A stretch of 64,000 nucleotides of DNA from Fidelibacterota bacterium. GTDB lineage: Bacteria; Fidelibacterota; Marinisomatia; Marinisomatales; SCKK01. Position numbers and translations under genes: made by a program. This document shows positions 1 through 64,000 of the stretch, piece after piece (positions within the stretch are counted from its first letter, which is position 1; the number at the start of each line of letters is the position of its first letter). The stretch covers positions 1 through 64,000 of the forward strand of contig SCKK01000016.1 in NCBI GenBank assembly GCA_004124475.1, in the 5' to 3' direction. The notes beneath the pieces are model-generated. The model was not told the DNA's origin and did not search any database. It saw nothing but the letters and a program-made list of their open reading frames with translations.

Positions 1-231
1 TTTCACATCATCCATCTTCCTCGCTCAGTGCTTCTTACACTTTGATACCCAACCCTTACCCCCCCCCCCCCCAATGAAGGGGATAGATTATATCCTTTAT
101 TTTCATTCATACTTGGCTTCATAAGTGGAGTGTACCCGAATCTCACAATCATTCCCTTTACACTGGGATGTAGGGATATCCGATTGTGCCCGTACGCCAA
201 ACACTCGTGTCCAGGCCCCAACCTGTTAAGC
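1..231. other. Intergenic, with poly-C tract
   Basis: No supported gene. The stretch carries an uninterrupted run of about 14 C at 59-72. An open frame crosses it on the minus strand, but its composition is unlike a protein and it has no recognisable domain. The downstream limit is the 3' end of the neighbouring minus-strand oxidoreductase. Confidence 0.5.
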
Positions 232-1365
232 TTATCTCCCTTGCAGTGCTATTCGGAGGCTGTTATATCCATCCAAGGGAGTTATGCGCGGATGATGCCC
301 TGGATTTTCAATGGCGGTTATAAAATCTGTCAATAGATAATTTAAAACCTCCCCATATATTTCCCCCTTTGTTTTACTCAGAGCGAACCGACCTGAAACC
401 AATTTATCTACCTGATAATACTTACCACCTGAATGAACTTCACTGGAGCTCTTTGGCGTCAGGCTGGTAATGTCACCCCAACCCGCGGGTCTTGAAAGAT
501 TATCGACCTCGTTGATGGGTACATTTTGATTGATTTCTAATTGCGGTAAACGGCCCAGTTCTTTTTTCGTCTGTTGGTTAACAAGAGCAGTGAAATGGCC
601 GGATAGTGGAATCCATCCGTTAAGTGTTATCTGAGCGAGATCAAAGACAAACAGCAGGGAAGTCTGTTCGAAAAATCCCGGGCGTGAAAAATCATGGTAG
701 TGGGTTGCAATGAGACCGTTTTCATATCGTACAGTCACCAGCGCTTGGTCTTCTTGTTTTTCATTGCGCCAGTGACTGGTTCCGCTTACATGATTCGGGT
801 TGGATCTTGAAATATAATTGACGAGATCGATAAAATGCACGGCATGTTCTACTAGGATTCCCCCGGATTGGGTCTGATCCCAAAACCAGTGGTTTTTCGG
901 TAACGATTCATCTTGAGCATAATTTTCTACACTGATCCTCCGCAGTCGCCCGAAGGAGGCAGATTGCGTCCAATCCTCAAGGATTTCAATCAGCGGGTGA
1001 AATCTGAGCATATAGTTGATCATCAGGACGCGATTTGAATTTTTAGTTACGTCGATTATTTTCTGTGCATCGGATAGGGACGTCGCCATTGGTTTCTCAA
1101 GCAATACGTGCTTTTCCAATTCAAGAGCTGCACAGGCGATCTCGGCATGAGTCGCGGGTGGAGTAGCGATAGAAACGATTTCAATGGAAGGGTTATTAAT
1201 AAGTTTTTCCCAGTTATGATAAAAAGTGATTCCATCTGGTATTTCTTGTTTAGGCTGAACATCGGCGATTGCGGTTAATTCCACCGCTTTATTTTGGACC
1301 CAGGCTGCATGGAGGAATTGACCGAAGCCGCCGTATCCGATTAGCCCCAGTTTATATTTTTTCAT
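232..1365 (-). CDS. Gfo/Idh/MocA family NAD(P)-dependent oxidoreductase
   Basis: About 377 aa. The N-terminal Rossmann fold shows the dinucleotide loop GLIGYGGFGQF within the first 20 residues, then ATPPATHAEIA and LLEKPMA (the conserved E-K-P of the family, with the Lys near the active site). The C-terminal substrate domain contains GGILVEHAVHFIDLVNYI, carrying the conserved His-Asp pair. Members oxidise or reduce sugar or inositol derivatives; the substrate cannot be read here. I chose the ATG at 1365 (MKKYKLGLIG) because the frame upstream offers only a GTG seven codons earlier and the Rossmann strand starts right after this Met. The gene stands alone, facing a poly-C tract downstream and a recombinase remnant upstream. 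Confidence 0.9.
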   Translation of the reverse strand: MKKYKLGLIGYGGFGQFLHAAWVQNKAVELTAIADVQPKQEIPDGITFYHNWEKLINNPSIEIVSIATPPATHAEIACAALELEKHVLLEKPMATSLSDAQKIIDVTKNSNRVLMINYMLRFHPLIEILEDWTQSASFGRLRRISVENYAQDESLPKNHWFWDQTQSGGILVEHAVHFIDLVNYISRSNPNHVSGTSHWRNEKQEDQALVTVRYENGLIATHYHDFSRPGFFEQTSLLFVFDLAQITLNGWIPLSGHFTALVNQQTKKELGRLPQLEINQNVPINEVDNLSRPAGWGDITSLTPKSSSEVHSGGKYYQVDKLVSGRFALSKTKGEIYGEVLNYLLTDFITAIENPGHHPRITPLDGYNSLRIALQGR

Positions 1366-1663
1366 GGTGTTATTGTGAATAAACACATAGTATGGATTAC
1401 TGTCAATTTACAAAAATGTGTTCTTTTAACTATTAGTTATCCTGTGGGACAATGATAATCTACAATTTGATCTGACTCAGCCTCTTGTTTGCGATGAGGA
1501 CACAAGCTGAGCACAATAAGGGTAGACTGTCCGACGGTCAGACAGGACACCATGACTGATCAATTTGAGTTATCCCTAAGGTTCAAAATAGCAGAAAATA
1601 TCAAAAAAATTATTTGACCTTACTAGTGTGATAGCGATAAAATAAAACCGTTTCGTTAAGATC

Positions 1664-1954
1664 ATGACTGATTCTTTCGCAGCCTGCAGGAAAACATCGA
1701 TACTGGTGCTTCGGGAAGAACAACTAATCTTTCATGTCTTTGGTGCATTAGCAGAATTTGAACGTGATATTATTCGAGAAAGAACACTGGCCGGTCTTGC
1801 TGCTGCGAGAGCAAGAGGTAATATTGGTGGAAGGCCTAGATTAATGAATGAATGGAAGATATCACTGGCAAAAGCCCCGTTGGACGACGATTCTAATACA
1901 GTTGAAGATCTATGTAAAACGCTTGGTGTTTCTAGAGCGACGTTGTATCAGTAA
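1664..1954 (+). pseudogene. Serine recombinase (Hin/Pin invertase-resolvase family) C-terminal remnant
   Basis: About 96 codons survive. The segment LIFHVFGALAEFERDIIRERT followed by GLAAARARG and GGRP is the characteristic end of the catalytic domain (helix E) and linker of small serine recombinases. A short helix-turn-helix follows (TVEDLCKTLGVSRATLYQ). The N-terminal third with the catalytic Ser and the Arg cluster is absent: the preceding residues (MTDSFAACRKTSILV) do not match the family. It cannot be active and marks an old mobile element or inversion system. Confidence 0.8.
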
Positions 1955-2326
1955 TTGAAGGAATAGGCTTTGGTGAATAAACCTTTCTTTGGTATCATAT
2001 GATATTATTCACACAAAGAACTGCAAATCTGTACCCGTCAAATTTCCGAATTTCTTGGTGATATAAACTGATCAAAGAGCAATGTTGCTGATGTCAAAAG
2101 TGTATTAATACCTTTGAGGATAAAGGGGAGGGCTGGCTCACCCCTGGTTATAGGGTAGTATTTATCAAAATACACGGAGAAAATATTTTGAGATAAAAGA
2201 GCCTCAAAGAAGTTGATCGTAAGGCTTTAACAGTTGATTCTACCCCTCTTTTGGTGTGGGATCAGCTATAAAAGGAAACCCCCTTGAAACTATCAAATGG
2301 AATAACCTGAACTTCCACCATTAATT
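1955..2326. other. Gene-free stretch
   Basis: 372 bp between the recombinase remnant and the alpha/beta hydrolase, with no ORF or RNA that I can recognise. It may be further debris of the same element. Confidence 0.4.
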
Positions 2327-3184
2327 TCATAGATTTTCCTTAAAAAACTTCAATATTCGTTTGTTGTAATCCTCGGCCAACTGTCCGTGAAATAGATTTT
2401 CTTCAAACCAAAAATCTGCATTTGGATTATCCCTTAATGTTTCTTGAATTAGAAGAGCATGTTCAAAAGGTATCACTTGGTCATTTTTTGAGTGTATCAC
2501 TAGGATTGGTATTTCAAGACCCATAATACTTTCTACTGGTGAAACCTTTCTAATGGAGATTCCCAAGAAAATCTTTGACCAGACTCCTGTAAGATATCCA
2601 AGAGGGTACTTCAAGCCAGGAATCCGATAAAGTTCCTGAGTCATTAGATCGAGTCGAGCATAGCTTGATTCAGAAACTATCGCTTTTATTTCAGGTGCCT
2701 TTTTACAGGTCATCATTGCAACTGCACCACCAAGTGAAAATCCCCAGACACCTACTTCTTCAATCCCCCTGTCTTTCAAGAATCGAATTGCAGTCAAAAG
2801 GTCTTCCGTTTCTCGTGCACCGACTGTCGAAATTTTCCCCTCACTTTCTCCCATAGATCGGAAGTCGAATAGTAGAAGATTAAATTCACTGTTTAAAAAT
2901 GAAAGTGATGGTAATATATCTCCCTTATCAGCGGGATACCCGTGTAAAAGAATGAGCGTTTTTGCTTCGTTCTTAATATTTGGAATAAACCAACCATTCA
3001 ATATTATACCATCATTTGTAATGAATGAGACTTCCTCATAAACCAGATCAAGATCAGCTGGAGAAATATTCGAAATAATCTTCGGAGGTCTTATCGATGA
3101 ATAAAATCCAAAAAGGCTTAATAGAAGAACAAACGAGAGGATTATCGATATAACCAACACTGGTGATGGTTTAATTTCGGTCAT
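2327..3184 (-). CDS. Alpha/beta hydrolase, membrane-anchored
   Basis: 285 aa. Residues about 8-28 form one hydrophobic segment (VLVISIILSFVLLLSLFGFY), a signal anchor placing the enzyme on the outer face of the inner membrane. The oxyanion-side motif LILLHGYPADKG is followed by the nucleophile elbow GFSLGGA (Ser about 151), the acid in HSKNDQVIP and a catalytic His in LFHGQLAE. The layout matches BEM46/YtmA-like serine hydrolases (Abhydrolase/peptidase S9-like). The substrate is unknown. It is a monocistronic gene; the SelW-like gene lies 220 bp upstream of its start on the same strand. Confidence 0.88.
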   Translation of the reverse strand: MTEIKPSPVLVISIILSFVLLLSLFGFYSSIRPPKIISNISPADLDLVYEEVSFITNDGIILNGWFIPNIKNEAKTLILLHGYPADKGDILPSLSFLNSEFNLLLFDFRSMGESEGKISTVGARETEDLLTAIRFLKDRGIEEVGVWGFSLGGAVAMMTCKKAPEIKAIVSESSYARLDLMTQELYRIPGLKYPLGYLTGVWSKIFLGISIRKVSPVESIMGLEIPILVIHSKNDQVIPFEHALLIQETLRDNPNADFWFEENLFHGQLAEDYNKRILKFFKENL

Positions 3185-3407
3185 CGATGAGTAAAGGAAC
3201 TGTTTTCGTGTAGCACATATCAGTTGATGTGCGAATTGCTCCGTAAGAGGTTATTGTAATATGAGGTTACAAGTTAATTCTACAATATACCGTTTTTAAC
3301 ATCATGATCATCTGAACTCAACATGCTAAAGAGATCAATACCACTAAGGGTATGTCTTAAGCTTCCCCCATTTTCAAGACAGTTTTTGTTGAAAAATAAG
3401 GTGAGGA

Positions 3408-3638
3408 TCAATTAAGTTGTTGAATCAATTTGGTTATCTCATCTTTATGTGGAAACCTTCCCAATATTTTTCTTTTGGAGAATATCTTCTTGCCATCTAC
3501 TGTAACTTTGAAAACTCCCCCTCTACCTTTCACGAGTTCAACGATTATAGCATCAAGATTAGCTTTTAATTCTTCTTCCAAACTGGAAGCTTCAGCCAGG
3601 TAGTTTCAAGGTACGCAATATTCAATAGATACTTTCAT
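3408..3638 (-). CDS. SelW/Rdx-family selenoprotein with in-frame TGA (CxxU)
   Basis: 76 residues counted with selenocysteine. The frame starts at the ATG at 3638 (MKVSIEYCVP), meets TGA at 3608-3606 (codon 11), and then runs open (NYLAEASSLEEELKA, then VFKVTVDGKKIFSKRK) to TGA at 3410-3408. Y-C-x-x-U followed by NYL, the beta-strand FKVTVDGKKIFSK and the C-terminal helix are the layout of the Rdx/SelW thioredoxin-like family, in which CxxC or CxxU is the redox motif at this position. The purine-rich GAAGAG just before the ATG can act as ribosome-binding site. Ordinary gene callers split or drop this gene. Known: SelW-like selenoproteins occur in marine bacteria. Inferred: TGA is read as Sec here. 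A nonsense mutation of a Cys codon is the alternative. Confidence 0.82.
3575..3589 (-). promoter_or_regulatory. Candidate bacterial SECIS hairpin
   Basis: A perfect 6-bp stem CTTCCA/TGGAAG with loop GTT begins 17 nt after the in-frame TGA of the SelW-like gene, so its loop lies 23-25 nt downstream. Bacterial SECIS elements are short coding-region hairpins directly downstream of UGA with a G in the apical loop, bound by SelB. Position and loop fit. Sequence alone does not prove function, and an alternative pairing (CTGG with CCAG) competes. Confidence 0.5.
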
Positions 3639-3753
3639 CTCTTCATCATATTCCTTCAGGTGTAATTTAATTAAGTATCCGTTAAATTAGACTAAAATTG
3701 ACAGAGTTTGAACAGGTTTATAATGTATTTACTTTATCCCCATCAAAGGAAAA

Positions 3754-3786
3754 AGCCCGTTGAGAAACTTAATTCTTCGACGGGCT
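3754..3786 (-). terminator. Rho-independent terminator after tRNA-Ala
   Basis: The arms AGCCCGT/ACGGGCT, extended by TGA/TCG pairs, form a hairpin. Read on the minus strand it is followed by a T run (3754-3750). It begins 10 nt past the tRNA 3' end. Confidence 0.75.
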
Positions 3787-3795
3787 GATTCCATG

Positions 3796-3868
3796 TGGAG
3801 CCTATCGGGCTCGAACCGACGACCTACTGAATGCCATTCAGACGCTCTCCCAACTGTGCTCCGGCCCC
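3796..3868 (-). tRNA. tRNA-Ala (GGC)
   Basis: 73 nt cloverleaf with anticodon loop ATGGCAT (anticodon GGC, alanine), T arm GTCGG-TTCGAGC-CCGAT and discriminator A. The acceptor pairs over six positions, with a G-A mismatch at 7-66 and an A mismatch in the D stem, so it is somewhat divergent. No CCA is encoded. Confidence 0.85.
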
Positions 3869-4035
3869 AAATGGAATAGGAATTTAAAATCATATCCTTT
3901 TATGTGATTTACCACACCTATATTTCCTCTTTTTTGCATTATATTCTTGTGTTAATATTGAGGAGAGATTCTATTTCAATTGATGAGGAAAAGAATTTCT
4001 AATGAATCAAATGTGTTTAGTTGTGTGAGGTTGAA

Positions 4036-5244
4036 ATGACTATGAAAAAAAAATGGGTTCTATTACATGTTTATTTACTGGCTACCTTTATTTCTGCTCA
4101 AAATGTGACTATCGAGGGTACCTTTAATCGGTTTATCACATATTACATCAGTTCGGTTGATATAAATACGGGTGGCTCCGACGTACAACTTTTTACAGGT
4201 AGATTGAGTAGTGATAGTTATCCTGTAACAGTCAAAATCAATTTTAGTATTCAAGTGCAATCTCCTGCGTTAGGAATACCAGACAATACTACTTTAATTG
4301 AGGTTGAAACTGCTGAATTTGAAATGGTGGCGGATATTCAACTGGACAACAGAGATCTGTCTACTGATAATTTAGTCATATACGATGTATTTGGAGATGA
4401 AGTTAATGTGTCTCCGATCGAGGTGATAAGTTCACTTGATATTAGTGATTTTGAAGATATGTTTGGGGTTATTGTTCAAACAGGCAGGTTGCCCGATGGT
4501 ATTTACACATTCAAATTTAGTGTATTATCTTCTGAGGGTGTTTTATTAGATGATGAGGAGCAGATAATAAATGTCACCACTCCAACAACGCTTCAATTAA
4601 TCAGCCCAGGTGGACTATCTATTGAAAATTTGGACCAAAATGAAATATATACTACATATCCGGTTATTCAGTGGGAATCTGAGACCTTTTCTTCTGGGGT
4701 GATCGATAATTGTGATGAGTGTGGGTTTTTTGTGAGAATAGCGGAATTTCGGTGTGAAGATCATGCGACTCTCGAAGAAGCAATAGAAGCATTAACCGTA
4801 TACCCCCTGGATCAAGCAAAAGGCTGGCAGTTATTAGGGGATGTGAATGGAGATAATTTGTGGCAGATTTCGGAAGTAACGGGCAGTCAACTGACTTTTA
4901 TCTACCCAACGTCAGGTGCCGTGGATTTGATGTCGGGAGGTATTTATGTCTGGCAAATCCAGAAACGAATTTCCACTACCGCTGGTATCAATGAAATCAA
5001 TAGCCCTATCTATGTATTTCAAATTAAGGATTTAAGTACAAATCCAGTCATGCAGGCACTTCAGGAAATTTTACCGGATGAAATTTTTAACAATTTTTTC
5101 AAACCGTGTGGTCCCCTAACTGGTTACTCTTCAAAAGGGATATTTAAAATTGATGGCATTGAAGGAGATTTTTCCACTTTAAATGCGTTGGTGGAAGAAT
5201 TTAATCAGGGGACTCGAACATTAATTACCGCGGAGGTTCAGTAA
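4036..5244 (+). CDS. Secreted protein of unknown function, first gene of FecR/barrel operon
   Basis: About 402 aa from the ATG at 4036, which has GAGG 5 nt upstream; a second ATG at 4042 is equally possible. A signal peptide (KKKWVLLHVYLLATFISAQ) is followed by a beta-rich, Ile/Val/Thr/Glu-rich secreted chain. I do not recognise a family. A segment near residue 225 contains CDECGFFVRIAEFRC, a cluster of three Cys that may form disulfides. The middle (about 195-330) resembles Ig-like strand repeats with Trp anchors (IQWESE, GIYVWQIQK). The stop codon overlaps the start of the FecR-domain gene (TAATG), so the two are translationally coupled. It probably works with the two downstream products at the cell envelope. 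Confidence 0.75.
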   Translation: MTMKKKWVLLHVYLLATFISAQNVTIEGTFNRFITYYISSVDINTGGSDVQLFTGRLSSDSYPVTVKINFSIQVQSPALGIPDNTTLIEVETAEFEMVADIQLDNRDLSTDNLVIYDVFGDEVNVSPIEVISSLDISDFEDMFGVIVQTGRLPDGIYTFKFSVLSSEGVLLDDEEQIINVTTPTTLQLISPGGLSIENLDQNEIYTTYPVIQWESETFSSGVIDNCDECGFFVRIAEFRCEDHATLEEAIEALTVYPLDQAKGWQLLGDVNGDNLWQISEVTGSQLTFIYPTSGAVDLMSGGIYVWQIQKRISTTAGINEINSPIYVFQIKDLSTNPVMQALQEILPDEIFNNFFKPCGPLTGYSSKGIFKIDGIEGDFSTLNALVEEFNQGTRTLITAEVQ

Positions 5245-6812
5245 TGGTTTTTCGAGTACAAAACTGGATATTAGCTTTTTTGTTTATTACGTCAGGGTTT
5301 TCTGCAGACAAACTGGCACTAACGATGAAAACAAAAGGAAATGTTAAAATTAAAGTAGTAGAAACATCTGTTATACAAAATCTCAATCGTGGTATGGCAT
5401 TGTCCAATGGTGATTTAGTAATCACTGGGGAAGACGGTTTAGCAATTATTCTATTTTTAGATGACAAAACACAACTAAAGATAAAAGGTTCCTCGGAAAT
5501 AGAAATAACAGGATCAAGAGGTAAGGACGGTATTTCTAAACGCATGAATATGGCTTTTGGGAGTTTGAAAGCATCAATTGAGAAGCAAAAAGGTGAATTT
5601 GTCGTGTCGACCCCAACATCGGTTGCATCTGTGAAAGGGACGGAATTCTGGTTGTTCTCTAACCCAGATTCGGGAGATATACTCATAGGTTTATCAGGCG
5701 ATGTTGAATTAACCAATACGCTTACTGGTCAAACTATCATTGTGGGGGCGGGAACAGTGGTTGAATCCACACCTGATGGTAGAATTGTAGAGTTAGTTAC
5801 TATTAAGATTAGTGGAGAAGCCACATCAGGTATACAAGGTGGATCGGTCAGCCTGTCTAATGTCACTTTACTAGATGGCGATATTGGAGGAGGTACTCTT
5901 TCTGGTACAGTAGTAGTAACTAATAATACAATTTTTGAAGGTGCAGTAATTGAAGTTGGTGTTATCGTAACAGTTACAGGGACTTTTGATGTCGAAACCG
6001 GAAATATCTCAGCCACCCTTATAGTAGTAACAGAGCCAATCACCGTTGAAGCTGTGGCTGCTTCGGATGTAAGTGGAGGTATGTTTTCCATTTTGGATGT
6101 GGTACTGATCTCCGGCGAGACAGAATTTCTACCCACTTCAGTAAGGATTACTGAAAATACGAATATCACCGGAGGAGATGTTATTTCAGGTGCTGGTGTG
6201 ACTGTGAGTGGAAATTATAACGAAGAGACTGGTGTTATTGATGCTTCGGAGATTCTTGTGGTAATTCCGGAAATAAGAATATCCGGAAATATCACTTCTG
6301 TATCAGATCAAGCTATTGAAGTGACAAATATTGTCGTTATGGATGGAGATGTAGGGGCAGAGGCGGTTTCCGGAGTAATCCTGATAACGGAATCAACTAC
6401 GATAAATGGTGGAGAATTGACTGTTGGATTAAAAGTGATTGTCGCAGGTACATTTAATGAAGAGACTGGAGACATCACAGCACAATCAATCACAATTTCC
6501 CGTATTGTCATTCTTGCCACCGCAAATTCGTCTGTGGTCAACAACCAGTTTGAAATCATTGATATATCCGTTCTTGAAGGTGACTTAGATCCATCGAACC
6601 TATCCGGTATTGTCGTAATTAGTCCGGATACCGAGATTGAAGGTGGCGATGTGACTTCAGGACTCCAGGTGACCGTCGCTGGTAGTATTGATGAAGGAAC
6701 AGGTAACTTTCTTGCTACAAAAGTTGTAGTCATTGTGTCAGAGAGAGAACTTCTGTTTGAGTTAGAGGATAACCAGGGGAAGAGAATGGAATTGATAATC
6801 AAGTTTCAATGA
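5244..6812 (+). CDS. FecR-domain protein with four DUF5666-like repeats
   Basis: 522 aa. A signal peptide (about 1-20) is followed by a FecR domain (about 45-165; GDLVITGEDGLAIILFLDD, then FVVSTPTSVASVKGTEFWL). From about 188 to 497 there are four tandem units of about 75 residues, each ending in a version of VTVxGxxxxETGxxxAxxIxV, the hallmark of DUF5666. Each unit also carries an LxGD or GGD motif and an SGxVxITxxT strand. FecR domains outside sigma-regulator operons are common in secreted beta-sandwich proteins, so this is more likely a surface or periplasmic scaffold than an anti-sigma factor: no sigma factor gene is adjacent. It starts inside the previous stop codon and ends 18 bp before the barrel gene. 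Confidence 0.8.
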   Translation: MVFRVQNWILAFLFITSGFSADKLALTMKTKGNVKIKVVETSVIQNLNRGMALSNGDLVITGEDGLAIILFLDDKTQLKIKGSSEIEITGSRGKDGISKRMNMAFGSLKASIEKQKGEFVVSTPTSVASVKGTEFWLFSNPDSGDILIGLSGDVELTNTLTGQTIIVGAGTVVESTPDGRIVELVTIKISGEATSGIQGGSVSLSNVTLLDGDIGGGTLSGTVVVTNNTIFEGAVIEVGVIVTVTGTFDVETGNISATLIVVTEPITVEAVAASDVSGGMFSILDVVLISGETEFLPTSVRITENTNITGGDVISGAGVTVSGNYNEETGVIDASEILVVIPEIRISGNITSVSDQAIEVTNIVVMDGDVGAEAVSGVILITESTTINGGELTVGLKVIVAGTFNEETGDITAQSITISRIVILATANSSVVNNQFEIIDISVLEGDLDPSNLSGIVVISPDTEIEGGDVTSGLQVTVAGSIDEGTGNFLATKVVVIVSERELLFELEDNQGKRMELIIKFQ

Positions 6813-6830
6813 GATATAGTGGGGTGGTAA

Positions 6831-9572
6831 ATGAGAAAAAAGATCGATTATTTATTATTTTGTATTATTTGGATAAGTCTGCAATCTTCCGTAAACGCAT
6901 CTGGTGTTGTCACACACCAACCGGAGATTCAGCATCCTGAAGGTCAACCACTAATAATTTTTGCCTTAGTATCATCAGAAGTTGAAATTAATGATGTCAG
7001 ACTGCTATACCGGAACGTAAAGGAAACCGGGTATATTGAAGTTTATTTGACAGCTTATGGAGATATGTGGCGGGGGGAAATTCCTGGTGAACATCTTTAT
7101 GGAGACGGTATTCAGTACTTCATTTCGTCAACATTGGCAGATGGTTCAATGATTACCTTCCCCGCAGATGAACCTGAATCATCCCCGATAACTGTCGAAA
7201 TTCAACTGCCCGTTGAAGAACCAGTGGTGGAGCATATTGATACAAAAATGGCTGTAACTTTAAGTGATGGGGATGAACAAATTCTCATTTTTAGTCCGGC
7301 TCCCGGTTCTAAGGTACCTTACGATGATGTTTATATCGCAGCTTCATTATTTAATGTTGATTCTATTGATATTGCTTCAATTCGAATGACGTTAGATAAC
7401 CAAGATGTGACACGCTCCTCCTCTGTAAGTAATGACCTTGTAACCTATGAGCCTTTTACCATGTCGTCTGGAGAACATACGGTTCGAATTGAAGCTCGAA
7501 CACTTAACAATCAAATTGTACCTCCAGCAACCTGGTCATTCAAAGTTATCAAAAAACGTGAAGAGGAAGTCGAACGGGAGTTCACTTATTCTGGCCGAAT
7601 TAATGGTGGTTATTCTTTGGATCAGATTGAAGACCAAACTCTATCAATTTCCAGAACTACCGCGTCATTTTCCGGTAATTGGAGATTCCTCCGATTTAAA
7701 ACGGATGCAAAACTGACATCGGAAGAAGATCCTTTCAAACAACCAAGAAACCGGTTTCGTTTTCATCTTGATGCAGGTAGATATTTTTCAATGAATTTGG
7801 GTGACTTTAATTCCCGCCTTTCTCGATTCACCCTTGATGGTAAACGTGTTCGGGGTGTAGATGTGGATTTAAAATTTGGATTGGTTAATCTTCACGTGGT
7901 GAGGGGAGAACTGGACCGCGCTATTCAGGGGCGTCTGGGCGCCGGGGAATCATACATATTCGAGGGTATTGATCCCGTAACGGATACCACTACAGGCATA
8001 ACGGAGTTCACATACAATCTCAATAGGAAAGGCTACACCTTCCAGAATGACATCTTCGCGGGGAGATTGAGTTTCGGTAGCGGAAAGGTATTCCAGCTTG
8101 GCTTCAACTGGCTAAAAGCGAAGGATGACATTGGTTCTGCGAAGCGAATTTTGGAAGATGCAAGAATCATCATTGATGAAGATTCTTCCGGACCAATTAC
8201 TCCGGACACTCTCACTTACGTAGAGTTAGATGAGTGGATTAATTCTACAAGTAACTATAGATTACTTCTGCCGGAGAAAGATTGGGGTGGGGATGATCCA
8301 CAGGATAATATTGTAATCGGTTCCGACATAAAGCTGTCTCTGTTTGGCCGAAAGATAGGTATGGAAGCTGGTTGGGCCTTCAGCATGTTGAACAAAGATA
8401 TCTGGGACGGGGCCATGTCCAAAGACGACATGGACGTGCTCTTGGATGACACGACAGATGGATTTATTGGGAGAACTTATGATGAGAATGGAGCTGTTGA
8501 TGAAGAAGGTATTTCGTTGGATAACATTCCAATCGATCCTGCCGACTGGGAGGACATTTTTGTAATTAATGAGAATATGGTACCTCTTATCCCTATTGAT
8601 CCCGATTCAACTCAGCTTAAAGATGACCTACTCACAGCAATATTAAATATGCCTTCACTTGCCTACAATTTTAAGGTGACAACTAATCTTTTCAATAACC
8701 AGTTTACACTCGAATATATTAAAGTTGGTCCTGAATTCAATTCCTTGGGGAATCCATACATTCAAAAAAATAACAGGGAATACACTATTTCAGATAGAGT
8801 CAGACTATTCAAAAATCGGCTTTTCGTCAATCTTATGTATAGACATCAGGATGATAACATCTTGAGAACTGTTACTAATGTTACTACTACGAACACATTA
8901 TCAGCTAATGTGAATATCTTCCCAGGACCCAATTTACCTTCTATTAATCTAAGTATACGTAACATGACACGTGCAAATGGTAAAGCTGTTTTTGATACAG
9001 TCAGTATTGATACAACTGATTTTGGTATTGTATATGAATTGGACGACTTGAGAGATTCAACCAATACCTTTAATGCAACAGTTGGACTTAGCTATAGGGT
9101 GAATCTTTTTGGGATGAATCATAACATATCAACAAACTTTATTTCTATCAAAAAACTGGATCTATTTAGCGACAGGGACACAACGTTTTCATCACCCGAC
9201 CTCAGTTCAACTGTTGTTACTATATCAATCGTTACACAATATTCATTTCCACTTAGGACGACTGCAGTAATATCGATTAATAACAGCGAATTTGGTCTTA
9301 ACGGTGTTTACGGTACACAAGGTATTTCGAATTTCAGCCTAAATGGAAGTTACGATCTGTTAAAAGGCAAGGTTAGAGCTATGGCTGGTTTGGACTTGAC
9401 AACAGGCTCCGGTAATGATGATTTTAGTCGATTCGGTATACGAGGAGGATTTACCTATCGACTCACAAATACATTAGGATTTAGGTTTGATTCTGAATTC
9501 CGTTCAAAAAGTACAAATGGTGATTCGAAAACGAGTACATTATTAAGAGCTACTCTTAATTATAGTTTTTAA
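6831..9572 (+). CDS. Large outer-membrane beta-barrel protein
   Basis: 913 aa. Signal peptide (MRKKIDYLLFCIIWISLQSSVNA), then an Ig-like periplasmic region to about 235 (FSPAPGSKVPYDDVYIAASL). From about 245 onward come amphipathic, aromatic-rich strands (YSGRINGGYSLDQ, FRFDSEFRS) ending in LRATLNYSF, with a C-terminal Phe as in outer-membrane barrels. No plug domain or TonB box is seen, so it is not a TonB-dependent receptor. The barrel interior includes long acidic loops (about 480-600). It is the last gene of the three-gene operon and probably the outer-membrane anchor or pore of that system. Family unknown. Confidence 0.75.
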   Translation: MRKKIDYLLFCIIWISLQSSVNASGVVTHQPEIQHPEGQPLIIFALVSSEVEINDVRLLYRNVKETGYIEVYLTAYGDMWRGEIPGEHLYGDGIQYFISSTLADGSMITFPADEPESSPITVEIQLPVEEPVVEHIDTKMAVTLSDGDEQILIFSPAPGSKVPYDDVYIAASLFNVDSIDIASIRMTLDNQDVTRSSSVSNDLVTYEPFTMSSGEHTVRIEARTLNNQIVPPATWSFKVIKKREEEVEREFTYSGRINGGYSLDQIEDQTLSISRTTASFSGNWRFLRFKTDAKLTSEEDPFKQPRNRFRFHLDAGRYFSMNLGDFNSRLSRFTLDGKRVRGVDVDLKFGLVNLHVVRGELDRAIQGRLGAGESYIFEGIDPVTDTTTGITEFTYNLNRKGYTFQNDIFAGRLSFGSGKVFQLGFNWLKAKDDIGSAKRILEDARIIIDEDSSGPITPDTLTYVELDEWINSTSNYRLLLPEKDWGGDDPQDNIVIGSDIKLSLFGRKIGMEAGWAFSMLNKDIWDGAMSKDDMDVLLDDTTDGFIGRTYDENGAVDEEGISLDNIPIDPADWEDIFVINENMVPLIPIDPDSTQLKDDLLTAILNMPSLAYNFKVTTNLFNNQFTLEYIKVGPEFNSLGNPYIQKNNREYTISDRVRLFKNRLFVNLMYRHQDDNILRTVTNVTTTNTLSANVNIFPGPNLPSINLSIRNMTRANGKAVFDTVSIDTTDFGIVYELDDLRDSTNTFNATVGLSYRVNLFGMNHNISTNFISIKKLDLFSDRDTTFSSPDLSSTVVTISIVTQYSFPLRTTAVISINNSEFGLNGVYGTQGISNFSLNGSYDLLKGKVRAMAGLDLTTGSGNDDFSRFGIRGGFTYRLTNTLGFRFDSEFRSKSTNGDSKTSTLLRATLNYSF

Positions 9573-9913
9573 TCTAACACAAAAATAGTGAGCCATGTAC
9601 AGACGTATTAGTTTGGCTCTACCTATCCAAAACCTGTATATTTCAGTAAGGAATAGGGGATAAAATACCATAAATTAATGAGTATCTTTTTTGGAATAAT
9701 CCAGTTCTAAAGAACATAGCTACGTCCCGAAACTTCGTGACCCTTGGAGCGAATTTCTTATCCGAAGGATCCTTTGGAAAAAGGCGGGGGAGAAGAGGGG
9801 CAGGTGTTCAGAGGAGGATATGAAATATGAATCATCCCGATTTTTCGGGAGAAATTCCCAGCCTAACCCCGATTTAATCAGAGCATACGATAAAGTAGAT
9901 TAAACTCCTAAAA
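9573..9913. other. Intergenic with small inverted repeats
   Basis: No gene seen. It contains the motif ATCCGAAGGATCC (9760-9772), which recurs in other non-coding parts of the window, and a small hairpin CCCGATTTTTCGGG near 9838-9851. Confidence 0.5.
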
Positions 9914-10429
9914 ATGAAAATTTCCGATACAGGCAAGATTTTTTCTATTATTTTTTTTTCAATTATATTGCTGCACTCGCAAACGAATAAATTATTTTGG
10001 GATGGGGAGGACTGGTTGCGACTGACTAAGGAATCTCAAGGATACCCTGAATTTGAATATTTAATGAAGGCATCTTATGTCAATGGAATTTTAGATGGAA
10101 GGTTGTATGACTATTTTACAACGTGGGCAATAAATTCCGGGTTAGCTGATTCACTATTTGCAGAGACTGTAGACTATTTAAGGACTTCAGAAATAATTAG
10201 AGGGCTGGATCACTTTTATGAAGATCCATTAAATGATTATATTCCGGTGATTTCAGCCATTGTGATTGTTAATATGTACGGCGAACGACAACCTATTGAA
10301 ATGATTGAAGCATTTAAAGAAAAGAGCAAGGAATGGATTAACCATCTAACAATACAACTACAGCAGGAAGATATGTTTCGATTAATGGAAGAGAAACGGA
10401 AGAAACATAGGGAGAAGATTAAAGATTAG
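9914..10429 (+). CDS. Secreted protein, weakly Rap1a/Tai-like
   Basis: 171 aa. Signal peptide (IFSIIFFSIILLHSQ), then a helical domain with W-LRLTKES, YVNGILDGRLYDYF, and a charged C-terminal tail (RLMEEKRKKHREKIKD). The pattern W..L....G-(Y/F)-..GxxDG is reminiscent of Rap1a/Tai immunity-like domains, but the match is weak and I would not assign a function. Monocistronic; it converges with the next gene, whose stop lies about 10 bp away. Confidence 0.65.
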   Translation: MKISDTGKIFSIIFFSIILLHSQTNKLFWDGEDWLRLTKESQGYPEFEYLMKASYVNGILDGRLYDYFTTWAINSGLADSLFAETVDYLRTSEIIRGLDHFYEDPLNDYIPVISAIVIVNMYGERQPIEMIEAFKEKSKEWINHLTIQLQQEDMFRLMEEKRKKHREKIKD

Positions 10430-10439
10430 TGCAGAAAAA

Positions 10440-10847
10440 TTATTTTATTCTAAGTAATCCATCTAATTTCGAATAAAGAAAAATTCTGGGATCGTGATAA
10501 AATTTTATATGATTTATATGATACCAATACCGATAGTCATTTGTCCGATCGTAGTGATAAGTAACACCCCTCATTACCGTTTGATCGTTTTTAAGCATGG
10601 GTTCGTAGTTGTGGAGATGGATAATTTTTTGTTCGGAGATTACTTTATTAAAGGGATCTAATTCAGTTATAAACCCTTCCAATTCTGTGACGGTTCTCCC
10701 TGAATTATTATCTATTTGAACGACAATATACAACAGATCATCATCCACGACTCTTATTCTGAGATCGATTTCAAACAGGTTTTGTGGATGCTGCGCAAAA
10801 GGTACTGAAATGAAAATCACTACCAGTAAAATGATTGTTCTTTTCAT
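10440..10847 (-). CDS. Small secreted protein of unknown function
   Basis: 135 aa. A clear signal peptide (MKRTIILLVVIFISVPFAQ) precedes a beta-rich domain with an IDNNSGRTVTELEGFI segment, resembling FxLYD or Ig-like extracytoplasmic domains in which two conserved strands flank an Asn-rich turn. Its promoter region is shared divergently with the M50 protease gene (91 bp gap). No family assignment. Confidence 0.65.
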   Translation of the reverse strand: MKRTIILLVVIFISVPFAQHPQNLFEIDLRIRVVDDDLLYIVVQIDNNSGRTVTELEGFITELDPFNKVISEQKIIHLHNYEPMLKNDQTVMRGVTYHYDRTNDYRYWYHINHIKFYHDPRIFLYSKLDGLLRIK

Positions 10848-10938
10848 ACCTCAATTTATCGCTTCATTAAATGGTAGTCAAGGATAGTAGAATCAAATTG
10901 GAACTTGACTCAAAAGGGAAAGTAAAAGTTCTATTATC

Positions 10939-11991
10939 ATGACAGAAAAAGAATTTAGAGTCATCTTATCTGAGGTTGATGAATTATTCAGTGTTAAGAA
11001 GATTGGTTTCACCAAAACCAGTTGGATGGCGGTTGGAAATATTTATCACGGAAAAACAATCCAAGAGTTAAAAGAAAGGGTAGACAATTTGCCGGCGAAT
11101 GTGGAATTAACCGATAAAAATGGTCAGGTTTGGCTAACAGCAAAAGAAAGGGATGAACCGCTACTGGTAATTCCGACTACCAATTTAATTTTATTTTTAA
11201 TAACAATACTAACGACCATGTTAGCAGGTTCAGTTATGGAGGGTGGTCATCCATTTACTCACCTGTCTGATATTGGAAAAGGGTTTCCTTTCTCGTTTAC
11301 ATTAATGCTAATACTTGGATTCCACGAGTTTGGACATTACTACTATGCACGAAAACACAAGGTAGATGTAACCCTTCCGTATTTTATCCCAGCCCCTACA
11401 TTTATCGGTACCTTAGGAGCATTTATTAAAATAAAGAGTCCCATCCAGAATAGAAAGGCACTTTTGGACATCGGCGCTGCAGGTCCGATCGCGGGATTTA
11501 TAATAGCGATACCAGTACTTTTTATCGGTTTGAGCATGTCACAAGTCGTTCAGATAGAACCCGGTCAAGGTATCATTTTGGGTGATTCCATTATTATGAA
11601 AGTCGCCACTTCATTAATTTTTCCGGGATTAGCAGAGAACGAAGATATCATGCTCAGTTCTGTTGCTTTTGCCGGTTGGATTGGTTTACTTGTAACGATG
11701 TTGAATCTTTTACCTATCGGTCAATTGGATGGAGGTCATATTGCCTATGCTATGTTAGGTGAAAAGCAACAACATTTGGCAAAGTTTGCCTTTTTGGCTT
11801 TATTACCCTTAAGTCTGCTATCGCTAAATTGGCTTTTTTGGGCATTTCTAATTTTACTCTTAATGAGAACCGTCAAACATCCACCAATCCTCGATATTGA
11901 TTCTCCTCTTACAAGAAGGGAAAAAGTAATTGCTTTATCCTGTATTGTAATCTTCATCATTTGTTTTATTCCCGTTCCATTCAGTGGGTGA
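10939..11991 (+). CDS. Site-2 protease family (M50) integral membrane metalloprotease
   Basis: 350 aa. An N-terminal soluble domain (1-75) precedes six or seven membrane segments. The zinc motif HEFGH is at residues 129-133, and the third zinc ligand lies in NLLPIGQLDGGHIAYA (Asp 264). No PDZ domain is present, unlike RseP. The layout (N-terminal domain, then HExxH, then LDGGH) is that of the EGY1/S2P-like group found in cyanobacteria, plants and many bacteria, which cleaves membrane-embedded substrates. The target cannot be inferred from neighbours. A perfect 18-bp palindrome lies 62 bp downstream. Confidence 0.9.
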   Translation: MTEKEFRVILSEVDELFSVKKIGFTKTSWMAVGNIYHGKTIQELKERVDNLPANVELTDKNGQVWLTAKERDEPLLVIPTTNLILFLITILTTMLAGSVMEGGHPFTHLSDIGKGFPFSFTLMLILGFHEFGHYYYARKHKVDVTLPYFIPAPTFIGTLGAFIKIKSPIQNRKALLDIGAAGPIAGFIIAIPVLFIGLSMSQVVQIEPGQGIILGDSIIMKVATSLIFPGLAENEDIMLSSVAFAGWIGLLVTMLNLLPIGQLDGGHIAYAMLGEKQQHLAKFAFLALLPLSLLSLNWLFWAFLILLLMRTVKHPPILDIDSPLTRREKVIALSCIVIFIICFIPVPFSG

Positions 11992-12053
11992 AAACTCACT
12001 ATGACTGGTGTATCAACTAAAAAAAATGTTAACATAAATTCAGCATTTAGTGT

Positions 12054-12071
12054 TTCCCGAAGCTTCGGGAA
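12054..12071. terminator. 18-bp perfect palindrome, possible terminator stem
   Basis: TTCCCGAAGCTTCGGGAA is a perfect inverted repeat between the M50 protease and the PorZ-like gene. No clean T run follows, so termination is possible but not clear. An 11-bp inverted repeat (TTCATCAGCAA at 12101 and its complement at 12158) lies just downstream. Confidence 0.35.
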
Positions 12072-12285
12072 TAATGTGTTTGTGTTTTAATAAAGAAAAA
12101 TTCATCAGCAAATACAAAATTGTATTAAGTGTAGCAATAACTAGTGTTATGAAGATATTGCTGATGAAATATTCACCAAAGGCCGATACAATCGGGTTAA
12201 GAAAGAAAATTCACTTGAGCACATGCTCCAACGGAGTCCCTTCGGGAAACACAATAATACTCAAACACCAGAAGTTATAATTATC

Positions 12286-14760
12286 ATGGTGTTGACAAAA
12301 CGAAATACCAGGCTATCTTGTTTACTCATCAGTATTATTTTTCCAGGATTGGTTTTCAGTCAGAGTCGAGTTGGAGACTGGAAATCATATACCTCTACTC
12401 TCGATGTTCGACAGTCAATTGAATTAGATGGGAAGATTATATCAGCTACATCCGGTGGGATTCTTATTTTTGATAGATTGACAGAATCTTTCGAAGTGTT
12501 GACAAATATTGAGGGACTTATAGAAACAGATCTATCAACTATTGCAATTGACGGTAATGGCTACTTGTGGCTCGGAAGCTCCTCTCCCCGCGGTGTTGTA
12601 CAAATTTACGATTTAGATAAGAAGAGCTCTGTTAAATACTTTGATTTAGAATTATCTCAGATCACTGCAATTACAACCACAGATTCCACAGGATTTGTGG
12701 CTTACTCTCAAAACCTCGATTGGGGGATCTTGGAATTTATATACCAGGATGGAGAATTTATTTTTAGGCAGATATTTAACCCTTCGGAAGAACGATTGGA
12801 TTATATTTATGATTTGGTTGTTCGGGGGGATTCTTTATATGTTGCCACCGATAAAGGTTTATTCGTTGGCGATTATCGTCAATTTATTCTCAATTATCCG
12901 CAGAATTGGGATTATTTAGATGAGTTTTTAGACGCACCTGTTACAAGGTTAAACAATCTAGGCTCACAGTTAGTATTTGTTGCAAACGGTAGAATATGGA
13001 GTTATACGGATTCTCTCCAATTGAGAAATTCCTCGGCTGTAGGGTCTTCTCATATTAAAGATGTCACCATTCTAAATGATGGGACTATTTATGCCTTAAC
13101 CAAGACAAAACTTGTTGAGTATAATGATCAGGGAAGTTTTCAAAATCAGTGGTTTACAAATAGAAAGTCTAATCGATTATTAATACTGGGAGATGGAGAT
13201 TTACTTTTGTCTTCAGGGAAAGGAATTGAATTTTGGGATAGAAGTGACAAAATATTTATTTCATATATTCCCAATACGCTCGTAACAAACCTTTATACAG
13301 CCTTAACAGTTTTGCAAGATGGCCGATTGGTTGCAGCAGGGGAGAAGGGAGTATCTATTTTATCTGAAGAAGGTTGGTACAATCTGGTACCTTCTCGAAC
13401 TGATTCTTCCTTTCATTACTTTACAAATAGCGATTATGATAAATTTGTAGCGGATACTGTTCATTATAAAACAAGTCGGGTTTGGTCAGTCGTAGAACGG
13501 ATAGACGGTACTATTTTTTTCTCCTTCCAGGGTGTATCATCCGATACAAATGAATTTGGAGATCCAATTGGAGGAGGTATTATCAGTTTTCATCCTGATA
13601 GTCCAGCGGAATATGTCGTTTATGATACGACTCAAAACCAATTGAATCCGTTTAATGATATAGGATATCTGAATATTAGACATCTGTATATCGATGATAG
13701 CCAGAATTTGTGGATTTCCAACTTTGGGGCTCAAAACCTGGATAAAAAGATTACAGTATATACAGAACTCGGGGATTGGTTCCACATGCCCCAAACCGGA
13801 ATTGGTGGGCCCTCTATACATCTTTCCGCTCCTACTGATATCCTGGTAACTCGAAGAGGGAAAATATTAGTTGGTGGGAGTAATGATAATGGTTTATTTG
13901 TGCTCACAATTGATAAAGACACTGATGGCGATGGAATAAAGGATGTTTTTGATCCTGATATTGATAACGATGGGATATTAAACGAGAGTGACCCAGATGA
14001 TGATGATGATGGAATACCCGATGAAGTAGATTCCATGATGGTTACCTGGCAATATTTGTCACAAAGTAATAATGAACTGGCAGCTAACACAATATGGGCT
14101 CTCATCGAATCTGAGCAGGACATTATTTGGATACTGACATCTAAAGGACTTCAGAGATTAACTTTTAACTCTCAATTTACTCAAGTAACGCCCTATTTTT
14201 TCACCTACTTTTCGGGAGTGCCATTTGGAGAAGGGTCACACCTCAGACTTGACATAAGAGGAAATCTCTGGGCTTCATCTGTGACAAACGGAGTATATAT
14301 ACTTTTAGCAAATTCTACACCTTGGCCTGACTGGGATGGGTTTCGACATGCCAACAGCCACCTTTTGTCCGATGATGTGACTGATATTGCAATAGACAAT
14401 GCCCGAGGTATTGCCTATATAGCTACATCAAAAGGCATCAATGCACTTAAGATACCCTTCGCAAAACCGAAAAAATCCTATAGCAATGTGATAACATTCC
14501 CGAGCCCATTTCGGATTCCAAGTGAATTCCCAATGGTGATTGATGGGCTTGTGGATAATTCGACGTTGAAAATTATGACGTTATCCGGGAAAGTATTGAG
14601 AGAATTATCAGGTACATTCATCTCGATGAATAGTTATCAGGCATTCTGGGACGGTAAGACTAATAATGGAGAATATGTGGGAACAGGTATTTATTTAGTG
14701 GGAATATATTCTGAGAACGGCCAATCTATGGTTACAAAGATCGTTGTTATCAGGGAGTGA
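12286..14760 (+). CDS. PorZ-like beta-propeller protein with FlgD-like C-terminal sorting domain
   Basis: 824 aa from the ATG at 12286, chosen because it heads a signal peptide (RLSCLLISIIFPGLVFSQ); a longer frame from 12223 would bury it. The mature start SRVGDWKSYTSTLDVRQS and the repeated GxLWLGSSxxGxxxxD blades match the N-terminal beta-propeller of PorZ-type T9SS proteins. Residues near 545-580 are calcium-binding thrombospondin type 3-like repeats (DTDGDGIKD, DIDNDGI, DPDDDDDGIPD). The C-terminus (about 735-824; FPSPFRIPSE, FWDGKTNNGEYVGTGIYLV, then KIVVIRE) is a FlgD-like Ig/T9SS type A sorting domain. It is likely secreted by type IX secretion and attached to the surface. Whether it is a true PorZ cannot be said from sequence alone. 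Confidence 0.82.
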   Translation: MVLTKRNTRLSCLLISIIFPGLVFSQSRVGDWKSYTSTLDVRQSIELDGKIISATSGGILIFDRLTESFEVLTNIEGLIETDLSTIAIDGNGYLWLGSSSPRGVVQIYDLDKKSSVKYFDLELSQITAITTTDSTGFVAYSQNLDWGILEFIYQDGEFIFRQIFNPSEERLDYIYDLVVRGDSLYVATDKGLFVGDYRQFILNYPQNWDYLDEFLDAPVTRLNNLGSQLVFVANGRIWSYTDSLQLRNSSAVGSSHIKDVTILNDGTIYALTKTKLVEYNDQGSFQNQWFTNRKSNRLLILGDGDLLLSSGKGIEFWDRSDKIFISYIPNTLVTNLYTALTVLQDGRLVAAGEKGVSILSEEGWYNLVPSRTDSSFHYFTNSDYDKFVADTVHYKTSRVWSVVERIDGTIFFSFQGVSSDTNEFGDPIGGGIISFHPDSPAEYVVYDTTQNQLNPFNDIGYLNIRHLYIDDSQNLWISNFGAQNLDKKITVYTELGDWFHMPQTGIGGPSIHLSAPTDILVTRRGKILVGGSNDNGLFVLTIDKDTDGDGIKDVFDPDIDNDGILNESDPDDDDDGIPDEVDSMMVTWQYLSQSNNELAANTIWALIESEQDIIWILTSKGLQRLTFNSQFTQVTPYFFTYFSGVPFGEGSHLRLDIRGNLWASSVTNGVYILLANSTPWPDWDGFRHANSHLLSDDVTDIAIDNARGIAYIATSKGINALKIPFAKPKKSYSNVITFPSPFRIPSEFPMVIDGLVDNSTLKIMTLSGKVLRELSGTFISMNSYQAFWDGKTNNGEYVGTGIYLVGIYSENGQSMVTKIVVIRE

Positions 14761-14781
14761 AGGTTTTTTATTTATAAATGG

Positions 14782-15870
14782 TTAGTTCGTAGCGGGTTTG
14801 GTCACTAATTGTTTGGGAAAAAACTCCGGAATAAGTCCGAACTCCCCCTCAAGCTCATCTGCAATAGTCCGAATCATTTTCTTTCGTTCGCTATGATGGA
14901 GGAAGGCGCTTTTCATGGCATCTAATGTAATTTCTCTGAAATCGTAAAGATTGAATCCGAATTGTTCATGAGCAATAAGAAATTCATTTGTCATTGTTGT
15001 ATCGGATATTAATCGATTGTCCGTATTCAGAGTTACTCTTAACCCCTTATCATAATAATATCGCATAGGGTGTTTTTTTAAAGAGCTGATACTTTTTGTG
15101 TGGACATTACTTGTTAGACACACTTCCATAGCAATTCTGTGATCGATAATGTATTGTAATAAGTCAGGATCTTCTCTTAACCGAGTTCCATGCCCAATTC
15201 GATGGGCGCCACAATAATGTACCGCCTGGTGGATTGACTCTGGTCCATATGCTTCACCTGCATGAATAGTGGCATTAATATTATTATTGAGAATAAGATA
15301 AAAAGCTTCTCGATGGTCTTTTGCCGGGAAATTTTCTTCTGCTCCCGCCAGGTCAAATCCCACAACACCGTTATTTTTAAATTGAACAGCCAGATTAGCC
15401 AGGAGCAGTGAAGTTTCCGGATTGATATTTCTGATCCCACAAATAATGATACCACATTTGATGTTAAAATCATTTTCCGCTTCGTCTAATCCTTTTCTGA
15501 CTGCTTCTACCGATTGTTGAGGCGACATTCCCGCTTGTGTATGTAATATAGGAGAGTACCTGATCTCAATGTATTTTACATTTTCTCCTGCCACATCCTC
15601 AGCTAATTCATACGCAGTTCGAGTAAGGCTCTCAGGAGTTTGAAGTACACTCAAAGTGATTTCAAATCGATCAATATATTCTTCTAAAGAGATTCTATTT
15701 TTTCCTATTGACAACACATTTTTCAACCGGTTCATATCCATTGAGGGGAGTTCAACTTTATTCTGCTTCGCCAGTTCGATCATGGACTGAACACGTAGTG
15801 ACCCGTCCAAATGACAGTGCAGCTCCACTTTAGGGAGTCTATGTAGAATTTCTTTTGTGATTTTATTCAT
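14782..15870 (-). CDS. add: Adenosine deaminase
   Basis: 362 aa, the usual length. Zinc-binding HCHLDGS sits at residues 18-24; catalytic Glu in ATIHAGEAYGP; GHGTRL; SNVHTKS (in place of SNxxT); and LNTDNRLIS with the catalytic Asp pair region. It converts adenosine (or deoxyadenosine) to inosine in purine salvage, in the cytoplasm. In some lineages this family includes adenine deaminases; the SNVHT and TDNRLIS variants fit adenosine deaminase. It converges with the PorZ-like gene (21 bp gap); the OPT transporter ends 108 bp upstream on the same strand. Confidence 0.9.
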   Translation of the reverse strand: MNKITKEILHRLPKVELHCHLDGSLRVQSMIELAKQNKVELPSMDMNRLKNVLSIGKNRISLEEYIDRFEITLSVLQTPESLTRTAYELAEDVAGENVKYIEIRYSPILHTQAGMSPQQSVEAVRKGLDEAENDFNIKCGIIICGIRNINPETSLLLANLAVQFKNNGVVGFDLAGAEENFPAKDHREAFYLILNNNINATIHAGEAYGPESIHQAVHYCGAHRIGHGTRLREDPDLLQYIIDHRIAMEVCLTSNVHTKSISSLKKHPMRYYYDKGLRVTLNTDNRLISDTTMTNEFLIAHEQFGFNLYDFREITLDAMKSAFLHHSERKKMIRTIADELEGEFGLIPEFFPKQLVTKPATN

Positions 15871-15978
15871 GAGTCGTATCCGAAAAGATCATTTTTGTTA
15901 GAATTGACATGTCTACCCGTTCTCCGTAGTCACTACGAAGGATGAATCGTTCCGTACGACAGATAGATCGGAGTAGAC

Positions 15979-17928
15979 TTATGCATTATTTTCACGACGT
16001 TTCGCCACATTGTAAAGCAGATAAATCACCACTGCAAGGAGAATAACACCTGGCCATGTTCCTAACGGTTCCTGGATAATTGCTAATACATTGGCGTCTC
16101 CACTTATCACAATTGGAATTGCCATTAGGATTCCCACCAAGGCTTCTCCCGTGATTAAACCGGATGCAAAAAGAAGTCCGTTGTTTGAGATTCCTTCATC
16201 ATCATCTTTTAGTGAACTTTCAGGTGATAACTTATTTTTTCTTTTAGCCGAAAATTTTACACCCCAAGCGACGAGTCCCCCTAAAAAGATTGGGACAGAT
16301 AATTCAAAAGGTAGATATATTCCAACTGCCACAGCCAAAACGGGCAAACGAAATGTTGCTTGCCGTTTTTCCTGTCTTTTATCTATAATAATAATGATAA
16401 TAGCAATTACCATCCCAATGAAAATAATATTCCAAGGGAGATTCCGATCAAACACTCCTTGAGCAACGGAAGCCATCAATGTGGCTTGGGGTGCAGCTAA
16501 TGGATTGGGATGTTCTGCGGTCGGTATACCGATTCCGTATGCTTTTTCAATTAGAACCAACACTGGAGACAGGACAAAAGCTGCCGATATTACTCCCACC
16601 ATTTGCATAACCTGCTGTTTCCAGGGAGTGGCGCCTAAGATGTATCCGGCTTTTAAATCCTGAAGATTATCCCCACCAATAGCGGCGGCACAAGCTACAA
16701 CCGCGCCTATAAAAATGGCAGCAGCCGGACCTACCGGATTATCCGCGCCTAACAGTGCCAAAAGAAGTAAAGATGAAAAGAGGATGGTTGCGATAGTAAC
16801 TCCTGAAATCGGGTTGTTTGAACTTCCTACCAATCCAGCCATGTAAGCTGCAACTGCTGAAAAAAGAAACCCGGCAATTAACATAACTACTGCCATCAGA
16901 AGTGAAGGCACCAGACTCTGAATTACATAATAATAAACACCGAAGATGGGGAGTAATGATATTACAAGGGCTATTCCCACCCATTTGATAGGTGTGTCAC
17001 GTTCTACTCTTGGTACATCGTGAAAACTTGATACGACACCTTTCCGGTAAGTTTGCAGACTGGCTCTGATTCCTGTTAAAATTGATGAGCGAAGATTGAT
17101 CAGCGCCCATAATCCACCGATGACCATAGCTCCTACACCTAAGAAACGTGTTTTGTCGGACCAGATTTGTGATGCCCATTCTACTGCGTGAATGGGGACG
17201 CCATCCGTAACAGGCCAGGGATGACTGGCAGCATAGATTGGAATTGCCACTAACCAGTTGATGGCACCTCCCAGAAAAACCAGAATAGCAATGTTAATGC
17301 CTACGATATAGCCAACAGATACCAGAGCAGGAGACAGGTTTGAACCAAAATATGCTATCGAAGGTCCCACTCTAACCCCAACTTCCAGGACACCGGTCCA
17401 AAGTCTGAGACCTGTTTCACCAAACTTAAAGAAAGCGCCAAGGAGTCCTGCCTGGGCAATATATTTTATTCCGGAACCCCCTCTTTCGCCAACACGCAGT
17501 ACTTCAGCAGTTGCCACACCTTCTGGGAATTTAAGTTTTTCTTCAACGATCAGAGCCCGCCGGAGTGGAATGGTAAAAAGTACGCCAATAATACCTCCCA
17601 GACCTGCAATGATGGTCGTCTGCCAGTAATCAAAAGTAAACCAATAGTGCATGACAATAAGAGCGGGTAGCGTAAAAATCACGCCAGCAGCGAGGGATTC
17701 CCCTGCGGAGGCGGCAGTTTGAACAATATTGTTTTCGAGTATGTTCGACTTTCGGAATAACCTTAGTATTGCCATGGAAATAACAGCCGCCGGTATGGAT
17801 GCCGAAACTGTCATTCCTGCAAATAATCCTAAATATGCGTTTGCTCCTGCTAATATGATGGAAAGTAAAATGCCGAGAATAACAGCTTTGATTGTGATTT
17901 CAGGTAGAGAATTATTACGGCTTTTCAT
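15979..17928 (-). CDS. OPT family oligopeptide transporter
   Basis: 649 aa with about 14-16 hydrophobic segments. Features of the OPT family: EITIKAVILGILLSIILAGANAYLGLFAGMTVSAS at the N-terminus, NIVQTAASAGESLAAG, the KFPEGVATAEVLR loop, and GGDNLQDLKAGYILGATPWKQQ near residue 425. These are inner-membrane proton-coupled importers of peptides; the substrate in bacteria is often unknown. It is separate from the riboswitch-controlled receptor, which lies about 450 bp away on the other strand. Confidence 0.92.
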   Translation of the reverse strand: MKSRNNSLPEITIKAVILGILLSIILAGANAYLGLFAGMTVSASIPAAVISMAILRLFRKSNILENNIVQTAASAGESLAAGVIFTLPALIVMHYWFTFDYWQTTIIAGLGGIIGVLFTIPLRRALIVEEKLKFPEGVATAEVLRVGERGGSGIKYIAQAGLLGAFFKFGETGLRLWTGVLEVGVRVGPSIAYFGSNLSPALVSVGYIVGINIAILVFLGGAINWLVAIPIYAASHPWPVTDGVPIHAVEWASQIWSDKTRFLGVGAMVIGGLWALINLRSSILTGIRASLQTYRKGVVSSFHDVPRVERDTPIKWVGIALVISLLPIFGVYYYVIQSLVPSLLMAVVMLIAGFLFSAVAAYMAGLVGSSNNPISGVTIATILFSSLLLLALLGADNPVGPAAAIFIGAVVACAAAIGGDNLQDLKAGYILGATPWKQQVMQMVGVISAAFVLSPVLVLIEKAYGIGIPTAEHPNPLAAPQATLMASVAQGVFDRNLPWNIIFIGMVIAIIIIIIDKRQEKRQATFRLPVLAVAVGIYLPFELSVPIFLGGLVAWGVKFSAKRKNKLSPESSLKDDDEGISNNGLLFASGLITGEALVGILMAIPIVISGDANVLAIIQEPLGTWPGVILLAVVIYLLYNVAKRRENNA

Positions 17929-18148
17929 TTGCTAAACTTCTAAATATTGGCGTGAAAATAGATTGCAGGATTAAAGAAAACAAGAATCATCTTTAATATC
18001 TCCTTGTTATGGATTTATGAATTCTTTTGTATCTTATAGATAATATTTGTGCTTTTCCACCCACAGGGTCTTTCTGACAGGATCCTTCGGATATTATGAA
18101 AAAATAAAAAATGATCGACGGGAAATCGTTATCCATAATGCGTGCCCG

Positions 18149-18223
18149 CCCTGTACGCTCTCCCGAAGTTTTAAGACTACAGGGCAAGCTTTTTACCCTG
18201 TACGCTCCTTCGTCACTACAGGG
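18149..18223. repeat. Tandem REP-like hairpins
   Basis: Two adjacent hairpins share arms CCCTGTA/TACAGGG (18149-18184 and 18196-18223), each followed by GCAAGCTTTT or GCAGGCTTTT. A related hairpin is found at 41328-41357. They are G+C-rich in an A+T-rich intergenic region and look like REP-type elements. Confidence 0.6.
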
Positions 18224-18290
18224 CAGGCTTTTCACTATTCACGTTTCCCCTATTGCATTCTGTTCAATTTCTGTGTAATTTCCTACTAAG

Positions 18291-18377
18291 CAGGGGTGCT
18301 GTTCTGAAATAAGTCGGAGTGGCTGAGATTAAACCCTTGATACCTGATCTGGATAATGCCAGCGTAGGGAGGCAACT
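18291..18377 (+). promoter_or_regulatory. TPP riboswitch (THI element)
   Basis: The conserved core GGCTGAGATTAAACCCTTGA, then CCTGATCTGGATAATGCC and AGCGTAGGGAGGC, matches the TPP aptamer almost base for base. An upstream GGGGTGCTG arm completes the P1/P2 side. The aptamer runs into the ribosome-binding site of the receptor gene (ATG at 18378), suggesting translational control: thiamine pyrophosphate would hide AGGGAGG. Confidence 0.95.
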
Positions 18378-20720
18378 ATGATTAAAGAAAACAACTTCCT
18401 CTTCAGACTGAAGGGGATTTTTATATTTATTTTCATTTTTAATATTAACTATGCTCAACCTGATAATGTTGTGGTCGCAAGAGGTAAGGTCTTGGATAGT
18501 ATAACCGAAAATCCCATATCCAATGCGAATGTTTATAGTGATGATATGGGAACGGTGACTGATGAACAAGGGGAGTTTTTACTTCGAGTTCCTAAAAATA
18601 GTGAAATTACCATATCTGTTATCGGTTATGATATAAAAACCATACTGGCATCGGATTCCTATATCACTATTTATTTGGAAAAAGTAGTCATAAAGGGTGA
18701 GGAAGTAGTGATCCTGGCGAATCGGGCTATTGCAGGGGTGACTCCAGTAGCATTTTCCACACTGACTCAAGAAGAGATATCCATTTACTATACGGTTGAG
18801 GATGTGCCAATGATACTTGCGACTGAACCCGGTGTGTATGCCTATAGCGAGAGCGGGAATGGAACAGGCTATTCCTACATCTCAATACGTGGGTTCGACC
18901 AGAGCCGGATTTCCGTAATGTTAGACAACGTACCTCTTAATGATAATGAAAGCCACCAGGTTTATTGGGTGGACCACGGCGATATCTTATCAGATGCAAA
19001 GGATGTTCAAATACAAAGAGGAATCGGAAATAGTCTTTATGGTTCAGCAGCTTTTGGTGGTTCTATCAACATTCTGACGCAGATTGCATCAAGTAAGCAA
19101 GAATTATCAGCTACAGCTACCGCTGGTTCATTCAATACCACAAAATATCGCCTGAAATTCAATTCCGGTACAACCTTTGGGGAGAACCTAAGCCTGACAG
19201 CGCGAATGACACAAATTCAATCCGATGGATATCGTGATTTTCACAAAAGTTTGCAGCGAAGCTTGTTTATTGGTGTTGAGCATCACCGGAATAATATGAC
19301 CAATCAGCTCAGAGCTACTATCGGTTACGAAAATACTGGTCTTCTTTGGGATGGCATTGCCGCATCTGATATCAACGATAGGAAGAAGCGCCGGATAGGT
19401 TACAAATCCTACACCGATGATTTTTTACAACAAATCTATTCACTGAATACGTTTTACCGATTTAGTGATGATGTCACATTCCATAATGTTGCATATATGG
19501 TTCGAGGTTCCGGTTATTATGAGGTGTTCAAATATGATAGGGATTTATATTCTTATAGTCTGGATATGGATGATGTGTACTCAGACAGTATGGAGCTTGA
19601 AATGGAAACCGACCTGTTGCGTCGAAAATGGATTGTGAATCAATATTATGGAATTGTGCCCACGGTTACTTGGTCTAAGGATCGGTTTCGCCTCGATTTT
19701 GGTGGAGAAATCCGGTTTTACACAGGAGACCATTTTGGAGAAGTAACCGATTTTTCCAACGAAGCTTTGGCAGAAAAGTTTGGAAATAACTGGTATAAAT
19801 ATTACAAGTACATTGGCACAAAACAAACGGTGAGCGGATTTGTTCACCTGGTTTATTCGTTAACTTCACGATTGAAATTAATTGGGGATATTTTATATCA
19901 GGGTCATCGATGGAATTTAGATCAGAAAAAAATCGGTCATGCTGCAGGTCATCAACTATCCGCTGACTGGGATTTTCTAAATCCTCGCTTTGGCTTAATA
20001 TACGGTATCACCGATAACCTGTCCTTTTTCGGGAATTATGGACAAGCACAAAAAGAACCATCGGATGACCAGATCATTGAAGCGGATGATGTTTGGAGTG
20101 AACCTGTTATGGCGGCAGCAGAAGTTATTGACAATTTCGAATTAGGTGCCAACTACTTTTCCGGGAAAATAACTGCAGATCTAAATGTATATCGGATAAA
20201 CTATGACAACGAGCAGTTAAAAAATATTGATGTAGAGCAGGAGGGAGAGTATAATTATTTTTCAGCGGATGGGACGGTTCACGAAGGATTAGAATTTGAA
20301 TTGAAATACAAAGTTAGTCCACAGTTGAAGCTGGGCGTGAATGGAACCCTATATCGTAACCTTTTCAAAAATGGTATCTATAATGGGAATTCATTGCCAA
20401 ATGTACCACAGCAGTTGTTTAATGCGTCAGTACAATACAGGTTGATGGAAAATCTAAACATATTTTCTAATTTACGAATGGTTGGAAGACAGTATATCGA
20501 CAATGAAAATACCGAGGAAGGGGTTATCGAGTCTTTTTCTGTGGTAAATTTGGGTATGAAATATGGAATAGGTCCCATAGTACTCAATGTGAAAGTAAAT
20601 AACGTTTTTGATACACTTTATTCCACATTTGGATATGGCTATGAGTGGGACGGTTATTGGGCTTATTACTGGCCTGGCGCTACACGCAACTACTATGTGA
20701 CGCTGACCTATTCTCTATAA
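18378..20720 (+). CDS. TonB-dependent receptor, probable thiamine importer
   Basis: 780 aa. Signal peptide (IFIFIFIFNINYAQ), a carboxypeptidase-regulatory-like domain (about 30-105; GKVLDSITENPISNANVYSD), a plug domain (about 115-235; GVYAYSES, YISIRGFDQSRISVMLDNVPLND, LYGSAAFGGSINILTQ) and a 22-strand-type barrel ending in RNYYVTLTYSL. The TPP riboswitch directly upstream implies uptake of thiamine, its phosphates or a precursor (inference from known THI-element regulons, in which TonB receptors are regulated this way in Bacteroidetes). The inner-membrane partner is not in the window. Confidence 0.93.
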   Translation: MIKENNFLFRLKGIFIFIFIFNINYAQPDNVVVARGKVLDSITENPISNANVYSDDMGTVTDEQGEFLLRVPKNSEITISVIGYDIKTILASDSYITIYLEKVVIKGEEVVILANRAIAGVTPVAFSTLTQEEISIYYTVEDVPMILATEPGVYAYSESGNGTGYSYISIRGFDQSRISVMLDNVPLNDNESHQVYWVDHGDILSDAKDVQIQRGIGNSLYGSAAFGGSINILTQIASSKQELSATATAGSFNTTKYRLKFNSGTTFGENLSLTARMTQIQSDGYRDFHKSLQRSLFIGVEHHRNNMTNQLRATIGYENTGLLWDGIAASDINDRKKRRIGYKSYTDDFLQQIYSLNTFYRFSDDVTFHNVAYMVRGSGYYEVFKYDRDLYSYSLDMDDVYSDSMELEMETDLLRRKWIVNQYYGIVPTVTWSKDRFRLDFGGEIRFYTGDHFGEVTDFSNEALAEKFGNNWYKYYKYIGTKQTVSGFVHLVYSLTSRLKLIGDILYQGHRWNLDQKKIGHAAGHQLSADWDFLNPRFGLIYGITDNLSFFGNYGQAQKEPSDDQIIEADDVWSEPVMAAAEVIDNFELGANYFSGKITADLNVYRINYDNEQLKNIDVEQEGEYNYFSADGTVHEGLEFELKYKVSPQLKLGVNGTLYRNLFKNGIYNGNSLPNVPQQLFNASVQYRLMENLNIFSNLRMVGRQYIDNENTEEGVIESFSVVNLGMKYGIGPIVLNVKVNNVFDTLYSTFGYGYEWDGYWAYYWPGATRNYYVTLTYSL

Positions 20721-20788
20721 AACTACATTTCACAAACAAACCTGACAGTTTGAGTCCGCTATCTGGCGGATAAGGTTGAGAGTAGATA

Positions 20789-21160
20789 CTAACAAGTAGA
20801 ATGGAACAATCCACCTACGGCTTCTGTTTCCCTAAGCTCGTTGTATAGTTGGACAGCTTTTTTCGTCTGCAGCACATGGGTTGTAATTCCTTTGGTATCC
20901 AGTATCTCCAGTGTTTCCGGGCAAACCTTAAGCCGCTCGTACATCCCCTTTGATAAAACGACAACCTTAGCACCATTATTGATAAGCTCTTCCACGTCAG
21001 CGGGCTGAATACCGGGGGAGTGGCGGGTGCCTGTTTCGTTCCAATCCCACGCCCTTGCTCCACCGGGATAAACCTTAGCGTCTTTAAAAGTTTGATTATC
21101 ATTCACTGTAATGTGAGCCCAGGAGAAGTGAGTAATGGGTGGGGATTGTATATTTTTCAC
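20789..21160 (-). CDS. MTH938/NDUFAF3 domain-containing protein
   Basis: 123 aa, typical length. The pattern PPITHFSWAHITVNDNQTFKD, then KVYPGGARAWDWNETGTRHSPGI and VVVLSKGMYERLKV, is the MTH938-like fold (DUF498/DUF598), related to mitochondrial complex I assembly factor NDUFAF3. Its bacterial role is undefined. Monocistronic, 63 bp before the next minus-strand gene's end. Confidence 0.85.
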   Translation of the reverse strand: MKNIQSPPITHFSWAHITVNDNQTFKDAKVYPGGARAWDWNETGTRHSPGIQPADVEELINNGAKVVVLSKGMYERLKVCPETLEILDTKGITTHVLQTKKAVQLYNELRETEAVGGLFHSTC

Positions 21161-21223
21161 ATTAATACCTCTTTAAAAATCCTAATTGTTCAACGGTTTG
21201 ATTATACATATTTCGTATTGTGG

Positions 21224-22651
21224 TTAAAAATTGACGTTAATAGTAATCATTGGTGCAAGCGTAAGTTTGTTTCTTTGTTTTTGGACCTTTGGCAATACCC
21301 TAAATGAAGGGACAATAGAAAATGACGGTTTATTTGTATTTGAAGAAAAACCGGATTCTGATTTTACCTCTAGAATGGAATTTGATAAATAGAGACCTGC
21401 AATACCACCAGTCATCATCATGACTTCAACTGGTTTGAAATCATCAACTTCCATGATTATTGCTAATCCAGCTGCAAAAGCAATTCCGGAACCAATTCCC
21501 AACAAATTAAGTACAGACTGCCCGAACGTATAATCTCGACTCTTAATAAATCGATCCGTTAGAAGGGTACCACCAATTGTGCCTCCCATCCTCAGTAATC
21601 GACCACCTGTATCTTCAAATTCTAAATCAAGTATATCTCCTATCATGATTGCGTAGAGCCAGCCTAAACTTCTTCCCTGCATCAGCATGAAGGCGTCGCC
21701 AAATGTGTACTGTCTATCTTTGAAAAATCTGCGAGCAGTATAAATTCCAAGGGGATATCCTGCCATATCAAAGACCCTGTGTTTTTTCACCCAATTTTTG
21801 TGTTTTTTACGATCCCTATTATATGCTTCTTCATCGATATACCATTCACCTTCTTCATAGCGCTCGTATTCCCATTTGTACGATTTTTTAGGTTCGGACT
21901 CAAGAATGAGGTGTAACGCTCTCATCGTCCACGACCCTATTTCTCCCCATAGTGTTAGTGACCATGCCTGTCCATGTGAAGGATCCAATCTCTGATATAA
22001 TTTATCACCTACGTAGATACCCGCAGGGATCGATGCCATCAAGATTAGCGCTCCTAATTTTGAATCGCCAGAATTTTCCTCAAATAAGTCAAAACCCAAT
22101 CCCAATAGATTATTTATACCCCTTCCATAAACAAGGCCAACTGCAGATCCCGCCCGCATCATCTGAGCCCTGGCATGAGGAATCACCATGTTCTTTGTGT
22201 ATTTGTATGTGAGGTAGTAAGAAAATCCAAGGGACATCATCTCGCTGCCTATGTACCATTTGAAATCTTTAACATCCAATACATAAGGGATCATCCACCC
22301 ATATATGCCACCGGCGTATACCATATTTTGCAGCACCAGAGGCCAACGTCCGGATTGGTCGAGTCGTATGGGCTGCTCTGGTAGAAGCACACCTATTAAT
22401 GAAGCAATCTCTTCATTAGAGAGGTTGAGAGAAGTTTGGAGAGTATTGAGGATAGCCTCCTCATTTTTATTAATTTCACCGTCCTGAATTGCTGTTTCAT
22501 GAGCAGATCGATAGATCTCAATTGTATTTATTGGTTTTATATCCGGAAAAGAGTCATCGGATTCTTGGGCATAAAGATTGACGGATAAAAAAGTTGCCAG
22601 TGTGATCAGCAATGTTTTATTCGATGTTATACTTTTATTTGAAATGTACAT
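21224..22651 (-). CDS. Secreted or membrane protein of unknown function
   Basis: 475 aa with a signal sequence (TLLITLATFLSVNLYAQ). An N-terminal stretch (40-80) with NKNEEAILNTLQTSLNLSNEEIASLIG resembles a helical TerB-like or EF-hand-like motif. Residues 105-465 have many Gly-rich hydrophobic segments (MVYAGGIYGWMIPY, AGSAVGLVYGRGINNLLG, GGTIGGTLLTDRF), suggesting a multi-pass membrane or porin-like protein. I do not recognise the family. Confidence 0.65.
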   Translation of the reverse strand: MYISNKSITSNKTLLITLATFLSVNLYAQESDDSFPDIKPINTIEIYRSAHETAIQDGEINKNEEAILNTLQTSLNLSNEEIASLIGVLLPEQPIRLDQSGRWPLVLQNMVYAGGIYGWMIPYVLDVKDFKWYIGSEMMSLGFSYYLTYKYTKNMVIPHARAQMMRAGSAVGLVYGRGINNLLGLGFDLFEENSGDSKLGALILMASIPAGIYVGDKLYQRLDPSHGQAWSLTLWGEIGSWTMRALHLILESEPKKSYKWEYERYEEGEWYIDEEAYNRDRKKHKNWVKKHRVFDMAGYPLGIYTARRFFKDRQYTFGDAFMLMQGRSLGWLYAIMIGDILDLEFEDTGGRLLRMGGTIGGTLLTDRFIKSRDYTFGQSVLNLLGIGSGIAFAAGLAIIMEVDDFKPVEVMMMTGGIAGLYLSNSILEVKSESGFSSNTNKPSFSIVPSFRVLPKVQKQRNKLTLAPMITINVNF

Positions 22652-22784
22652 GGCTCTGTTATCTTTTTGTATGAATAATATAATACAAATTAAGGAATTT
22701 TAACAATTGTCTAAATCAGTCTGACAGTTACTTGTTTACCATAGAACAGCCATCAGCCAGTTGGCGGACACGTCCCTGACTGTT

Positions 22785-23090
22785 GACTATGTTACTTATA
22801 GTTCAACCTGTCAGGTAAGAGTTAATGGAGGAGATTACTTTCACCTAAATTGAGCGATTCCTGTAGCATAAACATCTTGTTTGTGAAGAGAGTTTATTTT
22901 CCCTTCCATCACCCAATAAGTTTGATGAAAATATTGATTTATCAACGATCGTAAAAAAAGAATCGTTCAATTTAAGTTTCAATTATCTACCCCTCCATCG
23001 GTGATCCCTGTGTCTCAATCTCCTGTGGAGTTACTGATGGGAAAATCACGTTCTCGAGAATTAGTTTGAAGAAGGGAAGGGGGAAGGGAT
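22785..23090. repeat. Dispersed repeat D, copy 1 (interrupted by a MITE)
   Basis: Copy of a 150-160 bp repeat also found at 24411-24565 and 25531-25690. Its left part is 22785-22843 and its right part 22982-23090, split by a 133-bp insertion. On the minus strand the right part keeps an open frame whose end reads FPSVTPQEIETQGSP and then stops at 22987. Each copy lies roughly 140 bp past the 3' end of a minus-strand gene. Confidence 0.75.
22844..22976. mobile_element. 133-bp MITE with 17-bp terminal inverted repeats and 5-bp TSD
   Basis: Terminal repeats CCTAAATTGAGCGATTC (22844-22860) and GAATCGTTCAATTTAAG (22960-22976) are complementary at 15 of 17 positions. The insertion is flanked by TTTCA on both sides (22839-22843, 22977-22981). 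The two other copies of repeat D carry a single uninterrupted TTTCA at this place, so the empty site is visible. It is too short to code for a transposase, so the mover must act in trans. Confidence 0.85.
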
Positions 23091-23184
23091 TGCCAATCAT
23101 CACCTGCGGTGGATGGATTACGATTATACTTATGTTTTTTAAATAATGCATTGTGAAGTCTCCAAAATCATCAAAAGTCAACAG

Positions 23185-23216
23185 CTCTAACCGTCAGGTG
23201 AATGAAATTGTTAGCC
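23185..23216 (-). other. Short attC-like site, probably decayed
   Basis: Read on the minus strand: GGCTAAC, then AATTTCATTCACCTGACG, then GTTAGAG. The left half resembles the R''-L'' part of aadA-type attC sites and the right end a GTTRRR core, but the hairpin interior is missing. It directly follows the 3' end of the minus-strand lipoprotein gene at 23232. Confidence 0.35.
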
Positions 23217-23231
23217 GTTTAAGTGTTTCTT

Positions 23232-24056
23232 TTATGTTCGAAATTCCTGAATAATTGTTATTTCTTCTCCAGTCGTAGTATCTAAATAAATATGCCATCC
23301 AATAAAAGAACCAAAATTAATAGGAATTTTCCAAGTTACTCTTAATTCAATCACTTCTTCCATTTCTAATGGTACTATAACTTTATTAATTGTTTCTCCA
23401 ACTGAACTTTCTGATACAATAAATTCATGAGGTTCACCACCATAACCATACCAAATTATTTCTTTTCCTACGACTTTATTCTTTGCTGAATTTTTACTAA
23501 TCTTATCAATCGAAGGTATATAAACATTTTCATGCCCAAAACCATCAATATTAAATACTCCATCTCCAAATAAAGAAACTACAATATTTGTGTTTAAAAC
23601 TTCTATTCCCTGATATTTCTGAGGTCCGAATCGAATGCCCCAATGAGTGCTATCATCACTAACATAGGTTACAGTAAAACCATAGCTTATTAATGATAAA
23701 CTGTCTGTTACATTTGTGAATTTCTTATTTTTTACAAGTGTATTTATTGCATATTTTAGTGAAATATTCTCATCTGAAATTTTTATTTTGGGATTATTTC
23801 TAAAGCAATGATCATGGCCTGTTAACCCATATTCATTCAATCTTGAGCATATTTTATTACTATTTAAAACATCAAATTCTTCTTGAAATTGTTGCAATTT
23901 TTCTGGCGTTAATGGATACAAAATAGTAGGATAATTATTATTAATTTCATCATCGTTATTTGAAGAAGGAGATTTAATCATTTCACAATTGTATATAAGT
24001 ATACTTAAAATTGAAATCATAAATATCAGCGTACGGTATTTTATCATAGCACTCAT
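23232..24056 (-). CDS. Putative lipoprotein of unknown function
   Basis: 274 aa (a start four codons later, MIKYRT, is also possible). The N-terminus IKYRTLIFMISILSILIYNC suggests an export signal with a Cys for lipid attachment, although the -1 Asn is not a classic lipobox. A PepSY-like pattern is faintly visible in the C-terminal half (ITWKIPINFGSFIGWHIYLDTTTGEEITI, a strand-turn-strand found in FTP/PepSY proteins), so it may be a PepSY-like secreted domain. Strongly A+T-rich, like the surrounding accessory genes. Repeat C starts about 40 bp upstream. Confidence 0.6.
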   Translation of the reverse strand: MSAMIKYRTLIFMISILSILIYNCEMIKSPSSNNDDEINNNYPTILYPLTPEKLQQFQEEFDVLNSNKICSRLNEYGLTGHDHCFRNNPKIKISDENISLKYAINTLVKNKKFTNVTDSLSLISYGFTVTYVSDDSTHWGIRFGPQKYQGIEVLNTNIVVSLFGDGVFNIDGFGHENVYIPSIDKISKNSAKNKVVGKEIIWYGYGGEPHEFIVSESSVGETINKVIVPLEMEEVIELRVTWKIPINFGSFIGWHIYLDTTTGEEITIIQEFRT

Positions 24057-24096
24057 TGTTAAACCCTTTCTTTTATTCTATGTATACCACTAACTT

Positions 24097-24298
24097 GTTT
24101 TTAACCTGCCAATATTCCGTATGAATTAGTTATTCCCGTACATGAATGTAGGAAATACAAGAATCATATTTTTTAAAATTTAACCCTATATTCTATGTAA
24201 TTTCCAAATATCATCGGTAGGTAAGAATTACTCCATCTCGATAACAAATGTAAATGTGAACGGTAACATGAGCAAGCCCAAATTATCCGAAGGATTCT
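24097..24298. repeat. Dispersed 200-bp repeat C, copy A
   Basis: One of three copies (also 26752-26943 and 28357-28557), each just upstream of the start codon of a minus-strand gene. Shared landmarks are TTTTTAACC, ATTCCGTA, AAATTTAACCCTAT, AAATATCATCGGTAGG and CGGTAACATGAGCAAGCC. An inverted pair CCTGCCRAT / ATCGGTAGG brackets about 100 bp. Confidence 0.8.
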
Positions 24299-24410
24299 GC
24301 TGATTGACACAATTCAGACATCTTTTCCGGACTTTAATGTTTCCATGTTTTGGAACAATACGCATTCCACTAAAACCGGAAACATAATCAAGCAAGGACT
24401 TGTGACTGAT

Positions 24411-24565
24411 GACTATGTTACGTATTGTTCAACCTGTTTGGTAAGAGATTACTTTCAATTATTTATCCCTCCGTCAGCGATTCCTGTGTCTCAATCTCCT
24501 GTGGGGTCACCGATGGGAAAATCACAATCTTGAGAATTAGTTTGAGGAAGGGAAGGGGGAAGGGT
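24411..24565. repeat. Dispersed repeat D, copy 2
   Basis: Uninterrupted copy of repeat D. On the minus strand the conserved frame reads FPSVTPQEIETQESLTEG and stops at 24463. It sits about 140 bp beyond the mazF-like 3' end and about 110 bp from repeat C copy A. Confidence 0.75.
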
Positions 24566-24706
24566 AATGAACGAAATAACTGGCGCAAAACAACATGCAG
24601 ATTACCTTTGATAAACCATGAGACATTGTGGGAGAAAAGTATACTGGCTGTTTCACGTCCAGTTGATTGATTTGTTATTTCCTGTTTACTTTGTCAAATT
24701 TATTCT

Positions 24707-25018
24707 TCAAAGGCTTAAAGCAAAATTTATTGCAGCGCTTACTTTAGTAAGTTTCTCTTGGGAAAGGGTTACTATTAATGAATCAATTTTACCTTTTGAA
24801 ACAGTTTGTATGTGATCACAATTGACCGCACAATCCTTTTTTAAACCATCTTGGGTCGATAGGAATACCTCGCTTGGAATATCTCTAATGGTTGAGGTTA
24901 TAGGTGCTATTGTAACTTCTCCCATATATTCTAAAATGGAATCCCTTGTCAAAAGTAAAACTGGTCGCTTTTTATCAGGGGTGTGGAATTTATACCATCT
25001 AATTTCTCCACGTTTCAT
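24707..25018 (-). CDS. MazF/PemK family toxin (endoribonuclease)
   Basis: 103 aa. MKRGEIRWYKFHTPDKKRPVLLLTRD is the conserved MazF/PemK N-terminus, with the catalytic Arg in the KKRPVLLL loop; VTIAPITSTIRDIPSEV and the NCDHIQTVSKGKI strand follow. It cleaves mRNA at short sequences when freed from its antitoxin. Its ATG overlaps the antitoxin stop by 4 nt (25015-25018), so the pair is coupled. A toxin of this length is complete. Confidence 0.92.
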   Translation of the reverse strand: MKRGEIRWYKFHTPDKKRPVLLLTRDSILEYMGEVTIAPITSTIRDIPSEVFLSTQDGLKKDCAVNCDHIQTVSKGKIDSLIVTLSQEKLTKVSAAINFALSL

Positions 25019-25248
25019 AAATCACCCCATTCTTGTTCAGATTCCCAAACACTGAATTCGGTCTTGTTCACAGGCTTATTCTGATATCCTCGTGCATGCT
25101 TTACTTCAAGCCGATTAATGTTTTCTTTAGTTATAGCTTCACGTAAAGCATGTCTGGTAAATGCAGATCTGTTTGTTTTCAGTTTCTTCACTATCTTATC
25201 AACAGCATCGACTAATTCATCATCTAAAGTCATCTGAATTGTTTTCAT
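25015..25248 (-). CDS. Ribbon-helix-helix antitoxin of the MazF-like toxin
   Basis: 77 aa. MKTIQMTLDDELVDAVDKIVKKLKTNRSAFTRHALREAI is a CopG/MetJ-type ribbon-helix-helix that binds DNA as a dimer; the C-terminal tail (ETEFSVWE-like, NKTEFSVWESEQEWGDL) is the toxin-binding peptide. A strong AGGAGG site lies just upstream of the start. It should repress its own operon by binding the palindrome at 25264-25297. Confidence 0.88.
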   Translation of the reverse strand: MKTIQMTLDDELVDAVDKIVKKLKTNRSAFTRHALREAITKENINRLEVKHARGYQNKPVNKTEFSVWESEQEWGDL

Positions 25249-25263
25249 AAATACCTCCTATTG

Positions 25264-25297
25264 TATGTGGATATATATAGCTATAATAATCCACATA
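25264..25297 (-). promoter_or_regulatory. 34-bp palindromic operator of the MazEF-like operon
   Basis: TATGTGGAT at the left end and ATCCACATA at the right end are perfect complements. The whole 34 bp is symmetrical about AGCT, with two mismatched pairs. It sits 16 bp upstream of the antitoxin ATG, where an autoregulatory operator overlapping the promoter is expected. Confidence 0.75.
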
Positions 25298-25530
25298 ATT
25301 TAAATAGTCAATGTTTTTTAATGAATTAAGGTATCCTTAAATATTCACCAACCGATCAATAAAAATGCTATACAGAGGCAATCTGCCTTCGTTATACTCA
25401 ATGAAAATTGGAATGATAAGGATTGGAGTATCTTTCACTTCTGAAGTTATTGGCACTTAATATACCGAAAGGGTAAGAAGGTTCGGATATAGGAAAGAAG
25501 TGGCACAGGTTGAAATTGATCTTCATGTTG

Positions 25531-25690
25531 GCTATTACGTATTGTTCGTCCTGTCAGGTAAGAGTTAATGGAGGAGGTTACTTTCAATTATCTATCCCTC
25601 CGTCGGTGATCCCCGTGTCTCAGTATCCTGTGGAGTTACCGATTGGGGAATAACGATCTCGAGAATTGGTTTGAAGAAGGGAATGGGAAA
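25531..25690. repeat. Dispersed repeat D, copy 3
   Basis: Third copy of repeat D. The minus-strand frame ends in QSVTPQDTETRGSPTEG and stops at 25592. Like the other two, it lies about 140 bp past the 3' end of a minus-strand cassette (hicA). Confidence 0.75.
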
Positions 25691-25830
25691 AGTGGAATAA
25701 AAAAGCTCACCTGCCCAAAATAAAAAACAGGTGAAGCGTAGATAAGCCACTAGACCTTGTTTGCAGGATGATCTCCAAATTAAAGCCTCACGGGTTTTGG
25801 GTCAGGTGTAGCGACTTGTTAGATGAATTT

Positions 25831-26052
25831 TTATGATTCAAACTCGGCTCGCAGCAAACCTGATTTCCGAATGATAGATAATAATGTGCCTCTGCGAAGT
25901 TCCTTATGATCGGGGACTATTACCGTAATTGTAGTATTGGGCAACGTTCGTTGCATCACAATATGGCTTCCCCGCCTTCTTACTTCGGAAAAACCGTTGC
26001 TTTCAAGAATATGACATACCTCTCTGCCTGAAAGGATAGATAACTTAACCAA
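25831..26052 (-). CDS. hicA: HicA family toxin
   Basis: 73 aa, complete. MVKLSILSGREVCHILESNGFSEVRRRGSHIVMQR carries the conserved GSH of the HicA double-stranded-RNA-binding-like fold, with the catalytic His; IVPDHKELRRGTLLSIIRKSGL completes the domain. It cleaves mRNA. It overlaps the hicB stop by 8 nt and follows it, the antitoxin-first order. Confidence 0.93.
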   Translation of the reverse strand: MVKLSILSGREVCHILESNGFSEVRRRGSHIVMQRTLPNTTITVIVPDHKELRRGTLLSIIRKSGLLRAEFES

Positions 26053-26269
26053 CTGTTATCGAAACATTTGTAACATAGACCTCATCGTGGAATCTTCCCT
26101 TGATTTCTTCTGGAGAGGCTGTTTCAAAGAATAATTCAAGTGCATCACGTAAATTCCTTTTTGCTTCGTCAATGGTATCCCCTTGACTTGCTACGTCTAC
26201 TTCTGGACATAGAGATACATATCCATTACCTTCTCGCTCAATAATCACAGTTAGTTGTCTATTCATCAT
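26045..26269 (-). CDS. hicB: HicB family antitoxin
   Basis: 74 aa from the ATG at 26269; GAGG lies 5 nt upstream, and the longer frame uses a TTG and splits that ribosome-binding site. LTVIIEREGNGYVSLCPEVDVASQGDTIDEAKRNLRDALELFFE is the typical HicB partial RNase-H fold. No C-terminal DNA-binding domain is present, as in short HicB proteins. Confidence 0.92.
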   Translation of the reverse strand: MMNRQLTVIIEREGNGYVSLCPEVDVASQGDTIDEAKRNLRDALELFFETASPEEIKGRFHDEVYVTNVSITVG

Positions 26270-26293
26270 ACACCTCAATTTATTCTTTTTTTC

Positions 26294-26383
26294 ATCTAAC
26301 GCCTACAATCAGCGGCTGGTTTAAGGAGGGCGGAACGAAGTGTAACCACGCTTAAACCCGTCTGTTGCATTTTTTTGTTAGGC
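26294..26383 (-). other. Integron attC site (cassette recombination site)
   Basis: On the minus strand it opens with GCCTAAC (R'') and closes with GTTAGAT (R'). Between them CAACAGACGGGTTTAAG pairs imperfectly with CTTAAACCAGCCGCTGATTG, leaving unpaired bases as in attC L''/L' boxes. It lies between the 3' end of the monooxygenase gene and the start of hicB, exactly where a cassette attC should be. Confidence 0.7.
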
Positions 26384-26409
26384 ATTTTTTCTTTATTTGT
26401 AACCTAAAG

Positions 26410-26712
26410 CTAAATAACTTCATCAAACCCTTCAAACTGTGGTGGACCGAGATAGATGCCTTTGGCACCTCCCGCGGTGGTATGAGCTTTTCTGAATGCT
26501 TCCGACTTTGTCCAAGTTTCAAATGCTTCTCTAGACTCCCAGACTGAGTGTGAAGCAAATAGCGTATAGTCATCATGACTTGGGCCTTGAAGCAAATGGA
26601 ATTCCTTAAAACCAGGAACATTGTCCAAATAAGTTTCCCTCTTTTTCCATATATCTATGAATTCATTTTCACTTCCCGTGGCAATTTTGAATCGATTCAT
26701 GGCAATAAACAT
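26410..26712 (-). CDS. Antibiotic biosynthesis monooxygenase/HmoA-like heme oxygenase-fold protein
   Basis: 100 aa from the ATG at 26712, which has GAGG 5 nt upstream; the GTG at 26718 lies within this site. MNRFKIATGSENEFIDIWKKRETYLDNVPGFKEFHLL and DDYTLFASHSVWESREAFETWTKSEAFRKAH are the ABM ferredoxin-like fold, closest in pattern to heme-degrading monooxygenases of the IsdG/HmoA type. Substrate unproven. It ends 27 bp before an attC site and starts 40 bp from repeat C copy B, so it looks like one cassette. Confidence 0.85.
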   Translation of the reverse strand: MFIAMNRFKIATGSENEFIDIWKKRETYLDNVPGFKEFHLLQGPSHDDYTLFASHSVWESREAFETWTKSEAFRKAHTTAGGAKGIYLGPPQFEGFDEVI

Positions 26713-26751
26713 AGACACCTCAATTTTCTAATTAATATTTCACTACCTATC

Positions 26752-26943
26752 CAGTTTTTAACCAGATAAAATTCCGTACAAATAAGTCTTTCCCGTGCAT
26801 ATCTGTAGAAAATACAGGCATCATTTTTTTTAAATTTAACCCTATAATCTTTGTAATTTCCAAATATCATCGGTAGGAAAGAATTACTCCATTTCGATGA
26901 CAAATGTAAATGTGAACGGTAACATGAGCAAGCCGAAACTTCG
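26752..26943. repeat. Dispersed 200-bp repeat C, copy B
   Basis: Shares the landmarks of copies A and C over about 190 bp, including AAATTTAACCCTATAATC and GGTAACATGAGCAAGCCGAA. Located directly upstream of the minus-strand monooxygenase gene. The left end is the most diverged of the three copies. Confidence 0.78.
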
Positions 26944-27100
26944 GGGCTGAGCTATTGATTGTGTATCTGATTATCATAGACTTATGATGTGCGAAACTTG
27001 AGTAACTTATTATCTATCAAATAATGCTCATCTCAGAATCTTATTATGATTTAGAATTTACATTTAAATTCCGAGCGTAATAATTGAGAAACTTTTATAC

Positions 27101-27712
27101 TTGGCTAAGAAAATAATCAAATCAGAAATAGATGTTCTTTCTCGCTGTCCCTGGGTAGAAATGGACAAAACAGATTATGTCGCTTACCACGATCGTGAGT
27201 GGGGCGTTCCTGTCCACAATGATCAGCTTATTTTTGAGTTTCTTGTTCTGGAGGCAGCCCAAGCAGGATTAAGCTGGTATACAGTCCTTCGGAAACGAGA
27301 GAATTATCGAATTGCCTTCGACGGTTTTGATCCGGAAAAAGTTGCCGATTATGACGAGATAAAAATTAAGTCGTTACTTGGGAATCCCGGTATAATCCGA
27401 AATCGGTTGAAAATACGATCCGCCATTAATAATGCACAGAAATATCTTGAAATTCAGAAGGAATTCGGAAGCTTTGACACTTTTATCTGGCAATTCGTGA
27501 AGGGTAGACCCATTGTAAATAAGATAAGATCATTGAATGATTACAAAGCTACCAGCCCCGAATCAGATAAATTAAGTAAAGACTTGCGGAGTAGAGGTTT
27601 TAAATTTGTCGGTTCTACTATCTGCTATGCTCATATGCAAGCGACAGGGATGGTCAACGATCATTCTGTTGACTGTTTTCGTAGACAGGAGATTATCGAT
27701 AAATACTACTAA
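27101..27712 (+). CDS. tag: DNA-3-methyladenine glycosylase I
   Basis: 203 aa, typical length. RCPWVEMDKTDYVAYHDREWGVPVHND opens the family with the zinc-ligating Cys and His; LEAAQAGLSWYTVLRKR forms the active-site helix; the C-terminal NDHSVDCFRR supplies the other two zinc ligands. It removes 3-methyladenine from alkylated DNA. The likely start is a TTG (27101); no ATG lies before the conserved Cys. It is the only plus-strand gene in this cassette-like block. Confidence 0.93.
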   Translation: MAKKIIKSEIDVLSRCPWVEMDKTDYVAYHDREWGVPVHNDQLIFEFLVLEAAQAGLSWYTVLRKRENYRIAFDGFDPEKVADYDEIKIKSLLGNPGIIRNRLKIRSAINNAQKYLEIQKEFGSFDTFIWQFVKGRPIVNKIRSLNDYKATSPESDKLSKDLRSRGFKFVGSTICYAHMQATGMVNDHSVDCFRRQEIIDKYY

Positions 27713-27859
27713 TTCAATAGGTGATAGAAGAAATTAATACTTGAATTCAACTATTAAGTGCAACACAAACACTGTTTGTAAAGAAAGCGGAGCACTCAAA
27801 CCCAAAATTATGCTCATTCCTTTGGGCGTCTGGTTGAGCGGTTTGTTATACAATAGTAG

Positions 27860-28333
27860 TTATTGTGATACTGAAAATGATGCTGATACTATTTCTTTTT
27901 CTGGTAGTGGATTCATACGATCTTTATCTGTGTATATACTATATCTGAAACGAAATTCATTCGGCAGGATAGAAGGATTTATATACCCATAACGTAGATC
28001 ATCAGGACCCAATGTATCCCCTGGCACTATTTCTATTGTGTTGCCAATCCCATCTTGGTTAAACCAGACAATTGGGTTTATCCAGTTTTTACTATCCTTT
28101 TCTTCAAAAACAATATAGGAAACCAATGGTACATAGAGACTCTTATCTGATTGATTAACCAGGAATACTGTCGGAAGCATTTCTGAATCATAAATAAAAT
28201 TTGTTGAATTCAGTATTATTTTTGTAGCCCAATAATCAGTTTCTGAATTAGTGGAATTTATATTACAGGAGAATAATTGCAGAAATATCAATATGATTAT
28301 AACTTGAAAAAACAAATATAATTTATTATTCAT
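27860..28333 (-). CDS. Putative lipoprotein of unknown function
   Basis: 157 aa. Signal YLFFQVIIILIFLQLFSC with a good lipobox (LFSC). The mature part is beta-rich (YDSEMLPTVFLVNQSDKSLYVPLV, then VPGDTLGPDDLRYG), like an Ig-type extracytoplasmic domain. Strongly A+T-rich. Repeat C copy C lies 24 bp upstream. The sequence after its stop (TATAACAAACCGCTC on the minus strand) looks like half of an attC site. Confidence 0.65.
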   Translation of the reverse strand: MNNKLYLFFQVIIILIFLQLFSCNINSTNSETDYWATKIILNSTNFIYDSEMLPTVFLVNQSDKSLYVPLVSYIVFEEKDSKNWINPIVWFNQDGIGNTIEIVPGDTLGPDDLRYGYINPSILPNEFRFRYSIYTDKDRMNPLPEKEIVSASFSVSQ

Positions 28334-28356
28334 AACTATCTACTTTCATTGTATAA

Positions 28357-28557
28357 CCAGTTTTTAACCTGCCGATATTCCGTATGGATAAGTTTTTTCC
28401 GTACATGTCTGTGGAAAATTCAGTAATCATATTTTTATAAATTTAACCCTATATTCTTTGTAATTTTCAAATATCATCGGTAGGAAAGAATTACTCTATT
28501 TAGATGACAAATGTAAATGTGATCGGTAACATAAGCAAGCCGAAATTATCCGAAGGA
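28357..28557. repeat. Dispersed 200-bp repeat C, copy C
   Basis: Third copy of repeat C, with the same order of landmarks. Its internal inverted pair is CCTGCCGAT (28368-28376) and ATCGGTAGG (28476-28484). Ends at the motif ATCCGAAGGATCC. Confidence 0.8.
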
Positions 28558-28568
28558 TCCCGTGGAGA

Positions 28569-28596
28569 GTTATATCCGACATTTGTCGGATATAAC
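28569..28596. promoter_or_regulatory. Perfect 13-bp inverted repeat upstream of RelA/SpoT-domain gene
   Basis: GTTATATCCGACA and TGTCGGATATAAC are separated by TT. It ends 34 bp before the RelA/SpoT-like start. It could be an operator or an RNA hairpin in the leader; there is no T run to make it a terminator. Confidence 0.5.
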
Positions 28597-28630
28597 TTAG
28601 GCGATATCGGAATGTTATAAAGTTGGAAAT

Positions 28631-29428
28631 ATGAATAATAAAAAGCCAAAAGATATTTATGAATATAAAAAATGGTTAAAAGAGAAACATAGAATTGAGA
28701 TTTCAGACAGGACTGAGACATATTATAATTCTGTAACAAGTAGAATCAAACCGGATTTCGAAAAATCAGATTTTTGGATTAAACTAACTGAGAATCTTAG
28801 AGAGTATGACGGTGAATACTTAACAAAAACAGGATACCATTTACTGACATCTGGCTTTGAACCAGAATTGCATATAAAGAGTTTTGACTCGTTTTTATTG
28901 AAAACATTTAGAAAAAATATTATAGAGAATAAACGTTGGCCTGATGAGCCTGAAGGTCGATGGGTGCTTCCTAATAACTGGTATTCTAAGATAAATGATA
29001 TTATAAGAACATTGTTTGAAGTTAAGTACTTAGATGGGGTTGAGTTTATAATAAGTAAAGTAAAATCTATTTGCGAGAAACACAGTATGGAGTTTAGAGT
29101 TTTTCTTGAGGCCACAGAAGAAGGGTATTATGCTGCACACCTGTATACAAGACAAGAATTTGAAATTCCAAAAGTTACTTGGGACACAGAAAAGGTTTAT
29201 GTTTCAATTGAGATTCAAATAACGACACAGCTACAGGAAATCATTCGAAAATTGTTACACAAATACTATGAAGACAGGAGAAAAAGAATAGTTAACGAAG
29301 AAGGTATAAAGTGGCAATGGAATTATAAAAGCGATGAGTTTGTAGCAAATTATTTAGGACATATACTGCATTATGTAGAAGGCATGATTATGGAAATCAG
29401 AGAAAAGCAAAAGGAGACGATAACATGA
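28631..29428 (+). CDS. Stand-alone RelA/SpoT-domain protein (candidate toxic small alarmone synthetase)
   Basis: 265 aa. The synthetase domain can be followed from HIKSFDSFLLKTFRKN (substrate-binding Ser/Lys-like helix), through INDIIRTLFEVKYLDGVEFI (the DIxGxR-type strand with its Asp), EGYYAAHLYTR (the G-loop GYxxxH) to SIEIQITTQLQEIIRKLLHKYYE (EIQIxT with the catalytic Glu and the terminal HK-YE helix). No HD hydrolase, TGS or ACT domain is present, so this is not a long Rel enzyme. Its stop overlaps the start of the next gene by 4 nt. That layout, in an accessory region with other toxin-antitoxin genes, fits a toxSAS-like toxin; the product may be a nucleotide alarmone or pyrophosphorylated tRNA. 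Activity is inferred. Confidence 0.75.
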   Translation: MNNKKPKDIYEYKKWLKEKHRIEISDRTETYYNSVTSRIKPDFEKSDFWIKLTENLREYDGEYLTKTGYHLLTSGFEPELHIKSFDSFLLKTFRKNIIENKRWPDEPEGRWVLPNNWYSKINDIIRTLFEVKYLDGVEFIISKVKSICEKHSMEFRVFLEATEEGYYAAHLYTRQEFEIPKVTWDTEKVYVSIEIQITTQLQEIIRKLLHKYYEDRRKRIVNEEGIKWQWNYKSDEFVANYLGHILHYVEGMIMEIREKQKETIT

Positions 29429-29862
29429 GAGAAGAATTCATAAAATATCTGGGATCTATAGATATAACAAAGGCTCTTCGCGAAAAAATTGAGACGATCC
29501 ATAAATTTTTTCAAGAAATATGCCCCGATGAAATTACAGGTATCTTTATAACAGATTATATGAAAGAAGATGGATCAAGAGAGTATGAAAATATTTGGTT
29601 TTTTTCTAAGAAATACTGCATGGAAGCAAAGCAATTTATAACAAAGGATGACTTTGATATAACCCCAACAAAGAAAAGAGTATATTATTGGACTATCCAA
29701 AAACAGGATTATGATTTCAAAAAAGCAACAGAAAAATCAAGACTTCATTTAAAATTTTTCTTAGATACTAAAATAGATTGTGAGTTTAAATCATCAAAAG
29801 GAAATTGTGACTATCTTAGAGAAATAATATTGAAATATATAGCGCCAAATTTGAAGGAATGA
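29425..29862 (+). CDS. Partner of RelA/SpoT-domain gene; candidate antitoxin
   Basis: 145 aa, unrecognised. It starts within the stop of the RelA/SpoT-like gene (ATGA), so the two are coupled. The protein is charged and mixed alpha/beta, with FITDYMKEDGSREYENIWFFSKKYCMEAK and a Cys-containing end (KGNCDYLREIILKYIAP). No DNA-binding motif is obvious. Antitoxin is a guess from the gene arrangement. Confidence 0.6.
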   Translation: MREEFIKYLGSIDITKALREKIETIHKFFQEICPDEITGIFITDYMKEDGSREYENIWFFSKKYCMEAKQFITKDDFDITPTKKRVYYWTIQKQDYDFKKATEKSRLHLKFFLDTKIDCEFKSSKGNCDYLREIILKYIAPNLKE

Positions 29863-29994
29863 TTACCAAGTCGACTACAAGAACGTATATGGCTTAGTGC
29901 CTTTGGCACTTCGCCAAAATCCAGCCTATTGGCTGGACTTTCAGATGCGCTCGGAACTTTATATGCAATAACTGAAAAAGAATAAGGATATTTC

Positions 29995-30330
29995 ATGAGA
30001 AATAGCACCGAACAGCAAATTAAAGGTTCTGACCCTCAGAAATGGCACCATCCCGGTGGTAAACTCAGGGAGCTTGGTTCGGAGAACCTTTCAGATGTTG
30101 AATTGCTTTCAATTCTAATTTCTACAGGCATCAAAGGAAAACCAGCCGAAAAAATTGCCGAAGAAATTCTTGCAAAGTTTGGTTCCTTCAAAGGAATGGC
30201 GAATCAGCCGTTGGAAAGATTCCTTAAGTTCGAGGGTCTTGGTGATGTCAAAATCATAAGAATTGCCTCTGCTTTTGAAATTGCCCTAAGAATTGTGAAT
30301 GAGGTTTTATCCGAAGAAAATGAGAAGTAA
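29995..30330 (+). CDS. RadC N-terminal (UPF0758) helix-hairpin-helix domain protein, without the JAB domain
   Basis: 111 aa. WHHPGGKLRELGSENLSDVELLSILISTGIKGKPAEKIAEEIL and LERFLKFEGLGDVKIIRIASAFEIALR form the RadC/UPF0758 N-terminal domain, with the helix-hairpin-helix GLGDVKIIRI. The usual JAB/MPN metalloprotease-like half is missing. It overlaps the restriction-methylase gene by 11-32 nt, so it is co-transcribed; a DNA-binding helper of that enzyme is the natural inference. Confidence 0.82.
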   Translation: MRNSTEQQIKGSDPQKWHHPGGKLRELGSENLSDVELLSILISTGIKGKPAEKIAEEILAKFGSFKGMANQPLERFLKFEGLGDVKIIRIASAFEIALRIVNEVLSEENEK

Positions 30331-33300
30331 AATCAAATCGAAACCGACAAGAATTCCAAGCCCCTTTGGGACGAGTGCTCACAAGACAGAACGAACGGGG
30401 GTAGCCATCCTGATGCACTGGATGAGGGAGATTATTGAGAATAAGAATCTCGATCTTGGCTCACCCGATGTCGAAACTATTGGTGATGATAGGAAGATGC
30501 CGGATACCGTTATTTATGAATCAAGGAGAAGTCAGAACATCCTCTGTGTCATCGAGGCGAAGCAACCATATTACGATGTTTTTGACGAAAAAGATTTAAA
30601 AGAACCTGCTAGAGAAAAGGCAAGTAAGCGAAAGGCAAAATACTTTGCTCTCACCAACTTCAAAAAACTAATATGGTATAACACGGAAAAGGTCAATGCC
30701 CTGAAACCAGAAGAAGAACAAATCGTTGAAAAATACACCCTCTCAGAACTCGAAGACCTTGATTATATTGAACAGACAAGATACAGTGAGACCATAAAGA
30801 GGGGGCTGGAAGATTTTCTAACCAAACTCTATTCCGTCTATTCTGGCAAAGAGGCCGAGCCCAAGCAGGCAATAGATGAATTTTTAATCTTCAGGCTTCA
30901 GGAGAAGATAAGGGTTCTCTCTACCTACTACAGAAGGATTATTGATGACCAATGCCACAAGGATCCTTCTTTTGCTAAGAAACTGAAATACTGGTTTGTA
31001 GATCAAGGCTGGAGTTTTGCCTGGCAGCCTCAGGACTTTGATAAGGTGGCAAGACAGACTGCTTATCTCTTTGTCAACAAGATTCTCTTCTATAACCTTC
31101 TACAGGCGAAAAGACCTCAGGAACTTGCCCCTCTTGAACTACCAGAGGGCTTGCTTAAAGGTTCGCAACTTCGGAAAATTCTTCAAAGTTTCTTTGACGA
31201 AGTCCTGAAAGTTGACTACGAGACGATCTACACCACAGACTTCATAGATACTATTGCTTTCCCTGAGGCAAAAGAAGTTATCAAAGAGATAAAAGAATTA
31301 GTGAAGGTCCTTCAAAGATACGACTTTTCCAAGCTTGGCTATGATGTGATCGGCAGAATCTTTGAACGTCTTATACCGCAGAATGAGCGACACAATTTAG
31401 GTCAGTATTTCACAAGCCCTGATGTTGTAGATTTAATCCTAAGATTTTGTTTATACCATGAAGACAGCAAGATCCTTGACCCAGCATGCGGTGCCGGGAC
31501 ATTTCTTGTCAGAGCTTATCAGCATAAAAAACTTATGAATCAACGGTTGGAACATGAACGTATTCTGGAAACCCTCTGGGGAAATGACATTGCCAAATTC
31601 CCTGCTCACCTTGCAACGATTAATCTTGCCATTAATGATCTTGGAGTTGATAAGAATTATCCGAATATACTTCAGGAGGATTTCTTCTCCCTTCTTGTGG
31701 GAGACGAAGGTTTTGATCCTGAGAAGTGGCGAAAAGTCAGAGCAAAAACCCTTGGACTTCAGGAGAGAGAAGTAACCTATCCCCGTTGGTTTGATGCCAT
31801 AGTGGGCAATCCTCCTTACACGCGGCAGGAAGAGATCAGTGAAATTTCCCCCAAGGATGCTGAATACAAGAAGAAACTTATTAAAAAAGCACTTTTAGAT
31901 TTGGGCGGTAAAAAGATTGCTGAGATTGGAAAACGGGCAGGTATCCACGCCTACTTCTTTGTACACGGGACTAAGTTTTTGAAAGAAGGTGGATTTTTTG
32001 GTTTTATTGTCTCGAATTCTTGGATGGATGTGGATTACGGCAAAGGGTTTCAGGAATTCTTCCTGAAGAATTACAAAATCGTTGCCGTCATTGAATCGAA
32101 AGTAGAGCGTTGGTTTGAAGAGGCGGACATCAACACCTGTATAATTATCCTTAAAAAGTGCAAGAATAAAAAGGAGCGAGACGAAAACCTACTCAGATTT
32201 GTCTATCTCAAAAAGCCTTTACGCCACTTCATACCGCCTGCCCAGGATATGTGGGAAAAGCAGAAGGAAAGACTCGACGCCATAGACAAACTGAAAAAGA
32301 CCATCCTCGCTCACAACGATTTTTATGAGAACGAAGAATTGAAAATCTTACCCAAAAGCCAGAAAGAACTGTGGGACGAAGGATTTGACCCTGATGAAAA
32401 AAAATATGTCGGAGCAAAATGGGGCAAATATTTGAGAGCACCAGAGATTTTCTTCAAGATTCTAGAAAAATGCAAGGGCAAGCTTGTGCCGTTGAAACAG
32501 ATTGCAGATGTTCGATTTGGTATTAAAACTGGTGTCAATGAGTTCTTTTACTTAGATGAGGAGGAGATAAAGAGAAGAGGAATTGAAAAAGAGTTCTGGA
32601 TGCATAAGGATGAGAAAGGGAACTGGGTGCCGAATTATGTCATCAAATCACCACGGGAATGTAAATCTATCGTTGTCAATCCGAAGGATTTGAAATTTCG
32701 GGTTCTGATGATTCACAAAGACAGGAAGTACCTAAAAGGCACCAATGTCTTGAAATATATCAAGGAAGGCGAACGCAAGGGCTTTGATAAAAGACCAACC
32801 TGTGCAAGTAGGAAAAGATGGTATGATTTGGGAATTAGACACCCAGGAACCATCCTTTGGGAAATGATACACTTCGAACGCTTAAAGGCCCCCTGGAACG
32901 GAGAAGGGGTTTTTGTTGACCATAATTTATTTGAGATTTTACCAAAGTCACGCGACTTTAGTATAGTGATTTCTGGGCAACTAAATTGCACTATATTTGG
33001 AATCTTTAGAGAACTATGGGGACGTGTCAATTTAGGTCAGGGTTCCTTAAAAACGGAAGGAATAGATATTGAGAAATTCCCAATATTGAATTTTGCAGAA
33101 CTCTCAAAGGCAAATGTTAAAAAGATTGAGGAAGTATTTAAAAAGTTTAGCCAACGTATCATTACTCTCTCAATTTTTGACGAACTCAGTGCATCCACTC
33201 CTGAAGAAGTCTCCCTTAACAAAATAAAGCCTGACCGCAGGGAACTGGACAAACTAATTATGGGAGAAATCTTAGGACTCACAGATGATGAACAACTTGA

Positions 33301-33802
33301 GGTTTACCGAGCGGTAATAGATTTGGTCAAATCCAGGATTGAGAAGGCAAAGAGTTTTGGGAAAAAGAAGAAGACACAGGAAGGTATTGATGTAGATGCT
33401 TTTGTTAAAACCGTGATGGACAACGTAGGTGAGGAGACACTTGGCAAATTCTATAGAGAGAAGGTACTCAGCCAAAAATCACTCTTGACAAAGACTCTTC
33501 CCAAAGTATCTGGTGTTATAAAAATTGAGCAACACTTGTTTGGCTGGCAACTTTCTTCACGCAAACAATATATTGAATGTCACACTGAGGATATAGCTCA
33601 CTATCTAAAGGTCTTTCTTGAGGCAGGGCTAGAAAAAGTGAAAGTTCCTAAGAATGAGGATTACTTAAATGGCATTCTTTCAGAGTTAGAAGTAGTAAAA
33701 ACAAGGATTGACAACATCATCAACTCTTATCTTGAATCCATCGTGAGCACCAAAACCAGAGAAATGTTAAGGCATAAACTCTGGTCAGAGATTATAAAAT
33801 GA
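30299..33802 (+). CDS. Type IIG-like restriction-modification enzyme (PD-(D/E)xK nuclease plus Eco57I-type N6-adenine methylase)
   Basis: 1167 aa (or seven less if the ATG at 30320 is used). N-terminal nuclease: MPDTVIYE followed by ILCVIEAKQPY, the PD...ExK pattern also found in HsdR_N. A helical linker follows (about 150-330). The methylase core has motif I ILDPACGAGTFLVRAYQ (about 395) and motif IV NPPYTRQEE (about 510); the region after about 680 is the target-recognition part, with RFGIKTGVNEFFYL. Cleavage and modification in one chain is typical of type IIG/L. It should methylate adenine on one strand of an asymmetric site. No separate S subunit is nearby. Confidence 0.88.
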   Translation: MRFYPKKMRSKIKSKPTRIPSPFGTSAHKTERTGVAILMHWMREIIENKNLDLGSPDVETIGDDRKMPDTVIYESRRSQNILCVIEAKQPYYDVFDEKDLKEPAREKASKRKAKYFALTNFKKLIWYNTEKVNALKPEEEQIVEKYTLSELEDLDYIEQTRYSETIKRGLEDFLTKLYSVYSGKEAEPKQAIDEFLIFRLQEKIRVLSTYYRRIIDDQCHKDPSFAKKLKYWFVDQGWSFAWQPQDFDKVARQTAYLFVNKILFYNLLQAKRPQELAPLELPEGLLKGSQLRKILQSFFDEVLKVDYETIYTTDFIDTIAFPEAKEVIKEIKELVKVLQRYDFSKLGYDVIGRIFERLIPQNERHNLGQYFTSPDVVDLILRFCLYHEDSKILDPACGAGTFLVRAYQHKKLMNQRLEHERILETLWGNDIAKFPAHLATINLAINDLGVDKNYPNILQEDFFSLLVGDEGFDPEKWRKVRAKTLGLQEREVTYPRWFDAIVGNPPYTRQEEISEISPKDAEYKKKLIKKALLDLGGKKIAEIGKRAGIHAYFFVHGTKFLKEGGFFGFIVSNSWMDVDYGKGFQEFFLKNYKIVAVIESKVERWFEEADINTCIIILKKCKNKKERDENLLRFVYLKKPLRHFIPPAQDMWEKQKERLDAIDKLKKTILAHNDFYENEELKILPKSQKELWDEGFDPDEKKYVGAKWGKYLRAPEIFFKILEKCKGKLVPLKQIADVRFGIKTGVNEFFYLDEEEIKRRGIEKEFWMHKDEKGNWVPNYVIKSPRECKSIVVNPKDLKFRVLMIHKDRKYLKGTNVLKYIKEGERKGFDKRPTCASRKRWYDLGIRHPGTILWEMIHFERLKAPWNGEGVFVDHNLFEILPKSRDFSIVISGQLNCTIFGIFRELWGRVNLGQGSLKTEGIDIEKFPILNFAELSKANVKKIEEVFKKFSQRIITLSIFDELSASTPEEVSLNKIKPDRRELDKLIMGEILGLTDDEQLEVYRAVIDLVKSRIEKAKSFGKKKKTQEGIDVDAFVKTVMDNVGEETLGKFYREKVLSQKSLLTKTLPKVSGVIKIEQHLFGWQLSSRKQYIECHTEDIAHYLKVFLEAGLEKVKVPKNEDYLNGILSELEVVKTRIDNIINSYLESIVSTKTREMLRHKLWSEIIK

Positions 33803-33992
33803 AAGGCATGGGAAAGGCATATAACAAAGTATTTACAATTATGTTTCAATTCACTAAACTTGCTTCACAAGTTTATAGATGCTTGATAGTTATGATTAAT
33901 AAGAGATTATTGAAGTCCGAACACATAAACTTTTGGGCTGGTGAGCAGAAGATTCGGTTATCTGTCTAACGGCAATTAGTATATCATCCCGT

Positions 33993-34402
33993 CCTGATAA
34001 TAGAAAATTCAGAAAATCTTTAATTCTTCGCCATAACCATTATTTTAATATCGCTTCATTTATCAATAATTCATTAGATTTAAACAAGATGACATCTCAA
34101 TATAATCATAAAGAAATCGATAAAAAATGGCAAGCGTATTGGGAGAAAAACAAAACTTTCAAGGCGGTTGACTTTTCGGACAAGAAAAAATTCTACTGCC
34201 TCGTAGAATTTCCATATCCATCCGGAGACGGCTTACATGTGGGACACCCGCGATCTTATACCGCACTGGACATTCTATCACGGAAAAAGAGGATGGAAGG
34301 CTATAACGTTCTTTTTCCCATGGGCTTTGACAGTTTTGGGTTACCCTCGGAAAATTATGCCATAAAAACCGGAATACATCCCAGTATTATCACACAAAGA
34401 AA
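33993..34402 (+). repeat. Direct repeat: leuS promoter and 5' end, copy 1
   Basis: 410 bp that align without gaps to 35479-35888 (constant offset 1486), about 93 percent identical by eye. It begins at CCTGATAATAG and covers the upstream region and the first 105 codons or so of leuS. Confidence 0.93.
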
Positions 34403-34418
34403 GGAGATGCAGAGATGA
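34089..34418 (+). pseudogene. Truncated leucyl-tRNA synthetase fragment, N-terminal 109 codons
   Basis: The fragment keeps the start, the HIGH-class signature HVGHPRSY and the frame up to IITQ, then runs into RKEMQR from the inserted module and stops at 34418 over the antitoxin start (ATGA). Only about three of roughly 20-25 base differences from the intact leuS in the coding part change an amino acid. So it diverged as a working gene, not as a free-drifting duplicate. It now gives the antitoxin gene a leuS-type promoter and translational coupling. Confidence 0.9.
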
Positions 34419-34645
34419 ATGAACGAATCATCATAGATCCAGAGATCCAGCATGGCAAACCGGTAATCCGTGGGACACGGGTTCCCATCACACGCATTGT
34501 TGGTGGACTTGCTGGTGGCATGACGAAGAATGAGATCATTCGAGAGTATGAAGTAACTGAAGAGGATATTCAGGCTGCTCTCAACTACGCCACTGAGTTA
34601 ATCGAAGCAGAAGAATCTCACTCACTACCAGTCTTATCAGGATAG
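34415..34645 (+). CDS. DUF433 antitoxin
   Basis: 76 aa. [56 protein letters not shown] is the DUF433 winged/HTH-like domain, antitoxin partner of DUF5615 PIN-like toxins. Intact; AAAGGAG precedes the start. It is coupled to the truncated leuS frame by overlapping stop and start codons. Confidence 0.9.
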
Positions 34646-34649
34646 AGCT

Positions 34650-35012
34650 ATCCGTTTTTTAGTTGATGAGGATCTTCCTCGTTCAACAGACGACCTGATA
34701 AGGAAGTATAAGCACGAAGTAGTTAACGTACGGGACATTGACCTTCGGGGAGCAAAAGATTCTCAGATTGCAGCTTAAGCTCAGAGTAAAGGTTTATGTC
34801 TTGTGACGGGTGATTTTGATTTTTCAGATATTCGTAACTACCCACCAGGAGATTATGCGGGATTGGTAATACTCAAGCTCCCCAGAATAGCAACTGCCTC
34901 TTTCATTCTAAATCTATTGGAGAGCTTTCTGCAGCAGGGGGATCTGGTTGCTCAGATGCCAGGAAAACTGGCAATTGTAGAACTCGGTCGAGCTAGGATT
35001 AGAACAGGTTGA
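34650..35012 (+). pseudogene. DUF5615 PIN-like toxin, inactivated
   Basis: The frame reads IRFLVDEDLPRSTDDLIRKY, then HEVVNVRDIDLRGAKDSQIAA, then TAA at 34776-34778, then QSKGLCLVTGDFDFSDIRNYPPGDYAGLVILKLP to a stop at 35012. Both halves match the family, including the acidic residues DED and TGDFDF. The in-frame TAA breaks it, and no normal start codon is visible. The antitoxin upstream is intact, so the pair cannot poison the cell. Confidence 0.88.
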
Positions 35013-35171
35013 TTGAAAGCTTAACTTTACATAACACGGGCTTTGCAACTCTCGGAGTTTACCCTGAGTGAAGTTGAAGGGTATACCCAAATCCGACAAC
35101 TGGGACTACACAAAGCCCACGAACGTTATCTGCCATTACATCGAATCATTAGCATTGGTTGAAGGATAGAC

Positions 35172-35435
35172 ATGAATTCGAATATAGTTCCAAAGGATAC
35201 GACACTGGAAGCTGCTCGTATCCAGTTCTTGATTTTGCGCAAGTTAGGTATGGAAGAACGTGCCAAAATGGCTATTGAAATGAGTGATGGGCTTAGAGCA
35301 ACCGTAGAATCCGGAGTCCGACATCGACATCCGGAATATAATGATAATATGGTGTGACTAACCACTCTTCGTCTGGCAATTGGAGACCAATTGTTTCGCC
35401 AAGCTTTTCCTGACGTGGATATAAAAGGTTTATGA
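35172..35435 (+). pseudogene. Small conserved hypothetical protein, broken by TGA
   Basis: ATG at 35172; DTTLEAARIQFLILRKLGMEERAKMAIEMSDGLRATVESGVRHRHPEYND, then TGA at 35355-35357, then LTTLRLAIGDQLFRQAFPDVD to a stop at 35435. The family usually runs through this point with an Arg, so CGA to TGA is likely. It belongs to a two-gene module whose second gene is cut off below. Confidence 0.7.
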
Positions 35436-35509
35436 TTCAGAAAGATTTATTAGCACGACTGGTAATGAATCCTTTTGCCCTGATAATAGAAAATCCAGAA
35501 AATCTTTAA
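35432..35509 (+). pseudogene. 5' stub of a gene cut by the leuS repeat
   Basis: Overlaps the stop of the previous frame (ATGA) and begins MIQKDLLARLVMNPFA, then enters the second leuS repeat at 35479 and stops at 35509. In related modules the second gene is a nucleotidyltransferase-like protein; here only the start remains. It marks the right edge of the inserted DNA. Confidence 0.5.
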
Positions 35510-35888
35510 TTCTTTACCTAAACCATAATTATAATATCGCTTCATTTATCAATAATTCATTAGATTTAAACAAGATGACATCTCCATATAATCATAAAGA
35601 AATCGATAAAAAATGGCAGGTGTATTGGGAGAAAAATAAAACTTTCAAGGCGATTGACTTTTCGGACAAGAAAAAATTCTACTGCCTCGTAGAGTTTCCA
35701 TATCCATCCGGAGATGGCTTACATGTGGGACACCCTCGGTCTTATACAGCACTGGACATTCTATCACGGAAAAAGAGGATGGAAGGCTATAACGTTCTTT
35801 TTCCCATGGGCTTTGACAGTTTTGGGTTACCATCGGAAAATTATGCCATAAAAACGGGTATTCATCCGAGTATCATCACTCAAAAAAA
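35479..35888 (+). repeat. Direct repeat: leuS promoter and 5' end, copy 2
   Basis: The copy belonging to the intact leuS gene; partner of 33993-34402. The 1076 bp between the two copies hold the DUF433/DUF5615 module and the two broken genes. Confidence 0.93.
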
Positions 35889-38034
35889 TATTGAGAAGTT
35901 TACTAGACAGTTGAAATCCCTTGGTTTTTCTTTTGACTGGGATAGGGTGTTTTCAACAACAGACCCAAAATATTACAAGTGGACACAATGGATTTTTACA
36001 CAACTTTTTAAGAAAGGGTTGGCATACAAAGACAAGAAACCCATCAACTGGTGCCTATCCTGTAAGACAGGGCTCGCAAATGAAGAAGTTATCGATGGGC
36101 GCTGTGAACGTTGTGGTAACGATGTGGAGAAACGACAGGTAGAACAGTGGATGCTTCGTATAACAAAATACGCAGATAGACTGATAGATGACCTCGATTC
36201 TGTGGATTATTTGAATAAAATCAAACTACAACAGATAAACTGGATTGGTCGATCGGAGGGCGCCATGGTAGACTTTAAGGTCAGCGACCTGGACGAAAAG
36301 ATAACCGTTTATACAACTCGTCCTGATACATTATTCGGTGCAACCTATATGGTTCTTGCACCTGAACATGAGTTGATCGATAAAATTACAAGTCAAGATT
36401 ACAAAACCGTTGTAGAAAACTATCGTAAATATGCCGTGAAGAAAAGTGATCTTGAACGGACTGAATTGAGCACTGAGAAGACTGGAGTTTTTACCGGTGC
36501 ATACGCTGAAAACCCCGTAAATAACGAAAAAATCCCTATTTGGATTGCAGATTATGTTCTCAGCAGTTATGGTTCCGGAGCGATTATGGCAGTTCCGGCT
36601 CATGACACTCGTGACTTTGAATTTGCCACAAAGTTTGGACTGACCATTCGATGCATCAATCGACCGGATACTGAACTTGCTGAAAAAGAAGGAGTCTCTG
36701 TCGAAGCTGTTCTTTCAGGAAACGCTTGCTGGCAACTTGAAGGAACAACTATTAATTCTTCCAATGACAATGGCTTGGATATAAACGGAATGAGTGTAGA
36801 AGATGCAAAAAAGAGGACAACTGACTGGCTGGAAGAGAAGGGGATAGGTAAGTATGCAGTGAACTATAAACTACGCGACTGGGTGTTTTCGAGGCAAAGG
36901 TATTGGGGAGAACCGATCCCCATGGTTCATTGCATTGATTGCGGTTGGGTTACAGTCCCTGAAAAAGACCTCCCGGTGTTATTGCCGGATGTTGAGAAAT
37001 ATGAACCCAGTAATACCGGTGAATCCCCGCTTGCTGCAGTCACGGATTGGGTGAATACTATCTGTCCTAAATGTGGAAAGACTGCAAAAAGAGAAACCGA
37101 TACAATGCCGAATTGGGCTGGATCATCCTGGTATTTCCTCCGGTACATCGACCCGACAAATGATTCAGTATTGGCAGACAGGAAAAAGCTGGAATATTGG
37201 ATGCCTGTAAATTGGTACAACGGAGGTATGGAGCACACAACTCTCCATCTATTATATTCCCGTTTTTGGAGCAAATTTCTCTACGATTGTGGGTTAATCC
37301 CGACGAGTGAACCCTATCTAAAACGCACTTCACATGGCATGGTACTTGGCGAAGGCGGGGAAAAGATGTCAAAATCCCGAGGGAATATTATCAATCCTGA
37401 TGACGTCGTAGAAAAATATGGAGCAGATGTTTTTCGGCTATATGAAATGTTCATCGGTCCCTTTGACCAGGCAGCTTCGTGGGATACAAAAGGGATTGTT
37501 GGTATAGACAGATTCCTAAAAAAAGTATGGCGAATGATCACCAATTCAGATATCGTAGACATTGAGATTGATACAGAACAACTACGCATACTTCATTCTA
37601 CCATTAAAAAAGTAAGCGAAGATATTGAGACACTTGATCTGAATACTGCCATAAGTCAGATGATGGTTTTTACAAATGAATTCAGTAAACATGGAGAGAT
37701 TCCAAAGCAGGCTGCAGAATCATTTGTCAAAATACTCTATCCATTTGCACCTCATATATGTGAAGAATTGTGGGAAATTATAGGACATACTAACACGATA
37801 ACATTTGAGCAATGGCCTACTTATGACCAAAACTTGATTGTTGAAGAAATGGTTACAATTGCCGTACAGGTTAATGGAAAATTACGTGGGAATTTTCAAA
37901 TGGAGATCGATAGTAATGATAATGAGGTAAAAAAAGCAGCGATGGAAATTGAAAATGTGAAAATACATATTGGTAATCGTGAAATGAAAAAAATAATTAT
38001 AATTAAAAATAAACTCGTGAATTTCGTTGTATAA
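35575..38034 (+). CDS. leuS: Leucyl-tRNA synthetase
   Basis: 819 aa, bacterial length. Class I signature HVGHPRSY near residue 50 and KMSKS near 612 (GGEKMSKSRGN). The editing domain CP1 carries TTRPDTLFGATYMVLAPEH (about 240-258). Zinc-type Cys pairs are in CLSCKTGLANEEVIDGRCERCG. It charges tRNA-Leu. Transcribed alone; its promoter region is the repeated 410 bp. Confidence 0.97.
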   Translation: MTSPYNHKEIDKKWQVYWEKNKTFKAIDFSDKKKFYCLVEFPYPSGDGLHVGHPRSYTALDILSRKKRMEGYNVLFPMGFDSFGLPSENYAIKTGIHPSIITQKNIEKFTRQLKSLGFSFDWDRVFSTTDPKYYKWTQWIFTQLFKKGLAYKDKKPINWCLSCKTGLANEEVIDGRCERCGNDVEKRQVEQWMLRITKYADRLIDDLDSVDYLNKIKLQQINWIGRSEGAMVDFKVSDLDEKITVYTTRPDTLFGATYMVLAPEHELIDKITSQDYKTVVENYRKYAVKKSDLERTELSTEKTGVFTGAYAENPVNNEKIPIWIADYVLSSYGSGAIMAVPAHDTRDFEFATKFGLTIRCINRPDTELAEKEGVSVEAVLSGNACWQLEGTTINSSNDNGLDINGMSVEDAKKRTTDWLEEKGIGKYAVNYKLRDWVFSRQRYWGEPIPMVHCIDCGWVTVPEKDLPVLLPDVEKYEPSNTGESPLAAVTDWVNTICPKCGKTAKRETDTMPNWAGSSWYFLRYIDPTNDSVLADRKKLEYWMPVNWYNGGMEHTTLHLLYSRFWSKFLYDCGLIPTSEPYLKRTSHGMVLGEGGEKMSKSRGNIINPDDVVEKYGADVFRLYEMFIGPFDQAASWDTKGIVGIDRFLKKVWRMITNSDIVDIEIDTEQLRILHSTIKKVSEDIETLDLNTAISQMMVFTNEFSKHGEIPKQAAESFVKILYPFAPHICEELWEIIGHTNTITFEQWPTYDQNLIVEEMVTIAVQVNGKLRGNFQMEIDSNDNEVKKAAMEIENVKIHIGNREMKKIIIIKNKLVNFVV

Positions 38035-38162
38035 GTAAAAGTAATACTTTATTTAATCTATAGATTTTAATCTGCGATTTTGAATGGAAGAATTAGGTAA
38101 TCAGAAGAAAACAGAATAAAAAGTTGATAAAGACATAATATCTATTATGCGAAATTATTAAT

Positions 38163-38890
38163 TTACTCAAGAAAGGTTAAGTTTGTTCCTCTTCTACCAT
38201 AATCCTTGAATTTTCGCAGGCTTTTCTTTTCCCCTATTAACATAAGGGTTTGGCTACAATTTAGTTTTGTTTCCGGATCGGGATTAAAAGTAATCTCATC
38301 ATCTCCGTGAACAATTCCAGCAATCAGAAGTTGGAAATCTTCACGTATACGAGATAATTTTATTGGGACTTGTTCATATTTAGTACAATTCTCTATTTTT
38401 ATTTCTTCCATCAATAGATCGAGGGTTCGACTTGGAGTTTTTATTTCCATAGAGTCTTCAATATAAGGCGCAATTAATAATTGAGATATTTTATGTCCTC
38501 CTGCTTCATAAGGATTTACAACCTTTTTAGCGCCTGCACGAACAAATTTAACAGCATTTCCAACTTCACTGTACCTACTGATGATGAATAGTTCTTGATT
38601 CATCGTCTTGGCGGTCATTGTCACAAATAAATTATCCGTATCATGGCTAAACACGACTGCCAAACCTTTTGCTTTTTTAATTTGAGCTAATTCTAATGTT
38701 TCATCTAATGTAGCATCCCCTTTTACAATAAGATAACCCTTATCCTCAATATTGGGAATTTTTCTAGGACGTTTTCAATAACCACAAATAGTAACTTTTC
38801 ATTTTGAAGTTCTTTACAAATAACTTTTCCCATACGACCATAACCGCAAACTATAAAGTGATCCTTTAATCCGGATAGTTTTTTAATCAT
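38163..38890 (-). pseudogene. RCK/TrkA domain of a K+ channel, with frameshift
   Basis: ATG at 38890 with an AGGAGG site upstream: MIKKLSGLKDHFIVCGYGRMGKVICKELQNEKLLFVVIEN. The frame breaks at a run of five A (minus strand, 38763-38759). In the next frame it continues IPNIEDKGYLIVKGDATLDETLELAQIKKAKGLAVVFSHDTDNLFV and a TrkA-C-like domain to 38163. One added A would restore a full RCK protein, so either the gene is broken or the base count is wrong. Confidence 0.75.
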
Positions 38891-38923
38891 TTTTCGCCTC
38901 CTAAGTCGACCAAAATTTTGGAA

Positions 38924-39172
38924 TTATTCCGTTGCTTGACTGACTGCAAATGCAACGATACCTATCCCTAATGAGATGACAATGATTGTCCATATTTTCC
39001 CACCAGGTTCTAAATTATGTACTTCTTGAAATCCAACAGTGGACAATGTAATGACTGTCATATACAAACTGTCTAGAATCGACCATGATTCACCCCCAAC
39101 AACCTTAAATCCAATAGTTCCAACTAATACTGTAGTAATGAATAGATATATAACTACTCTTATTTTTGACAC
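38924..39172 (-). CDS. Ion-channel pore domain (two-TM K+ channel), separated from its RCK domain by a stop
   Basis: 82 aa: TM helix (VVIYLFITTVLVGTIGF), pore helix and filter (SLYMTVITLSTVGFQEV, the TVGxx K+ filter with F), then TM2 (IWTIIVISLGIGIVAFAVSQATE). The TAA after ATE is in frame with the RCK start 36 bp later, and the codons between (FQNFGRLRRRK) look like the normal linker. So this was one gene of the GsuK/MthK class. Because the linker codons supply AGGAGG and ATG, separate translation of the RCK part is also possible. Confidence 0.75.
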   Translation of the reverse strand: MSKIRVVIYLFITTVLVGTIGFKVVGGESWSILDSLYMTVITLSTVGFQEVHNLEPGGKIWTIIVISLGIGIVAFAVSQATE

Positions 39173-39234
39173 AGAGACAATTTCACTTTATTGATTTAAA
39201 TCTTTTTGAGAGAAAAAATCTATTGAACAACATT

Positions 39235-39996
39235 TTAAGCATCAATGAAAACCTCCATCCCATCGTAAGCTAAGTCAACCATGCCAGAATAGTATTTCGA
39301 TACTGTTGAAAGGATGTCTATCTCTAATACTTCCGGATAAAAATGGGTCAGAATAAGACGACCGCATTTCGTTTCCGCGGCGATTTTTCCACATTCTGAT
39401 GGTGTTAGATGTCCTAGTCGTTTTCGTTCGTCCGGAAATGAACATTCCAACATCAATACATCTACATTTTTTGCACTCTGTACCAATTCTTCACAATAAT
39501 CCGTATCTCCCGAATAAAATAGGCTATTTCCACTATTTTCTGTAAATAGATAAGTAACGCTATACTCCGTATGTTCTGTATGATTGCAAATAATATCAAG
39601 CCCCTCGAGCTCAATTTCATCTCGAAATACTTCCTCGATTTTGATATTGAGTCCCTCCGATAAACCCCATTTACCATAAATATCCATAATTTGATTAAAA
39701 TAAGTTTGAAATCCCCTAGGTCCAATAATTTTAAGGCTTTTCGGCATGTCCACACTGGGATCATGTTTATATGCAAACAATAATGGAATGAGGTCTATGA
39801 TATGATCAGGATGTAAATGTGTATAACAAATCGTGTCAATATTTTTGTAATCCAGATGGTAGTCCGCTATTCGCCGCAAGGCACCTGATCCCCCATCGAT
39901 GAGAATTGTGTGCTTTCCGGTTTGAAGGAAATATCCGCTATTCCCCCGGTTAGGGAATGGAATTAGTGTGCCGCTTCCGAGAATGGTAAGTTTCAT
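39235..39996 (-). CDS. MBL-fold metallo-hydrolase, RNase Z/ElaC-like
   Basis: 253 aa from MKLTILGSGTLIPFPNRGNSGYF (ATG at 39996; the longer frame adds eight residues without homology). Metal motif THLHPDHIIDL near 68-78, then FYSGDTDYCEEL, LECSFPD, GHLTPSECG and LTHFYPE. The pattern fits tRNase Z-like or arylsulfatase-like hydrolases; the LGSGT start and SGDT motif favour RNase Z-like. It is shorter than tRNase Z and lacks an obvious exosite arm, so the substrate is open. Confidence 0.85.
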   Translation of the reverse strand: MKLTILGSGTLIPFPNRGNSGYFLQTGKHTILIDGGSGALRRIADYHLDYKNIDTICYTHLHPDHIIDLIPLLFAYKHDPSVDMPKSLKIIGPRGFQTYFNQIMDIYGKWGLSEGLNIKIEEVFRDEIELEGLDIICNHTEHTEYSVTYLFTENSGNSLFYSGDTDYCEELVQSAKNVDVLMLECSFPDERKRLGHLTPSECGKIAAETKCGRLILTHFYPEVLEIDILSTVSKYYSGMVDLAYDGMEVFIDA

Positions 39997-40133
39997 CAAT
40001 GCACGCCCAACAGGATCCATCTATACTTTCATCTACACTGGGTCACTAGGAATATATCGTTACGATGGTTATGTTCGATGATTACGGTCATTTTTATATT
40101 AATGCTTGCTTCACGAAGTGAAACGTAGAAAAG

Positions 40134-40207
40134 TACGCCCGACAGGATTCGAACCTGCGACTTCATGCTCCGGAGGCATGCGCTCTATCCAACTGAGCTA
40201 CGGGCGC
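40134..40207 (-). tRNA. tRNA-Arg (CCG)
   Basis: 74 nt cloverleaf: acceptor GCGCCCG/CGGGCGT, D arm GCTC-AGTTGGATA-GAGC, anticodon loop CTCCGGA (anticodon CCG, arginine), T arm GCAGG-TTCGAAT-CCTGT, discriminator A, no encoded CCA. Confidence 0.97.
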
Positions 40208-40336
40208 AATTTATTCTAAAGCCGCCTATAGCAAAGTTTAAACTGCCTGTCCCGATGTATATCAGGAAGCTACAGGCGCATGCTATAATTTAAGAATTGA
40301 ATAGGGATAATAGATAATTGAAAATGTTCAACCATC

Positions 40337-41218
40337 TTATATCGTTCTCGAAGCTGCTTCAACAGTATTTGCCACCAACATTGCAATCGTCATAGGTCCC
40401 ACACCCCCTGGAACCGGAGTGACAGCGCCAGCTTTTCCTAAAACAGACTGAAAATCCACATCGCCTACCAAGTGGTACCCGTTTTCTGAATCGTCTTTGA
40501 CCCTGTTAATACCCACATCGATGAGTGTCGAACCTTCTTTGATCATATCAGCGCCAATCATTTGGGGAACTCCAACGGCCGCGATGATGATATCAGCCCG
40601 TTTTGTATGCTCAGAAATATCTGGCGTTCGTGAATGACAGACAGTTACCGTGGCGTTTCCGAATTTGCGTTTTAATCCTAATAGTATCGATAGGGGACGT
40701 CCTACAATATTGCTCCTCCCCACTATAACCACATGTTTCCCTTCTATGAGAATTTCATAATATTTCAAAATCTCCAAAATTCCCTTGGGTGTACACGGGA
40801 CATATCGTGGATATCCTGCAGTTAGTAATCCAAGATTTTCAGTATGAAATCCATCCACATCCTTTTGTGGTAGTACTTCGTGAAGGACTTTTTTTTCATT
40901 TAAATGTTTGGGTAATGGAAGTTGAACCAGAATACCATGGAAATTTGAGTTTTCATTCAGCATTTGGATTTCGTGAATTAGTGAACCTTCATCAATGTCT
41001 GCTGGAAAGAGAAATGTTTCAGATAATAAACCTAATTTATTGAATCTACGTGTTTTACTTCTTACATAAACCTTAGAACCAGGATCTTCACCCACCAATA
41101 CTGCTGCAAGTCCAGGAATTACATCCTCCTTCTTCAAATCACCAATTTTTGCTTCTAAATTTCTGTAGACAAATGTGGCAACTTCTTTTCCTGACAATAT
41201 TTTTGTATCAATATTCAC
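40337..41218 (-). CDS. folD: Bifunctional 5,10-methylenetetrahydrofolate dehydrogenase/cyclohydrolase
   Basis: 293 aa. VGEDPGSKVYVRSKTR (catalytic Lys near 56-60), VQLPLPKHLNE, PQKDVDGFHTENLG and GRSNIVGRPLSILL (NADP site), ending with PVPGGVGPMTIAMLVANT. It interconverts methylene-, methenyl- and formyl-tetrahydrofolate. Start is a GTG at 41218, with GAGG six nt upstream; the overlapping ATG at 41220 is out of frame. Confidence 0.97.
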   Translation of the reverse strand: MNIDTKILSGKEVATFVYRNLEAKIGDLKKEDVIPGLAAVLVGEDPGSKVYVRSKTRRFNKLGLLSETFLFPADIDEGSLIHEIQMLNENSNFHGILVQLPLPKHLNEKKVLHEVLPQKDVDGFHTENLGLLTAGYPRYVPCTPKGILEILKYYEILIEGKHVVIVGRSNIVGRPLSILLGLKRKFGNATVTVCHSRTPDISEHTKRADIIIAAVGVPQMIGADMIKEGSTLIDVGINRVKDDSENGYHLVGDVDFQSVLGKAGAVTPVPGGVGPMTIAMLVANTVEAASRTI

Positions 41219-41460
41219 ATTAAACCTCGTTGGTTAAGGATTCATTATTTTGGCTCTGTTTTAAATACTAACGGATGAACTGAGGTGCATGAAAATTGTG
41301 AGGAGTAAAGACGTGGTTCGTGCCTGACCTGTAAGGAGCGGAGTGGACTGTACAGGGAAACGTAATTCATGCCTCTCCCGCCAGCCTGATCCCCAGCCTG
41401 CCCCACTCTGTGGGTGGCTGGCAGGTAGTAGAAACGTCACAGAAAATCGATTTTCAACAA
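41219..41460. other. Intergenic with REP-like hairpin
   Basis: Between zapA and folD. The hairpin CCTGTA/TACAGG at 41328-41356 resembles the two hairpins at 18149-18223, sharing AGGAGCG and GTACAGGG. A second G+C-rich stretch (about 41385-41425) with CCAGCC and GGCTGG arms can also fold. No gene seen. Confidence 0.5.
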
Positions 41461-41464
41461 AAAA

Positions 41465-41489
41465 GCCATGGCAGAAATTTGCTCATGGC
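41465..41489 (-). terminator. Rho-independent terminator of the thrS-to-zapA operon
   Basis: GCCATG and CATGGC enclose a short inner stem GCA/TGC. On the minus strand it is followed by six T (41464-41459). It lies 28 bp past the zapA stop. Confidence 0.85.
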
Positions 41490-41516
41490 AAGCTATTTCA
41501 TGTTGTGTGTTTCTTG

Positions 41517-41816
41517 TCAAGAGACAATAGCTTCATCTATCAATTCAATCAGGGATACTGCTTTGTCCTCCACTTGGGTGACGACATTTTCTTTTTCCTG
41601 TTTCACAGAAAATAAATCATCCGTAATGCTCATAGCAGCCAGTATTGCAATTCGCATGCCTGATTGGACAGAAGGTAACCCTTCCTCTACTTCTCTCATC
41701 TTTTTATCTACATATTGTGCTACGTCAGCTATGTAATTTGTATCTGCTTTGGCCTTTACGGTATAGTCTTGACCAAAAATAGAGACTCGAACAAGATTAT
41801 CTGAATTTTCTTCCAT
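41517..41816 (-). CDS. zapA: Cell division protein ZapA
   Basis: 99 aa. VRVSIFGQDYTVKAKADTNYIADVAQYVDKKMREVEEGLPSVQSGMRIAILAAMSITDDLF is the ZapA fold, with IFGxxY at the start and a C-terminal coiled-coil. It promotes FtsZ bundling at the division site. Last gene before the terminator. Confidence 0.92.
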   Translation of the reverse strand: MEENSDNLVRVSIFGQDYTVKAKADTNYIADVAQYVDKKMREVEEGLPSVQSGMRIAILAAMSITDDLFSVKQEKENVVTQVEDKAVSLIELIDEAIVS

Positions 41817-41838
41817 ACCTATTTTCTCCCATTTCTAT

Positions 41839-42039
41839 TTATAAATACGTAGATTCAAATTCTTCTAATAATTCAATAATATTTTTTATTTTAACTTCAA
41901 TCGATGCCTTAGCAGTATTGGAGATAGTACTTTCAACACTATTTGATTTCCTTGCGTATTCGCGCAGTCTCTTTAACTCGTCAGCAAGCTGTTTTATCCT
42001 ATTTTCTAGTGATTGATAGTTAGGAAGTGGTATTTCCAT
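41839..42039 (-). CDS. Small coiled-coil protein between pheT and zapA
   Basis: 66 aa from the ATG at 42039, two nt after the pheT stop (an ATG six codons upstream overlaps pheT). Two heptad-type helices: LENRIKQLADELKRLREYA and KASIEVKIKNIIELLEEFES. Comparable small coiled-coil proteins precede zapA in other bacteria. Probably structural, division-related by position only. Confidence 0.7.
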   Translation of the reverse strand: MEIPLPNYQSLENRIKQLADELKRLREYARKSNSVESTISNTAKASIEVKIKNIIELLEEFESTYL

Positions 42040-42040
42040 G

Positions 42041-44080
42041 TTATCGTAATTTAGCATTTAATTCTTTTGAAGTCTCGGAAATAATTGTTTTAAGTATTAC
42101 ATCGACTTCGTCATCTGTTAAGGTTCGTTTAGAGTCTTGGAAAAAGAGATTAAATGTGACACTCTTTTTTCCTTTTTCTACTTGATCACCCTTGTATAGG
42201 TCGTATAATGTGAGTTGTTTTAATATTTGACCACCAATTTTATTTATTATTTTTGAGACTTCACCCACTGATATTTCATCATCAATCATGAACGATAAAT
42301 CTCTCGCGATACCTGGATAAATAGACAAATATTGAAATAATAATGGTTTTGATAACCAGTATAATACGTTTGGCAGATTTACGGTAAATCCATAAACAGC
42401 TGTAGTAATATCATATATCGAAAGTAATGATTGAAGGAAAACGCCAAAATGTGCTAAAACTTTTCCATCATTTGAGAGAAGAATTTGTCCGCTGGAAAAT
42501 ATTTGATGATCCTTAATTTGTCGAAATTGAGTACCCTCTGCTTTGAGGAATAAAACCAACGCATCCATATATCCCTTCATCGAAAAATAGTCAAACTCAT
42601 AAACAGGTCCTTTCCATTCTTTAGGGCTTTTATTCCCGCAGATAATTCCGGACAGCTCTAATTTTTCTGCCGTTCCAGTTAATGAGGATATCGATTTAGA
42701 AAATGTATTTCCTACTTCGAATATAGCCAGATCCTTTTCACCTCTTCTTAAGTTATAGGATACCGCTTTCATGAGTCCTGCAAATAAAGATGGGCGCATT
42801 GCTGCCATTTCTTGAGATAACGGATTTTGTAATGTCACAATATCCTCAGCTGTAAATACTTTTGCTTCCTTTTTATTTAATAAGCTGTTAGAAACCACCT
42901 CAAGAAACCCTTGAGAGACAAAGAATTGCTTCAGTTGGGAAATTGGATTTTCTTCATCCTCAAGATTATTCCCCAAAATGCCATGATAGGAAATATCCGG
43001 TTTGATTTTTCCGTAACCATAGATTCTGGCAAGTTCTTCGATTATATCTATCTCTCTTTCAAGATCCGGCCTGAAAGAAGGTTGCGTGCAGATATAATCC
43101 CCGTTGACTGTCGAAAATTTTATATCCAATCCATTTAAAGTCTTTTCTATGAAACTATCACTAAAATCTGTCCCGATGATCGATATTGCTTCTTTTTTTC
43201 TGAGAGTAACTTTATTCACCGGGAATTTTTGGGGGTAAACATCAACGATTCCTTTCAACACTTCTCCACCTGAAAATTCAGCAATTAGAGAAGTGCACCT
43301 GTCCAGTGCAGTTATCAATCCTTCGTAATCCGTCCCCCTTTCAAATCGTTTGGATGCCTCAGTGGAAAGATTTAGAGCCTTTGCCCCTTTTCTAATGGTA
43401 ACCGGATCAAAATATGCACTCTCTATTAAAACATCTGTTGTTTCTACTGTTACTTCAGTATTTGCTCCACCCATAATACCAGCCAAGGCAACGGGTTTTA
43501 TTCCATCACAAATGAGTAAGTGGTCACTGTTAAGTTGATGTTCTTCCCCATCAAGTGTTTGAAAATTTTCGCCATCCTCGGCAGTTCTAACGACAATTTT
43601 ATTTCCCTCTATCAGCGACAAATCAAACGTATGGAGTGGGTGACCTAATTCAAATAGAACATAGTTTGAAATATCAACGATATTATTGATGCTTCGTAAT
43701 CCACATGCCTCTAATCGTTTTGTAATCCAAGAAGGCGATGATGATATGTAAACATTTCTCACAATTCGAGCTGCATACCGAGGACATTCACGTTGGGCGT
43801 CATTTTCTATTGAGATAAAATTACTTGTTAATTCTTTGCTTGATTCCTGTAGGTCTACTGAAAATGGTTTTAACGAACCCCCTGTCAGAACAGCGATTTC
43901 CCTCGCTATTCCCCTGTGAGAGGTACAATCTGGGCGATTGGGCGTTAATTCTATATTTAATGTAGTTCTACCTGGCAATACATCCGTTTCAAGCCCTCCA
44001 TTAGTTAGAATATCAGCCAATTCTTCCGGTGGTACCGTTATATCAACAAATGTTTTTAACCAATCGATACTTACGATCAT
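42041..44080 (-). CDS. pheT: Phenylalanyl-tRNA synthetase beta subunit lacking the N-terminal OB (tRNA-binding) domain
   Basis: 679 aa, about 110 shorter than usual. After SIDWLKTFVDITVPPEELADILTNGGLETD the chain goes straight to LNIELTPNRPDCTSHRGIAREIAVLTGG. In the standard protein the EMAPII-like OB domain (B2) lies between these two points. The B3/B4, B5, ferredoxin-like and FDX-ACB (C-terminal, ISVGEVSKIINKIGGQ) parts are present. It forms the alpha2-beta2 enzyme with PheS. The stop of pheS overlaps its ATG by 4 nt. The junction is clean and in frame, so this is a natural short form and not a frameshift. Confidence 0.92.
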   Translation of the reverse strand: MIVSIDWLKTFVDITVPPEELADILTNGGLETDVLPGRTTLNIELTPNRPDCTSHRGIAREIAVLTGGSLKPFSVDLQESSKELTSNFISIENDAQRECPRYAARIVRNVYISSSPSWITKRLEACGLRSINNIVDISNYVLFELGHPLHTFDLSLIEGNKIVVRTAEDGENFQTLDGEEHQLNSDHLLICDGIKPVALAGIMGGANTEVTVETTDVLIESAYFDPVTIRKGAKALNLSTEASKRFERGTDYEGLITALDRCTSLIAEFSGGEVLKGIVDVYPQKFPVNKVTLRKKEAISIIGTDFSDSFIEKTLNGLDIKFSTVNGDYICTQPSFRPDLEREIDIIEELARIYGYGKIKPDISYHGILGNNLEDEENPISQLKQFFVSQGFLEVVSNSLLNKKEAKVFTAEDIVTLQNPLSQEMAAMRPSLFAGLMKAVSYNLRRGEKDLAIFEVGNTFSKSISSLTGTAEKLELSGIICGNKSPKEWKGPVYEFDYFSMKGYMDALVLFLKAEGTQFRQIKDHQIFSSGQILLSNDGKVLAHFGVFLQSLLSIYDITTAVYGFTVNLPNVLYWLSKPLLFQYLSIYPGIARDLSFMIDDEISVGEVSKIINKIGGQILKQLTLYDLYKGDQVEKGKKSVTFNLFFQDSKRTLTDDEVDVILKTIISETSKELNAKLR

Positions 44081-45120
44081 GTGAACTGCCTCAGAAAACG
44101 AACATCACCATTAAAAAATAGACGAATATCATCAATTCGGTACTTAAGCATGGCTAACCTTTCAATGCCCATCCCGAAAGCATATCCTTTCCATTTTATC
44201 GGGTCGTATCCCACTTTTTCGAATACTGCTGGATCCACCATACCGCACCCTAATATTTCCAGCCAGCCTGTTTTTTTACAGGTTGAGCACCCCCCGCCCC
44301 TACAGAAAGTACATGAAATATCCATTTCTGCACTGGGTTCTGTAAAAGGGAAAAAGCTTGGTCGAAATCGGGCATTCACATCATCACCAAAAAAATTCCT
44401 TACAAAATATTCCAGTGTGCCTTTGAGTTCGGCAAAGGAGACTTGTTTGTTAACATACAATCCTTCTACTTGATGGAATAAACAGTAACTCCGTACACTG
44501 ATGGCTTCGTTACGGTATACTCTTCCGGGAATAATGAACCTGAGCGGTGGTTCCTGTTCTTCCATCACATGTATCTGTGTGTTTGATGTATGTGTTCTTA
44601 AGACAACATCCTTAGACACATAAAAAGTGTCCTGCATATCTCTTGCCGGGTGATGTTTGGGTAGATTTAGAGCTTCAAAATTGTGATATTCGTCATCGAT
44701 CTCAGGACCGTAAATTACAGAAAATCCAATAGAAGAAAATATCCGTTTAACTTCCTGGATTGTTTTTTCGATTGGATGTAACGACCCTACACGAATGTAA
44801 TCTCCGGGAAGGTGTATATCTTCGGAGATTTGGTGTTGTTGTATATCGGTACGGGAAACTTGTGATAAAAAGGACTGTAATACATCGGTTATTTCTTCTT
44901 TTAGTTTATTGAGCTCTTTGCCGGTAATGGAACGATCCCCAGAAGGTACATCACGCAGTTGGTGAAACAATCCGGAAATTATACCTTTTCTGCCTAAGTA
45001 TTTTGTTTTTAATGAATTGATAGAATCAATCGAAACAAAAACTGATTTTGTCTCAGATTGGAACAGTGTCCTGATTTCAGTAATTTTATTAGTTAAAGTC
45101 ACCACAAGTCTGAAAACCAC
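44077..45120 (-). CDS. pheS: Phenylalanyl-tRNA synthetase alpha subunit
   Basis: 347 aa at most. Class II motifs: GPEIDDEYHNFEALNLPKHHPARDMQDTFYV, RTHTSNTQIHVME, GRVYRNEAISVRSYCLFHQVEGLYV (motif 2) and GFAFGMGIERLAMLKY-like motif 3. The FCRGGGCSTCKKTGWLEILGCGMV loop is typical. The first GTG (45120) is at the foot of a strong hairpin; GTG codons at 45102 or 45099 are also candidates. Confidence 0.95.
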   Translation of the reverse strand: MVFRLVVTLTNKITEIRTLFQSETKSVFVSIDSINSLKTKYLGRKGIISGLFHQLRDVPSGDRSITGKELNKLKEEITDVLQSFLSQVSRTDIQQHQISEDIHLPGDYIRVGSLHPIEKTIQEVKRIFSSIGFSVIYGPEIDDEYHNFEALNLPKHHPARDMQDTFYVSKDVVLRTHTSNTQIHVMEEQEPPLRFIIPGRVYRNEAISVRSYCLFHQVEGLYVNKQVSFAELKGTLEYFVRNFFGDDVNARFRPSFFPFTEPSAEMDISCTFCRGGGCSTCKKTGWLEILGCGMVDPAVFEKVGYDPIKWKGYAFGMGIERLAMLKYRIDDIRLFFNGDVRFLRQFT

Positions 45121-45149
45121 AAAATCCGTCCAATAAATCGACGGATTTT
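45121..45149 (-). promoter_or_regulatory. Hairpin in the rplT-pheS spacer (attenuator or terminator)
   Basis: Perfect 10-bp stem AAAATCCGTC/GACGGATTTT with a 9-nt loop, ending one base before the possible GTG start of pheS. The 3' arm supplies TTTT, and more T follow after GTGG. It may terminate part of the transcripts from the ribosomal genes or act as pheST attenuator. Confidence 0.6.
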
Positions 45150-45224
45150 ATCAGTTACCACACCAATTTTTAATGGCAAGTTTTTACAAACTGGAATCAA
45201 TAATTTTGATGTATAAATTAAGTA

Positions 45225-45575
45225 TCATTTGTTGGTTGCTGTTTTTACAACTTCAGTAAAAGCAACAGGGTAGTTGACTGCAAGGTCTGCTAAAATTTTT
45301 CGATTTAACAGGATGTTCTTACTTTTCATATTGGCAATAAACTCTCGATACGTCGAACCATTTAGCCTTGCAGCAGCATTAATTCTCGCAATCCAAAGTC
45401 TTCTGAAATTCCGTTTTTTCTGGCGTCTGTCTCGATAACTGTAGAGCCACCCTCTTTCCACAGCATTCTTAGCTGTACGATAAAGTCGGCTTCTGGCACC
45501 ATAATATCCCTTTGCCAGTTTTAACATTTTCTTATGTCGTTTTTTCCTCGGAACGGCATTACTTACACGTGGCAT
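45225..45575 (-). CDS. rplT: Ribosomal protein bL20
   Basis: 116 aa. [42 protein letters not shown] and [16 protein letters not shown] are standard for bL20. It binds 23S rRNA early in 50S assembly and often represses this operon. It follows rpmI by 9 bp. Confidence 0.98.
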
Positions 45576-45584
45576 TTCTTCCTC

Positions 45585-45779
45585 CTACGAACTTAACATT
45601 TTTTTTACGCGCTTCTTATCATTCTTACTTACCAGATTTCCCTGCCGAAGCTCTCTTTTTTTATTAGATGTTTTTTTCGTTAACATATGTCCTTTAGTGG
45701 CTTTGTTCTTTTTCACTTTTCCACTCTTTGTTAAAGAAAACCTTTTTGCAGCTCCTCTTCTTGTCTTCATTTTTGGCAT
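45585..45779 (-). CDS. rpmI: Ribosomal protein bL35
   Basis: 64 aa. [33 protein letters not shown] is bL35. Lies between infC (15 bp) and rplT (9 bp). Confidence 0.98.
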
Positions 45780-45794
45780 ATTAGTTATTCCTTT

Positions 45795-46307
45795 TTATTT
45801 CGGATTCATAATAATTGCAAATCTGTTTCCTTCTAATTTGGATCTTTTTTCCATTTCTGCATCGGCTGATAATGCTTCTAAAATCCTCTCTAACAATGTT
45901 TCTCCCAAATCTTGTCTGGTCATTTCTCGACCACGAAACATAATAGTTATTTTCAGTTTAAACCCCATACTAAGAAATTTCTTTGCTCTTTTTATCTTTG
46001 TATCGAAATCATTGTAGCTAATACGGGGTCGAAATCTAACCTCTTTTATTTTAATTACATGCTGTTTTTTCTTACTCTCCTGGTCTTTCTTTTTTTTATC
46101 ATATTTAAGTTTTCCAAAATCCATCAATTTACAGACAGGCGGATTTTCCTTTGGTGCGACTTCTACCAAATCCAGGTTTACATTCTGTGCTTTTTCCAAC
46201 GCTTTTTCGATAGATAAAATACCGAATTTTTCTCCATCCTCTCCGATTAATAATACTTCCTTTGCTTTAATATTTCCGTTAATTCTAATATCTTTTATTT
46301 TTGTGAT
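45795..46307 (-). CDS. infC: Translation initiation factor IF-3, probable AUC start
   Basis: About 170 aa with the start at ATC (46307-46305). The first ATG in frame (46199) would lose the conserved IKDIRINGNIKAKEVLLIGEDGEKFGILSIEKALE. AGGAG inside the end of thrS precedes the ATC by nine nt. infC uses AUU, AUA or AUC in many bacteria as the basis of its autoregulation by start-codon discrimination, so this is expected biology. C-terminal domain: VRFRPRISYNDFDTKIKRAKKFL, then FRGREMTRQDLGE. Overlaps thrS by 13 nt. Confidence 0.9.
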   Translation of the reverse strand: MTKIKDIRINGNIKAKEVLLIGEDGEKFGILSIEKALEKAQNVNLDLVEVAPKENPPVCKLMDFGKLKYDKKKKDQESKKKQHVIKIKEVRFRPRISYNDFDTKIKRAKKFLSMGFKLKITIMFRGREMTRQDLGETLLERILEALSADAEMEKRSKLEGNRFAIIMNPK

Positions 46308-48229
46308 TTTTTTGTTCTCCTTCGCTCTTTTATTTCCTGTAATAATGAGGGAATTAAATTGTCAATATTCTGTTGTCCAAGATCTCCCTCAAATCGTCTG
46401 CGAACTGATACTGTACCATTATCCTTCTCTTTTTCGCCAATAATGAGCATGATATTGATTTTTTTCAATTCCGCTTGTTTGATTTTAGCCCCGATTTTTT
46501 CCTGTCGGCTGTCCAATTTTACCCTTAATCCTGTTGTTTTTAGTTTTTGGAATATTTCTTCGCAATAGGTTGTAGATTTCTCTGAAACTGGCAAAACAAT
46601 GATCTGAATCGGTGCAAGCCAGAGCGGAAAATCTCCTCCACAATGTTCCAAATAAACACCGAAGAATCGTTCTAGTGACCCAAGAATTGCTCGATGAATC
46701 ATTACGGGTCTTTTTTCTGATCCGTCACTCGCAACATAGAGCAGATTAAACCGTTCAGGTAGGGTAAAATCCAGTTGAATGGTACCTAATTGGTGACTTC
46801 GTTTGAGGGCATCCTTGACGAAAAAATCGATTTTAGGACCATAAAATGCTCCCTCCCCCTGATCAACACTATAGTCGATTTCAAAGCGTTTTAAAGTATT
46901 ATGTAAAATAGTTTCCGCTTTTTCCCAAATTGTTTTATCACCAAGCGCTTTATCCGGTCTTGTACTTAAACCTACCTTAAAGTCAAAAAAGTCAAAAACA
47001 TCATAAATTCTTTTTATCATTTTCAGGAGCGATTCAATCTCAGACTCAATCTGGTCTAAAGTACAAAAAATGTGAGCATCATCCACGATAAAACTTCTGA
47101 CTCGTGTTAATCCGGAAAGAACCCCAGCTCGTTCAAATCTATGTAATCTCCCAAAATCCGCAATCCGAAAAGGCAAATCACGATAGGATCTGAGCGAAGA
47201 GGAATAAATAATTGTGTGACCTGGACAATTCATCGGCTTCATCCCCATCACTTTATCATTCATCTCAATTTTGTACATATATTCCTGGAATAACTCCCAG
47301 TGGCCGGACCTCTTCCAAAGTTCTATATCATACATCTGCGGAGAAATTACCTCCTGATATCCATATTCTTGATATAGTTCTCTAAGGAATTTCAACAATT
47401 CATTATATACAATCGTACCATTGGGTAGGAAGAATGGATTACCAGGTGAGAGCGGACTAAAAAGGAATAAGTCAAGCGCCTTGCCTAACTTACGGTGGTC
47501 ATTCTTTTTTGCCTGTTCCAACAACGTTAAATAAGATTTAAGACCATCTTTCGTATAAAATGCGGTGCCATAGATTCTTTGTAGCATTTTATTATTTTCA
47601 TCTCCCCTCCAGTAGGCTCCGGCTGTATTTAATAGCCGGAAGTGCTTGATTGCACCAGTGGATGGGAGATGAGGACCCCGGCATAAATCGATAAAATCAC
47701 CTTGAGAATAAGTTGTGATTGGTATGCCATCCTCTATATCATCAATAATTTCAAGTTTATAATCTTCGTCGAGCTCATTAAAAATTTTATGGGCTTCTTC
47801 TTTTGTAAGAACTTGCCTTTCAACTTGGAGATTCATTTTGGCTAATTCACGCATCCGACCTTGTATATTTTTTATATCCTTATCGGTGAAAGGTGTATCC
47901 ACATCGAAATCATAATAAAACCTGTTTTCTATTGTAGGTCCAATCGTGATTTTAGTGGCTGGCATAAGTTCTTTTACAGCTTGAGCCATTAAATGAGCCG
48001 TACTGTGTAGAAGAATATCGTGCCCTTCTTCCGAGTCTGTAGTAATAACTTCCAGTTCCGCATCTTCTTCCACCGATCGATTCCAATCCCTCACCTCACC
48101 ATTTACCTTAACGGCAACGGCATGTTTTGCGAGAGATGGATCTATATCAGAGAAGATTTCAGAAGCTGGAGTACCTAAAGGATAGACTCGTGGATCGTGT
48201 CCGGATACTTTTATAGTGATTTGTTTCAT
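46295..48229 (-). CDS. thrS: Threonyl-tRNA synthetase
   Basis: 644 aa. TGS domain (1-62), editing domain with LLHSTAHLMAQAVKEL and HxxxC-type ligand region (YSQGDFIDLCRGPHLPSTG), catalytic core MKPMNCPGHTIIY (zinc Cys), FRIADFGRLHRFERAGVLSGLTRVRSF (motif 2), then anticodon domain. It ends with a Lys-rich tail whose coding region carries the infC ribosome-binding site. First gene of the ribosomal operon. Confidence 0.97.
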   Translation of the reverse strand: MKQITIKVSGHDPRVYPLGTPASEIFSDIDPSLAKHAVAVKVNGEVRDWNRSVEEDAELEVITTDSEEGHDILLHSTAHLMAQAVKELMPATKITIGPTIENRFYYDFDVDTPFTDKDIKNIQGRMRELAKMNLQVERQVLTKEEAHKIFNELDEDYKLEIIDDIEDGIPITTYSQGDFIDLCRGPHLPSTGAIKHFRLLNTAGAYWRGDENNKMLQRIYGTAFYTKDGLKSYLTLLEQAKKNDHRKLGKALDLFLFSPLSPGNPFFLPNGTIVYNELLKFLRELYQEYGYQEVISPQMYDIELWKRSGHWELFQEYMYKIEMNDKVMGMKPMNCPGHTIIYSSSLRSYRDLPFRIADFGRLHRFERAGVLSGLTRVRSFIVDDAHIFCTLDQIESEIESLLKMIKRIYDVFDFFDFKVGLSTRPDKALGDKTIWEKAETILHNTLKRFEIDYSVDQGEGAFYGPKIDFFVKDALKRSHQLGTIQLDFTLPERFNLLYVASDGSEKRPVMIHRAILGSLERFFGVYLEHCGGDFPLWLAPIQIIVLPVSEKSTTYCEEIFQKLKTTGLRVKLDSRQEKIGAKIKQAELKKINIMLIIGEKEKDNGTVSVRRRFEGDLGQQNIDNLIPSLLQEIKERRRTKKSQK

Positions 48230-48318
48230 ATAATATTATCATAGATAGTGTATCATGTTATATAGTGGTTGACTAGTAGAGTCTCCAAAAGATCCTTTAG
48301 AGAATCTTTGACCATTCT

Positions 48319-48358
48319 CCCGATATCCCCCCGACCCCGACTTGTCGGGGGGATCGGG
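48319..48358. repeat. G+C-rich hairpin
   Basis: CCCGAT...CCCCCCGAC pairs with GTCGGGGGG...ATCGGG, forming a strong stem in an A+T-rich spacer upstream of thrS. It could be a terminator of tRNA-Val (read on the minus strand it lies 119 bp downstream of it) or a REP-type element. Confidence 0.5.
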
Positions 48359-48477
48359 ACGCTCTAACCAGCATCTTATACCGTGTATACGGAAAACCTT
48401 TTGAACAAAATTTGTCATATTATTATTCTTATATTTACCAATCTCATGCTTACTTTCTTAAGTAATACATGAATATG

Positions 48478-48551
48478 TGAGCGATAGAGGAGTCGAACCT
48501 CTGACCTCATGCACGTCAAGCATGCGCTCTAACCAGCTGAGCTAATCGCCC
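48478..48551 (-). tRNA. tRNA-Val (GAC)
   Basis: 74 nt: acceptor GGGCGAT/ATCGCTC, D arm GCTC-AGCTGGTTA-GAGC, anticodon loop TTGACGT (anticodon GAC), T arm AGAGG-TTCGACT-CCTCT, discriminator A. Confidence 0.97.
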
Positions 48552-48682
48552 AAATAGTGCTTTTGATGCGAAGAAAATTTAGAACTAACTCTTTGGAAAA
48601 ACAATATTATGATAAGATTGAATTATTTCAGGAACAATCCGTGGATAAAGGGAATCTTTAGTTCAAATAAATATCTGTTTCC

Positions 48683-50341
48683 CTACAAATCCGAGAGATT
48701 TAAAGTATTCAGATATGTGACTTGATCACTTAGTATTTCGATCGCTTTTAAAATAAATTTATCATCATCAAATGAAGATTCGATCCGTGCGCTTATCCCA
48801 CCCAGCATACTCGAAATTTCTCTCTCAAGTCCAATAGTTAACCATTCTTGTTCAATATCAAATTGATTTGTTTTATTTTCCTCAAAATAGGATTCTAATT
48901 GATCAAGAGAATGTCGCACAAGAAGATTTTCTACTGAAACGCTATCGAGACTCTCAGCAAGCAGAGAAAATTGTTTTTCACCGGGTAAATTTAGGGAGAT
49001 GTCCTTATTCAAAAGAAATTCACGAAAATCAGAAAGGACTGTAGAGTCAATTTTAATAGGAAGACTTACATCGTTATTCTGAATGTGAATCGATGCGAAT
49101 TTGAAAAACAATCCCCTTCTCCAGCATTCCCTGGTGAGGGGAGGTATCTTTTCCAGTGTCAATTCGATATCAGGAGAGATTCCCCCATTAGCCATAACTT
49201 TTCTTCCACTGTGTGTGGAAAACAGGGAATCCTCATCCATTTCGTTTAATATTATATGTTCTTTAATATATCCTGGTCTCTGGATCAATCGCCCAGAGGG
49301 AATATAATACTTTGCAGTTGTCATTTTCAGTGACCGATCCCGGTCCAAAGGATATACGGTTTGAACAAGTCCCTTTCCAAAAGATTTTGTTCCTATCACC
49401 ACACCTCTGTCCAAGTCTTGAATTGCGCCTGCAACAATTTCACTGGCAGAAGCACTTCCACCGTCAATGAGTATCGCAAGAGAAATGGAAGAATCAACAA
49501 TTGGATCCGACTGTGATAAAAATTCACGGTTAGATTCAGAAACTCTTCCTTTTGTAGAGAGTAGAACTTCTCCCTTTTCGATTACCATGTCAAGGATACG
49601 AATAGAAGCATCCAGAAGACCTCCAGGATTCCCCCTCAAATCAATGATAATTTCGTTTGCTTCTTGTTCCATTAAACTGGTAAATGCTTTTCTTATTTCG
49701 GTGTATGAATTCCGGGAAAACCGAGTTAATCGAATATATCCTATATTTTCAGTTACCATCCCAAAGTAAGGTACATCTTGAATTTTTATGATAGCACGGG
49801 TTAACTCAAAATCATGGGGATATTTTTCACCATAACGAACAATACTCAATATTACAGTTGTACCCTGCTTTCCCCTTATTTTTTTTGCTGCCATTTCTAG
49901 ATTAATGTCTTTTGTTGATTCTCCGTCTATTCCAACGATTCTATCACCCGGTAATATGCCGCTTCTTTGTGCAGGAGTATCATCCATAGGAGCAATTACA
50001 GTCAGCGAATCATCCCGCATGCCAAGCTGAATACCAACTCCTCCATACTGACCTTTGGTTAACATATCCAGGTTTTGTCGTTCATCGCGTTCTAAGTAGA
50101 CAGTATACGGGTCGAGCTCTTCTAACATTCCTTCTATGCCGGCAACTGCCAACTTTTGGGGGTCTATCTGATCAGAATAATTCGTCATAATTTTCTTGTA
50201 AACATCGTACATCAATTTCCAGTTATCAGAGATATTTCTATAAAGATCTACACGAGCAATAAGAAAAGAAAAACTTATTAGAGTTGAAATTATGATAAGG
50301 ATAGATATTCTATTCCTTTTCCAATTATATCTTTTACTCAT
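48683..50341 (-). CDS. S41 family C-terminal processing peptidase (CtpA/Prc-like)
   Basis: 552 aa. Signal anchor (ISILIIISTLISFSFLIARV), N-terminal helix bundle, PDZ domain with GGVGIQLGMRDDSLTVIAPMDDTPAQRSGILPGD (about 95-130), and the catalytic site LIDGGSASASEIVAGAIQDLDRGVVIGTKSFGKGLVQT, with Ser about 300 and Lys about 325. It cuts C-termini of envelope proteins in the periplasm. The C-terminal 150 residues are an extension not needed for the core. Confidence 0.95.
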   Translation of the reverse strand: MSKRYNWKRNRISILIIISTLISFSFLIARVDLYRNISDNWKLMYDVYKKIMTNYSDQIDPQKLAVAGIEGMLEELDPYTVYLERDERQNLDMLTKGQYGGVGIQLGMRDDSLTVIAPMDDTPAQRSGILPGDRIVGIDGESTKDINLEMAAKKIRGKQGTTVILSIVRYGEKYPHDFELTRAIIKIQDVPYFGMVTENIGYIRLTRFSRNSYTEIRKAFTSLMEQEANEIIIDLRGNPGGLLDASIRILDMVIEKGEVLLSTKGRVSESNREFLSQSDPIVDSSISLAILIDGGSASASEIVAGAIQDLDRGVVIGTKSFGKGLVQTVYPLDRDRSLKMTTAKYYIPSGRLIQRPGYIKEHIILNEMDEDSLFSTHSGRKVMANGGISPDIELTLEKIPPLTRECWRRGLFFKFASIHIQNNDVSLPIKIDSTVLSDFREFLLNKDISLNLPGEKQFSLLAESLDSVSVENLLVRHSLDQLESYFEENKTNQFDIEQEWLTIGLEREISSMLGGISARIESSFDDDKFILKAIEILSDQVTYLNTLNLSDL

Positions 50342-50424
50342 ATTATATTCCTCTTAATATCCATTTGAAATTCAATATAAGAAATTACTTAAAAAAGTAC
50401 AAGGTGTTGCCATAAATATTCTCA

Positions 50425-51060
50425 TTAATTTATTATCCAATTACTCGTGAATACTCTAGAAATTGATTTCCAGATTTGTGTCTGGATTTCATGGATTGAT
50501 TTCATGCCGTCTACAACTATAAACCTATCAGAATAATCTTGAGCAAGGTGAAGATATCCTTTTCTAACCCGCCTTAAAAATTTGTTTCCCTCAATTTCCA
50601 TGCGGTCAAAAGATTTCCCTTTCATACGACTAATGGCTACTTCTACTGGAATATCTACCAATATAGTTATATCAGGATCAGTATCCTTTGTTGCGAATTT
50701 GTTAATATTTTTTAACCACGTGAGATCAAGTCCCCTTCCAAAACCCTGGTAAGCGAGCGTGGAATCCGTATATCGATCGGAGATGACAATATTTCCCGAT
50801 TCCACATTGGGGATGATGATTTCTTCTGTAAGTTGAGCACGACTGGCAGCAAGGAGGATTGTTTCTGTAATAGGGTCCATCTCATTATGGTTCTTATCCA
50901 ATATAATTGATCGAATCTGCTCTGAGATTACGGTTCCTCCGGGTTCACGGACTAAAACAATATTTCTTCTCTCTTGCTTCAGTCGGGATTCAAGTAATTC
51001 AGCTTGGGTTGTTTTCCCACAGCCGTCAATCCCCTCAAATGTGATGAAAATACCCTTCAT
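50425..51060 (-). CDS. tmk: Thymidylate kinase
   Basis: 211 aa. P-loop FEGIDGCGKTTQ at about 7-18, VLVREPGGT, DRYTDSTLAYQGFGRG and a LID region. It phosphorylates dTMP to dTDP. It is 45 bp upstream of rsmI's end on the same strand. Confidence 0.96.
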   Translation of the reverse strand: MKGIFITFEGIDGCGKTTQAELLESRLKQERRNIVLVREPGGTVISEQIRSIILDKNHNEMDPITETILLAASRAQLTEEIIIPNVESGNIVISDRYTDSTLAYQGFGRGLDLTWLKNINKFATKDTDPDITILVDIPVEVAISRMKGKSFDRMEIEGNKFLRRVRKGYLHLAQDYSDRFIVVDGMKSIHEIQTQIWKSISRVFTSNWIIN

Positions 51061-51104
51061 CTTAATTTTTCAGGCAATAAACTCTTCTATCAAGTTTTGC
51101 AACA

Positions 51105-51791
51105 TTAATTGAAATATACATTTGGATTATCCTTTCCAATGATGATAACAAATTCTCCCCGAGGCTTCTTTGTTGTAAAATAATTCAGTGCTTCTTTCAA
51201 AGTTCCCCGAAAAATTTCTTCATGGAGCTTTGTCATTTCACGACATACAGCTACAGGTCGATTTCCCAGGGAATTTATACAATCAGTAATTGTTTTGATC
51301 AACCTTTCCGGTGATTCAAATAATACAATACTTCTTTCCTCAGATGCAAGTATGGATAGCCGTGTTTTCCTCCCCTTCTTCTTTGGTAAAAACCCTTCAA
51401 ATACAAACTTATCTGTGGGGAGCCCCGATTGAACTACTGCTGCGATAACTGCCGAAGGACCCGGAATTGAGGTAACATTAATGTCTTCTTTCAGACACTC
51501 ACGGATAAGTCGGTATGCAGGGTCACTAATTCCTGGAGTCCCGGCATCCGACACCAATGCAACATCTTTTCCATTTTTCAGCATGTTAATGATTGAGGGT
51601 ATTCTTTTGTATCTGTTATGTTCGTAGTAACTCATCATGGGTCTTTTTATGTTATAACGGTTCAGAAGTATTTTAGTCCTGCGAGTATCCTCTGCAACGA
51701 TTAGATCAACTTCTTTTAGAATTTCTAGTGCCCTAATTGTAATATCCCCTAAGTTTCCAATGGGTGTTGCGACTATATATAGAGAAAAAAT
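51105..51791 (-). CDS. rsmI: 16S rRNA (cytidine-1402-2'-O)-methyltransferase; start uncertain
   Basis: About 228 aa if read from an ATT at 51791. The first ATG (51638) would drop the SAM-binding start LYIVATPIGNLGDITIRALEILKEVDLIVAEDTRRT, which is clearly coded upstream in the same frame. No ATG, GTG or TTG exists between this motif and the previous gene in that frame. A GTG just upstream (VYTDF) would be in frame if the run of six T (51785-51790) had five. So either the start is a non-standard codon or one base is miscounted. Core motifs: LVSDAGTPGISDPAYRLI, SIPGPSAVIAAVVQSGLPTDKFVFEGFLPKK. Confidence 0.85.
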   Translation of the reverse strand: MFSLYIVATPIGNLGDITIRALEILKEVDLIVAEDTRRTKILLNRYNIKRPMMSYYEHNRYKRIPSIINMLKNGKDVALVSDAGTPGISDPAYRLIRECLKEDINVTSIPGPSAVIAAVVQSGLPTDKFVFEGFLPKKKGRKTRLSILASEERSIVLFESPERLIKTITDCINSLGNRPVAVCREMTKLHEEIFRGTLKEALNYFTTKKPRGEFVIIIGKDNPNVYFN

Positions 51792-51807
51792 CCGTATACA
51801 CCTAACG

Positions 51808-53124
51808 TTAGATAGTATCGAGTGACTTCCGAATAGCAGTTATTCCGTAGTCAATTTCATCCTTACTAACATTTAAATGTGGACGGAAGCGGATTCCGTG
51901 TGTTCCGGTTCCCATTACAATGACGCCATTCTCGAGTGTCTTGGATACTGTTTGATCTCTGAGTTCTTCACTGGGTAAATCAAACGCACACATGAGACCC
52001 AATCCCCTTGGATTCTTTACCAAAGTTGGATAATCATTTTGAAGGGAGACAAGTTTATTTAACAGATATTCACCTGTGTATTTTGTGTTTTCTATAAGAC
52101 TTTCATTCCTTATTATCTCAAGATAAATAGTTAGTCTCACCATATCTGTAAGATTTCCACCCCAAGTAGAATTAATTCGATTTGACTCAGTGAAAACATT
52201 ATTGGTGACTTCATCAATTCGGTCACTGGATACGAAACCACAAACTTGACTTTTCTTACCAAAACACATGAGGTCTGGCTTCACCTGATGATTTTCCCAC
52301 GCCCACATTTTCCCTGTTAGACCCATGCCTGACTGAATTTCATCAAAAATCAATAGTATGTCATTGTTGTCACATAAGTCACGTAATTCCTGTAAAAATT
52401 CTTTCCGGAAGTGGTTATCTCCTCCTTCACCTTGAATCGGTTCAATAATCAATGCTGCAATATCATCTCCATAGTTATCGATAGCATTATTTATCTGGGA
52501 TAGTGCTTTTTCTTCATCTGTGATAACATTTTTCAAATTTTCTTCATTTAACGGAAAAGTCAACTTGGGATTGACAATTCTGGGCCAATCAAATTTGGGA
52601 AAATAATCCGTTTTGCGAGAATCGGCAGTATTGGTAAGAGACAAAGTATAACCTGTCCGACCATGGAAACATTGCTGAAAATGAATGATTTTAGATCCCA
52701 CTTCCCCTGCGGATCCATTTTTTACAAAGTTTTTTCTTACTTTCCAATCAAATGCAGCCTTGAGAGCATTCTCTACCGCCAAGCCTCCACCTTCAATGAA
52801 AAAGGCATATCTAAAATGATCTGGGATAGCAATCTCAAAAAATGTGTCAACAAACTCAGCCATTTGTGTACTGTAAAAATCCGAGTTTGTGGGCTTATTT
52901 AGAGCGGCAGTGGCAAGTTGGTCTTTTGCTTCCAGTATGGTAGGATGATTATACCCAACAGGCATGGAGGCAAACATGGCGAATAAATCCAAATATTCAT
53001 TTCCATCTCTGGCGTCCACAAACCATGAGCCGTGACTTTGTTCAAGGTCAACAATCTGTTTGAAACCATCTGCAAGCATGAATCTCGATAATACTTCAGT
53101 TACATTTTGCGCTTTAACTATCAT
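51808..53124 (-). CDS. lat: L-lysine 6-transaminase
   Basis: 438 aa, class III PLP aminotransferase. NYLDLFAMFASMPVGYNHP, FIEGGGLAVENALKAAFDWKVRKN, HFQQCFHGRTGYTLSLTNT, IIEPIQGEGGDNHFRKEF, LLIFDEIQSGMGLTGK and MCFGKKSQVCGF (PLP Lys) follow the Lat pattern closely. The enzyme converts lysine plus 2-oxoglutarate to aminoadipate semialdehyde (as piperideine-6-carboxylate) and glutamate. Its neighbour 30 bp upstream makes the next step. Confidence 0.9.
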   Translation of the reverse strand: MIVKAQNVTEVLSRFMLADGFKQIVDLEQSHGSWFVDARDGNEYLDLFAMFASMPVGYNHPTILEAKDQLATAALNKPTNSDFYSTQMAEFVDTFFEIAIPDHFRYAFFIEGGGLAVENALKAAFDWKVRKNFVKNGSAGEVGSKIIHFQQCFHGRTGYTLSLTNTADSRKTDYFPKFDWPRIVNPKLTFPLNEENLKNVITDEEKALSQINNAIDNYGDDIAALIIEPIQGEGGDNHFRKEFLQELRDLCDNNDILLIFDEIQSGMGLTGKMWAWENHQVKPDLMCFGKKSQVCGFVSSDRIDEVTNNVFTESNRINSTWGGNLTDMVRLTIYLEIIRNESLIENTKYTGEYLLNKLVSLQNDYPTLVKNPRGLGLMCAFDLPSEELRDQTVSKTLENGVIVMGTGTHGIRFRPHLNVSKDEIDYGITAIRKSLDTI

Positions 53125-53153
53125 TTTCTGATGCCTACTTAAAATTATTTCAA

Positions 53154-54683
53154 TTATTTATTCGTTAAATCACCAAATGTGATTCCCTGGGCTAACGTCA
53201 TTTCACCTCCCCAGTTGATGGTATTTGTCTGACGCCTCATATAGACTTTCCAGGCATCTGAACCTGTCTCACGTCCCCCACCCGTTTCCTTTTCGCCACC
53301 AAATGCACCCCCAATCTCCGCCCCGGAAGTTCCAATATTGATATTTGCGATTCCACAATCACTCCCAGCGTGGGAAAGAAATTTTTCTGCATTTTGAAGA
53401 CTATCGGTAAATATTGCACTGGAAAGCCCCTGTGGCACGTCGTTGTGTTGACGGATGGCATCGTCTAGATCCTCACATTCGATGAGATACAGAATAGGGG
53501 CAAAAGTTTCTTCCTGGACGATGGGATAATCATTCTTCGCTTTAACAAGGGTCGGCTCCACGAAATATCCAGGTCTATCTATTTCATTCCCTCCGTATAG
53601 AATCTCCCCACCTTCTTTTTGTATTCGTACCAAAGCTTGCTTATAATCTTCAACACCTGATTCATTTACCATGGGTCCCATAAGTGTGTCTTTTTTCAGA
53701 GGGTCCCCTATTTTCACCTGACGATAAGCTTTAATTAAATGTTGGGTTACATCATCAAACATATCCTTATGGATAAACACTCTTCGTGTGGACGTACACC
53801 GTTGTCCGGTTGTACCCACGGCTCCAAACACAATGGCAGGAATAGTGTTTTTCAAATCGGCAGATTTATCGACGATAATGGCATTATTGCCACCCAATTC
53901 GAGAATAGTTTTACCTAATCTTTCTCCTACGATGCCACCAATTTTCTTTCCCATGGGTGTAGAACCGGTAAAAGAAATTAATGGAACCCTTTTATCCTTC
54001 ACGAGCAGATCCCCTACTCTTCTGCCACTTCCGATTATCAGGTTAAACACCGCCGGATATCTGAGGGATTCCGTTACTTCATTGCAAATATTCTGAACAG
54101 CAATCGCACACAAAGGAACGGTTGAGGCAGGTTTCCAGATGACCGTATCCCCACAAACGGCTGCAATAAAGGCATTCCAGGACCAGACTGCCACAGGGAA
54201 ATTGAACGACGAAATAACTCCGATAGGTCCAAGAGGATGCCACTGCTCATACATTCTGTGTAACGGACGTTCGGAGTGCATAGTGAGACCGTATAATTGT
54301 CTGGAAAGACCAACGGAAAAATCAGCAATATCGATCATTTCCTGAACTTCCCCGTCACCTTCCTGATTGATCTTTCCCATTTCCAGGGCGATAAGACTCC
54401 CCAATAAATCCTTTTTCTTTCTTAAGACATTGGCAATTTCCCGAACCAATGTACCGCGTTTTGGAGCAGGAACCATCCGCCATTCTTGAAATGCTTCAAC
54501 AGATGCTATCACTACTTTCTCGTAATCTGCTTCCGAACATTGATGAACCGAAGCAATCAATTCACCCGTGGTAGGATTGATGGAATCCAACCTCCCGGAA
54601 TCAGTGGTTTCAAACCATTGATTGGGACTAACGCACGCTCCGAAATTTTCGTTTTTTATACCTAATTCTTTTAAGAAATCCAT
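53154..54683 (-). CDS. L-aminoadipate-semialdehyde dehydrogenase (ALDH7 family)
   Basis: 509 aa from MDFLKELGIKNENFGACV (ATG at 54683); the longer frame adds 15 residues. ALDH7 features: GSTPMGKKIGGIVGERLGKTILELGGNNAIIV (Glu active-site region) and GTTGQRCTSTRRVFIHKDM (catalytic Cys). Oxidises the product of the neighbouring transaminase to 2-aminoadipate, so the two genes form a lysine degradation pair (lysine to aminoadipate) as in AmaB/PcD systems. Confidence 0.9.
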   Translation of the reverse strand: MDFLKELGIKNENFGACVSPNQWFETTDSGRLDSINPTTGELIASVHQCSEADYEKVVIASVEAFQEWRMVPAPKRGTLVREIANVLRKKKDLLGSLIALEMGKINQEGDGEVQEMIDIADFSVGLSRQLYGLTMHSERPLHRMYEQWHPLGPIGVISSFNFPVAVWSWNAFIAAVCGDTVIWKPASTVPLCAIAVQNICNEVTESLRYPAVFNLIIGSGRRVGDLLVKDKRVPLISFTGSTPMGKKIGGIVGERLGKTILELGGNNAIIVDKSADLKNTIPAIVFGAVGTTGQRCTSTRRVFIHKDMFDDVTQHLIKAYRQVKIGDPLKKDTLMGPMVNESGVEDYKQALVRIQKEGGEILYGGNEIDRPGYFVEPTLVKAKNDYPIVQEETFAPILYLIECEDLDDAIRQHNDVPQGLSSAIFTDSLQNAEKFLSHAGSDCGIANINIGTSGAEIGGAFGGEKETGGGRETGSDAWKVYMRRQTNTINWGGEMTLAQGITFGDLTNK

Positions 54684-55070
54684 TTTTATCAAGACACCTT
54701 GTTTATAGATATTTGTTTTAGAAACCAATAACGGTTATTGTGAGAATATTATCCTCAAAAAAGGCGGCGGAATTTAGAGGGGAATGTGTGGATTTTCAAG
54801 GGAATTGGGGGAAGAGATTTACCAAAGAGGTAAGGAGATCAAAGAGATAATAACTTAACTACTGTAAGCTATTGACCTGACGGGTCGAAGAATCAGTTTG
54901 ATGATGATTTTCGCAAATAATGATCAATTTACTAATCGAGAAAGAACTTGACGAAGTCCTTATCGCCCGTCACCTGTTTGTAGAATTTGAAGTTTGAATT
55001 AATATTACCCCGTTGTCGCAGCGCAGCTCAATCTGCCGAATTGAGTATGGGCACAAACAACCTGTTCGTG
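54684..55070. other. Gene-free stretch
   Basis: No gene, RNA or strong repeat recognised between the dehydrogenase start and the 3' end of the ABC ATPase gene. A+T-rich with a few purine-rich blocks. Confidence 0.4.
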
Positions 55071-56048
55071 CTACGCTACACTGTGATGAACATACGGACA
55101 ACGAACCTTTCGACTATCACTGACTTCGACAAATTCAGGCTCATCCACCGAACATCCTTCCACAGCAATACTGCACCTCGGGTGGAACCGGCACCCACTG
55201 GGATAATTATCCGGCGTTGGAACATTACCCGGAATGGAAGGTAAAATTTCCATTTTTTCATCTATTCTCGGCAGGCATGCCAGTAAAGCTTTTGTATAGG
55301 GATGAAGGGGTGATTTTAGAATTATTTCGGTGGGTCCTTCTTCGATTATCTGCCCGGCATACATGACCATAATTTTGTCAGAAACTTGTTTGATTAAACC
55401 TATATCATGGGTGATAAATAAAATTGCCATCCCTAACTGTTGTTGAATTTTTTTAAGGAGATTTACAATTTCGGCTTGTACGGTTACATCTAATGCTGTG
55501 GTCGGTTCGTCGGCTATCAAAAGGTCAGGTTTTCCCGCTAATGCCATGGCAATCATCACCCGCTGCCGCATCCCCCCACTCAATTCGTGAGGATAGCTTT
55601 TGTACCCCATCTTTGGATCAGGATACTTTACCAGATTTAGCAGTTCTATCACTCGCTGTTTGGCATGAGCACCATTCAGTTCTCCCTGCATTTTTACGGC
55701 TTCCAGTATCTGCTTCCCGCAGGACATGACAGGGTTTAATGATGTCATCGGTTCCTGAAAGATCATGGCGATTTTCTTTCCTCGGTACTCCCGGATTGAC
55801 TTTTTGTCAAGGGATACTAAATCCGTACCATTAAAGATGACTTTGCCACCAATTATTTTCGCTGGTTTCTGTAATCCTATGAGGGAAAGAGCCGTCATAC
55901 TCTTTCCACACCCCGACTCTCCCACCAGACCAACGGTTTCACCCTTGTTCATGTCAAAAGAGACATCATCCACAATAGGGAGAGATTTTCCGTTTGTGAT
56001 GATATGAGTTTTTAATCCGCTGACTTGTAGTAAGATTATTTGCTTCAC
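55071..56048 (-). CDS. Oligopeptide/dipeptide ABC transporter ATP-binding protein (OppD/DppD-like)
   Basis: 325 aa. Walker [16 protein letters not shown]-loop [11 protein letters not shown], signature [19 protein letters not shown], Walker [14 protein letters not shown]-loop ITHDIG, then the C-terminal oligo_HPY extension with its four-Cys pattern ([21 protein letters not shown]). Drives peptide import from the cytoplasmic face. The permease and second ATPase genes are not next to it, which is unusual. Confidence 0.93.
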
Positions 56049-56124
56049 TTAAAGAGTAAAGGTTCCGGGAGGAGCCCTATGAAACTAATTTAATTGTATA
56101 GGAATTTTCATTGTATTTGTAGCC

Positions 56125-56167
56125 AAGTGCCAGGTCCCGATGAATCGGGATGAAGTGCGTGGCACTT
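56125..56167. terminator. Nested hairpin, possible terminator
   Basis: AAGTGCCA pairs with TGGCACTT, and inside it TCCCGAT pairs with ATCGGGA. It lies in the gene-free 56049-56385, between the ABC ATPase start and the membrane operon's 3' end. Also in this spacer is the motif GGATCCTTCGGAT (56303-56315). Confidence 0.45.
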
Positions 56168-56385
56168 TTAGATTTACGATTCATATAAACAATCACGATA
56201 GTTGAGTTGATACCTGCCTGTGCTACCGCTGAAGCAGATAGGCGTGGAAATCTCGTATATGTTCGGCTAAAAAACGAGATTACTTCGCTCCACTCGTCTG
56301 CAGGATCCTTCGGATAATGACATTGTAAATTTAATAGGAGTCAAAAATGACATATTAGTTCATCTTTTTACCCCATTATTCTTAA

Positions 56386-57321
56386 TCACATCCCCACCCT
56401 TTTGAGAGCAGGGTCAATTAGCCACAACCAATCATCCATCAGAAACTCCAACCGAATGGCAAGTAACGCAATTCTTCCCATCACTGTGTATCCAAAGGCA
56501 GCGCCAAACGTAATCATTAAGAACCATATTCCTAATTTGGCTGTTTTACCAACAAAGCCTTTATGCTCAATGGAGAAAAAGAAATAGACAATTCCTGAGA
56601 GAACACCAACTATAATGATAAGGCTTCTTATAGAACCCCAGAAGTCAAAAGTCCCGGTTGGATCTGTTACCCAGATTGTGATAATGCTATTTCGAATCTG
56701 GCTAAGAAAGTCGGCATGGAGAAATCCGATTAACCGGATACCCGCCGTGGTACCGATGATAAATGCCAAAGGCCAACGACTTATCCAGGCTCCTTTGGGT
56801 GCCAACCTCCAGAGGAGCATTATGCCAAGGATTAAGGGAAATATATAGACATAATCTGCTTCAGCTTCCAGACCCGGCATTGCCCAACTTTGAATCCATC
56901 CCGGAAATAGTTTCCCCAGAAGATTAGGGATAATCGTTGTCCAGAATCCTACCACCATCCAGTAAGCGGCAGAGACACCCACAACCACCGATTCAGCAAT
57001 CTTATAAAAAGGATTGTCTCTATAGAGAAATGACATGATAAACAGGGTAAAAAACGCAGCCACCCAAATACCGATAGTCCGGGAAATACTTACTTTATAT
57101 TCGGTCTGATCAGGATTTGCCAACTCGGCAGTATGGTAATCTCTGGGGAGGGCATTATCATACCTTGTCCACCGGTGATCGGGATTGGGATCATCTTTAT
57201 TCACTTCTACTGCATGGATATAAGCTTTTCCTATCCCGTGTTCGGAAAATACCATTCTGCCTAAGAGAAAGAGACCACCGATGACAAATATCACAGTCCA
57301 AATTAGTTGTTCCCGCTTCAT
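56386..57321 (-). CDS. Multi-pass membrane protein, third gene of a conserved-looking operon
   Basis: 311 aa with about 7-8 TM helices (LIWTVIFVIGGLFLLGRMVF, IGIWVAAFFTLFIMSFLY, YIFPLILGIMLLWRLA, LIIIVGVLSGIVYFFF, LGIWFLMITFGAAFGYTVMGRI). One extracytoplasmic loop after TM1 is charged and Tyr-rich. Its ATG overlaps the stop of the preceding gene by 4 nt. Family not recognised. Confidence 0.75.
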   Translation of the reverse strand: MKREQLIWTVIFVIGGLFLLGRMVFSEHGIGKAYIHAVEVNKDDPNPDHRWTRYDNALPRDYHTAELANPDQTEYKVSISRTIGIWVAAFFTLFIMSFLYRDNPFYKIAESVVVGVSAAYWMVVGFWTTIIPNLLGKLFPGWIQSWAMPGLEAEADYVYIFPLILGIMLLWRLAPKGAWISRWPLAFIIGTTAGIRLIGFLHADFLSQIRNSIITIWVTDPTGTFDFWGSIRSLIIIVGVLSGIVYFFFSIEHKGFVGKTAKLGIWFLMITFGAAFGYTVMGRIALLAIRLEFLMDDWLWLIDPALKRVGM

Positions 57322-58199
57322 GCTTGCACCTCCCTCTCCCTCTTCCTCTCAGTAAAAAAGACCCAATTCGCAATAATGATAAGCAAGATAATCAGGATAT
57401 GGGCAACAAGTTGAGGTCCCATTCTCCGGCTTGCTTCAAGATACTTGGGATCAGGAATTTCCGCTCCATAAGTATCAACGACGATTTTCTCATACTCCGC
57501 TGCTCCCTTGATAGCGCCCAAAAGACCGGGAAGTTGTTGGGGAATGTAGGGATACAATAAAGGCGCTTGAACCCCTGTACACCCGGCTACTATTTTTATT
57601 TTGTCGGGATAGGGTGTTGCAGCATATTGGATCCACTCTTTTGTCCCTGCATATCCGGCGCTGACATTGATAACGAGTTCGAAATCCTGAACGGAGTGGA
57701 TTCCTGCCATCATAGGAATAGTATTAATACCTGAACCTTTATCATCCGTTGTATAGAGTTCACGAAGGTCGGTAACGATTACCTTTATGACTCCTTCGTT
57801 GCCTGGTTTATACCCCAAATTCATATAATCCACGCCATATTTCATGTGTGGAAAATCCGGATTGATGACTTTGGCAATGACATCATCAATCATTTGAGGT
57901 CCCACTGGCCAGAGGGAAATAAAATATAATTTCAACCCCTTAGAGGCGCAGTGATAGGTGAATGCGGTTGCCATCGGTCCTAACTCACCCTCGCTGGCAG
58001 GATCAAAATCAAATGCAAGCAGTACGGGATCACCTTCATTAAGCTGTTCAATCACATTAAATGTAGCCTTAGACAACAGGGATGGAACTTCAGGAAAGGT
58101 TTTCCCCGTTATTCCAATGATGTAAATAGGTATAACAACAGAAAGGAACATGAGCAGGAATATCCACCGCTTGTCTAAATTCTTGAAAAATTCATACAT
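57318..58199 (-). CDS. Membrane-tethered protein of unknown function, second gene of operon
   Basis: 293 aa: one TM helix at each end (IFLLMFLSVVIPIYIIGITG; LVAHILIILLIIIANWVFF) and an alpha/beta domain between, starting FNVIEQLNEGDPVLLAFDFDPASEGELGPM and containing ELVINVSAGYAGTKEWIQYAATPYPDKIKIVAGCTGVQAP. It looks like a Rossmann-type domain held on the outer face between two anchors. I do not recognise the family. Gene spacing: 3 bp after the first gene; overlaps the third. Confidence 0.75.
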   Translation of the reverse strand: MYEFFKNLDKRWIFLLMFLSVVIPIYIIGITGKTFPEVPSLLSKATFNVIEQLNEGDPVLLAFDFDPASEGELGPMATAFTYHCASKGLKLYFISLWPVGPQMIDDVIAKVINPDFPHMKYGVDYMNLGYKPGNEGVIKVIVTDLRELYTTDDKGSGINTIPMMAGIHSVQDFELVINVSAGYAGTKEWIQYAATPYPDKIKIVAGCTGVQAPLLYPYIPQQLPGLLGAIKGAAEYEKIVVDTYGAEIPDPKYLEASRRMGPQLVAHILIILLIIIANWVFFTERKREREVQA

Positions 58200-58202
58200 G
58201 AC

Positions 58203-58901
58203 TTATTCCTCCCCCGAACCTAAATATGAACGGTCAACACCCAATAATACTTTTAACGATGTGGATGCGACACCCAGTGCAATACCGATCATAATTGCCC
58301 GGTTACCGGCCGTGTTGAACACGCTCATAATGTAAACCGTCAAATTCTCAATTCTCAAGCCGCTCACTGCATCCGGAAGCCATGATGTCAGAAAAACACC
58401 GGCAAACGTCCTACCCAAAAGAATAATAAATGCTGTGACAAGCAGAAGAATCGCTTCCGTATTTTTTGCTCGGAAAGCTCTGAATGCGGCGGAGGCAATA
58501 TAAAAAGCTAACATGGCGAACATGGTTGCGGTCAGAGGCTTAAACGCATATTCATATAGCCACCAGAATGGACCCCCCAACTCTCGATATTCCCCGGAAA
58601 ATGCGAAAGCAGGGAATTGGGGATTGGGATGGACACCAATTTTTCCCAGTCCAACAGTAAGCGTCACCAAAAATGCCAAGAGGGTGATTAAAGAATAAGC
58701 CCAGCCGGGTACTTTATCTGATACCTTTTTCAAATGAATCTTGAGTAGATTTCCTCCTCCAAGAATGAATGCAATGGCAGCTAAGATATCAAACCAGATT
58801 GCCGCCACTTCTCCCCATCCTTGTGTAGCCGGAATAAAATAAGCCACGATCAGGACGAAACCACCCAATGCAGTAATTAATAAGGGTACGTTTCTTTTCA
58901 T
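58203..58901 (-). CDS. Multi-pass membrane protein, first gene of operon
   Basis: 232 aa, about six TM helices (LLITALGGFVLIVAYFI, IWFDILAAIAFILGGGNL, LITLLAFLVTLTVGL, and others), with GPFWWLYEYAFKPLTATMFAMLAF and a conserved-looking C-terminus NTAGNRAIMIGIALGVASTSLKVLLGVDRSYLG. Unknown function. Heads the three-gene set; the product probably forms one inner-membrane complex with the other two. Confidence 0.75.
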   Translation of the reverse strand: MKRNVPLLITALGGFVLIVAYFIPATQGWGEVAAIWFDILAAIAFILGGGNLLKIHLKKVSDKVPGWAYSLITLLAFLVTLTVGLGKIGVHPNPQFPAFAFSGEYRELGGPFWWLYEYAFKPLTATMFAMLAFYIASAAFRAFRAKNTEAILLLVTAFIILLGRTFAGVFLTSWLPDAVSGLRIENLTVYIMSVFNTAGNRAIMIGIALGVASTSLKVLLGVDRSYLGSGEE

Positions 58902-59086
58902 TTATTCAACTCTCCTTTAACTATTCAGTCTTTGTCACCCCATAGGGTCCCGTTGGGAAAAAAGCACAAAATTCACATCCTTATGCTTCTGGATACCATC
59001 TTCATCATAAACCTTAATTGGGTATTGTTCCTCAGTCTGTAACACTTTTTTTCTTAGTCTATGAAACAATGATTTTACATGATTTT

Positions 59087-59158
59087 TTCTAACGATCAAG
59101 CTCACTGGTGGCTATGGAGCGTATCGGAATAGCCATCCAGTGCAGCGCCTTGTTGGGC
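59087..59158 (-). other. Integron attC site
   Basis: On the minus strand GCCCAAC opens and GTTAGAA closes. CACTGGATGGCTAT pairs with ATAGCCACCAGTG, leaving one unpaired A in the left arm, the extrahelical-base feature of attC bottom strands. It follows the 3' end of the AAA ATPase gene by 28 bp, the place a cassette's attC occupies. Confidence 0.8.
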
Positions 59159-59186
59159 GTATATTGACTATCTACCGACACCCGCA

Positions 59187-61484
59187 TCATACCTTTTCAA
59201 GAAGAGCAAGAGCTTCACTTATCAATGGAACAAGCTCATCGCGCGTCAGCTTCTTTGAAGGAGCATCCACAATTTCGCCGTGATGAGGACCGTTCGTGAC
59301 GTTGCACAGGTCGAATAGTTTAGGTTTCAGTGCTGCGTCTAGAAGCCCTGCGCCAAAAAGAGTTTCAAGTAGCTTCGCCAACCCCTTCTTCTGTTTGATG
59401 TCAGCAGTCAAGGTCCGGTAGTACTTTGTTTTCAAAACGACCTCAAATACCTTGCGGATATTGCCTTGCATCGTGTCAGGTGCTGAGCCGAAGTCTTCAA
59501 GAACGTACCGCTGCATGGCTTCCACCATCTTGGCGTGTTCGCCCTTCCGGTCTTCTTCCACGTCAAACGGCTCAAGCCAGCTTCCGTTGGTTTTGTCCGA
59601 GCGTATTTGCAGGACGGTATTGTCTGGAATCTTGTCGAACACCATCCGCAGGAAGTCCTTATTGTGCGTGAATACACAAAGTTGGTTGAGCTTGGGCGAC
59701 AATTCGAGAAGAACCCTTGCCGTTGCTTCCCGCCGAGTTTCGTCCAGGCTTGAAAGTGGGTCATCAAGAATCACGACTTGCTTGTCCAGGTCTGGCGTCT
59801 TCTCCAGTGACGAGATGAAGAATGCAAAGGCCAAAGTACTCTTGTCACCCTCACTGAGCGTATTCTTGAAACAGGGCGCGTCATCCTGCCTGACTTTCAA
59901 AGGGACTTTCCTGTTGAGGATAAGAAAACCGAAATCGCTGTAGGATTCGTTGGCCCGTTCGTCTGTCTTTCCCTTGAGGTCGGTAATTGTGAAATCTGCT
60001 CCCAGGGTCACAAGCAAGTTATTGATCCGTTTCTGGTAGGTGTCGAAAATGGTCTTGGTGTAAGTCTCAAGCTCCTTCTGCTTTGCGTCCTTCTTGACGA
60101 GCAGGTCACTAGCATCATTCTTGGCTATCGGATAATCAGTTGCCCACTTCTTCCACTCCGCCTTGAAACGTTTCTCAATCTCGCGCTCCTTCGCCAAGAC
60201 AACCTGTAAGGTATCGACATCTGATTTCGGCAGCTTGTCGACGTAATCCTTCGCCTTTGCCGTGAAATCCATCACGGCCTTGTTGTACGATTCGACCGAA
60301 GTTTTGAGGGATTCAAGAGCTGCGTCCATCGTGTCGAACTGCGAGAGGTCGCCATCAGCATTGGGGTCTTTATGCTTCTTCTCCAACTCGGCCAGAACCT
60401 TGGATTTTGAGGCCGTGAGCTTAGTCCTGGCCGTTTCTACGAAGGCAGATGTATCGGGTAAAACCTCCGCGCCGATGAATGGTTCCCATTGCTTCACTGT
60501 TGCTGTGTTCGCGTTGTTCGAAGACAAAAGGGCCGTCAGTTCGTTTTCGATATTCCAGTTGTCGAGACTTACCGCCGCCTGGCTCAGTTCGGTTTGGAAT
60601 GAGCGGAAGGCGTCGTCAAAAAATTCGCGATATGCTTCAAGGAGGTTGGCTGCCGTCTTCAAATCCTGACCGCAGAAGGGGCAATCTGCATGTACAAGGT
60701 CAAGACCCTGCCTGACGAATTCCTTTGCGCGGCTCTTATCAGAAATATTCTTATCAATATGCTCAAGAACGAGCTTCTCGGCCGCTTCATGCGCGGCGGC
60801 AAGCTTCTTAGCGGCCAACGTTTTCGCCGTCGATAAATCAAAAGCTGGCATAGCGATTGCGCTGGGCAAATCCAAGGCCCGGACCTGAGTTTCAGTTTCT
60901 TTAGATTTGATGTCCTTCTCAAGCTTTTCAATCCGCGCTGTGACGTCCGCTTCCTCTGTGGTGTGAATGGCCAGAAACGCATCAAGGGCATGATGCACGA
61001 ATCCTCCCCTATTAAACTCAGTACGAAGCCCCTCGAATCGCAGTCGCTTGTTCTTCTCCTTCGTTTTGAGCGCTGACAGTTCTTCCGCGAGTTTGACGCC
61101 TGCTGCACCGATAATGATTCTATGTAGATTCTTGCGGTGCTCGTGCTCGATTTCATGGGAAAGGATGTTGGCGTGGATAAAGGGCACGTCGAATATTTGG
61201 ATTGCTGGACAGGTCTTGTCCCATCGGTTCCCGTTGAAGACATGGTTCACTCCATCAATGATGATAACAGCCTCCGGCAAGGCAATGATGCCCAATGTCT
61301 TGCGCGCCCGAATAACTTTCGGGTCATTGTCGCGAAGCGAGCATAAAACACTGACAAGAGTTGACTTCCCGTAAGCGTTTGGTGCGAAAAGAAACGTATT
61401 CTTGTGCAAGTCCAATCCATCGCCCTTGGCTGAGTAGTCGTAGAACTTACCAATGTTCTTCAAGCGCCTAATCTTGGTAATCAT
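59187..61484 (-). CDS. AAA_13/RloC-like ATPase, candidate anticodon-nuclease-type defence protein
   Basis: 765 aa. Walker A FAPNAYGKSTLV near residue 35, long coiled-coil with a zinc-hook-like CPFCGQ near 270, then SEGDKSTLAFAFFIS (ABC-type signature), VVILDDPLSSLDETRREAT (Walker B) and FTHNKDFLR. This order is that of SMC-like AAA_13 proteins such as PrrC and RloC. The C-terminal 100 residues contain R-K-V-F-E and, 57 residues on, N-G-P-H-H-G-E, which could match the RxxxE...H triad of anticodon nucleases; this is suggestive only. The DNA is visibly richer in G+C than its neighbours, consistent with recent transfer. attC sites lie on both sides. Confidence 0.82.
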   Translation of the reverse strand: MITKIRRLKNIGKFYDYSAKGDGLDLHKNTFLFAPNAYGKSTLVSVLCSLRDNDPKVIRARKTLGIIALPEAVIIIDGVNHVFNGNRWDKTCPAIQIFDVPFIHANILSHEIEHEHRKNLHRIIIGAAGVKLAEELSALKTKEKNKRLRFEGLRTEFNRGGFVHHALDAFLAIHTTEEADVTARIEKLEKDIKSKETETQVRALDLPSAIAMPAFDLSTAKTLAAKKLAAAHEAAEKLVLEHIDKNISDKSRAKEFVRQGLDLVHADCPFCGQDLKTAANLLEAYREFFDDAFRSFQTELSQAAVSLDNWNIENELTALLSSNNANTATVKQWEPFIGAEVLPDTSAFVETARTKLTASKSKVLAELEKKHKDPNADGDLSQFDTMDAALESLKTSVESYNKAVMDFTAKAKDYVDKLPKSDVDTLQVVLAKEREIEKRFKAEWKKWATDYPIAKNDASDLLVKKDAKQKELETYTKTIFDTYQKRINNLLVTLGADFTITDLKGKTDERANESYSDFGFLILNRKVPLKVRQDDAPCFKNTLSEGDKSTLAFAFFISSLEKTPDLDKQVVILDDPLSSLDETRREATARVLLELSPKLNQLCVFTHNKDFLRMVFDKIPDNTVLQIRSDKTNGSWLEPFDVEEDRKGEHAKMVEAMQRYVLEDFGSAPDTMQGNIRKVFEVVLKTKYYRTLTADIKQKKGLAKLLETLFGAGLLDAALKPKLFDLCNVTNGPHHGEIVDAPSKKLTRDELVPLISEALALLEKV

Positions 61485-61507
61485 CTGATCCTATCTGCCC
61501 TTATTAC

Positions 61508-61587
61508 GCCCAACGCGGAGCTGAGCAGATTTCCGCTCCGGTGCCCCAGGTTGTATGCGGAAATTCTGCTCCAGCGGATTGTTATGT
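61508..61587 (-). other. Integron attC site
   Basis: On the minus strand ACATAAC opens and GTTGGGC (a perfect GTTRRRY core) closes. GCTGGAGCAGAATTTCCGC pairs with GCGGAAATCTGCTCAGC, with unpaired G and A in the left arm. It follows the 268-aa gene by 16 bp and precedes the AAA gene by 24 bp. Confidence 0.85.
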
Positions 61588-61603
61588 GTTTGATTTTCCA
61601 AAA

Positions 61604-62410
61604 TTATTTATTCCTGGATATGGTGACTTTTTTCAAATTTTTTATTGGTGGATAACCTCTGGCTATTCGCATTTTTTGTATTGAATTTGCTGTCGCCTCA
61701 TAATGGATTAAGTATTTTTGAGGCGAGTCCTTCCACATCTCTTGAAAATTTCTCCAGGCCTCCTTTTCATCAGTAATATTGTATTCCCAATAATTAATTT
61801 CTTTTGAAACTCCAACGGAGTTATTGATTTCATGTGACTCACAGTTTTGAATAATGAATTCAGTATTTGATAGTTCTTCAAAAAGTGGTTCTATTGACGG
61901 ATGAATTAAAACACGCATACCCTTAATACCACAAGATTCTGTATGAAATGCTTTAACCACTCCAGTGCCCAAAAAATGCGAGGCATGTTCGCCGGAGTCT
62001 AGTTTTATATCTGTTTTAAATCTTAGCGTTTCAAACGATCCTAATGCAATTCCTGCTCTTACAGGAACTTTATTTCTTAAGAAACCACACATTAAATTAG
62101 TAACTATTTTTACCGCATCATTTAAATATTTAGTTGATATATACGCAGAATCTGAAAATGTTATTGATGTAAACTTGCTGTTCAGCTTGGCAAGGTTAAA
62201 TCCACTTTGTAAAATAAAATGGAATTTTGAAAATACCTCTTCTAATTTATTGGGTTTTCTCTCTTCAATAATGATTCCACTAAATATTTGGTCAAGGGGG
62301 CCTTCATAATCCACAATCCTTTCAATATCAAGGCTATTTTCAAGAGTTAAATTAGAAAAACCTAATACATCTACAAAAATTACGATTTTTTCTTGTAAAG
62401 TCGTCATCAT
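61604..62410 (-). CDS. Class III nucleotidyl-cyclase-like protein, integron cassette gene
   Basis: 268 aa. The domain starts KIVIFVDVLGFSNL, has FSDSAYIS about 75 residues later, then VPVRAGIALGSF and LGTGVVKAFHTES. The Asp of FVDxxGFS and that of SDS sit where class III cyclases place their two metal-binding Asp. Proteins with this F(V/I)D(V/I)LGF...SDS...(R)(A/G)GI(A/T)(L/I)G layout are frequent in defence islands, sometimes as hypothetical proteins. Cyclase activity is not shown. It carries its own attC, so it is a single-gene cassette. Confidence 0.65.
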   Translation of the reverse strand: MMTTLQEKIVIFVDVLGFSNLTLENSLDIERIVDYEGPLDQIFSGIIIEERKPNKLEEVFSKFHFILQSGFNLAKLNSKFTSITFSDSAYISTKYLNDAVKIVTNLMCGFLRNKVPVRAGIALGSFETLRFKTDIKLDSGEHASHFLGTGVVKAFHTESCGIKGMRVLIHPSIEPLFEELSNTEFIIQNCESHEINNSVGVSKEINYWEYNITDEKEAWRNFQEMWKDSPQKYLIHYEATANSIQKMRIARGYPPIKNLKKVTISRNK

Positions 62411-62531
62411 AAATTAAGGCTCTGTTAATTCAATATTTCATATTCAATATATTGTTAAACACATAACAGATGAAATAACCTGCACCGATACTTTGGGATC
62501 AGGGTGATTGGTGGTTAAACGGTTTTGATAC

Positions 62532-62816
62532 TTAAGCAAATACCAACCTCCCTTTTGGCTCAGGAATTAGACGATTTAACTCTTTTACTGTTTCAATCCA
62601 TTCGGCAATGATGGTTCATATTTACTCATTCTTTAATTCTCCTCCACAGAATCCCGCGGACATTTTGTAGTGTAGAATGATATTTCTGACCTGCTTTACT
62701 TGATAAGGTTTTTCCATATTTCCTTTTGGTTGAATGTTTATGATTTCTTTAATCCCTTCTTTTGTGAATATATGATGACTTCCTTTAATTCTTTATTCAA
62801 AACCTAACGGTAAGTT
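62532..62816 (-). pseudogene. Inactivated hicA-hicB pair
   Basis: hicA remnant (62816-62622): LPLGFE, then TAA at 62795-62793, then RIKGSHHIFTKEGIKEIINIQPKG and KPYQVKQVRNIILHYK. The N-terminal half is gone and a stop cuts the rest. hicB remnant (62629-62532): MSKYE joined by a deletion and shift to IIAEWIETVKELNRLIPEPKGRLVFA. The 8-nt overlap and toxin-first order are those of a second HicAB type, different from the intact pair at 25.8-26.3 kb. Confidence 0.82.
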
Positions 62817-62983
62817 ACCTGCACTGAAAATCTGTCAATTGAACGTTCAAAATGGCTATTAACCATTATTTAACTCCTCCTTCAAAGGAGACCCTATGTG
62901 TCGAAGGAGCTCCTGCGGAGCAGACTCTCAAAATCACCTGTCCGCCCCGCCCGTTGGCGGGTGGCAGGCGGGCGCCTCACAGT

Positions 62984-64000
62984 TTACCCCGATCCTTCGA
63001 GACTTTCGGCGTCAGTTGAACTGGGGATTAGATTGCCTTTACTCAAAATATGCTGCGTAACACCAATATTAATATTTTTTTGCTTTATTCTTTTACTTTT
63101 ATGAGAAGTAAATAATGGCAGTTGTTTACCATTAAATCTTTGACATATGCTTTCCAATCGTTCATCAGATATATATTTTGCCATATCTTCGCTAAGATTT
63201 TTTGCCAAGTTTATTATGTCATTAATTTTAAAATCCTCTAAAACTCTTTGCAAATCAATTCGCATCAAATTTCCTTTTGTATAAGGTCGTTTAGCATCGA
63301 TGAAAGTAATTGACTTAAGAAATTCTTTAACTTGGTCACTATTCAATACTGTCCAGAATATGACAGCTTCTGAGAGGTCATCAAACGACATAAAGTAAAT
63401 GGTATCGTCAAACATTATTGGTTTACCATTTTTATCAGGTAAAACTAATGTAAATAAGGGTTGTTTATAAAAGCCTGAAATAGCAATCTTATATGGTTTG
63501 AATGAATATTCTCCTATACCAAAAATAGAGAATAAAGGTTTACCTCTATAAATACTTGATTTTCGCTTTGAGAAAAGGTTGTTATTTTTAACAAGATAGC
63601 TAAATAAGTTTGGATATAGCGTTGAAATATAAGATGTATCCTCACCAATTTTCTTCTGTGTAACAATAACATATTTTCTGGTTGTATTTATAACAACTTT
63701 TTTCAAGTCCGAACTTTTTAATAAACTATATACCAAATCATTCTCAATACTAATCTTCTGGTTGAAACCATTAATGAAGCCATCGCCAAAGGATTCAAGC
63801 TCCATGATTTTAGCACAATCGTGTTTTAGACCTTGACGCCAAGTAATAGGTGATATCCCATCATAATTATTAAAGTTCTTATAAGAATTAATATTTGAGA
63901 CGAATTTACTGTCTATCCACCCAAAACTATATTCGATGGAATCAGGTTTGTTTATGTTAGATACTCTACATATAAAAGAACTATCAGATTGACTGATTTG
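62984..64000 (-). CDS. Adenine-specific DNA methyltransferase, C-terminal part (gene runs off the window)
   Basis: The frame is open to the last base, so the apparent start at 63805 is internal: upstream codons continue with GWIDSKFVSNINSYKNFNN and ITWRQGLKHDCAKIMELES. WRQGxKHDCxKxMEL and the region FSIFGIGEYSFKPYKIAISGFYKQPLFTLVLPD, MFDDTIYFMSF and VLNSDQVKEFLKSITF are typical of the C-terminal target-recognition side of N6-adenine methylases near type IIG/Eco57I. The catalytic NPPY motif would lie beyond the edge. Confidence 0.8.
   Translation of the reverse strand, partial: QISQSDSSFICRVSNINKPDSIEYSFGWIDSKFVSNINSYKNFNNYDGISPITWRQGLKHDCAKIMELESFGDGFINGFNQKISIENDLVYSLLKSSDLKKVVINTTRKYVIVTQKKIGEDTSYISTLYPNLFSYLVKNNNLFSKRKSSIYRGKPLFSIFGIGEYSFKPYKIAISGFYKQPLFTLVLPDKNGKPIMFDDTIYFMSFDDLSEAVIFWTVLNSDQVKEFLKSITFIDAKRPYTKGNLMRIDLQRVLEDFKINDIINLAKNLSEDMAKYISDERLESICQRFNGKQLPLFTSHKSKRIKQKNINIGVTQHILSKGNLIPSSTDAESLEGSG

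Follow-up and report, generated by a model that had tools for sequence, protein, structure and literature searches.

A predicted SelW-like selenoprotein gene with an in-frame TGA and a covarying bacterial SECIS hairpin in a Neomarinimicrobiota genome

In the Sargasso Sea data no selenoprotein group was larger than the SelW-like proteins with a CxxU motif (PMC1088965). In the GOS data SelW-like was the most abundant marine selenoprotein family, with 427 Sec versus 56 Cys sequences (PMC2398784), and a 2026 review lists SelW-like proteins as CxxU proteins under PF10262 (PMC13188914). From the literature on Marinimicrobia and selenocysteine, PMC8318568 does not mention SelW. The initial annotation of the locus described here had pointed out that SelW-like selenoproteins exist in marine bacteria. 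Our locus lies in a window, i.e. the whole analysed stretch of 64,000 nucleotides, on contig C14 of the 3.15 Mb genome of a marine Neomarinimicrobiota bacterium (77 contigs, 95% complete). With the bacterial SelW-like selenoproteins of PF10262 it shares the family, the CxxU motif, the predicted Sec position and a bSECIS whose small loop contains a G. It differs by its origin from a new species and by being a divergent second paralogue, and is the same in kind. We consider it almost certain that the locus is a genuine SelW-like selenoprotein gene, in which Sec would be inserted at UGA by means of a bSECIS, SelB and Sec-tRNA-Sec, yielding a small redox protein. Coordinates are summarized in Table 1.

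Table 1. Features of the selW locus and its surroundings (window coordinates)
Feature	Position	Strand	Remarks
selW-like (Rdx family) gene, predicted selenoprotein	3408..3638	-	76 codons + TGA stop; ATG 3638-3636
In-frame TGA, codon 11, probably Sec (U of C-V-P-U)	3606..3608	-	conserved TGA in relatives
Terminal TGA stop of selW	3408..3410	-	not Sec: no family sequence past stop
Predicted bacterial SECIS hairpin CUUCCA-GUU-UGGAAG	3575..3589	-	6 bp, loop G first, UGA-to-loop 22 nt
Alpha/beta hydrolase gene, downstream of selW	2327..3184	-	counterpart in genus mate G001 with about 70% DNA identity
Degenerate second copy of tRNA-Ala(GGC), directly upstream of selW	3796..3868	-	Rfam 40.9 bits, missed by ARAGORN
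Serine resolvase fragment	1664..1954	+	PF00239 C-terminal part + HTH_7

Translation of the minus strand with TGA read as Sec gave the product MKVSIEYCVPUNYLAEASSLEEELKANLDAIIVELVKGRGGVFKVTVDGKKIFSKRKILGRFPHKDEITKLIQQLN. The initial annotation had proposed an Rdx protein of 76 residues with TGA at codon 11, a C-V-P-U motif and a family pattern continuing beyond the TGA. All of this was found: the motif is seen directly in the translation, the product scored above the cutoffs of Pfam Rdx PF10262 (64.6 bits, cutoff 22.6), NCBIfam TIGR02174 (56.4 bits, cutoff 34.2) and NCBIfam NF041051 (90.8 bits, cutoff 88), and the PF10262 match extended from residue 2 to residue 73 of 76. The locus is a confirmed CxxU member of the Rdx/SelW-like family (PF10262, TIGR02174). 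The catalytic and core motifs C8, U11, GGV and SK were retained, while usual family residues were exchanged at P15 (to A), R16 (to E) and E44 (to K). Reading the locus with translation table 11 left only a fragment of 57 amino acids with a TTG start (3408-3581). The claim that any standard annotation misses the gene is only partly right: this fragment is called, and the selenoproteins of this family are covered by curated models. A sequence search of the PDB returned SelW-type structures (2fa8, E 2.6e-8). The AlphaFold2 model reached a mean pLDDT of 90, with strand 1 at residues 2-8, helix 1 at residues 14-27 and C8-V-P-U11 between them. As best PDB match the SelW-related 2fa8 (TM 0.89) was obtained, and 2ojl gave a TM of 0.93. 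Scanning the window for further hidden selenoprotein genes with Cys beside Sec yielded, apart from selW, only one likely chance candidate at 8389.

The presence of selA, selB, selC (tRNA-Sec) and selD had been suggested as a check on Sec usage, and all four were found in the same genome. Profile searches located selA at C25:34889-36232 (530 bits), selB at C25:39631-41490 (349 bits), with 4.7 kb between the two gene starts, and selD at C16:58135-59061 (387 bits). The selD gene carries an in-frame TGA of its own, read as Sec in GSGUASK. A single tRNA-Sec with the anticodon TCA was detected at C69:4499-4590 (58.7 bits). A second selW with TGA resides on contig C67. Moreover, in-frame TGA codons were observed in three genes of the AhpC/TSA type, one Prx-like (KANTPGU), one Trx-like (FFASWUPVCAPEF) and a third one (FNRGYYUPKD), in all cases in the position expected for the redox residue or close to it. 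For this genome at least six genes with Sec are predicted. Window selW supports the use of the 21st amino acid by the organism and adds a gene that table-11 gene calling shortens.

The in-frame TGA was compared with the corresponding codon of related genes. Rdx matches were obtained in 144 of the 245 genomes of the phylum, and all those spanning the active-site codon contained exactly one TGA each. Among the best 80 relatives from other sequenced genomes, which include Desulfobacterota, Calditrichota, Gemmatimonadota, Planctomycetota, Bacillota and others, the codon was TGA in 79 cases and TGC in one. Distant homologues carry CxxC in place of CxxU. Among the matches listed, a family with small genomes (f9, 24 species) showed neither Rdx nor selA above the cutoff, which would fit a joint loss of the two.

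Some relatives showed individual features. The sole close relative with TGC, from a Myxococcales MAG (JAJYLH010000026.1, 3001-3198), has kept all five of the hairpin pairs that were counted, possibly a SECIS fossil after a recent change from Sec to Cys. A locus of 6.2 kb in a Bacillota MAG (JAMNXV010000118.1) carries two different TGA-containing SelW genes. In four SelW genes with TGA from Gammaproteobacteria (L104, L110, L129, L135) the hairpin is longer, stronger and nearer to the TGA, and lies outside the common register.

A 6-bp hairpin with a G-containing loop had been reported 17-31 nt after the TGA and was found exactly there. For its scoring a bSECIS model was employed (PMC13188914), which asks for a loop of 3-9 nt with G within the first two positions, a stem of 4-16 bp, a UGA-to-loop distance of 16-37 nt and a minimum free energy of at most -7.5 kcal/mol. 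The hairpin agreed with the model in loop size, stem length, G position and distance, but not in energy, with -6.2 kcal/mol for the core hairpin. Folded in isolation, a competing structure scored -6.9 versus -6.2 kcal/mol; with at least 6 nt after the UGA hidden by the ribosome, the SECIS hairpin was the only structure predicted. The core hairpins of the SelW family showed a median of -6.9 kcal/mol and only 44% reached -7.5, which makes this cutoff a poor filter for SelW hairpins, and we take it as a heuristic rather than a defining feature. Standalone folding energy was rejected as evidence for the hairpin (z-score of -0.27 for the window copy). Of all 2,689 TGAs that the window contains, 3.0% are followed by an equally good hairpin at a position allowed by the model, and the hairpin taken alone is therefore weak evidence. 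An Rfam search at this locus gave no bSECIS match.

Stronger evidence came from the relatives. For 33 sequences of the phylum the covariation of the stem pairs was 0.306 versus 0.087 after shuffling, and for 117 sequences across phyla 0.500 versus 0.155 (slid controls at most 0.139); none of 500 shuffles reached the score in either set. The strongest covarying pair lies between the wobble positions of codons 17 and 21. In sequences with Ala/Ala (both GCN) these wobble bases paired in 70 of 72 cases, compared to 32 expected and a maximum of 49 in 100,000 shuffles. As the bases are synonymous, selection on the protein offers no explanation. Shuffling takes no account of how the sequences are related, but six different pair types indicate many separate events. 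In window selW all six stem pairs are intact with the S/E type of compensation, while in three distant CxxC Rdx genes from plasmid loci, inspected at the DNA level, the hairpin is absent and only 1-2 of 5 pairs form. Conservation and covariation in relatives lift the hairpin beyond chance, and we regard this comparative evidence as decisive for its interpretation as a bacterial SECIS.

The neighbouring stem pair is formed by position 1 of codon 18 and position 2 of codon 21. In 123 sequences, with counts inflated by shared ancestry, residues 18/21 were Ala/Ala with a G-C pair in 60, Ser/Glu with U-A in 31 (including the window copy), Ser/Gly with U-G in 6, Val/Thr with G-C in 4 and Leu/Arg with C-G in 2 (phage), besides few others, some of them unpaired. 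The combination Ala/Glu occurred in none of the 123. In the simplest reading, RNA pairing would restrict which residues can coexist at these two positions.

From these data the following course of decoding is proposed. When the ribosome arrives at codon 11, the UGA, the hairpin behind it would recruit SelB carrying Sec-tRNA-Sec. The latter would be derived from the selC tRNA, with SelA charging it and SelD providing the selenophosphate. After insertion of Sec, translation would run on to the second TGA and release a thioredoxin-like protein of 76 residues, in which the loop from strand 1 to helix 1 would hold Cys-8 and Sec-11 as a redox-active pair. By analogy, SelW probably acts as a small thiol/selenol oxidoreductase on peroxide or disulfide substrates. 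The predicted insertion of Sec at codon 11, as proposed in the initial annotation, is well supported by selA, selB, selD and tRNA-Sec, by the conservation of the TGA and by the covariation of the hairpin.

The two selW genes of the genome share 47% identity, and an origin of the window copy by recent duplication of the other one is unlikely. In the tree the copy on contig C67 grouped with its orthologue from the genus mate G001, which in turn is identical to SelW of Candidatus Neomarinimicrobiota MAG B71T3L11. The branch of the window copy was long, with 0.6 changes per column. Its nearest sequences by identity were SelW proteins of Desulfobacterota (about 60%), and the best tree joined it to these by a branch without support. 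When placements with Desulfobacterota, with family f13 and with the main clade of the phylum were compared on 77 columns, they were not distinguished, with AU p-values of 0.72, 0.35 and 0.25 for three alternatives. Window selW may thus have been transferred horizontally. The genus mate (93% complete) contains only the other selW copy; its counterpart of the downstream hydrolase gene has no selW within 1.8 kb. Compared to the intact copies (G000:C72, G001:C56), the decayed tRNA-Ala differs by four substitutions, one of which affects the conserved T of position 8, and the similarity covers about 30 bp upstream and stops at the 3' end of the tRNA. The resolvase fragment is a sign of past mobile-element activity. 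As the window copy is divergent, absent from the genus mate and adjoins a decayed tRNA-Ala duplicate, an insertion beside a tRNA gene may have brought it in, with the decayed tRNA-Ala as a possible scar. Relaxed selection on window selW is possible, given its long branch and the loss of usual residues. Elsewhere in the window a TPP riboswitch was detected at 18282-18387 (+) with 64.5 bits, above the gathering score.

Divergence and location of the extra selW also bear on a different explanation, namely that it is a decaying duplicate, a pseudogene whose TGA is merely inherited and whose protein the cell no longer makes or requires. The long branch, several usually conserved positions off consensus, the absence from the genus mate and the adjacent tRNA-Ala pseudogene would all fit. 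However, the frame is intact through 76 codons, C8, U11, GGV and SK are all in place, the AlphaFold model is confident and 6 of 6 stem pairs persist with compensation of the S/E type, and we consider decay improbable. Far less probable still is an error of sequencing or assembly, with TGC or TGT (Cys) as true codon in an ordinary CxxC Rdx gene. A one-base difference would suffice, and the data are presumably of MAG quality. Nevertheless, the same TGA stands in the second copy of this genome, in the genus mate and in all spanning matches of the phylum. A Cys gene would have no reason to keep a functional SECIS, and distant Cys homologues are without the hairpin. With TGA in essentially every relative checked, a base-call error at 3608-3606 is not credible and we rate it as very unlikely.

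Just as little weight was given to a reassigned TGA or leaky read-through with Trp or Cys instead of Sec insertion. Formally, any read-through would yield the same frame, but selW itself terminates in TGA, the genome holds a full Sec system including a tRNA-Sec with TCA anticodon, unrelated genes in this genome have TGA where the redox residue is encoded, and the hairpin covaries. A selenoprotein gene with Sec at codon 11 is the reading we retain.

SelW-like genes with in-frame TGA and intact hairpin were also encountered on three viral contigs: IMGVR_UViG_3300025127_000147 (222-452), IMGVR_UViG_3300030419_004277 (10001-10231) and IMGVR_UViG_3300030107_003993 (939-1166). The viral stems differ from each other by compensation (CUCUUA/UAAGAG versus CUCUCA/UGAGAG). 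On the first contig a polynucleotide kinase lies near the gene, as does a phage endolysin (phrog_315, E 1e-50), and the second contig has matches to an HNH endonuclease and a DNA methyltransferase. Among 20 proteins tested from the viral contigs none was a structural phage protein, and no close SelW was found in the plasmid and phage collections of GenBank. The stretches examined on the three contigs yielded no tRNA-Sec, so the Sec machinery of the host would be needed, and the question arises whether phages exploit the selenocysteine system of their hosts. It is quite possible, if somewhat short of probable, that the selW SECIS couples residues 18 and 21 via RNA pairing rather than protein contact and that the unit is mobile, having reached phages and, as the extra copy beside the tRNA-Ala scar, this genome. 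With its synonymous wobble pairing and two residues covarying through the stem, the SelW family would offer a clear example of how a signal in the RNA shapes a protein.

Compared to known systems, window selW is a new example of a gene kind known for long, and its novelty is modest. The product exceeds the curated cutoff of NF041051, the SelT/SelW/SelH family (seleno)protein of Campylobacterota type; the model is named after Campylobacterota, whereas window SelW stems from Neomarinimicrobiota and is nearest to SelW of the Desulfobacterota type. The Cys-containing Rdx structures 2fa8, 2ojl, 2obk, 2oka, 2p0g and 3dex have the same fold (TM-score 0.78-0.93, query length), but differ by CxxC versus CxxU and by their greater length of about 100 amino acids. 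Mouse selenoprotein W (2npb) has the SelW fold in common with our model (TM-score 0.67), and the CxxU motif as well. In mammalian selenoprotein W a eukaryotic SECIS is located in the 3' UTR, whereas in window selW the predicted SECIS lies within the coding region just after the UGA.
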